This document shows, one piece after another, positions 1 to 33,379 of a stretch of DNA of 33,379 bases. The position numbers and the translations under genes were made by a program. Every line of letters begins with the position of its first letter. Within the stretch, counting starts at the first letter, position 1. Origin of the DNA: a virus; IMG/VR virus record IMGVR_UViG_3300025120_000263, positions 1 through 33,379 of that record, one strand, 5' to 3'. A model generated the notes under the pieces. The model had not been told where the DNA came from. It saw only the letters and a list, made by a program, of their open reading frames with translations, and made no database searches.

Positions 1-653
1 ATTATAGTTTAAACTTTGTTAGAGCGAATTATAGTCAATTAAGATTTACTCCTCAAACAATGGGAACAACAAGCATTAGTCTTTGGTTTTTAACTGATAT
101 TGCAAATACAGGTAACTCTTCCAAAGGTCTATTAGTTGGTCATAATCTTCAAGTCCCTCAAAGCGGCATTAGTGTTAACGAAATAAGTGGCAACATAAGA
201 ATAGTATATACATCCAATTCAGCTACAAAACAATGGAATACAACAATACCTTTTGTAGTAAACCAATGGTATCATATTGTTATTACTCATAGTGGTGATA
301 ATTCCAATATTGTACAAGCGGCTATAAATGGAGCATCATTAGTGTCTCCAACATTTAACAACACTTTCACTACACCACCTATATTTGCCGCAGTAGGAAA
401 TCTTTGGGCTGCAAATCCTAATTTTGGTTTTGGCGGAAATATAGACGAATTTGCAATAATACCTTCAAGATTAAGTGATTCTCAAGTGTCAAGTATATAT
501 AATAGTGGCAAGCCAAATAGTTTGGAATCTTTTAATCCATCTATATGGTATAGATTTCAAGAGGGTTCTGGTACTTCACCTCAAAACTCTGGTTCAGCAT
601 TAGTAAACTCAACAATTACTTACCCTGGTACTTACGATACTAACGTACCTTAA
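1..653 (+). CDS. LamG-domain adhesin/tail-fibre protein, 3' end only
   Basis: The reading frame is open from position 3 with no stop, so the gene begins left of the window; the ATG at 60 lies inside the domain and is unlikely to be the real start. The visible protein is a laminin-G/concanavalin-like jelly roll: TSISLWF, a central NQWYHIVITH strand, then GGNIDEFAIIPSRLSDSQVSSIY, which is the classic closing pattern of LamG domains. A last segment, PSIWYRFQEGSGT, looks like the first strands of a second jelly roll that then stops. Such domains bind carbohydrate and in phages usually sit in tail fibres or surface adhesins. No signal peptide can be judged because the N-terminus is missing. The family call is good; its location on the virion is inferred. 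Confidence 0.75.
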   Translation, partial: YSLNFVRANYSQLRFTPQTMGTTSISLWFLTDIANTGNSSKGLLVGHNLQVPQSGISVNEISGNIRIVYTSNSATKQWNTTIPFVVNQWYHIVITHSGDNSNIVQAAINGASLVSPTFNNTFTTPPIFAAVGNLWAANPNFGFGGNIDEFAIIPSRLSDSQVSSIYNSGKPNSLESFNPSIWYRFQEGSGTSPQNSGSALVNSTITYPGTYDTNVP

Positions 654-670
654 CACAACAAAAACAACAA

Positions 671-700
671 ACAATAAAATCAAATAAAATCAAATAAAAT
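671..700 (+). repeat. Decamer tandem repeat abutting a start codon
   Basis: CAAATAAAAT occurs twice in tandem (681-700), preceded by the variant ACAATAAAAT (671-680). The last copy runs into the ATG at 699. No Shine-Dalgarno sequence is present. The repeat gives an unstructured A/U leader, which probably serves translation initiation in a Bacteroidota-type host. Confidence 0.6.
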
Positions 701-953
701 GGCAAAAGCAAAAAAAATAACAAAAGATCAATTAAAAAACATTAACGAAACTTCACTTAAGTTTAATGAAATTTTAATTCAATTAGGAAGTTTAAATTTA
801 GCTAAGCAAGACTTAACAATGGAAGCTGCTAAACTTAAAAATGAAATTGAAAAAATAAAATTAGATTTACAAGAAAAATACGGAAACGTTAATATAAATT
901 TAAAAGATGGAACTTATACTGAAATAGAAGATGTCGAAGATAAGAAAGATTAG
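699..953 (+). CDS. Small coiled-coil protein, unknown function
   Basis: This 84-residue lysine- and glutamate-rich protein is predicted to be almost entirely helical. From about residue 18 to 62 it shows heptad-like leucine and isoleucine spacing (FNEILIQLGSLNLAKQDL, then KLKNEIEKIKLDL), as in a coiled coil. The tail (GTYTEIEDVEDKKD) is acidic. It follows a 45-base leader of tandem A-rich repeats, and its last 23 bases overlap the next gene in another frame. I do not recognise the family. Its place directly upstream of the packaging genes suggests a small virion or assembly accessory, but nothing in the sequence proves it. Confidence 0.7.
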   Translation: MAKAKKITKDQLKNINETSLKFNEILIQLGSLNLAKQDLTMEAAKLKNEIEKIKLDLQEKYGNVNINLKDGTYTEIEDVEDKKD

Positions 954-1155
954 TATAGGCTCTGACTACAAGAATGAAGCAATGCATTATTCTACTGGTC
1001 AAGAAGTTTACGGCGGGCATACTATTAGTGATATTCTTTTTGAGGATAAAGACAAGTCATATAATATTTTTATAACTAAAAATAACGAAGTTTTACCTTG
1101 GAAAAAATTTAATGCTAATATGTCAATTTCTGTAGAGTATGATCTTAAATATTAA
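931..1155 (+). CDS. Hypothetical protein, 74 aa
   Basis: The start lies inside the upstream gene (23-base overlap) and the stop overlaps the next ATG by one base (TAATG), so it sits tightly in an operon. The product is a soluble mixed alpha/beta protein without membrane segments: a basic N-terminus (MSKIRKISIG), then short alternating hydrophobic stretches such as YNIFITKNNEVLPWKKF and MSISVEYDL that look like beta strands. I do not recognise a family. The tight overlaps on both sides argue that it is a real, translationally coupled gene. Confidence 0.6.
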   Translation: MSKIRKISIGSDYKNEAMHYSTGQEVYGGHTISDILFEDKDKSYNIFITKNNEVLPWKKFNANMSISVEYDLKY

Positions 1156-1748
1156 TGAAAAGCTTATATAGTTTTATTGTTAAACCATTAAGTAAAAGAT
1201 ATGATAATACAAAGAAGATCAATGATAAAGCCTTCATTGTTAACACTAGTATTGAAGATCACAAGTTTGTTAGTAAAAAAGCTGTTGTTGTTTCTACACC
1301 AGCAGCTTATAAAACTAAAATAAATATAGGAGATGAATTATATATTCACCATAATATATTTAGAAGATGGTATGATCAAAAAGGTAAAGAAAGAAATAGC
1401 TCAACTTATTTTAAAGATGATTTATATTTTGTTTCACCAGATCAAATCTATATGTACAACTTAAAACCACATTTAGATTATTGTTTTATAAAACCATTAA
1501 AAAACCAAAGCTTCTTAGAAAACAGAAAAGAACAACCTAATGTTGGTATAGTAAAATATTCTAATAAGCTCTTAGAAGCTGCCGGAATAATACCTGGAAC
1601 ACTTATTACGTTTACCCCAAACTCTGAATTTGAGTTTATTATAGAAGGTGAACGACTCTATTGTATGAAATCAAATGATATAGCTTTAACGCATGAATAC
1701 CAAGGAAACGAAAAAGAAAATAATCCAAGCTGGGCAGCGAGCCATTGA
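1155..1748 (+). CDS. Double GroES-like co-chaperonin-type protein
   Basis: The 197-residue protein appears to hold two GroES-like beta-barrels. The first (about 1-98) has FIVKPLSKRY at the start, VVVSTPAAYK, then INIGDELYIHHNIFRRWYD and a closing YFVSPDQIYMYN. The second (about 103-185) begins CFIKPLKNQ and continues VGIVKYSN, IIPGTLITFTPNSEFEFII and RLYCMKSNDIALTH. The pattern of VxPL, G-V-V, GD/GT plus hydrophobic strands and a final Y-x-hydrophobic strand matches GroES and phage co-chaperonins such as T4 gp31, which cap GroEL while the capsid protein folds. Its position just before the terminase and capsid genes fits that role. The duplication is my reading. It overlaps the next gene by 56 bases. 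Confidence 0.5.
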   Translation: MKSLYSFIVKPLSKRYDNTKKINDKAFIVNTSIEDHKFVSKKAVVVSTPAAYKTKINIGDELYIHHNIFRRWYDQKGKERNSSTYFKDDLYFVSPDQIYMYNLKPHLDYCFIKPLKNQSFLENRKEQPNVGIVKYSNKLLEAAGIIPGTLITFTPNSEFEFIIEGERLYCMKSNDIALTHEYQGNEKENNPSWAASH

Positions 1749-1968
1749 AGAACTAATTAAAGTAGCAAAAGAAAAGATTGTAGACTCAGACGACGACGTA
1801 AGCGCTGACAGATTAAAAAATGCTGCTGCTACTAAGAAATTAGCTATCATGGATGCTTTTGAAATATTAAATAAGATTCAAACAGAAGAAGATTTATTAA
1901 ATCAAAAACCAAAAGAAGTTAAAGAAGAAAAAACTTTTAGAGGTTTTGCGGAAGGAAGAAGTAAATGA
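1693..1968 (+). CDS. Probable terminase small subunit
   Basis: This 91-residue, highly charged helical protein has two likely long helices (KKIIQAGQRAIEELIKVAKE and LKNAAATKKLAIMDAFEIL) separated by an acidic turn DSDDDVSADR, then a flexible charged tail. Terminase small subunits are short helical oligomers that bind the packaging site and feed DNA to the large subunit. The call rests mostly on size, helical content and position directly upstream of the large subunit, with an ATGA stop/start overlap. No clear helix-turn-helix is visible. It starts inside the preceding gene (56-base overlap). An alternative is another small assembly factor. Confidence 0.45.
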   Translation: MNTKETKKKIIQAGQRAIEELIKVAKEKIVDSDDDVSADRLKNAAATKKLAIMDAFEILNKIQTEEDLLNQKPKEVKEEKTFRGFAEGRSK

Positions 1969-4190
1969 GTTACGAGCAAACTCTTTGGAAAGAGGTTAAG
2001 GATTTAATTAATCCTAAGATATTAAAGAAACAAAATCGTTTCAAAAAATGGGAGTATGGTTACAACTCTGATTATGATTTTATAGTAATAAGCAAAACTG
2101 GACAAATTGGACAAGTTATTGAAATACAGAATCTCAGGATTGCTTTACCAGCAACAAATGAACCGTTTAAACGAAGCGAAAAAAAAGAGGATCAGTATTG
2201 GCACAAAGCCGAATATCCAAAAGAATTAAGCAAAATTAAATCTAGGTTTGACTGGGAAGATTATGACACTGAATTTAAAGAAAAGTGGTATGATTACATT
2301 GATAAAGAATTTACTAGAAGAGAAGAAGGATTTTGGTTTTATAACAATGGTGCTCCTACTTACATTACTGGCACTCATTACATGTACTTGCAATGGTCAA
2401 AAATTGACGTTGGAGCACCTGACTATAGAGAAGCAAATAGATTATTCTATATATTTTGGGAAGCATGTAAAGCAGATACGAGATGTTACGGTATGTGCTA
2501 TCTTAAAAACAGAAGATCTGGATTTTCATTCATGTCTTCGGCAGAACTCGTTAACCAAGCAACAATATCGTCAGATGCAAGATTTGGTATATTATCTAAA
2601 TCAGGATCTGATGCTAAGAAAATGTTTACAGACAAAGTGGTTCCAATATCTGTCAATTATCCATTTTTCTTCAAACCGATTCAAGACGGTATGGATCGTC
2701 CCAAGACAGAGCTAGCTTATAGAGTACCAGCTAGTAAACTTACAAGGCGTAAAATAGATGACAAAATTAAATTAAAAGAACTTCATGGTCTTGATACAAC
2801 TATAGATTGGAAAAATACTGGTGACAACTCTTATGACGGTGAAAAGCTAAAACTATTAGCTCATGATGAAAGTGGTAAATGGGAAAGGCCTGACAATATA
2901 TTAAACAACTGGAGAGTAACAAAAACTACACTAAGACTAGGAAGAAAAATAGTAGGAAAGTGTATGATGGGTTCAACTTCAAACGCATTAGATAAAGGTG
3001 GAAACAATTTCAAAAAACTATACATCAATTCGGATATTGAAAAAAGAAATAGAAACGGACAAACATCTTCTGGACTCTATAGCTTGTTCATACCTATGGA
3101 GTGGAATTACGAAGGATTCATTGATGCTTATGGATTTCCTGTCTTCACTGGAGGTGAGAATACAGTCAAAGGAGTTGATGGTTATGACATTACAGGCGGA
3201 GTTATCGAACACTGGCAAAACGAAGTTGATGGATTAAAAGATGATTCAGATAGTTTAAATGAATATTATCGACAGTTCCCAAGAACTGAACAACATGCTT
3301 TTAGAGACGAAGCAAAAAACAGTCTATTTAATTTAACTAAAATATATCAACAAATAGATTTCAATGAAGAAATGGCTAATGAAAAAGTCGTGACTAAAGG
3401 TAGTTTTATTTGGGAGAACGGTGTAAAAGATACTAAAGTTTTTTTTATGCCAAATAAAGATGGTAGATTTTTAATATCATGGATACCTTCAGATAATTTG
3501 CAAAACAAAATAATTTTAAAAAACGGTTTAAAATGGCCTGCAAATGAACACGTTGGAGCTTTTGGTTGTGATAGCTATGACATATCAGGAACTGTTGATG
3601 GCAAAGGATCTAACGGATCACTACATGGTTTGACTAAGTTCTCTATGGAAGACGCACCACCTAATCATTTCTTTTTAGAATATATATCTAGGCCTCAAAC
3701 AGCTGAAATATTTTTTGAAGATGTTTTAATGGCTTGCATATTTTATGGTATGCCTATACTTGCTGAAAATAATAAACCTAGATTATTATATTATTTTAAA
3801 AGAAGAGGGTACAGAGGCTTTTCTATTAATAGACCTGACAAAGTTTGGAATAAATTATCTACAACAGAAAAAGAAATTGGTGGAATACCTAATTCAAGTG
3901 AAGATATAAAGCAAGCTCACGCAGCTGCTATAGAAAGTTATATAGAAGAAAACATTGGATATTTAGAAGACAAGACTGGTGATATGTATTTTCAAAAAAC
4001 ACTAGAAGACTGGGCTGTTTTTGATATAAACAACAGGACTAAGCATGATGCGTCTATAAGTTCAGGTTTAGCTATTATGGCTTGTAACAAGAATAAATAC
4101 AGACCTAATCCAAAAGTAATAAAAAGCAAGGTTAATCTAGGTATTAAAAAATACAATAACAAAGACATTATCTCTAAAATTAATAAATAA
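1965..4190 (+). CDS. terL: Terminase large subunit (packaging ATPase/nuclease)
   Basis: At 741 residues this is the motor that pumps DNA into the prohead and cuts the concatemer. The ATPase half has a deviant Walker A at about 181-188 (KNRRSGFS, without the usual GK[TS]), a Walker B near 296-302 (LKLLAHDE, with acidic D301 and E302) and a coupling motif GSTSN at 336-340. The RNase H-like nuclease half shows D536 in GAFGCDSYDISG, an acidic strand end around E601 (MPILAENNK) and the final D695 in RTKHDASISS, so all expected acidic metal ligands appear present. It is longer than typical 450-600-residue enzymes, mainly through an N-terminal extension of about 150 residues. It overlaps the small-subunit gene by ATGA and the portal ATG follows the stop with no gap. 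Confidence 0.9.
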   Translation: MSYEQTLWKEVKDLINPKILKKQNRFKKWEYGYNSDYDFIVISKTGQIGQVIEIQNLRIALPATNEPFKRSEKKEDQYWHKAEYPKELSKIKSRFDWEDYDTEFKEKWYDYIDKEFTRREEGFWFYNNGAPTYITGTHYMYLQWSKIDVGAPDYREANRLFYIFWEACKADTRCYGMCYLKNRRSGFSFMSSAELVNQATISSDARFGILSKSGSDAKKMFTDKVVPISVNYPFFFKPIQDGMDRPKTELAYRVPASKLTRRKIDDKIKLKELHGLDTTIDWKNTGDNSYDGEKLKLLAHDESGKWERPDNILNNWRVTKTTLRLGRKIVGKCMMGSTSNALDKGGNNFKKLYINSDIEKRNRNGQTSSGLYSLFIPMEWNYEGFIDAYGFPVFTGGENTVKGVDGYDITGGVIEHWQNEVDGLKDDSDSLNEYYRQFPRTEQHAFRDEAKNSLFNLTKIYQQIDFNEEMANEKVVTKGSFIWENGVKDTKVFFMPNKDGRFLISWIPSDNLQNKIILKNGLKWPANEHVGAFGCDSYDISGTVDGKGSNGSLHGLTKFSMEDAPPNHFFLEYISRPQTAEIFFEDVLMACIFYGMPILAENNKPRLLYYFKRRGYRGFSINRPDKVWNKLSTTEKEIGGIPNSSEDIKQAHAAAIESYIEENIGYLEDKTGDMYFQKTLEDWAVFDINNRTKHDASISSGLAIMACNKNKYRPNPKVIKSKVNLGIKKYNNKDIISKINK

Positions 4191-6638
4191 ATGCAAATAA
4201 CAACTTATAACGGCAGTTCTTTCCCTGATCAGGTGGTACCTGAAGAGGTTAAAGCTTCTATTGATTACGGCAGACAGGTTGGTAGAGCTATCGAAGGTGA
4301 TTGGTTTTCCGGAACTAGAACTGGCGTGCAGGGTAGATATAACACTAATTATAATAATTTTAGAAATTTAAGACTGTATGCTAGAGGCGAACAATCTGTA
4401 CAAAAATACAAAGATGAACTAGCTATAAACGGTGATTTATCTTATTTGAATTTAGACTGGAAACCTGTTCCAGTTATTCCTAAATTTGTAGATATTGTAG
4501 TAAACGGTATGGACAGCAAGCTTTACGAAGTAAAAGCCTTTGCACAAGATCCAACTTCTTTAAAACAAAGAACTAATTACGCCCAGACTATAATGCGAGA
4601 CATGCAAGCCCAAGATCTTATAAATCAGATTAAAGATGTAACAGGCATGGATATGTATTCTACTTCAAATCCTCAAGATCTTCCTCAAAACAAAGAAGAG
4701 TTAGATGTTCATATGCAGTTAACGTACAAACAGTCTATAGAGATAGCGGAAGAAGAGGCTATAAATAACACATTAGATTTTAACAAATATGACTTAACTA
4801 AAAGAAGAATATGTGAAGACTTAGTTGTGTTAGGCATTGGTGCTGTTAAAACTAGCTTTAATTTATCTGAAGGCGTAACTATCAAGTATGTTGACCCAGC
4901 CTCACTGGTATACTCTTATACTCAAGATCCTAATTTTCAAGATTTGTGGTATGTAGGAGAAGTTAAATACATAAGTTTAAGCGAGCTTAAAAAAGAATTT
5001 CCAGCACTAACCGAAAAAGATTTAGAAACTATACAACAGTATCCAGGAAGTGCTAGTTATAATTATCAATTCAACGGTAGAAATGATGGAAATAGTATTG
5101 CTGTATTATACTTTGAATACAAAACTTATCAAGATCAAGTTTTTAAAATAAAAGAAACAGCTACAGGTTTAGAAAAAGCATTACAAAAACCAGACACTTT
5201 TAAACCACCTAAAAATGATAATTTTGATGTAGTTTCAAGATCCATAGAAGTTTTATATTCAGGAGCTAAAATACTAGGGCATGATATGATGTTAAAATGG
5301 GAAATAGCTAGAAATATGACTAGGCCTGATTCTAACTTAGTAAAAGTCAATATGAGCTACAGCATGTGTGCTCCTAAAATGTACAAAGGCCGTATAGAAT
5401 CTTTAGTAAGTAGAATGACTGGTTTTGCTGACATGATACAATTAACTCATTTAAAGCTACAACAAGTCTTAGCTAGAACAGTGCCAGATGGTGTTTATCT
5501 TGATGTAGACGGCTTAGCAGAAGTAGACTTAGGTAATGGTACTAATTATAATCCAGCAGAAGCTTTAAATATGTATTTTCAAACTGGTAGTATATTAGGT
5601 AGGTCAATGACTCAAGATGGTGGAATGAACCCTGGAAAAGTACCTATACAAGAATTACAGTCAGGAAGTGGTGGTGCTAAAATGAATGCTTTAATACAAA
5701 CTTACCAGTATTATTTACAAATGATAAGGGATGTTACGGGATTAAACGAGGCTAGAGATGGTAGTCAGCCTGATAAAAATTCTTTAGTTGGTTTACAAAA
5801 GTTAGCAGTAAACGCTTCAAACACAGCTACTAAACACATACTGCAAGCTAGTTTATATTTGTCAGCTAAAACCTGTGAAGATATAGCATTAAGAATATCT
5901 GATGCATTAGAATACCCTTTAACTAAAGAGGCTTTAAGATCTAGCATAAGTGCATACAACGTCGGTACATTAGAAGACATGTATAGATTAAACATGTTTG
6001 AATTTGGCATATACTTAGAGATGGTTCCAGATGAAGAAGAAAAACAAGTTTTAGAAAAAAACATACAAATAGCTTTACAGTCTCAGTCTATAAATTTAGA
6101 AGACGCTATAGAAATAAGAGAAGTAAGAAACCTTAAATTAGCTAATCAAGTTCTTAAAATAAAAAGAAGAAAGAAACAAGAACAAGATCAAGCAGCTTCT
6201 CAAGCTAATATTCAAGCTCAAGCAAACGCTAACGCAGAAGCTTCTGAAAGATCTGCTTTAGCAGAAATGCAAAAACAACAAGCTCTAGCTCAAACAACAT
6301 TACAAATAGAACAAGGCAAATCAGAATTTGATATAAACAAAGCTAGACAAGAAGGCCAAATAAAAAGAGAGTTAATGCAAGCTCAATTTGAATTTGACAG
6401 ACAGCTTAAACAAATGGAAATTGACAAATTAATTACCAGAGAAGAGGCTATAGAAGATAGAAAAGATAAAAGAGTAAGACTAGAAGGACAACAACAAAGT
6501 CAAATGATTTCACAAAGGCAGCAAGACGGATTACCAATTAATTTTGCTAGCGATGCTGCTGCTGCTGATGCAAGCGTAGAACAACTTTCACAAGACAATC
6601 AAGAAATGATGTCTAATGAACAACAACAAATAAGCTAA
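4191..6638 (+). CDS. Portal (head-tail connector) protein
   Basis: The 815-residue product starts immediately after the terminase stop. Residues up to about 640 form the portal core: an N-terminal helical/beta wing, a long helical stretch (residues about 395-420, KGRIESLVSRMTGFADMIQL) and MIRDVTGLNEARDGSQPDKNSLVGLQ, which is typical of portals where the crown/stem helices begin. From about 655 to 770 it becomes a Gln/Ala/Lys-rich coiled coil, followed by a low-complexity tail ending in EQQQIS; such extensions are usual in podovirus portals with a barrel. Portals form the dodecameric vertex through which DNA passes and bind the terminase during packaging. Assignment rests on context plus these features; no shorter start is needed. 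Confidence 0.85.
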   Translation: MQITTYNGSSFPDQVVPEEVKASIDYGRQVGRAIEGDWFSGTRTGVQGRYNTNYNNFRNLRLYARGEQSVQKYKDELAINGDLSYLNLDWKPVPVIPKFVDIVVNGMDSKLYEVKAFAQDPTSLKQRTNYAQTIMRDMQAQDLINQIKDVTGMDMYSTSNPQDLPQNKEELDVHMQLTYKQSIEIAEEEAINNTLDFNKYDLTKRRICEDLVVLGIGAVKTSFNLSEGVTIKYVDPASLVYSYTQDPNFQDLWYVGEVKYISLSELKKEFPALTEKDLETIQQYPGSASYNYQFNGRNDGNSIAVLYFEYKTYQDQVFKIKETATGLEKALQKPDTFKPPKNDNFDVVSRSIEVLYSGAKILGHDMMLKWEIARNMTRPDSNLVKVNMSYSMCAPKMYKGRIESLVSRMTGFADMIQLTHLKLQQVLARTVPDGVYLDVDGLAEVDLGNGTNYNPAEALNMYFQTGSILGRSMTQDGGMNPGKVPIQELQSGSGGAKMNALIQTYQYYLQMIRDVTGLNEARDGSQPDKNSLVGLQKLAVNASNTATKHILQASLYLSAKTCEDIALRISDALEYPLTKEALRSSISAYNVGTLEDMYRLNMFEFGIYLEMVPDEEEKQVLEKNIQIALQSQSINLEDAIEIREVRNLKLANQVLKIKRRKKQEQDQAASQANIQAQANANAEASERSALAEMQKQQALAQTTLQIEQGKSEFDINKARQEGQIKRELMQAQFEFDRQLKQMEIDKLITREEAIEDRKDKRVRLEGQQQSQMISQRQQDGLPINFASDAAAADASVEQLSQDNQEMMSNEQQQIS

Positions 6639-6655
6639 GCTTATATTATTAATTA

Positions 6656-6670
6656 TTATATTATATTATG
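6656..6670 (+). promoter_or_regulatory. TTATA pentamer repeat abutting the scaffold start
   Basis: TTATA TTATA TTATG runs straight into the ATG at 6668. The same leader, with one more unit, precedes the gene at 10368. There is no Shine-Dalgarno sequence. It is probably a translation-initiation leader; a promoter role cannot be excluded. Confidence 0.5.
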
Positions 6671-7798
6671 TCAGAAGAAGTAAAAGAAACAGCTGGCGGT
6701 GAGTTGACTCAGGGTGAGTTTAAAATAAAAAAATCACCTAAAAAATTAGTCAACCAAGATCCGGTAGCAAAAGTAGATTTAAGTAAACCTAAAAAAGTAA
6801 TTGAAGAAACTATTACTAAGGTTGATTTAACAAAAGAAGAAATAAAAGAACCTGTTGAAGAAAAAGAAACTCCTATAATACAAGAGATTAAAGAAGAAGA
6901 AATAAAAGAAGAGGTTAAGGAAATAACTAAAGAATTAAAAGAAGCAGTAAGAGACGAAAAAGTAGTAGGAAGACAGTTACCCGAGAATGTAGAAAAACTA
7001 GTTTCTTTTATGGAAGAAACAGGTGGTAATGTTGAAGACTATGTTAGATTAAATACTGATTATTCTAAAGTTGACGATAATTCTCTACTAAGAGAATATT
7101 ACAAAAATACTAAGCCACATCTTGATCATGAAGAAATATCTTTTATAATGGAAGATAGTTTTAAAATTGATGAAGATTTGGATGAAGAGCGAGATGTAAA
7201 GAAAAAGAAACTTGCCTTTAAAGAAGAAATTGCTAAAGCCAAAAACTTTTTGGAAGAAACCAAGAGTAAATATTACGACGAGATCAAGTTGAGACCGGGC
7301 GTAACTCAGGAACAACAAAAAGCTATGGACTTTTTCAATAGATACAACGAGAACAAAAAAATAGCCGCAGACAAGCACGAGCAATTTGTTAATACAACTA
7401 AAGAATATTTTACTAAGGATTTCAAAGGTTTTGAGTTTAACTTAGGAGATACTAAATTTAGTTATAATATTAACAACACTGAAGAGGTAATAGATCAACA
7501 GTCTGATTTGGAAAAATTCGTAGGGAAGTTCCTAAACGAAGAAGGAAGAATAGACGATCATAAAGGTTATCACAAAGCTTTATACGCTGCTAGAAATGCT
7601 GATACAATAGCTAAACATTTTTATGAACAAGGTAAATCCGACGGAATTAAAAATATAGTTAATAAATCAAAAAATATAGATACAGCTTCACGTCCACAAA
7701 ACAATGAAGATTTATTTATAAATGGTTTTAAAGTAAAAGCAATTTCAGGTGTTGATAGTTCTAAGTTGAAAATAAAAACAAAAAATAACAAAAACTAA
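6668..7798 (+). CDS. Probable scaffolding protein
   Basis: This 376-residue protein is very rich in Lys and Glu, with a low-complexity charged N-terminal half (repeated EEIKEEVKEITKEL-type heptads at about 55-95) and a more structured helical C-terminal half (about 110-340). It lies directly between portal and major capsid protein, where phage scaffolds are encoded. Scaffold proteins line the inside of the prohead, recruit coat protein and are removed before packaging. No protease domain is visible in it or next to it. It is preceded by a TTATA repeat leader and is followed 11 bases later by the capsid gene, so the two are probably co-transcribed. The call is from context and composition, not from a recognised motif. 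Confidence 0.65.
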   Translation: MSEEVKETAGGELTQGEFKIKKSPKKLVNQDPVAKVDLSKPKKVIEETITKVDLTKEEIKEPVEEKETPIIQEIKEEEIKEEVKEITKELKEAVRDEKVVGRQLPENVEKLVSFMEETGGNVEDYVRLNTDYSKVDDNSLLREYYKNTKPHLDHEEISFIMEDSFKIDEDLDEERDVKKKKLAFKEEIAKAKNFLEETKSKYYDEIKLRPGVTQEQQKAMDFFNRYNENKKIAADKHEQFVNTTKEYFTKDFKGFEFNLGDTKFSYNINNTEEVIDQQSDLEKFVGKFLNEEGRIDDHKGYHKALYAARNADTIAKHFYEQGKSDGIKNIVNKSKNIDTASRPQNNEDLFINGFKVKAISGVDSSKLKIKTKNNKN

Positions 7799-7809
7799 AA
7801 ACTATATAA

Positions 7810-9306
7810 ATGAGTTTACAAACAGGCGGGAGTTTTCCTGCATCTATAGTTCCTTCTCAAAAGAGAATGGCACTAGAAACTAATTTCCTAGAATTCAATA
7901 CTGGATCTGGAAAGGATTTCGCACAACAATATCTACCTGAGCTTTACGAAGCAGAAGTAGAAAGATACGGAAACAGGACTTTGTCTGGTTTCTTGAGAAT
8001 GGTAGGAGCTGAAATGCCTATGACTTCTGATCAAGTTATTTGGTCTGAACAAAATAGACTACATGTAGCTTATAAAGGTTTAGCCGCTCCAATATCACAA
8101 TCTGCAGCTGGAAATACTGGTGGAACTGGTGTTGGTAACGATGTTACTATTACACCTTCTTTAGTTAACTCTGGAACACCTGGTGCTGATTTAGATAAGC
8201 ATGCTATTAGAGCTAATCAAACTGTATTGATCTCTGATCAAGCTACTGGTTTAGTTACTGCTAAGTTATTAGTAATTAGTGTTACTGATACTACTATCGT
8301 ATGTAGATTATACGGAACAAGTACTGTGCCTGCTGGATTACTTTTAACTAACAATGTAAACATATTTGTTTACGGTTCTGAGTTTAAAAAAGGTACAAAT
8401 GGTATGGTTGGTTCTATTGAGCCAAGCTTTACTCAGTTCTCTAACAGACCTGTAATTATCAAAGATACTTACGAAATCAATGGTTCTGATACTGCTCAAA
8501 TTGGGTGGGTTGAAGTTGCTACTGAAGACGGAACATCTGGATACTTATGGTATTTAAAAGCTGAGTCTGAAACTAGATTACGTTTTGAAGATTATCTTGA
8601 AATGCAAATGGTTGAAGGTGAAGATTCTAAAACTGTTGCAGGAGGTACTACAGCTTTGAGTTCTTTAAAATATGAAGGATCACAAGGTTTGTTTGCTGCT
8701 ATCGAAGATAGAGGTAATGTATATTCTGGTTTTGCTGGAGCTGCTGCTCCTGGTTCTGGTGCTTTAGGTGATTTCGATGAAATCCTTAAAAACCTAGACA
8801 AGCAAGGTGCTATTGAAGAAAATATGTTATTCTTATCTAGATCTACATCTCTTGATTTTGATGACATGATAGCCGCTATGGCTGGTGGAGGTTTTGCTTC
8901 TACCGCTTCTGCTTCTTATGGTCTTTTTGACAACGAAGCTGAAATGGCATTAAACTTTGGATTTTCAGGATTTAGAAGAGGTTCTTATGATTTTTATAAG
9001 ACTGACTGGAAATATCTAAATGATGCATCTACAAGGGGATTAGACAAAGAGATTGATGGTGTTTTAGTTCCTGCTGGAACTTCTACAGTATACGATCAAA
9101 TGTTAGGATCTAACATTAGACGTCCTTTCTTACATGTAAGATACAGAGCTTCTGAAACTGAAGATAGAAGATTTAAAAACTGGATCACTGGATCCGTTGG
9201 CGGAGCTTATACTTCTGATTTAGATGCTATGACTGTAAACTTCTTATCTGAAAGATGTTTAGTAACACAAGCTGCAAACAATTTCGTATTGTTTAAAGGA
9301 GCTTAA
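7810..9306 (+). CDS. Major capsid protein
   Basis: The 498-residue product follows the scaffold and has the features of a HK97-fold coat protein. An N-terminal arm (QQYLPELYEAEVERYGNRTL, about 38-57) leads to the region MTSDQVIWSEQNRLHVAYKG. A beta-rich insertion lies at about 100-200 (VTITPSLV to NVNIFVYGSEF). The long-helix region is about 255-280, and a C-terminal domain (about 320-498) has ENMLFLSRSTSLDFDDMI and RRPFLHVRYRASETEDRRF. Its codons look somewhat more GC-containing and uniform than the neighbours', as expected for the most highly expressed gene. A terminator-like hairpin begins 12 bases after the stop. The insertion may be a surface domain. The role is inferred from order, size and pattern. 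Confidence 0.85.
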   Translation: MSLQTGGSFPASIVPSQKRMALETNFLEFNTGSGKDFAQQYLPELYEAEVERYGNRTLSGFLRMVGAEMPMTSDQVIWSEQNRLHVAYKGLAAPISQSAAGNTGGTGVGNDVTITPSLVNSGTPGADLDKHAIRANQTVLISDQATGLVTAKLLVISVTDTTIVCRLYGTSTVPAGLLLTNNVNIFVYGSEFKKGTNGMVGSIEPSFTQFSNRPVIIKDTYEINGSDTAQIGWVEVATEDGTSGYLWYLKAESETRLRFEDYLEMQMVEGEDSKTVAGGTTALSSLKYEGSQGLFAAIEDRGNVYSGFAGAAAPGSGALGDFDEILKNLDKQGAIEENMLFLSRSTSLDFDDMIAAMAGGGFASTASASYGLFDNEAEMALNFGFSGFRRGSYDFYKTDWKYLNDASTRGLDKEIDGVLVPAGTSTVYDQMLGSNIRRPFLHVRYRASETEDRRFKNWITGSVGGAYTSDLDAMTVNFLSERCLVTQAANNFVLFKGA

Positions 9307-9318
9307 TTATTATATAAT

Positions 9319-9346
9319 GAGAGTGGCTCTCGTCACTCTCTTTATT
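9319..9346 (+). terminator. Terminator-like hairpin after the capsid gene
   Basis: GAGAGTG (9319-9325) pairs with CACTCTC (9334-9340), extended inward by one G-T and one C-G pair around a TCTC loop, and is followed by TTTATTAATCTTTT. The T-run is interrupted, so termination is probably partial, or the hairpin acts as a 3' stabiliser of the capsid mRNA. Confidence 0.7.
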
Positions 9347-9368
9347 AATCTTTTAAATAATAAGAATT

Positions 9369-9701
9369 ATGCAAAGTTTTATAAAAGTAAAATACAATGC
9401 TTTAGCAGCTGCTGGGGATATTCAAACATTCTTGACATTAAATGTTGAGAATGCTTATAGAGTAGACGTAGTTGCTGGTAATGCACGTATTTATTATAAC
9501 ATACCTTCGAGCTCTGGCAATGTATGGAGCGTTGATATGGATTTTTCTGGTACTTTAGTAGCCGCTGACGTTACTCAACTAGAAAATCTTATAACTTCGG
9601 TCCAACAAGAACCTTTGGCGATTGAAACATTTTTACCACAAACTGATAATGACTTCTATTTAACTGCTTTTGCTGTTAATGAAGCTGTTTATCCATCTTA
9701 A
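9369..9701 (+). CDS. Small beta-rich virion protein (probable head accessory)
   Basis: This 110-residue acidic protein has predicted strands throughout (GDIQTFLTLNVENAYRVDVV, ARIYYNIP, VWSVDMDFSG) and one helix (VTQLENLITSVQQEPL). It has no Cys and no membrane segment. Its order W-S-V-D-M, SGT, helix, QQEPLAI, DNDFYL aligns by eye with the last 95 residues of the next gene (W-L-L-T-L, GGT, helix, QRDPLSM, DNFTL), so the two look like paralogues. It lies between a capsid-gene hairpin and the longer paralogue, 10 bases apart. Small proteins here are often head decoration or cement proteins, but that function is inferred. Confidence 0.6.
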   Translation: MQSFIKVKYNALAAAGDIQTFLTLNVENAYRVDVVAGNARIYYNIPSSSGNVWSVDMDFSGTLVAADVTQLENLITSVQQEPLAIETFLPQTDNDFYLTAFAVNEAVYPS

Positions 9702-9711
9702 TATATAGATT

Positions 9712-10308
9712 ATGGCAAATATGAAAATAAAATTAGTTACTGGATTAGCACCTTTGAAAACTGGTGCAACATTAGCTATTGGAACAAACAGTACTGATGC
9801 TACTAATGGTACAATTACTGCTTCAACTGCAAGCTCTTCATCTGGCGCTGGCTCTGGAGGTACGTTTACTTTAGTTACATCAGGTGGTGCTCTTGCTAGT
9901 TGCACAGTGGTAGCTGGAGGTGATAGTTATGCTAATGGTGATACTGTAACTTTTAATGCAAGTATTGTTGGTGGATCTACTGATGTAGTGTTTCAAATAG
10001 CTACAGCAGATCTAGACATCGATGGTGATTTAGGTAGTCAAGCTATAGTACCAGTGGATGACATATACTGTGTTATACCTGCAGCTAACGGTGATACTGT
10101 TAGTTTAGAACAATTACAAGTTGAACACAATAGAAAATGGTTATTAACACTAAACGGTGGAGGCACAGGTAACTATGCCGCTATTGCTAGTGCTGTTAAT
10201 AATTGCGTAGTCGCTTCTCAGAGAGATCCTTTATCAATGCCTGTTTTAGGTGGTGATAATTTTACTCTTCCTGATGGAGTTACTATTTCAAAAGTTGAAT
10301 TAAGCTAA
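9712..10308 (+). CDS. Beta-rich virion protein, paralogue of the preceding gene with an inserted domain
   Basis: At 198 residues it is rich in Thr, Ser, Gly and Ala and poor in charge, as in exposed virion proteins. Residues about 25-95 form a Ser/Gly-rich beta segment (GTFTLVTSGGALASCTVVAGG, then DSYANGDTVTFNASIVGG). The shorter paralogue has no counterpart to this segment. Residues about 103-198 resemble that paralogue: GDLGSQ, VDDIYCVIPAANGD, RKWLLTLNGGGTG, QRDPLSMPVL, DNFTLPDG. The stop is followed 9 bases later by a terminator-like hairpin. A capsid decoration or vertex protein is plausible; I recognise no named family. Confidence 0.6.
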   Translation: MANMKIKLVTGLAPLKTGATLAIGTNSTDATNGTITASTASSSSGAGSGGTFTLVTSGGALASCTVVAGGDSYANGDTVTFNASIVGGSTDVVFQIATADLDIDGDLGSQAIVPVDDIYCVIPAANGDTVSLEQLQVEHNRKWLLTLNGGGTGNYAAIASAVNNCVVASQRDPLSMPVLGGDNFTLPDGVTISKVELS

Positions 10309-10317
10309 AACAATAAT

Positions 10318-10345
10318 AAGGCCCTATTTAGGTAGGGTCTTTTTT
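10318..10345 (+). terminator. Intrinsic terminator-like hairpin
   Basis: AAGGCCCTA (10318-10326) pairs with TAGGGTCTT (10333-10341) with a single G-T wobble. The loop is TTTAGG, and a run of six T at 10340-10345 follows. The hairpin sits between two co-directional head genes, 23 bases before the next start. Confidence 0.8.
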
Positions 10346-10350
10346 AATTA

Positions 10351-10370
10351 TTATATTATATTATATTATG
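10351..10370 (+). promoter_or_regulatory. TTATA pentamer repeat abutting a start codon
   Basis: Three TTATA units plus TTATG end in the ATG at 10368, the same leader as at 6656-6670 with one extra unit. It lies directly after the T-run of the preceding terminator. Confidence 0.5.
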
Positions 10371-11165
10371 GAAACAAAAGAAAAGAAAAAGCCTGCGGCT
10401 AAAGCCCCAGCAACTCCTGAAGTAAAAAAAGATACTTGGGAATATAAAGATAGAAATTACTATCTTTTAGGAAATAGAAATCCTCTAACATACACATTAC
10501 CGAGTAGACACAACACTAGATACCCTTTAGTTAAGTTTGATGAAGAAGTAGGTTATGAGAGAGAATTAAGATATGCTACTAATCAAAAAAGCATTTTTGT
10601 AGACGAGCAAGAAGGACAAATAACCTTAAAACATATCGTGTTTGAAAATGGTCATTTGATGGTACCTAAAGAAAAAAGAAATTTACAAGAGTTCTTAAAC
10701 AAGCATCCTCACAAAGATTTAATATATTGTGAATACGATCAAGTTGAAGAAGCTATAGACGAAGTTGAAGATTTAGAATTAGAATTAATAGCTATGAACG
10801 CTGCTATGGATATGGATGTTGATTTTGCAGAAGCTATATTAAGAGTTGAAGTAGGATCAAGCGTTAGTGATTTATCTTCTAAAGAATTAAAAAGAGATTT
10901 ATTGTTATTAGCTAGAAAAAATCCAAGTTTATTTATAGAACTTGCTAATGATGATAATGTTCAACTTAGAAACTTTGCTATTGTAGCAACAGAAGCTAAC
11001 ATAATAAAGCTTTCTGCAGATAGTAGAACATTTACTTGGGCTAGTAATGGCCGTAAGTTAATGAATGTTCCTTTTGATGAAAACCCGTATTCAGCAATGG
11101 CTGCGTGGTTTAAGACAGACGAAGGGCTTGAAGTTTACAAGTCTATAGAGAAAAAGACAAAATAA
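10368..11165 (+). CDS. Probable virion/head-assembly protein, unknown function
   Basis: The 265-residue protein begins with a Lys/Ala/Pro-rich flexible tail (about 1-22). A beta-rich domain follows (WEYKDRNYYLLGNRNPLTYTLPSRH, ELRYATNQKSIFVDEQ, KHIVFENGHLMVPKEKRNLQEFL). Next come an acidic helix (VEEAIDEVEDLELELIAMNA, about 127-146) and a helical C-terminal part ending ASNGRKLMNVPFDENPYSAMAAWF. I cannot name the family, though the C-terminal block looks highly constrained. It is isolated by hairpins on both sides (10318-10345 and 11181-11209), so it may have its own expression level. Position between capsid and connector genes suggests a head-completion role. Confidence 0.7.
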   Translation: METKEKKKPAAKAPATPEVKKDTWEYKDRNYYLLGNRNPLTYTLPSRHNTRYPLVKFDEEVGYERELRYATNQKSIFVDEQEGQITLKHIVFENGHLMVPKEKRNLQEFLNKHPHKDLIYCEYDQVEEAIDEVEDLELELIAMNAAMDMDVDFAEAILRVEVGSSVSDLSSKELKRDLLLLARKNPSLFIELANDDNVQLRNFAIVATEANIIKLSADSRTFTWASNGRKLMNVPFDENPYSAMAAWFKTDEGLEVYKSIEKKTK

Positions 11166-11180
11166 CAAGTGATTATAAAT

Positions 11181-11209
11181 AAGGGTGGTTAACGCCACCC
11201 TTTTTTTTT
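11181..11209 (+). terminator. Strong intrinsic terminator
   Basis: AAGGGTGG (11181-11188) pairs perfectly with CCACCCTT (11195-11202), with an inner T-G wobble and loop TAAC, followed by a T-run to 11209. The next ATG is only 12 bases further, so a following promoter has almost no room. Confidence 0.85.
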
Positions 11210-11221
11210 AAAAATATTAAA

Positions 11222-11977
11222 ATGGCAATAAACGTAAATACGGTATATACAACAGTATTAAGTATTCTTAATAAAGAACAACGTGGTTATTTAACTCCTT
11301 ATGAGTTTAATCAAATAGCTACGCAAGTACAATTAGAAATATTTGAAAAGTTTTTTGAAGACTACAACCAGTATATACGTATGCCTAAAACAAGTGTAGA
11401 GTTCGCCTCTAGAATGGACCACATAATGGAAGAGTTTCAAGTGTTTGAAGAAACAGATTTTGCAAACAATACTACTCCACCAACCTCTAATGTTTATACT
11501 CAGCCAACTAGATTACATAGGTTTGGTTCTGTAACATGGAATAAAGGACTTAATTCTCCACCTATAGAAATACTCAACAATAGAGATTACAATCAAATAA
11601 AACTATCTCCTTTAACACAACCTACAAATAATTTTCCTGTTGCTAAATACCAACAAGATAAACTAACAGTTTTTCCAAGTCCAACGACTTTTGCAAATAC
11701 AGACGTTACTTTTAACTATATTAGAAAACCATTAGATGTTGTTTGGGCTTATAAACTTGGTACTTTAGGTCAATACCTATTTAATGATTCTTCTAATCCG
11801 GTTGACACTGGCGTAGTACCAACTAGTGGTTATGTTGATTTTGAAATAAGTGAAAGTCAGCAAACTGAAGTTATTTTACAAATATTAAAATACGCAGGTG
11901 TAATAATAAGAGATCCACAAATAGTACAAGCTGCTTCAAATGAGTTAGCTCAAAATGATGCTAACACTAAAAGATAA
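11222..11977 (+). CDS. Connector/ring-type head-tail adaptor protein
   Basis: The 251-residue protein starts with a helical region (VNTVYTTVLSILNKEQRGYL, TPYEFNQIATQVQLEIFEKFF). A beta-rich middle follows (VYTQPTRLHRFGSVTW, KLTVFPSP, VTFNYIRKPLDVVW). It ends with a helix (QQTEVILQILKYAGVIIRDPQIVQAASNEL). This helix-beta-helix layout, its size and its position between capsid and tail genes fit adaptor or ring proteins that bridge portal and nozzle in podoviruses. The start is the first ATG after a strong terminator and an A-rich leader. The next gene follows after 6 bases and begins with a similar structural class, suggesting stacked rings. The exact ring cannot be assigned. Confidence 0.6.
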   Translation: MAINVNTVYTTVLSILNKEQRGYLTPYEFNQIATQVQLEIFEKFFEDYNQYIRMPKTSVEFASRMDHIMEEFQVFEETDFANNTTPPTSNVYTQPTRLHRFGSVTWNKGLNSPPIEILNNRDYNQIKLSPLTQPTNNFPVAKYQQDKLTVFPSPTTFANTDVTFNYIRKPLDVVWAYKLGTLGQYLFNDSSNPVDTGVVPTSGYVDFEISESQQTEVILQILKYAGVIIRDPQIVQAASNELAQNDANTKR

Positions 11978-11983
11978 TAAAAT

Positions 11984-13153
11984 ATGGGACTAATAACCGA
12001 AACTAACGCGCAATACTATTCTGGACAACAAGATTTTGTAATTTCCACTGGTGGGGCTACAGTAACTAATCCTACTTTTAATTGTACTTTTAACACGTCT
12101 GTTGTTAGTGCTTATGATAGCACCGGAGTTCAAATAGGTTCAGCTTCTAATTATACTATATACATATTAATAGCTGGCGTATATGTAGCTCAAAATGGAA
12201 ACCTATCTTATGTATCTGACTCATTAAATAACATTATAACACTTCGTGGAGATTACTCAGGAGATGCTTATGTACAATTAAGTGGCTCTGCTATAGGAGA
12301 TAATTATGGTAGTTATGAATATATAAGTTTAAAAGACATAGTAAATAACTTTATAGTCGCTTATGTAGGTATGGACAAATTAATATCTAGAGTGAAAAGA
12401 TCTGACGTTGTATTTCACGCAAAAAGAGGTTTACAAGAATTTAGTTATGATACTTTAAAAAGCGTAAAATCTCAAGAATTAACTATACCTCCAAACTTAG
12501 GTGTTCCAATACCTCAAGATTACGTTAATTATGTTAGATGTTCTTGGATAGATTCAAGTGGTGTTCAACATATAATATATCCAGTTAATAACTTAACATC
12601 ATCGCCTGACCAATTACCTATTCAAGATAGTAAAGGTGTTCCTACTCAAAACTCTTTTGGAGAAAACAACTTAGCTACACAATCACTAACTGAAGATCGT
12701 TGGAACTCATCAAATACATCGGACATAGATGGATCAATAGAAAATAATTCTAATGTTTATAGTAGAGCTTGGTGGAAATTAAACTTTGGACAAAGATATG
12801 GATTAGACCCACAAGTGTCTCAACAAAACGGATGGTTTCAAATAAATGAAAGGCTAGGTACATTTACTTTTTCTAATAATTTAGTAAACAAGCTGATAGT
12901 TCTTGAATACATATCAGATGGATTAGCTTATGATATGGATTCTAAGGTACCTAAGATGGCCGAGGATGCATTATATGCTCACATAAGCCATTCTATACTA
13001 TCTTCAAGATCTAATGTCCAAGAATACATTGTTCAAAGATACAAAAAAGAAAGATCAGCAAAGCTTAGAAATGCTAAAATAAGGTTATCTAACATAAAGC
13101 TAGATGAAATAGTTCAAGTTATGAGAGGTAAATCTAAATGGATTAAAAATTAG
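11984..13153 (+). CDS. Connector/tail-tubular-A-like virion protein
   Basis: In this 389-residue protein, residues about 1-105 form a beta domain (FNCTFNTSVVSAYDSTGVQIG, LNNIITLRGDYSG). Residues about 115-389 form the adaptor-like part: YISLKDIVNNFIVAYVGMDKLISR, RSDVVFHAKRGLQEFSYDTLK, then LTIPPNLGVPIPQDYVNYVRCSWIDS and a C-terminal helical end (MAEDALYAHISHSIL, YKKERSAKLRNAKIRL). The segment with a helix leading to AKRGLQEFSYD and strands ending in a proline-rich PIPQDYV is typical of head-to-tail connector proteins that seal the portal and attach the nozzle. It is separated by 2 bases from the large nozzle-like gene. The analogy to T7 gp11 is inferred from position and layout. Confidence 0.6.
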   Translation: MGLITETNAQYYSGQQDFVISTGGATVTNPTFNCTFNTSVVSAYDSTGVQIGSASNYTIYILIAGVYVAQNGNLSYVSDSLNNIITLRGDYSGDAYVQLSGSAIGDNYGSYEYISLKDIVNNFIVAYVGMDKLISRVKRSDVVFHAKRGLQEFSYDTLKSVKSQELTIPPNLGVPIPQDYVNYVRCSWIDSSGVQHIIYPVNNLTSSPDQLPIQDSKGVPTQNSFGENNLATQSLTEDRWNSSNTSDIDGSIENNSNVYSRAWWKLNFGQRYGLDPQVSQQNGWFQINERLGTFTFSNNLVNKLIVLEYISDGLAYDMDSKVPKMAEDALYAHISHSILSSRSNVQEYIVQRYKKERSAKLRNAKIRLSNIKLDEIVQVMRGKSKWIKN

Positions 13154-13155
13154 AT

Positions 13156-16100
13156 ATGGCTGATATAAGAAACAACTTTATAAAATCTAAAATGAACAAA
13201 GATTTAGATGATAGATTATTGTCTAATGGAGAATATAGAGATGCTCAAAACGTTAACGTAAGTAGATCGGAAGGTGAAGATGTTGGGGCTTTAGAAAATG
13301 TGTTAGGTAATAAACTAATAACTAACTTTGGTTTATCGAGTGTAGTTAACTTAGAAATAATAGGCTATCTAAACGATAATACTAATAATAGAGTGTTTTT
13401 TATAGCCACAAACTACACTGACTTTTCTGATGACACCTTGAGTAATCCAGCTCCTGCTGGAGCGTCTTGTTATGTGTTAATGAGTGATTTTAAAAACAAT
13501 ACAAATGCAATACTTGTTCAAGGCAGGTTCTTAAATCTGTCTAAGACACATCCAATATATCACTTAGACTTAATAGAGGATTTATTATTTTGGACAGACG
13601 ATAGAAACCAACCTAGAAAAATAAATATAGCTAAGGCTATAGTTAGCGGTGGTTACTACGTTAATGAAGATACAATATCTGTAGCTAAGTATTTTCCTTA
13701 CAATGCTCCGTACATGTATGATACTCTAGTTTTATCTAGTGTAACTACTAACAACACCAACATCTGCGTATCAAACGTTGCTAACCCTGACACTCTTAGA
13801 GCTGGCATGCAAATATTAACTCCCGTTAGTTTTGCTGAGAGGTTTCAAAAACCTGTGTTTATTATATCCGTTAGTTATGCAACAACAGGCACAAGTGTTG
13901 GCCAATTTATTGTTTCACAAAATTTACCTGCAGGAACAAACCAAGTTACTTTTATATATCCTACTTCTCAAAACAGAACTGATGAATTTATAACACCTAG
14001 CTCTATGGCTAGCTTTGTTTCTATTTCTGGCGCTAGTAATCCATTTACAATAGCTTTCAATAACCAAACGCACCCACTACCTAGTGTTGCTCCTATGAGT
14101 TTACAGAGCAACATGTTAGTTACTTGTCCTGGTAAAATAAATGAAAGAGTATTAACTACTGGTCAAAGTAGTGGAGTTACCGCTGTTGATGTAGATAAAG
14201 ATATAACATCAAGTCCAAATAGCGTTGTAGCTGGTGATATATTAGAATTCTCATTTCCAAACCCTTGGTATACCAATACTTGGCCAGGTGATAAAGAATT
14301 ATTAACTAATAAATTTGTGAGATTTGCTTATAGATTTAAGTTTGATGATGGCGAATATTCTCTTATATCTCCATTTACTCAACCAGCATTTATACCTAAG
14401 CAAGATGGTTATATAATATCAGAGCCAACTAATAACACACCTCAGTTTTATTCTAATCAAGACGAAGGTATTGGTGCTTCAACTATAATAAGTTTTTTTG
14501 AAAACAAAGTAGATGATGTAGGATTAAAAATAGAAACTCCTTTTCCTGTAAATCAAATGCAGGGTTTATTAAAAATAGACGAAATAGATATACTATACAA
14601 AGAATCAGATGGTTTAGCTATACAAGTATTAGAAACAATACCTATAACAGACGCCTCTATAACTACCAACTCGACAACAACGTATACATACACTTATCAA
14701 TCAAGAAAGCCTTTTAGAACTTTGCCGTCTGCTGAAACTACAAGAGTTTTTGATAAAGTACCTATAAGAGCAATGTCTCAGTCATCTGTAGGTAATAGAA
14801 TTATATATGGTAATTTCTTAGATAAACATTCACCGCCTCAAAACATAAACTATAGTGTTAACTCTGGACCTAAATATAAAGTAAGTGAAGCTAGCAGTAT
14901 ATATTCTACTGTGTCAACACCTAACCACACGTTAAAACAAAACAGAACTTATCAAGTAGGTATAGTTTTAGCGGATCGTTATGGTAGACAATCAGATGTT
15001 ATTTTATCATCATTAAGCAGCTTTCAGTACTCACAAGCAGGAAGTAGTGATCAATTCGATGGATCAACAGTTTTTCATCCTTACTACTCAGAAGCTGATA
15101 GTATATCTAAAAGTGTTCCAATAGGAGGCTCAGGCGCTAATGCTGGCAGTGGATGGTTTGGCGATTCTTTAAAAATATTATTTAACGAAAAAGTACCAGC
15201 TACAACTACTGGGGAAAATGCTATTGGTTATCCTGGCTTGTACAAAAGCGGAAATTATAAAGCTGTGGTAAGTCCCGCTGTAACAAATAGTAACACTGCT
15301 GTTGTTAGCAGTATAGATATAAATATAGCTATTGGTGACATTGTTAGCGGTCAAGATGTTAGCATTATAGCTATAAATCAAGGAACTAATACACTTACTT
15401 TTTCAGGTAACATAACTATAGCAAACAACAAGACTATAACAATATTAGGTCCTGAAAACAAATTAGGTTGGTACTCTTACAAGATAGTTGTTAAACAACA
15501 AGCTCAAGATTATTACAATGCTTATTTAGCTAATATTTGTTCTATACCTGTCCAGGTAGTGCAGAATATAACTAGAGTTACTGGAGCTGCCGCTACTGGT
15601 GTTGGAACTAATATTATAAGTTTTAATACAGCTAGCATAGCTAAGTTACCAAACGTTAGTATAGGTGATTTAGTAACCGGCACTGGCGTAGGAGTAGGTT
15701 CCGGCGAACCAGCTGGCACTACTTTACCAGCTACAGTTATTTCTAAAAATAATTTTGGCGTTAAGTTAAATATGAATATAACATATGGAGCTACTCAAGT
15801 TTTTGAATTTACAGGCCCTAATTATAAAGGACCTTCATCTGAATATATAAATAATCAAGCTTTTTACACAACTTTAATAAGTGATAACGTAAACAAAATA
15901 CCTGCAGATCTACAGGAAGTTCAGCCAGAACAAACTCAATTTAGAACTAGTGACGCTGTTTTATACCCAAGAGTTACATCTTTAGTTATAGGCGGTATCA
16001 ATGGCGTAGCTCAAAGACATTTAGGAACTAAATTTGCTACAGCTAGTACTATTGGTAAAATAAATGATTTAGGACTGCAAGCTTTTATAACAGATAATAA

Positions 16101-16398
16101 AGGTAATAATACAAACGTAGTGCCGACACAGTCTAGAGGCTTGTTTCAAGCTCAAACCAATCCACCAATTGCCATACTTTTAAGTGATGGAATAACGTTA
16201 GGTAGTACTACAACAGCTACTTCTTTACCAGCAAATTATTTTAGTTACTTAGAAGTTAAACCTGCAGATTCTTTATTAAACATATTTTACGAAACTTCTA
16301 CTAGTGGATTAGTATCACAACTAAATGCAGATATAGAGGCTGGTGTTAGCTCTGGCGAAACAAGCCCAACACCACCTTTGGCTCCAATACAACGTTAA
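13156..16398 (+). CDS. Tail nozzle-like protein (large subunit), beta-propeller type
   Basis: The 1080-residue product opens with DLDDRLLSNGEYRDAQNVNV followed by EDVGALENVLGN, the hallmark start of large nozzle/stabilisation proteins of podoviruses from Bacteroidota and marine phages. It continues with propeller-like repeats (NRVFFIATNY, HLDLIEDLLFWTDDRNQPRKINIAKA). Four beta modules interrupt the core at about 193-265, 286-369, 706-765 and 804-887; each has strands around a GM/GD-I-V-x-x-x motif and a closing F-x-x-x-x-P. The C-terminus is proline-rich (SPTPPLAPIQR). A nozzle forms the tube end through which DNA leaves and carries tail fibres. The next gene probably encodes the rest of the same assembly. 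The family call is from the N-terminal signature. Confidence 0.7.
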   Translation: MADIRNNFIKSKMNKDLDDRLLSNGEYRDAQNVNVSRSEGEDVGALENVLGNKLITNFGLSSVVNLEIIGYLNDNTNNRVFFIATNYTDFSDDTLSNPAPAGASCYVLMSDFKNNTNAILVQGRFLNLSKTHPIYHLDLIEDLLFWTDDRNQPRKINIAKAIVSGGYYVNEDTISVAKYFPYNAPYMYDTLVLSSVTTNNTNICVSNVANPDTLRAGMQILTPVSFAERFQKPVFIISVSYATTGTSVGQFIVSQNLPAGTNQVTFIYPTSQNRTDEFITPSSMASFVSISGASNPFTIAFNNQTHPLPSVAPMSLQSNMLVTCPGKINERVLTTGQSSGVTAVDVDKDITSSPNSVVAGDILEFSFPNPWYTNTWPGDKELLTNKFVRFAYRFKFDDGEYSLISPFTQPAFIPKQDGYIISEPTNNTPQFYSNQDEGIGASTIISFFENKVDDVGLKIETPFPVNQMQGLLKIDEIDILYKESDGLAIQVLETIPITDASITTNSTTTYTYTYQSRKPFRTLPSAETTRVFDKVPIRAMSQSSVGNRIIYGNFLDKHSPPQNINYSVNSGPKYKVSEASSIYSTVSTPNHTLKQNRTYQVGIVLADRYGRQSDVILSSLSSFQYSQAGSSDQFDGSTVFHPYYSEADSISKSVPIGGSGANAGSGWFGDSLKILFNEKVPATTTGENAIGYPGLYKSGNYKAVVSPAVTNSNTAVVSSIDINIAIGDIVSGQDVSIIAINQGTNTLTFSGNITIANNKTITILGPENKLGWYSYKIVVKQQAQDYYNAYLANICSIPVQVVQNITRVTGAAATGVGTNIISFNTASIAKLPNVSIGDLVTGTGVGVGSGEPAGTTLPATVISKNNFGVKLNMNITYGATQVFEFTGPNYKGPSSEYINNQAFYTTLISDNVNKIPADLQEVQPEQTQFRTSDAVLYPRVTSLVIGGINGVAQRHLGTKFATASTIGKINDLGLQAFITDNKGNNTNVVPTQSRGLFQAQTNPPIAILLSDGITLGSTTTATSLPANYFSYLEVKPADSLLNIFYETSTSGLVSQLNADIEAGVSSGETSPTPPLAPIQR

Positions 16399-16408
16399 AT
16401 AAATTAAT

Positions 16409-18082
16409 ATGTCAAAAATTATAGAAATAGATTTTTTTAATTCTTATTGGTTAAAATCAATAAAGATGGAAAATGCTGATAATATTGCTGGTTTTCCAAA
16501 AGGACATCCTGGAGTAGCTTACCCTGGCGGTTTAGCATTAGAATATAGTACTAGAAATTATTACATAGAAGAAGCTAGAATAAGAGGTGGTTTTAATAAC
16601 ACAGCTACAGATAACGGTGTTAGAGCTTATTTAGACGAGGAATATCCTTTGCAGCAAAAAAGAATTAACACTTTAATATATTCAGGTATATTTAACTCTA
16701 GAACAGGAATAAACAAGACTAATGTGTTTTCTATAAGTGAAAGTATAACTAAGTCCTTAGATCCACTACATGGCAGCATACAGAAGACTTATTCAGAAGA
16801 TACTAACCTAATAGTATTCCAAGAAAATAAAATACATAGGGCATTAATTGATAAGGATACTATATATACAACTGAAAGTGGAACACAAACTCAAGCAGCT
16901 GCTGCAGTAGTTGGACAGTTTGTTCCTTACAAAGGAGAGTATGGAATAAGTAAAAATCCCGAATCATTTGCAATATATAACTATAGGAAGTATTTTTCTG
17001 ACAAAAACAGAAACTCTATAATGAGATTATCAAATGATGGCCTTACAGAAATTAGCATGTATGGTATGATGGATTGGTTTAGAGACAACTTAGCTGAAAT
17101 TAGTGATGAGTTTGAATTAAGAACAAGCACTACTACAGTATTTAGCGGCGGAGCTATTGGAAATATAATAGTTGTTGTAACAGTTCCAACGGGTGTAGTA
17201 CCACCTTCAGTAGGTATGCATATATCAAATCAAACTGGTGGATACGTTACTAACGTAACTATATCAGGAGATAAATACACAGTTTCATATTCTCAATTAT
17301 TTACCAGTGCAATTGTATCTCAATGTTTATTTGAATATAAAACTAGAGGTAGAGTGATAGGTGGTTGGGATATACATAACAAAAACTATGTAGTATCTTT
17401 ACAGAAATCAACTAATCAAGTTACTTTAAGTAACGATTCTTACAACACTTTAACTTTTGATGAACAAATAAATGGATGGGTTAGTTTTTTAACTTTTAAA
17501 CCTAATTTTTTATTTAGTGTTATAAACAAAACTTACACAACACAAAATTCAGATTTATACCAACAATACGACACTACTGTATTAAATAATAGAGGTTTAT
17601 TTTATGGAACATCAAATCCATCTAATATCACTTTCGTATTTAATCCTAACCCTTCTGTAGTTAAGAATTTTAAAACTATAAGTTATGAAGGTAGCAACGG
17701 TTGGGAAGTTAAATCTTTTGTATCTGGCTTTGAAGGTTTTGATCCAGATCCACAAAATGCAGGGCTTTACATACAAAACCAAGACTCTACTACTCCGACA
17801 CCACCTGGTGTTTCTGTAAAAAGCTACACAGAAGGAGTATATATAGATCCTATCAGCCAACAGCAGTTAAGAGCTGGCTTTCATAGAAAAGAAAATAAAT
17901 ATGTTGCTAATTTAATTTCTAATTCACCAGCCAGAGCTGGAGAAATAATATTTGGAGAATACATGACTGGTATAAAAGGTTATTTTGCTACTGTAAAAAT
18001 AGAAACTGACTCAACAACACAATTGGGTGGCGCTAAGGAATTATGGTCCTCAGGATCATCTTATGTAACGTCATCATACTAA
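16409..18082 (+). CDS. Second nozzle-like tail protein
   Basis: The 557-residue protein lies 10 bases after the large nozzle-like gene. It contains KNPESFAIYNYRKYFSDKNR, then SNDGLTEISMYGMMDWF and GGWDIHNKNYVVSL, which read as propeller or beta-barrel segments with an aromatic-rich surface. The YTE-to-GEI region near the C-terminus (GVYIDPISQQ, FGEYMTGIKGYFATVKIE) resembles the closing part of nozzle proteins. One beta module of the type seen in the preceding protein sits at about 241-311 (VGMHISNQTGGYVTNVTI). I infer that the two genes together make one tail-tip assembly, encoded as a single longer chain in some relatives. No enzymatic motif is visible. Confidence 0.6.
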   Translation: MSKIIEIDFFNSYWLKSIKMENADNIAGFPKGHPGVAYPGGLALEYSTRNYYIEEARIRGGFNNTATDNGVRAYLDEEYPLQQKRINTLIYSGIFNSRTGINKTNVFSISESITKSLDPLHGSIQKTYSEDTNLIVFQENKIHRALIDKDTIYTTESGTQTQAAAAVVGQFVPYKGEYGISKNPESFAIYNYRKYFSDKNRNSIMRLSNDGLTEISMYGMMDWFRDNLAEISDEFELRTSTTTVFSGGAIGNIIVVVTVPTGVVPPSVGMHISNQTGGYVTNVTISGDKYTVSYSQLFTSAIVSQCLFEYKTRGRVIGGWDIHNKNYVVSLQKSTNQVTLSNDSYNTLTFDEQINGWVSFLTFKPNFLFSVINKTYTTQNSDLYQQYDTTVLNNRGLFYGTSNPSNITFVFNPNPSVVKNFKTISYEGSNGWEVKSFVSGFEGFDPDPQNAGLYIQNQDSTTPTPPGVSVKSYTEGVYIDPISQQQLRAGFHRKENKYVANLISNSPARAGEIIFGEYMTGIKGYFATVKIETDSTTQLGGAKELWSSGSSYVTSSY

Positions 18083-18092
18083 ATTAAATTAA

Positions 18093-18497
18093 ATGGAATT
18101 AAACGTAAGAAACCTTACAGAAAAAGATTATATTACACTAGTTAAATGGTGGAAAGAGTGGGGCTGGGATCCAGTGCCACAAGACATGTTACCTGACAAC
18201 GGAGCAGGAGGTGTTATGATTCAGCAAGGTAGTAAACCTATAATAGCAGGATTTTTGTTTTGGAGTAATTCAAATATAGTATGGTTTGACTGGATAATAT
18301 CGGATAAAAATGTTAGCAAACTAACTAGGGCTAAGTCTTTAATATACTTGATAGATGTTGTAGAAGGCATGGTCAAATCTGCTGGTAAAAAATACATAAT
18401 AACTATTAGTGACAATAAAAGTTTAATATCTACTTTTAAAAAGAAGAATTGGTATGTGGATGAAGATCCACTTAATAAAATAATTAAAAAAATATAA
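18093..18497 (+). CDS. GNAT-like acetyltransferase-fold protein
   Basis: This 134-residue protein has the order of a GNAT N-acetyltransferase: opening strand and helix (LNVRNLTEKDYITLVKWWKE), the phage-typical segment WGWDPVPQDMLPDNGAGGVM, antiparallel strands (KPIIAGFLFWSNSNIVWFDW), a central helix (KSLIYLIDVVEGMVKSAG), then KKYIITISDNKSLISTFKKKNW. The canonical acetyl-CoA loop (Q/RxxGxG/A) is not clear before the central helix (KNVSKLTRAKSLIY), so catalytic activity is uncertain. Phages often carry such a protein between tail and internal-virion genes, where it may modify a virion or host protein. The gene sits 10 bases after the nozzle gene and 2 bases before the next, all in one operon. 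Confidence 0.6.
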   Translation: MELNVRNLTEKDYITLVKWWKEWGWDPVPQDMLPDNGAGGVMIQQGSKPIIAGFLFWSNSNIVWFDWIISDKNVSKLTRAKSLIYLIDVVEGMVKSAGKKYIITISDNKSLISTFKKKNWYVDEDPLNKIIKKI

Positions 18498-18499
18498 GT

Positions 18500-19069
18500 A
18501 TGGCATGTGGAGACAATAATAAAAATAAGCTTTACGCGGACGACCAAGAAACTAAAATGGCAGAGCTTGAGGCAAAAGAAGCAGAAATTGAAAAAGCAAG
18601 AAAAATTCAACAAGACCAAATAAAAAATTTAGTTAAGAATAGACAAGCAGCTATTAATCCATATGCTGGAATAACAAATGAAAGTGCTAACTTAGGAGTT
18701 GCTACTAAAGCAGCTGAGTTTCAAGCCGAGCAATCTGACATAGCACTAGCTAATACACTAGACGCTATGAGATCTAGTGGCGCTGGCGCTGGTGGTGCGA
18801 CTGCTTTAGCTCAAGCCGCACTTCAAAGTAAAAAAGGTATTGCTGCATCTTTACAACAACAAGAAGCCAATAATCAAAAACAAGCAGCGCAAGGTGCTCA
18901 AAGTATTGCTAAGATGAAAGCTGAGGGCGAACAAACTAAGTTTGATACTACAGAGACTAGACAAAATGCAGAGATAAACAGACAGTCAGCTTTACTAGAT
19001 CAATATAACCAACAGGTAGAAAGTAATTTTGACGCTTATACTCAAGCTGATTTAGCAGGACAAGGATAA
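18500..19069 (+). CDS. Internal virion-type protein, Ala/Gln-rich helical
   Basis: The 189-residue protein is rich in Ala, Gln and Lys and almost wholly helical, with a long coiled coil (EAKEAEIEKARKIQQDQIKNL), a Gly/Ala hinge (SSGAGAGGATALAQAAL, about 92-108) and another Gln-rich helix. It begins MACGDNN, but I see no proper hydrophobic leader for a lipoprotein signal peptide. The pattern resembles small ejected core proteins of podoviruses, such as those that go with T7 gp14-16: long helices with an Ala/Gly-rich, membrane-active hinge. It is followed 14 bases later by the next core-type gene. The role is inferred from composition and location. Confidence 0.55.
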   Translation: MACGDNNKNKLYADDQETKMAELEAKEAEIEKARKIQQDQIKNLVKNRQAAINPYAGITNESANLGVATKAAEFQAEQSDIALANTLDAMRSSGAGAGGATALAQAALQSKKGIAASLQQQEANNQKQAAQGAQSIAKMKAEGEQTKFDTTETRQNAEINRQSALLDQYNQQVESNFDAYTQADLAGQG

Positions 19070-19083
19070 TTAAAAATATATAA

Positions 19084-20370
19084 ATGAGTTACAAAAACCC
19101 AACAGGACTAAGCACAGGCAGTAGTTTATCAACTATAATATCACAACAATTTGGTAAAGGACCGAACAGAGAAGAAGCTCAAAAAAAAGCTAAAACTACC
19201 GCTAATATAGCTTCGCTAGCACAGGGTGTTTTAAGTTCTATAACTCCAAAAAAAGTAGCTTTAAAAGATTTTACCGCTACACAAAAAAATAAACAACAAA
19301 ACTTATACAATGACATTGCTAGTTATGATTTAGGTTATAAAGATTTTGATAAACAGTCAGACACGTTTTTTCATAATCTAATTGATAAGTACAGTGAAAT
19401 ACAAGGACATTTAAATAATGGAACACTAGTAGACGAACAGTTAGGTAGGAAAGATTTGGCTAAAATAAACAACTTAGTAAATGTTTATGGAGATGCAATA
19501 CCTAGAATGCTTAAAATTAGCCAAGCTATTGAAAGAGCTTCTAAAGATCCAAACAGTCCTCAATTAAGTATTACAGGTCCACCAGTTGATCAAATGCAAA
19601 TAATAACTAAAATAACAAATGGTGAGAAAATAGATATTATACAAGAAGGAGATAGTATAATATTAAAAGATCCTGAAACAGGTACTATATTGAATGTTGC
19701 TGAATTTAATAAAGCTTTTAGTAATAATACAAATCCTTACTTGAAATATGAAGCTGACGTTTCAAAACCTTTAGACACGGCGTTTACTAGCTACATGAAA
19801 GATAAAGAAAATAATTTTACTTCTGCTTTTACTACTCCTGAAAAAATTAAAGATAGAAATGGCAAAGAGGTTGAAATAACTACAATGACTATACCCCAGC
19901 AAATATCTTTAAAAAAAGCTATGATAGGTGTAGATAATGAATCTACAGGCGTACCTGATGGTCAGTTTACAGCTTTAATAAATGAACAGGGAGAAAGCAT
20001 ATGGGAAGATATAATGGATGGTGGAAGAGGTTATGATGTTTTTAAAGATGATGATGGCTCTGCTTTAGAATGGTATGCCGGCAAAAACGGAGTTCCTGTT
20101 CCTGGGGATAAAGAGTTTCCTTTATACAAAAAGCAGTATGAAACTATGTTAGCTTATTTGTCTAATAAATCTCTACAAGACAATGCCGCTTCTGAGGGTA
20201 TAAAGTTGATAACTGAGAATGAAGTTTCTAAACCTAAGGATGATAATGAAAATGAAAGTCAATCCGAGAACCAACCTAAAACTCAAGAAGAATTTAACAA
20301 GCAGTGGAATAGCTTAAAACCTGGTGAAAAACTCACAGGTCCTAATGGAGTTGAATACGAAAAAAAATAA
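19084..20370 (+). CDS. Internal virion-type protein B
   Basis: This 428-residue, mainly helical protein is rich in Lys, Asn and Gln. A low-complexity start (SYKNPTGLSTGSSLSTIISQ) leads to helical regions around 30-150 (AQKKAKTTANIASLAQGVLS, TATQKNKQQNLYNDIASYDL). A beta-containing part at about 165-215 (QMQIITKITNGEKIDIIQEG) follows, then a charged tail ending in NGVEYEKK with an acidic low-complexity stretch (DDNENESQSENQPK). It lies between the Ala/Gln-rich core protein and the 3217-residue gene. I see no lysozyme or protease motif, and the family is not recognised. Co-ejection with its neighbours is the likely role. Confidence 0.55.
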   Translation: MSYKNPTGLSTGSSLSTIISQQFGKGPNREEAQKKAKTTANIASLAQGVLSSITPKKVALKDFTATQKNKQQNLYNDIASYDLGYKDFDKQSDTFFHNLIDKYSEIQGHLNNGTLVDEQLGRKDLAKINNLVNVYGDAIPRMLKISQAIERASKDPNSPQLSITGPPVDQMQIITKITNGEKIDIIQEGDSIILKDPETGTILNVAEFNKAFSNNTNPYLKYEADVSKPLDTAFTSYMKDKENNFTSAFTTPEKIKDRNGKEVEITTMTIPQQISLKKAMIGVDNESTGVPDGQFTALINEQGESIWEDIMDGGRGYDVFKDDDGSALEWYAGKNGVPVPGDKEFPLYKKQYETMLAYLSNKSLQDNAASEGIKLITENEVSKPKDDNENESQSENQPKTQEEFNKQWNSLKPGEKLTGPNGVEYEKK

Positions 20371-20379
20371 AATATTATT

Positions 20380-23300
20380 ATGGCTGAATTTATAGCACCA
20401 ACTGATTCTATAATTGTAAAAGAAAACGATGAAAATGTTGACAACTTTACACCGCCTGCTGATGCTGAGCCTGTAAAGTCTACAGCAATTGGACCAGCTG
20501 ACTCTGGACCAAGAACTGTGGAAAAGTCAACAGTCGATGCGGAGGATGCTGCAGCTGCAAAGACGGAGAAGGAAGTAGCAAAATTAGATGGAGATGCGAA
20601 ATTAATATCTTCAGGTTCAGATTCAGAATCGAAATCAAAGCCTAAATCTTTATATGAGAAAAATAAAGATAGAGAAGAAAAGTACAAGCAAGATTTAGCT
20701 ATAAAACTAGAAAACATACCTGATGAAGTCACTTCTTGGAATGATAGTTATTCAACTGGTGATGATAATCTTGATGAAGTAATAAGAACTAGTATAGAAG
20801 AAAGACCAAATCAATCAGAGCCTAGAACTAAAGATACAATGATAAAGTATGTATTGAGCTCTAGTTATGATTCAAATAGTAAAATTGCAGAATATTTACC
20901 CTTAGAGGATAAAGATCTAAGTGTAGTTAATGAAGAATTAGTAGAGAACAATAGTATAAGATCTATCTTACAACAAGGAGAAAGTGATGTTGATAGTTAC
21001 AAAGACGCTAAGATAGTAGGTATAATACCTAGGTTTTCAGATGAAGAAGTTATTACAAGGGAAACTAAAATATTAGAAGATAGTGATGTTAACTTGTCAC
21101 CAACAACAACGTCTACAGGCGCAGAAATAAGAAAGCCAGTAGAAGAAGAAATTATTGAAACAAAAAGAGATATAATTACTGGAAATCAGAGTGGAACTAG
21201 AATAGCTTGGCAAATGCCAGATGGAAAAGGAGGATATAAAATAAAATATACTAATGCTCCTACAGGTACAATACTCGGTGGTGAATTTGAAGTTGAAGAC
21301 TTCACGATAGAATCTGATAAAGAGAAACATCAAGATTGGCAAAATAAAGTTGATCTTAGAGTTTTTGTTAATGAAGTTGAAGACGAGTTATTTGATAGTG
21401 ATGACGATCTTTATCGTAGTGAAGATGGAAGTATAGATATAAACAGAGGTAAAGACTCTGCTATGGATAATTTTGCAAAAAATTACTATGAAGATATAAA
21501 TTTTTCTAATCAACTATATGCTCCTAGAGATAAGAATAATGTAAAAAGCTCTTCAGCTGGATTTAATAATTCTAGAATGGCTGATTTTGGATTTTATTAT
21601 GACGAAGATTCAAATAGAATATACAAAGATATAGTTATAGATGAAAAATTTAAACCAAAAATTACTGATGAAAATGTTTATTTTGATCTAGATCAAGAAG
21701 GAGTTCAAGAAAATTTAAAAGCTGGTAATTTAGCTGGGTGGCTAAAAGACAACGCTGGTGTAGCTGAACTTACTTCTGCTTATGAAGAGGTGTCTAAAAT
21801 AAACCTTGAAACACAAAGAAACTTAGAAAGACAACAAGTAAAAATACATGCCATAAAAGGTGAGATAACAGCTATACAGCCGGAGCTAGAAGTAAATACT
21901 AGTTTTGTAGAGGTTTTTAAAAGAACTGGGAGTGACAACGATAAGACATTGAATAACCAGTTTGAAGAGCTAAATAAAAATTTAACTTATGAAGCTTCTG
22001 AAATATCTAAGCTTTACAAAATGCACCAAGAAGGTAAAGATATAGATATAAAAGAATACAATAAAAGATACAAGAAGTTTGAAGCTGATAAAGCTAAGTT
22101 CAATAAAATGGTAGAAGTTTTAGATCTACCTATGACTGAAGAAAACGGATGGAGTGAAAAATTAATAGGTGGTAAAAGAACTAGAAACGATAAGCAAAGA
22201 GGTTATACTGTTTTAAAGCATAAAGAGTCTGGATTAGAAATAATATACGGGTATCAAAATCAAGCTCAAAAAGGTTCTATATTTTTTGATGAGTCACGAA
22301 TGGGCGATAATGCTTTATCCCCTAAAGACTATATTAAAAAAGAAAAAGAATTACAATACGACTTTGCTCAAAAAACAATAGATAACATCACTGAAATAGA
22401 ATATTTAGGAAACTTAATAGTTGATGCAGGTTTAAACATTGATAAAAGATTCGCCACTGTTTACAAGGCTAATGTCAAAAAAGCACTAATAGAAGAAGGA
22501 GTAGCATTAAACAACGCTACCGTAATGGACTATTCAAAAAGAACTTTAAATCAGTTTACTAGTAATTACTTTAGAGCTATGAGTGGTTTTACTAATACTT
22601 TAGTAAGCACTATAGCTAATACTGGAAGTTTAGTAGGTTTCTACGATGAAAAAGACATGAAAGTTTTTGCCAGAGGATTTAAAGACGTGCAAAGAGGATT
22701 TGATAGTGCTATGAAATTTGTGTCTGTTGAAGAAAATAATACATTTTCTAAAGCTTTTGCAAAGACTTTTTATGGTAAGGCACATTCAGCTATGATAGAT
22801 ATGGTCTTTGATGTTTTAGTAACTAAAGGTATGGGTAAAGGCGGTTCTGTTAATAAAGCCGCTAAGATGTTAAAAGGAGCTGAAAAAGTTAGTAGAATAA
22901 AAAAAGCTAAAACTTTATTTTCTACTTTAATGAAAAGTCCAGCAGCGTTAGCTAACAAAGGTTTTGAAAAAGTCGTTAGTCAAACTATGGATATGATGAC
23001 TAATCCTATGTTTTTGAAAATTGCAGATGGAACTCAAAGACAACTAGATGATCCTAGGTTTAAAGATATGAGCAGTGGTCAAAAGTATTTATATACTATG
23101 GGTACTTCTTTTATCATGGGTAAGTTAGAACAAATAGGTGTAGACTTTGCTACGGAAAGAGGAGGTCAACAAGTTGTTAACCATATACTTCAAAAAGCTT
23201 TTCAAAGAGGAGGTGATAATATAGCGAGAAATGCTGATAATATAATAATGGATTATTTAAAGCGTGGGGTAATAGGAACTACTAAAACTCTTTCTGGTTT

Positions 23301-26300
23301 TGGTTTTAAAATGACTGGTGAAGGTGCTACTGAGGTAGCTCAAGATGTATTTGCATTTGGAGCTGAAGAGTTAGTTAATTACTTAAAAGGTTATAATGGT
23401 AAAAAAAGTGGTGCTGCAGCTACTGGTTTTTATAATCCTGACTTTTTCTCAAAAGAAAATTTAGAAAGTTTAATTGAAACTTTTGCTTTAGGTGCAATAG
23501 CAACTGGACCAGTAGCGGCTATAGGTACAGCTACAGATATTAAAGAAAACTACGGTCCTCAGTCTATAAGTGGAGTTGGTGACAACCAGTTCAGTGTGTT
23601 TTACGACGTGTTTAGTGAGAAAGAAAACATAAACTCTTACGTTGAACAAATGGAGATTAAACTCGATGAAGCTATTGATGGTTTAGATAGTCAAGAAGAA
23701 ATAAACGAAATTAGAGCAGAATACGACAAACAAATAAATAGCGCTAAAGAAATAAGCTCTAAAATGCAAGAGGTTAGAAATGCTGGAGGTAATAACTTAA
23801 GTTTGCAAGATCAAAAGAAGGCTTATCAATTGTTAGATGAATTAGAAAGACTTGAAGCTTCTATGGAGGTTGATGGTAAAAAAGCTAACAAAGATTTAAA
23901 TGCTGCTAAGCTTGAGCAGATACAAGATATTAGAACTCAATTAAATGATCTTAGTTTTAAAGCAGAGCAAAATGTTAAAGATTCTTTAGAAAGAGGCAAG
24001 AAAGTAAGTGGTGATGCTACATTAACTCTTATAAATCCAGATCAAGATATAGAAGCTCAATTAGTAGAGCAAGGTGTAGATCCTGAATCTGAACAGGGTT
24101 TAAAAGTTATAAATAATAAAGGTGGAGCCACTATAATACAAGACGAAAACGGTAATGATAAAATATTCGTAGCAGCTGATAGTGATGTAGAAACTTTAAT
24201 AAACCATGAAGAAAGACATAATTTTTGGAAAGAAGCCTTAAGTAGAGACCCTGAGTCAGCCGGTAGAGTTGTAAAAATTATAAGAGATTATTTAGAAAAT
24301 TCACCTGGAAATGAAGAAGTATTAAAAGATATAAATAGAATATACGAAGCTTACGAAAATGATCCTGATTACACTAAAGAAATGTTAGACGAAGAGTTTA
24401 TAATGATATTTGGTGATAAATTAAATGATAAAAATATTGATGCTAGAGTAAAAGATGATAGAAGTTTTAAAGATAAATTCAAATTTGCAGCTAAGGAACT
24501 ATATAGAAATGCTTTTAATGTTAAATTTAAAGAACCTAAAAATATTGATGATGTTTTTGATTTATTAAGAAATCAAAGAAAAGCTATAGAAAAAGGTAAG
24601 AAATCTAAAAGATTAACAAACTTTACTGAGAAAGGTTTTAAAGATACTAAAACAGAACAGACTAAACCAGCAGATACTAAAGTAGTAGAGAGTAAAAAAG
24701 ATACTCCTTTACAAGCTATAAATAAGCTTATACCTAGTGATATAGCAACTAAACAAGATTTTGAAAACTTTATTAATGATCGTAGATTATTTCCAGAGCT
24801 TTACAAGTCTACATTTAGTATAGAAGAAGGAAGAGATTTAGGTATGGAAATGACACAAGATGGTGTTATAAGTAATTATGTAAAAAGTAGATCTATTGGG
24901 GATGAGTATTTAGGAGCTATAGAGTCTGTAAGAAATAGAATTACTAATTTTGATCCTAATGCTAAGAGAGCTGATGGATCTACAGTTGGTACAGAAGGTT
25001 TTGGTGAATTTATATTTGCTAATACTAATTTTGGCAAAATGGATTCTAAGAAAAAACTAGCTAAAGAAAATGAAAAAAGACAAAGAGAAGAGTCTACAGA
25101 TACAGAAGCTGCTAAGCAATTAACTACTCAAGATTCAGACCCTGTAGTAGAATCTAAAAAAGAAAGAGTAACACCTAGGTCTAAGATAAAAAAAGCAGCA
25201 CCTGAGTTTGTAACTAAAGAATTAGAAGCTGATATAGAAAAAGCTATTACAGGTATAATTAAAAGCTCTTCACTAGATGTTAAGTCTAAAGAATTTAGAC
25301 CATTCATAAAAGGAGTTATAGAAGGTGAGTTAACTAACAAAATAAAAAAAGAACTAGGTATAGGTAAAGATTATGACTTCTTAATAAAAAAATTAGGACC
25401 TAAGTTAAAAGATATAATGCCTATTGATTACTTTGTTAAATTAGAATCTCAAACAAAACCTGCAGATAGGTTATTCACAAATCCACCTAGAAGATTAACC
25501 AAGCAAGCTGATATAGATAAAGCAATGAGAAATGATAAAATCTATGTTGAGAAAGCAGCTCAAGGTGCTAACATCTATACTTTTAAAGATTTTAATCCTA
25601 AAAAACTAGTTGATTATATATTAGCTCCATCTATAAATCCTAAAACAGGTAAGAAAAGTGGATTAAAAGGTACTAGAAAAACATCTACAGCTGCTAGTAT
25701 AGCTTTTGAACTAGGAAAAGACATGATACCTTCTGTCATGAAAAAACTAGGTATAGATACTTCTCAAGCAGCAGAAATTAGTAAAAAAATACAAAGAGAG
25801 CCTAGAGCTTTGTTTAGAAAACAAACATCTTTAACAGGTCAACAAGTAGCTGAACTTATTAAGGCAGCTCAATTTCCTAATAAACAAGCTTTAGCTAGAG
25901 AATTAGGCTTTAGCGCTGACGCTATTAATGAAAAATCTAGAAAAGGTCTTCAAGATCAAATGCTTGAAGCAGCTGAATTAGGGTTTTTAGATTTAACAGT
26001 TATTGAAGCTGGTAAAATGGGTAGCGGAGGCAAAGCTACTTATTACGGCAACATTGTAGATGGTAAATTTGTAAAAGATATTGCATCAAGTAAAAAGTAT
26101 ATAAAAAGAACTAATGGCGAGTATGTATTATTTGAACAGAAGAAAGAAGGTAAATTTAAAAGAGTAAATCTAGAGCAAGTAAATGAAAATACTGACTATA
26201 TTGCTAAGCAAGGTCGTTTGTATTATGGAAAAAAAGATCCTGCTTACCAAACCTTAATAAGAGCTGCTGGCAAATCTCCATTTAAAAAAGGATTTAACAG

Positions 26301-29300
26301 AATAGGTTTACCTAAAGGTGGTAAGATTAATGCTGCTTGGGCTAAATCTAAAAAAGCTCAATCAGATTTAAATATGAACATATTAGATTATGTAGTAAAT
26401 CAATTATCAGATGCGGTAAACGTAGGTAAAGATGGAGTCAAGATGTCTATGGACGTTGCTGGTATGATAATTATACAAAGCTATCAAGGTACTTCTGGCT
26501 TAATAAAAGCTGCGGCGCCATTTAAATATATTTCAAAGAATTTTGAATATGGAAATAAAAAAGATGGTGATAAAAAATATAGAGAAGAACATAATCCACC
26601 AGCATCTGTAGTTGGAGCTAGTATAATGGTTGCTATTAAAAATAATACAGCCAAAGAAGTTATGAAAGATATTAGAAATAACTTTTACCAAACTGTGCTA
26701 TCTAAAAAAGCAGACTCAATGCTAGACATGGCTAAGCTAGATGCTACACTACCTAAGGGAACTTACATTGGAGACAATCCTATTATAAGACTAGCTAAAG
26801 CAGGTATAAACTTAAACGATATTATAAACGTTGAAACTGGCAAAAGTATGGCAGATGAGTTTGGCTTAGGAGTAGCTACAACAGTTAATACTTTTCCAGG
26901 TGTTATATCTTTACAAAATGATTTAATATCTGAAGTTGTTATAGGTAGTAAGGATTTAAAAGCTGCTAAAAAACAATTAGACGTTTATACTAAATTCCCT
27001 AACAATAATCAACCTAGTTTAGCTAAGACACAAAATGATGCTACAAAATCTTCTAATACTACTTTAAAAGAATCTAAAGTATTAAGTGTGGATGAAGACT
27101 TAAATATTTATGAGTTGTTAAGTAAGGCCGCTGGCGTTGATCAAGCTTTAAAATTAGCTAATTCTTTAGATCAACCTACTAAAAAGATCAGAGTGTTTGA
27201 TTTTGATGATACTTTAGCCACAAGTAAAAATAAAGTATATGCTACAAAAGGTGATCAAAGAATAGAAATGAATGCTGAGAAGTTTGCTACTGATGCAGCC
27301 CAAATGATAGAAGATGGATGGGCAATGGATTTTAGTGACTTTGATAATGTTACTGATGGTGCTCGTGGCCCTTTATTTAAAGTTGCACAAACTATAAAAG
27401 AAGCTAGAGGTAATGAAGATTTATTTGTATTAACAGCAAGAGGTCCTAATGCTGAAACAGCTATATATGATTTTTTAAAAGCTGAAGGTTTAGAATTTAA
27501 AAGAGAAAACATAGTTGGATTAGGCAAATCACCTGGTGAAGCTAAAGCAAACTGGATGATCGACAAGGCTGCAGAAGGTTACAATGACTTTTATTTTGCT
27601 GATGATGCTTATCAAAACGTTAAAGCAGTTCAAGATGTTATGTCTGTTATTGATGTTAAATCTAAAATACAACAAGCTAAAGTTAAAGAATCAAAAAAGT
27701 TAAGTTTAGAATTTAATGATATAATAGAAAAAACCACTGGAGTAGATGCATTCAAAGAATATTCAGCTGCTAAAGCTAAAACTATAGGAGCTAGCAAAGG
27801 TAAGTTTAAATTTTTTATACCTTACTCAGCAGAAGACTTTTTAGGTCTTATATATCCTACTTTATCTAAAGGCAGCGTAGGTGATGCTCAGATGGCTTGG
27901 TATAAACAAAATTTAATAGATCCATATACTAAAGCACAGGAAAATTTATCTACAGCTAGATTAAATTTAATGAACGATTTTAAACAATTAAAAAAATCTT
28001 TAAATGTTCCAAAAAAACTAAGACAAAAGAACAGCTCTGGTTTTACAAATGAACAAGCAGTTAGAGTTCATCTATTTACTAGTATGGGCTATGAAGTTCC
28101 AGGTCTTTCTAAAAGAGATTTAAAAGAGTTGAATGATACTGTAGAAAACGACTCTCAGTTGTTAGAGTTTTCTAATCAGATATTAACTATAAATAAAGGA
28201 GATGGCTATGCCCAACCTGATGCTAATTGGCTAGTAGGAACTATAACTACTGATTTAATAAATTTAATAAATAATGAAAAAAGAAGTAAGTATTTAGCTA
28301 ACTGGCAAGAGCGAATAGACGCTATATATTCTAATGAAAATTTAAATAAATTAGAATCTATATATGGCACTACATATGTAGAAGCACTTAAGAACATGTT
28401 AACTAGAATGAGAACTGGTAAAAACAGACTAACTAGTGGTAGTAAAATAGAAAATCAAATACTAGATTATATAAATGGTTCTATAGGTACTATTATGTTT
28501 TTTAATACTAGGTCTGCTGTTCTTCAAACTATATCTTCTATTAACTTTGTTAATTGGAGCTTTAATAATCCTTATAAGGCTGGTAAAGCTTTTGCTAATC
28601 AAAAACAATATTGGACTGATTTTAAAGAGTTAATGAATTCAGATTTCTTAGTAGATAGACGTAATGGATTAAAACTAAACATATCTGAATCTGAAATAGC
28701 TGACGCAGCTTCAACAAGTAATAATAAAGCTAAAGCTGCTTTAAACTGGTTGTTGTCTAAAGGCTTTTTACCTACTCAATATGCTGATAGTTTTGCTATA
28801 GCTTCTGGTGGTGCTACTTTTTTCCGTAATAGAATAAGTGATTTAGTAAGTAAAGGAATGTCTGAAGCCGATGCTAAGAAACAGGCTATGATAGAATTTA
28901 GACAAATAGCTGAAGAATCTCAACAGTCCTCTGATCCTAGTAGAATATCGCAGCAGCAGTCTAGCAATGTAGGTAGGTTAATATTAGCTTTTGCTAACAC
29001 CCCTATGCAATACGCTAGAATACAAAAAAGAGCTATACAGGATTTAGTGAATGGTAGAGGAGACGCTAAGTCTAATATTAGTAGAGTAGTTTATTATGGA
29101 TTTGTTCAAAATGTAATATTCAATGCTTTACAACAAGCCGTATTTGCTTTAGGTTTTGGTGATGACGATGAAGAAGATGAAGCTAAAAACAAGAAATACT
29201 TAAACGTAGCTAATGGTATGTTAGACTCTTTATTAAGAGGGCTTGGTATTGGAGGCGCTGCATTGTCTGTGGCTAAAAACTTTTTAATGGATATTTACGA

Positions 29301-30033
29301 AAGATCAGGAAGAGATCGACCGGAGTATGTAGATTCTGTATGGGAAGTAACTAGGTTTTCACCACCTATATACTCTAAGTTATCTAAACTAAAACAAGCT
29401 GGTTGGCAGTTTGATTCTAAAAAACGTAGAGAATTAATATATGAAAGAGGTTTTTCATTAGATAATCCAGCGTACGAAGCAGCTGCTAAAGTTGTATCAG
29501 CTACTACTAACATTCCTCTTGATAGAGTTATGTATAAGATAAAAAACATTGAAGGAGCTTTAGACGAGGACAATGAAATATGGCAGAGAATAGCTATGAT
29601 GGGTGGTTGGCCTAAATGGCAACTAGAAGATCCTAAAACACCAGCTATGCTTACTCCTGAAGAAAAGACTGAGAAGAAAGCCAACGTTAAAATAGAAAAC
29701 TATAAGAAAGCTAAAGGATCGAAAGACTATGACACTATTAAAAAATTAACTTCTGATCAGCAAATTAAAATGCTAAAAAGTTTAGGATTTGGAGATTACA
29801 CTATTAAAAATGCAAAATCAGAGCAAGCTAAAATAGATTTAATAATAGCTAAGAATAGTGGTAAAAAGATAAAAATAGATAAAGAAGCTATTAGAAAAGA
29901 TAAGTTTAAAAAATTAAGTAAAGAAGAACAAGTAAGAAAACTAGATAGCTTAGGATTAAGCAAAGCAGAAATAAGTGCTTTAAAATATGAAAATGATAGA
30001 GTTGAAAAAATGCTCGAATTAATGAAAAAATAA
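20380..30033 (+). CDS. Giant multidomain virion protein with zincin and HAD domains
   Basis: The product has 3217 residues. Residues 1-350 are acidic and low in complexity. Helical regions follow to about 950, then Gly/Ala-rich hydrophobic segments at about 970-1055 (FALGAIATGPVAAIG) that could touch membranes. A zincin follows: HEERH at 1276-1280, with a likely third ligand in DEEFIMIFGD (E1338/E1339). Residues about 1500-1560 (RNRITNFDPNAKRADGS, EGFGEFIFANT) and EEHNPPAS (2069-2076) are distinctive but unassigned. A HAD phosphatase domain spans about 2270-2430 with DFDDT (2274-2278), LTARG (2351-2355) and FADDA (2406-2410). From about 2708, the motifs NTRSAVLQT, QQSSDPSRISQQQSS and FANTPMQYARIQ are of the type seen in large polyvalent phage proteins. 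Two helical repeats end the chain. It is probably packaged and ejected with DNA; its enzymatic roles are inferred. Confidence 0.8.
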   Translation: MAEFIAPTDSIIVKENDENVDNFTPPADAEPVKSTAIGPADSGPRTVEKSTVDAEDAAAAKTEKEVAKLDGDAKLISSGSDSESKSKPKSLYEKNKDREEKYKQDLAIKLENIPDEVTSWNDSYSTGDDNLDEVIRTSIEERPNQSEPRTKDTMIKYVLSSSYDSNSKIAEYLPLEDKDLSVVNEELVENNSIRSILQQGESDVDSYKDAKIVGIIPRFSDEEVITRETKILEDSDVNLSPTTTSTGAEIRKPVEEEIIETKRDIITGNQSGTRIAWQMPDGKGGYKIKYTNAPTGTILGGEFEVEDFTIESDKEKHQDWQNKVDLRVFVNEVEDELFDSDDDLYRSEDGSIDINRGKDSAMDNFAKNYYEDINFSNQLYAPRDKNNVKSSSAGFNNSRMADFGFYYDEDSNRIYKDIVIDEKFKPKITDENVYFDLDQEGVQENLKAGNLAGWLKDNAGVAELTSAYEEVSKINLETQRNLERQQVKIHAIKGEITAIQPELEVNTSFVEVFKRTGSDNDKTLNNQFEELNKNLTYEASEISKLYKMHQEGKDIDIKEYNKRYKKFEADKAKFNKMVEVLDLPMTEENGWSEKLIGGKRTRNDKQRGYTVLKHKESGLEIIYGYQNQAQKGSIFFDESRMGDNALSPKDYIKKEKELQYDFAQKTIDNITEIEYLGNLIVDAGLNIDKRFATVYKANVKKALIEEGVALNNATVMDYSKRTLNQFTSNYFRAMSGFTNTLVSTIANTGSLVGFYDEKDMKVFARGFKDVQRGFDSAMKFVSVEENNTFSKAFAKTFYGKAHSAMIDMVFDVLVTKGMGKGGSVNKAAKMLKGAEKVSRIKKAKTLFSTLMKSPAALANKGFEKVVSQTMDMMTNPMFLKIADGTQRQLDDPRFKDMSSGQKYLYTMGTSFIMGKLEQIGVDFATERGGQQVVNHILQKAFQRGGDNIARNADNIIMDYLKRGVIGTTKTLSGFGFKMTGEGATEVAQDVFAFGAEELVNYLKGYNGKKSGAAATGFYNPDFFSKENLESLIETFALGAIATGPVAAIGTATDIKENYGPQSISGVGDNQFSVFYDVFSEKENINSYVEQMEIKLDEAIDGLDSQEEINEIRAEYDKQINSAKEISSKMQEVRNAGGNNLSLQDQKKAYQLLDELERLEASMEVDGKKANKDLNAAKLEQIQDIRTQLNDLSFKAEQNVKDSLERGKKVSGDATLTLINPDQDIEAQLVEQGVDPESEQGLKVINNKGGATIIQDENGNDKIFVAADSDVETLINHEERHNFWKEALSRDPESAGRVVKIIRDYLENSPGNEEVLKDINRIYEAYENDPDYTKEMLDEEFIMIFGDKLNDKNIDARVKDDRSFKDKFKFAAKELYRNAFNVKFKEPKNIDDVFDLLRNQRKAIEKGKKSKRLTNFTEKGFKDTKTEQTKPADTKVVESKKDTPLQAINKLIPSDIATKQDFENFINDRRLFPELYKSTFSIEEGRDLGMEMTQDGVISNYVKSRSIGDEYLGAIESVRNRITNFDPNAKRADGSTVGTEGFGEFIFANTNFGKMDSKKKLAKENEKRQREESTDTEAAKQLTTQDSDPVVESKKERVTPRSKIKKAAPEFVTKELEADIEKAITGIIKSSSLDVKSKEFRPFIKGVIEGELTNKIKKELGIGKDYDFLIKKLGPKLKDIMPIDYFVKLESQTKPADRLFTNPPRRLTKQADIDKAMRNDKIYVEKAAQGANIYTFKDFNPKKLVDYILAPSINPKTGKKSGLKGTRKTSTAASIAFELGKDMIPSVMKKLGIDTSQAAEISKKIQREPRALFRKQTSLTGQQVAELIKAAQFPNKQALARELGFSADAINEKSRKGLQDQMLEAAELGFLDLTVIEAGKMGSGGKATYYGNIVDGKFVKDIASSKKYIKRTNGEYVLFEQKKEGKFKRVNLEQVNENTDYIAKQGRLYYGKKDPAYQTLIRAAGKSPFKKGFNRIGLPKGGKINAAWAKSKKAQSDLNMNILDYVVNQLSDAVNVGKDGVKMSMDVAGMIIIQSYQGTSGLIKAAAPFKYISKNFEYGNKKDGDKKYREEHNPPASVVGASIMVAIKNNTAKEVMKDIRNNFYQTVLSKKADSMLDMAKLDATLPKGTYIGDNPIIRLAKAGINLNDIINVETGKSMADEFGLGVATTVNTFPGVISLQNDLISEVVIGSKDLKAAKKQLDVYTKFPNNNQPSLAKTQNDATKSSNTTLKESKVLSVDEDLNIYELLSKAAGVDQALKLANSLDQPTKKIRVFDFDDTLATSKNKVYATKGDQRIEMNAEKFATDAAQMIEDGWAMDFSDFDNVTDGARGPLFKVAQTIKEARGNEDLFVLTARGPNAETAIYDFLKAEGLEFKRENIVGLGKSPGEAKANWMIDKAAEGYNDFYFADDAYQNVKAVQDVMSVIDVKSKIQQAKVKESKKLSLEFNDIIEKTTGVDAFKEYSAAKAKTIGASKGKFKFFIPYSAEDFLGLIYPTLSKGSVGDAQMAWYKQNLIDPYTKAQENLSTARLNLMNDFKQLKKSLNVPKKLRQKNSSGFTNEQAVRVHLFTSMGYEVPGLSKRDLKELNDTVENDSQLLEFSNQILTINKGDGYAQPDANWLVGTITTDLINLINNEKRSKYLANWQERIDAIYSNENLNKLESIYGTTYVEALKNMLTRMRTGKNRLTSGSKIENQILDYINGSIGTIMFFNTRSAVLQTISSINFVNWSFNNPYKAGKAFANQKQYWTDFKELMNSDFLVDRRNGLKLNISESEIADAASTSNNKAKAALNWLLSKGFLPTQYADSFAIASGGATFFRNRISDLVSKGMSEADAKKQAMIEFRQIAEESQQSSDPSRISQQQSSNVGRLILAFANTPMQYARIQKRAIQDLVNGRGDAKSNISRVVYYGFVQNVIFNALQQAVFALGFGDDDEEDEAKNKKYLNVANGMLDSLLRGLGIGGAALSVAKNFLMDIYERSGRDRPEYVDSVWEVTRFSPPIYSKLSKLKQAGWQFDSKKRRELIYERGFSLDNPAYEAAAKVVSATTNIPLDRVMYKIKNIEGALDEDNEIWQRIAMMGGWPKWQLEDPKTPAMLTPEEKTEKKANVKIENYKKAKGSKDYDTIKKLTSDQQIKMLKSLGFGDYTIKNAKSEQAKIDLIIAKNSGKKIKIDKEAIRKDKFKKLSKEEQVRKLDSLGLSKAEISALKYENDRVEKMLELMKK

Positions 30034-30038
30034 ATATT

Positions 30039-30518
30039 ATGGCAGGATACAGGAAAGACATGGAAAAAATGGGTGCAGCTATGGGTAAGATTAAAAATCC
30101 TATACCTAAGATTAAAAATCCTCCACCTCAATTTAATCCTGTAAGAAGAGATGCAACATATGTAAAACCCAATTTAAACATTGACATGGGTTTAACATCT
30201 ATTAATTCTCCTTCTAACATCAATAAAAGATCTGACGCAGAGGAAAAGAGACTTGCTTCAAGACTAATTTCTAAAAACCCATCTCCCATAACTACTAATA
30301 AACCTATAAGTCTTAAGGAAATGGGAATTAAAAATTACAAATATCCTGAGAGTGGTGCTATTAAAATGACTGCCTCTCCTCATGAATATTTTTTAGGTGG
30401 TGGAATGGCTAAAGGAGGTTTTAACTTATCTAAAAGCTTAGCTGGAAAAGTAATTAGTAAAGCTAAACCTATTTTAAAAAATGTAGCTGCAGACTTTGGA
30501 ATAGATCAAGCACTATAA
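30039..30518 (+). CDS. Small basic virion-associated protein, unknown
   Basis: The 159-residue protein starts 5 bases after the giant gene and is the last of the rightward block. It has a flexible, Pro/Lys/Asn-rich N-terminal two-thirds with a duplicated unit (KIKNPIP, KIKNPPP; residues about 17-30). The C-terminal part contains a Gly-rich FLGGGMAKGG (about 119-128) followed by an amphipathic helix (LSKSLAGKVISKAKPILKNV). The Gly-rich hinge plus amphipathic helix could contact membranes, in keeping with co-ejected proteins, but this is a guess. No family is recognised. The stop TAA forms the first base of an inverted repeat, and a strong terminator follows. Confidence 0.6.
   Translation: MAGYRKDMEKMGAAMGKIKNPIPKIKNPPPQFNPVRRDATYVKPNLNIDMGLTSINSPSNINKRSDAEEKRLASRLISKNPSPITTNKPISLKEMGIKNYKYPESGAIKMTASPHEYFLGGGMAKGGFNLSKSLAGKVISKAKPILKNVAADFGIDQAL
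30086..30122 (+). repeat. Direct repeat within a coding gene
   Basis: TAAGATTAAAAATCCT occurs at 30086-30101 and again at 30107-30122, in frame (period 21 bases), giving the repeated peptide KIKNP. A simple in-frame tandem duplication explains it. Confidence 0.8.
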
Positions 30519-30554
30519 GGAACAAAAAAACTGGGCACCATACCCAAAGTTCCT
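30518..30554. other. Nested inverted repeat before the terminator
   Basis: AGGAAC (30518-30523) pairs with GTTCCT (30549-30554). Inside it, TGGG (30532-30535) pairs with CCCA (30543-30546). It sits just after the last rightward stop and before the main terminator. It could be a small RNA structure or a protein site; the function is unknown. Confidence 0.4.
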
Positions 30555-30561
30555 GTAACCA

Positions 30562-30594
30562 AAAAAGGGGAGGTCATTACGACTTCCCCTTTTT
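30562..30594. terminator. Bidirectional terminator between convergent blocks
   Basis: A 14-bp stem with one G-T wobble runs from 30562-30575 to 30581-30594 around the loop ATTAC. Its G/C-rich core GGGGA is flanked by A-runs and T-runs, so transcripts from either strand end in a U-tract. It separates the rightward virion genes from the leftward reductase genes. Confidence 0.9.
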
Positions 30595-30598
30595 ATAT

Positions 30599-30640
30599 TT
30601 AACACCATGGGCAAAATCCGCCCGGACAACCGTCACACAT
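30599..30640 (-). CDS. Micro-ORF of 13 aa with two CxxC pairs
   Basis: The minus strand encodes MCDGCPGGFCPWC and a TAA stop. The two CxxC pairs (C2/C5 and C10/C13) sit around PGGF, so four of 13 residues are cysteine. The ATG lies 3 bases after the stop of the 51-residue gene and is in its frame, and the TAA lies 4 bases before the bidirectional terminator, so the ORF is the last element of the reductase transcript. Such a peptide could bind zinc or iron, or act as a dithiol for the reductase. This length can occur by chance, but the composition and placement make chance less attractive. No family is recognised. Confidence 0.4.
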   Translation of the reverse strand: MCDGCPGGFCPWC

Positions 30641-30643
30641 AAT

Positions 30644-30799
30644 TCATATTTTAATAGTTATACCTATTGACACTATAAAAGCGCCGCTTGCTATCGCAAG
30701 TGTATTGGGATTAAAATCTAGCTTTTGTTTATGCCAGATCATGTTGGTACCAGCAAAAGTCATCATGCCAATACCGCCTATTACAGCTAATCGTCTCAT
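30644..30799 (-). CDS. Small two-helix membrane protein, 51 aa
   Basis: The start overlaps the reductase stop as ATGA, a classical translational-coupling arrangement. The protein begins MRRLAVIGGIGMMTFAGTNM, then a short polar loop (WHKQKLDFNPN) and a second hydrophobic stretch (TLAIASGAFIVSIGITIKI). That gives two likely membrane helices (about 4-21 and 34-50) with a basic start. Small two-helix proteins in phages include holin-like proteins and inner-membrane factors, and its coupling to a nucleotide-metabolism gene is unusual for a holin. No family is recognised. The overlap and coherent hydrophobic pattern make it likely real. Confidence 0.6.
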   Translation of the reverse strand: MRRLAVIGGIGMMTFAGTNMIWHKQKLDFNPNTLAIASGAFIVSIGITIKI

Positions 30800-32658
30800 T
30801 TAATTTCACAATTATCACCTGCACAAGCTAACTCCCCTGCAAGATCTGTTTCATCTTCTGTTTCTATAATCTTACTAAGATCAATATCTTTAAGATGAGT
30901 CATAGCCATATCGTAATTTACTTTACTTATATCTTCAAATGGTGCTTGAGTATAGGTACCGCCATCATAAGGTAGTACAGACAAACCATTATAATGATCT
31001 CTGTTTTCCCACATCCATTTACCCGCTTGATCCCACTCTTCTTGTTTTAAGCTAACAGTAGCTGAAACGTTATGAGTATTAGATCCTTTTCTGTGACCAG
31101 GCTTTACCCACTCTGTGGCAACTTTCTTTATACGCTCAAGTAAATCAAATGGTGATTCATCTCTTAATATAGAACCTTCAGGAGCTTTTTGTGGTATACT
31201 AATTACAGCAGTATCATGAGGTCTAAAAAATTCATCCTCAACTAATTCAGGGTGGTTGTTAGATAAATACTTATACATAGATTCGTTTTTACCAACTCTA
31301 ATCCTACGCGTATAATAATCAGCGTGCCATGCATGAATACCAGATGAAGTTCCTAATGCCAGAGATGTCGTCCCAGCAGGCTTCACGGTCGTGCATCTTG
31401 CTGCTGGATTAATACCAATAGCTTTAGCTGTCTTTGCATTTTCTCTTTTTACTATATTTGCAGCGGCCTTCATATCCAACGGCAGCACAGCGGCACTCGC
31501 GATCCCTGTCATTGATACACCGATAAGCGCGTCCTTCTCTGTCGTATCTCTCCATACATCTCTTAAATAATGAAAGTCAGTGTAACCAGCTTGCAATGTA
31601 CCTACGAAGCTAGCATGCTTAACTCTTTCGTTTAAATCTTCTTGTGATTCAATATCACTAGCATTTACTTCACACAAGTTACAAAACTGAAAAGGTCTTA
31701 ATGCTATTTCACAACAAGGGTTTGTGCCCCAGTCTTTATCATTGTTAAGATATATACCAGGTTCGCCTGACCCTGATAGCTCAACACGTTTCCAAAGATC
31801 CATAAAAAACTCTTGTGTTACTTTATGTCTCATAAGAACAGCTGAATTATTAGCTCTACCTCTTTGTGGATTTGTTTCCCACCAGCTACCTGATTTACAA
31901 CTAATCATCTCGCTATCTTCAGCAGAAAATAAACTAATTAAAGCAGCTCTACGTATACCACCAGCTAAAACTGAATCAGCTATATGACAAACTATATCAT
32001 GAGCCTCAACAGTTGTTAATGGTGTACCATCATCCTTAGCATCGAATATACCTTTAATTTTAAGTATACACTCTTTTAATGGTTGAGGTCCCGGTGCTTT
32101 ACCACCTGATGTAACTAATTGAGCTCCTTTAGCTCTAATATCAGAATAATCAAACTCTACAGTAGAACTCCTCTTATCGCCCATGTAAGATTTCATAAGA
32201 ACTTTAATTGCATCAGCCCAACCTTCAATACTATCTCCAATTAAAAACCTTCTAGTTCTTTTACTGTAAGGCTGATTAACTGGCGGCATCTGTTTTACGT
32301 GGTGATTCTGTACGGAGTATCCAACACCTGTGCCACCAAGCAGTAAGAACATGGTTTCGTGAAAGCTATCAATATGGTCAATTGGTAGATAAGCACAATT
32401 ATAAACACGATTAGGACTAATCTCAATAGGTTTACCTCCGAACTGTAGCGAGCGCATGCTAGGTAAAATTTTCTTTTCATATACTAATTTATAAGCTTCA
32501 TTTATTCTTTCTGAAAGCTCTGGATATTTTTTAATATGCATTGCTTTATTTCTATCTACTAGTTCTATCCAAGTTTCTCTACGATTTAACTCAGGCACGA
32601 ACTTTGCGTACTTCATGTACACTGTTATATCACTTAGTATTTTGTTCGATAACTCCAT
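30796..32658 (-). CDS. nrdJ: Adenosylcobalamin-dependent ribonucleotide reductase (class II)
   Basis: This 620-residue enzyme reduces ribonucleotides to deoxynucleotides using coenzyme B12, so it needs no oxygen. It resembles the monomeric RTPR type. C88 in RVYNCAYLP and C326 in FCNLCEVN form the reducible pair. C315 in NPCCEI is the thiyl cysteine with E317 beside it, and the C315-C326 spacing of 11 equals that of C408-C419 in the Lactobacillus enzyme. The C-terminal CAGDNC (C612, C617) is the shuttle pair, like CxxxxC in RTPR. FLLLGGTGVGYSVQ and PAGTTSLALGTSSGIHAWHA are further family motifs. It is shorter than the 739-residue Lactobacillus protein. NPCGEI is usual; here the Gly is Cys. It overlaps the upstream gene by 29 bases. 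Confidence 0.92.
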   Translation of the reverse strand: MELSNKILSDITVYMKYAKFVPELNRRETWIELVDRNKAMHIKKYPELSERINEAYKLVYEKKILPSMRSLQFGGKPIEISPNRVYNCAYLPIDHIDSFHETMFLLLGGTGVGYSVQNHHVKQMPPVNQPYSKRTRRFLIGDSIEGWADAIKVLMKSYMGDKRSSTVEFDYSDIRAKGAQLVTSGGKAPGPQPLKECILKIKGIFDAKDDGTPLTTVEAHDIVCHIADSVLAGGIRRAALISLFSAEDSEMISCKSGSWWETNPQRGRANNSAVLMRHKVTQEFFMDLWKRVELSGSGEPGIYLNNDKDWGTNPCCEIALRPFQFCNLCEVNASDIESQEDLNERVKHASFVGTLQAGYTDFHYLRDVWRDTTEKDALIGVSMTGIASAAVLPLDMKAAANIVKRENAKTAKAIGINPAARCTTVKPAGTTSLALGTSSGIHAWHADYYTRRIRVGKNESMYKYLSNNHPELVEDEFFRPHDTAVISIPQKAPEGSILRDESPFDLLERIKKVATEWVKPGHRKGSNTHNVSATVSLKQEEWDQAGKWMWENRDHYNGLSVLPYDGGTYTQAPFEDISKVNYDMAMTHLKDIDLSKIIETEDETDLAGELACAGDNCEIK

Positions 32659-32857
32659 CTTTCTTTTCTTTTTCTAATTTTTCAGCTTCTTTTTTTAAGA
32701 ACTCTATAGCTCTATCGTAGCCTGGTATTAATTTTACAGTTTCTAAAGTACCTACTGCAGTAGTACTAAGTATATTCATTTCATTTATCATTTGCTGCAC
32801 AACCCTTGTTAATGCCGCAATTTTATTCTGCATCTCTAGCAGAGTACTTTCTTTCAT
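32630..32857 (-). CDS. Small coiled-coil protein, 75 aa
   Basis: The protein is helical throughout: MQNKIAALTRVVQQMINEMNIL, a short linker (STTAVGTLETVKLIPGYD), then AIEFLKKEAEKLEKEKKD, a highly charged second helix. It overlaps the reductase start by 29 bases and the preceding small gene by 35 bases, so these genes are packed as in a phage early or middle operon. No catalytic motif is seen and the family is not recognised. It could be an adaptor or a small regulator. Confidence 0.65.
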   Translation of the reverse strand: MKESTLLEMQNKIAALTRVVQQMINEMNILSTTAVGTLETVKLIPGYDRAIEFLKKEAEKLEKEKKDGVIEQNTK

Positions 32858-32996
32858 ATTTTATTAATTCTTTATATTTTAAATATCCTTTTTGTTCTAT
32901 ACTCCAATCAATAAACTTCTGCAATTGACGTTCAGCATATTTTCTTCTTGCTAAGTCTTTTTTTTCCCAAGAATTAAGTTCACGGTTTCTTCGCAT
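32823..32996 (-). CDS. Small basic/charged protein, 57 aa
   Basis: Its ATG lies at 32996 (reverse strand) and its TAA at 32823-32825. It reads MRRNRELNSWEKKDLARRKY, AERQLQKFIDWSIEQKGYLK, YKELIKYERKYSARDAE: a Lys/Arg/Glu-rich, helical, Trp- and Tyr-containing protein. It covers the otherwise empty gap between the resolvase-like gene (46-base overlap) and the 75-residue gene (35-base overlap). The overlapping packing is the same as in its neighbours. No known family is recognised, and its small size keeps confidence moderate. Confidence 0.5.
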   Translation of the reverse strand: MRRNRELNSWEKKDLARRKYAERQLQKFIDWSIEQKGYLKYKELIKYERKYSARDAE

Positions 32997-33379
32997 TCCT
33001 TTTGATTTTGAGGTTTGTATAACGTAATGTTCGGTAAGTGTTTATGTACATAAGCTTTAAATAACTTCCAGCGTATGGGAAAAGATTCATTAGCACGTCC
33101 TTTACATTCAATAATAAAATTATCTCCCACAAAATCCGGAGTATACTTGATATTAAGTATTTTTTTATTACCTCTATTACGGAACTCGCCTTTTCCATTT
33201 CCTTGCCTTTCATAAGCTTCTTGTTCAAAGTTAAAAGAAGGGACAAGCTCGTAAGTTTGTCCCTCGTAATGTGCTATGATATTAGCTTTTTTTAAAGCTA
33301 CATACATGTGTTTTTCTAAGCCAGATGCAAATTGTATTCCATCATGCTTAACTTTTTTAGATCTTACCGGACCTTTTTT
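32951..33379 (-). CDS. T7 endonuclease I-like Holliday-junction resolvase, 5' end missing
   Basis: The frame is open to the window edge, so the start lies outside and the ATG at 33307 is internal. The visible 142 residues begin with RSKKVKHDGIQFASGLEKHM, the substrate-contacting N-terminal part of T7 endonuclease I-type enzymes. They continue with YTPDFV and FIIECKG, the PD-(D/E)xK catalytic core. Likely metal and catalytic residues correspond to T7 Glu20 (the E in SGLEKH), Asp55 (PDF), Glu65 and Lys67 (ECK). Between the first Glu and PDF there are about 25 more residues than in T7. The T7 enzyme has 149 residues, so the gene is nearly complete here. It cuts branched DNA, including replication or recombination junctions. 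Confidence 0.85.
   Translation of the reverse strand, partial: KKGPVRSKKVKHDGIQFASGLEKHMYVALKKANIIAHYEGQTYELVPSFNFEQEAYERQGNGKGEFRNRGNKKILNIKYTPDFVGDNFIIECKGRANESFPIRWKLFKAYVHKHLPNITLYKPQNQKECEETVNLILGKKKT

Follow-up and report, generated by a model that had tools for sequence, protein, structure and literature searches.

What a single phage gene that fills 29% of a contig might carry into an infection is the question raised by IMGVR_UViG_3300025120_000263, a 33,379-base virus record of IMG/VR, which is a fragment and was analyzed over its full length (hereafter, the window). The initial annotation had noted one giant gene covering about 30% of the window, and the open reading frame (20380–30033 on the plus strand, 3217 amino acids) is indeed uninterrupted. 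It is the last gene of a late series that runs from terminase, portal, capsid, and tail proteins through products of 134, 189, and 428 amino acids to the giant, which follows two smaller candidate ejection proteins:

18093–18497, plus strand: small gene in the same place as in ctfjg026, elemovirus, and phi38:1, with phmmer homologs and a match to PHROG_17252
18500–19069, plus strand: 189-aa protein, candidate first ejection/channel protein, in the position of phi38:1 gp99 (annotated as structural)
19084–20370, plus strand: 428-aa protein, candidate second ejection protein, in the position of phi38:1 gp100 (annotated as structural)
20380–30033, plus strand: giant modular protein of 3217 aa, encoded by a single uninterrupted open reading frame

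The capsid protein of the window shares 50% identity with that of Podoviridae sp. ctfjg026, 45% with that of Maribacter phage Panino, 41–42% with those of Flavobacterium elemoviruses, and 34% with that of Cellulophaga phage phi38:1, a member of the family Pervagoviridae according to its record. The product of the small gene matches proteins of ctfjg026, elemovirus (gp21), and phi38:1 (gp98) in phmmer searches (E 7e-24 to 1e-5); the ctfjg026 homolog is annotated as acetyltransferase-like. In phi38:1 and elemovirus, the last long gene of the equivalent operon is annotated as structural (gp101 and gp18, respectively). The host is probably a flavobacterium, because one relative was found in a metagenome bin of Flavobacteriaceae.

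Relatives of the giant were collected by scanning viral contigs with its conserved parts; the C-terminal core retrieved 116 contigs and the HAD domain 250, and the best 80 of each set were kept. They yielded 129 distinct near-full giants of about 1.9–3.5 thousand residues (nearly all at least 2.1 thousand), some of which end at contig edges. Although the giant is found on more than 100 contigs of marine viruses, the window protein has no Pfam model: no family matched its full 3217 residues, PHROGs recognized only the HAD domain (PHROG_415), and searches of the isolate phages in the phage collection gave no match (DNA level, tblastn). The giants form a mosaic family for which the databases have no model; their marine carriers are probably phages of Flavobacteriia. 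At 118 of the 129 loci, a homolog of the 189-aa gene precedes the giant gene by no more than 2.6 kb, and sequence homologs of the 428-aa protein occur at 15 of them (the window itself is included in both counts).

Several observations concern single loci or the flanks of the operon. At one locus (L041:3181-12025), the giant gene appears as two open reading frames (1978 and 968 aa) with an identical stretch of ~31 residues at the junction; either a segment was duplicated in tandem here or the assembly is wrong. Just 3' of the giant in the window lies a 159-aa gene (30039–30518); of the 129 relatives, L125 alone has a homolog of it downstream of the giant. Directly past the late operon, on the opposite strand, lies a gene that resembles a ribonucleotide reductase by its motifs (30796–32658, minus strand; judged by eye), and the fragment at the 5' end of the window (3–653) has, also by eye, the look of a LamG/lectin-type tail fiber domain. 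A search of the window for MuF_C gave no match, and its control was silent as well.

Apart from its linkers, the giant can be divided as follows:

20380–22629, plus strand: N-terminal 750 residues, variable; poorly conserved and without a Pfam match
23467–23526, plus strand: lone hydrophobic segment, residues 1030–1049, from a hydropathy scan
24070–24492, plus strand: zincin core, residues 1231–1371, with H1276, E1277, H1280, and the third ligand E1339
24697–25122, plus strand: sigma-70 region-2-like domain, residues 1440–1581, from weak sigma matches of family profiles, with the window copy tied in via relatives
25177–25809, plus strand: separate domain, residues 1600–1810, mostly confident in AF2 and up to 47% identical to relatives
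25834–27063, plus strand: exchangeable EEH module, residues 1819–2228, with conserved Glu and His and a pLDDT mostly above 90
27142–27681, plus strand: HAD-superfamily phosphatase cassette, residues 2255–2434, from PHROG_415, motifs, and Foldseek
27730–29709, plus strand: conserved C-terminal core, residues 2451–3110, from family identity; all-alpha in AF2
29767–30030, plus strand: C-terminal tail, residues 3130–3217, with two short helical repeats, from sequence and AF2

The first 400 residues of the giant are acidic (87 Asp/Glu versus 50 Lys/Arg). The “membrane-like Gly/Ala segments” of the initial annotation were overstated, as residues 1030–1049 alone pass a simple hydropathy cut-off. The best conserved part of the giant is the C-terminal core (44–89% identity across the family), whose profile had no match in the PDB. 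This region had been described as polyvalent-type; it is a conserved, all-helical domain, but the Pfam LPD models had no match in the window protein. The last 90 residues contain two similar helical repeats (LKSLGFGDYTIKNAKSE and LDSLGLSKAEISALKYE), which are predicted with high confidence.

The zincin claimed at the outset is present. The HEERH motif of the window (residues 1276–1280) aligns with the HExxH motifs of its relatives, and H1276, E1277, H1280, and the putative third ligand E1339 are invariant in the 42 relatives aligned. A single HExxH occurs in 116 of the 129 giants, and the other 13 have none; two giants (L008 and L011) show a decayed version, EELFH. Of the Pfam families, Peptidase_M78 matched the largest number of members, although weakly (12 of 42; best E 7e-4), and the top PDB matches of the zincin profile were zinc proteases (E 0.2–0.4, none significant alone), with IrrE further down. 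Each of these two sets of matches is weak alone, but together they are consistent with a zincin. Serpin matches obtained with the first zincin alignment against the PDB were rejected as chance.

The HAD phosphatase had been reported to be intact, which agrees with its motifs (DFDDTL at residue 2274, VLTAR, and FADD), with the match of the window giant to PHROG_415, a phage polynucleotide kinase family (E 2e-5), and with the acid-phosphatase fold of its predicted structure, for which the best PDB folds are class C acid phosphatases (Foldseek probability 0.96; 3pct). The window giant thereby shows the hallmarks of the superfamily (DxDxT, the Thr/Ser motif, the acidic motif IV, and a Rossmann-like fold), and the motifs are intact in 104 of 107 relatives. 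The only PDB match of the HAD profile was an unrelated synthetase and was discarded. The HAD domain is a common but optional cassette, because only 35 of the 57 giants chosen by their C-terminal core alone possess it; it is cleanly absent from about 22 relatives, in which the piece between two linker motifs is simply missing. The co-occurrence of zincin and HAD on one late-operon giant was correctly recognized, but HAD is not a fixed partner of the zincin. The original domain map was incomplete: it lacked the sigma-region-2-like domain as well as the EEH module and the KFSK/ESK linkers. Eight relatives have insertions in the HAD region, either of ~120 residues ahead of the final portion of the profile match (L158, L159, L160, L135, and L167) or of ~120–200 residues between motif I and the rest, where a HAD cap domain usually sits (L172, L168, and L047).

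A domain downstream of the zincin bears a weak but recurrent likeness to region 2 of sigma-70 factors, which is fairly probable for the family and rather tentative, at slightly below even chances, for the window copy. Sigma70_r2 matched 7 of 67 relatives (best E 6e-4), more than any other Pfam family did, sigma families lead among the PHROGs (best E 1e-5), and two separate subfamily profiles had a sigma factor as their best PDB match (E 0.003 and 0.075); the region-2-like reading of one relative (L019) is YDPSKGLEFSTYVNSVIPKRA. When whole records were searched, Sigma70_r2 matched the giant itself in 3 of 19, below the cut-off. The window copy is tied to this family via three relatives (L052, L054, and L085) that are 42–45% identical to it and were found by a profile built without the window-type subfamily; the profile of the window-type subfamily had no sigma match. 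Profile-profile comparison with the sigma factors of Escherichia coli gave low probabilities (6–16%), and a Foldseek search of a 1028-residue model against the PDB returned two sigma factors among 71 matches, none of them significant.

A free-standing sigma-70-type factor of ~250 aa (MKKYN...FSTSQQASGV...DLIQEGS) is encoded in 17 of 19 related viral records (e.g., L181-L198). Most of these factors score above the Pfam cut-off; the window does not extend far enough to reveal one of its own. Derivation of the sigma-like domain from the phages' free sigma factor was considered and rejected, as the latter has no match to the giants.

The EEH module is named after E2069, E2070, and H2071, which are followed by NPPAS; EEH is almost invariant, a PAS motif comes after it, and the Glu and His are kept in at least 90% of the sequences of A5, A6, and A15. 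The module has no PDB match by sequence profile or by fold; the Foldseek search of the 1028-residue model against the PDB found nothing significant there either, only chance matches to large helical proteins. Among viral models, Foldseek identified one related protein of an uncultured virus (E 1e-13), which is named UDP-N-acetylglucosamine kinase.

The modules are separated by linkers that carry variants of a short motif:

24682–24699, plus strand: VVESKK (1435–1440), in or at the edge of the low-confidence linker 1424–1438
25144–25161, plus strand: VVESKK (1589–1594), inside the low-confidence linker 1568–1596
25810–25821, plus strand: LFRK (1811–1814), a homology breakpoint that aligns with KFSK of relatives, within the low-confidence linker 1807–1815
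27064–27078, plus strand: LKESK (2229–2233), before HAD, the equivalent of VKFSK in relatives
27682–27699, plus strand: VKESKK (2435–2440), after HAD, the equivalent of KFSK in relatives, adjoining the low-confidence segment 2427–2434

All three motif sites covered by the first AF2 model lie within or border on segments whose pLDDT is below 50, and VKESKK after HAD adjoins such a segment in the second model. The repeat of VVESKK within the window is not significant by estimate, but the family-wide count is: KFSK occurs 108 times in the 129 giants (10 expected; 5–21 for its permutations), and no other tetrapeptide is as frequent once the HAD and C-terminal cores are set aside. The remaining proteins of these contigs show no enrichment (2 seen versus 5.3 expected). 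The sites are non-homologous linkers, which follow the zincin, precede the EEH module, and flank HAD on both sides. A K[FY]S-type motif is lacking in the zones counted of 34 of the 129 giants, and the window has only the ESK and LFRK variants. Homology to individual relatives changes at these borders. One of them (L101) is 52% identical to the window over residues 1428–1812 and 28% over 2026–2257; another (L152) is 56% identical over 1808–2260 and has no further match in 1090–1808. As judged from sequence comparison and predicted structures, the middle of the giant is a mosaic of modules bordered by a short motif in putatively flexible linkers.

The most likely role of the giant is ejection together with the DNA, as suggested by gene order and synteny; phi38:1, elemovirus, and ctfjg026 arrange these genes in the same way. 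This assignment rests on position, because the giant has no detectable sequence homology to its counterparts in phi38:1, elemovirus, and ctfjg026. In the favored reading, which is probably correct, the giant is the last and largest ejection protein (N4-vRNAP-like or T7 gp16-like) of a short-tailed phage and carries exchangeable cargo. The presence of a lone hydrophobic segment speaks against this reading. We infer its location in the virion, its delivery to the host, and every biochemical activity ascribed to it here. The protein would be stored in the head, pass through the tail behind the two smaller ejection proteins, and refold in the host; by analogy with N4, DEV, and crassviruses, the two smaller proteins would build a path through the envelope, with the giant following. 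The invariant helical C-terminal core would probably serve packaging or the ejection machine that spans the envelope, and the middle may serve as a cargo bay whose modules are exchanged between phages at flexible linkers marked K-[FE]-S-K. The giant could bring a zincin protease, a HAD phosphatase, and a sigma-region-2-like domain into the host at once. The zincin may cleave proteins of the host or the giant that carries it, as has been suggested in both forms for polyvalent proteins (PMC5512222), and the HAD domain, presumably of the nucleotide/polynucleotide 3'-phosphatase type, may repair or remove phosphate ends on nucleic acids or nucleotides. The sigma-like domain might dock on or hold the host RNA polymerase. 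The presence of a free sigma factor in 17 of 19 relatives is consistent with a dependence on the host polymerase; the model of T7-like RNA polymerases (PF00940) was silent in 20 records, as was its control.

The linkers also bear on alternative accounts. If the giant were a self-processing polyprotein, its zincin would cut the K-[FE]-S-K linkers, either inside the head or once in the host, and thereby release three separate effectors: the HAD domain, the EEH module, and the sigma-like domain. This is unlikely, although the enrichment of KFSK is restricted to the giants, the motif recurs at several non-homologous linkers in predicted flexible segments, and autoprocessing by zincins has been proposed for polyvalent proteins (PMC5512222). 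Giants without HExxH and giants without the motif both occur, the two members with a decayed EELFH still keep KFSK, and the vRNAP of N4, which also has HExxH, is packaged unprocessed (PMC5512222). Somewhat less doubtful, but still on the improbable side, is that KFSK has no role in the protein and represents a recombination joint or an inherited spacer for module swaps. The clean presence or absence of HAD between copies of the motif agrees with such a joint, as does the enrichment of homology breakpoints within 20 residues of the motif, which is 9-fold for the whole protein but only 1.9-fold for the payload zone; the former value stems mainly from the borders of HAD and of the C-terminal core, and the breakpoint counts are not independent. 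By contrast, the DNA behind the motif varies at all site classes, with AGT or TCT for serine and AAG or AAA for lysine. Because the two serine codon families are unrelated and both occur at every site class, it is the peptide rather than a DNA word that seems to be kept, which favors selection on the peptide and fits self-processing as well. A bias toward AAG at the first lysine of KFSK was discounted as codon context, as lysine before phenylalanine is encoded by AAG half of the time anyway.

It is less likely still that the giant is a purely structural ejection protein, a channel or motor like gp16 of T7, in which the enzyme folds are vestiges that do nothing inside the host. Conservation is highest in the helical C-terminal core, and zincin and HAD are each absent from some members, but where present they have kept their catalytic residues (in 104 of 107 HAD domains, and as an invariant HExxH plus Glu in 42 zincins), which points to selection for activity. 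An ejection protein with exchangeable cargo remains the preferred reading. The most far-reaching version, a virion-delivered polyprotein with its own protease and with borders marked by the same peptide, which is cut after ejection into a kit of effectors including a sigma-like factor that redirects the host RNA polymerase before phage gene expression, is very improbable. The KFSK linkers make the old proposal of zincin-processed polyvalent proteins directly testable at predicted sites, and the sigma-like domain, if it is one, would offer a new explanation for the onset of transcription in a phage that packages no polymerase.

The closest positional counterparts of the giant are gp101 of phi38:1, gp18 of elemovirus, and the giant of ctfjg026, which share its location at the end of the late operon. 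The giants of elemovirus and ctfjg026 have HExxH like that of the window but lack the HAD motif, and the C-terminal core profile had no match in the giants of ctfjg026, elemovirus, and Panino. The syntenic giant of ctfjg026 (L004:741-12320; 3859 aa) has two HExxH motifs (at 1615 and 2500) and no HAD motif. The HAD domain itself shares motifs and core fold with T4 Pnkp-type 3'-phosphatases (PHROG_415) and class C acid phosphatases; it differs from them in being fused into a giant late protein, with no kinase domain seen.

The vRNAP of N4, an ejected protein of ~3500 residues, contains HExxH and is helical in its C-terminal part (PMC12633501). Like the giant, gp50 of N4 and gp71 of DEV (~3400–3500 aa) are encoded by the third of three genes for ejection proteins (PMC12633501, PMC10925440), and N4 gp50 shares with it a HExxH domain and a large helical C-terminal part. 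The giant differs from N4 gp50 by its HAD and sigma-like domains; a T7-like RNA polymerase domain was not found (in a search whose control was silent), nor was N4 gp50 matched in the PDB by sequence or fold. The crassvirus cargo proteins gp45–gp50 are large virion proteins of Bacteroidota phages that have been linked to early transcription (PMC10172136). They comprise RNA polymerase subunits and channel proteins, whereas the giant has no such motif: a DxDxD scan of the window protein found no DxDGD, and the sole match was an acidic run, DSDDD, at residue 339.

Polyvalent proteins, as described by Iyer et al. 2017 (PMC5512222), resemble the giant in combining unrelated enzymatic domains, including a zincin, on a long polypeptide encoded beside virion genes. 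The giant has at least two unrelated biochemical domains (zincin and HAD) and is likewise encoded next to virion genes; for catalogued polyvalent domains such as metallopeptidases, the window protein has no Pfam match, and a weak M78-like match is present in 12 of 42 relatives. A sigma domain, the HAD superfamily, and motif-marked linkers are absent from the text of that paper. The giant is probably a large, multi-domain ejection or polyvalent protein of a known type, which is distinguished by its sigma-like domain and its motif-marked linkers, and its family provides a natural series of module swaps for learning which cargo podoviruses bring into Bacteroidota.
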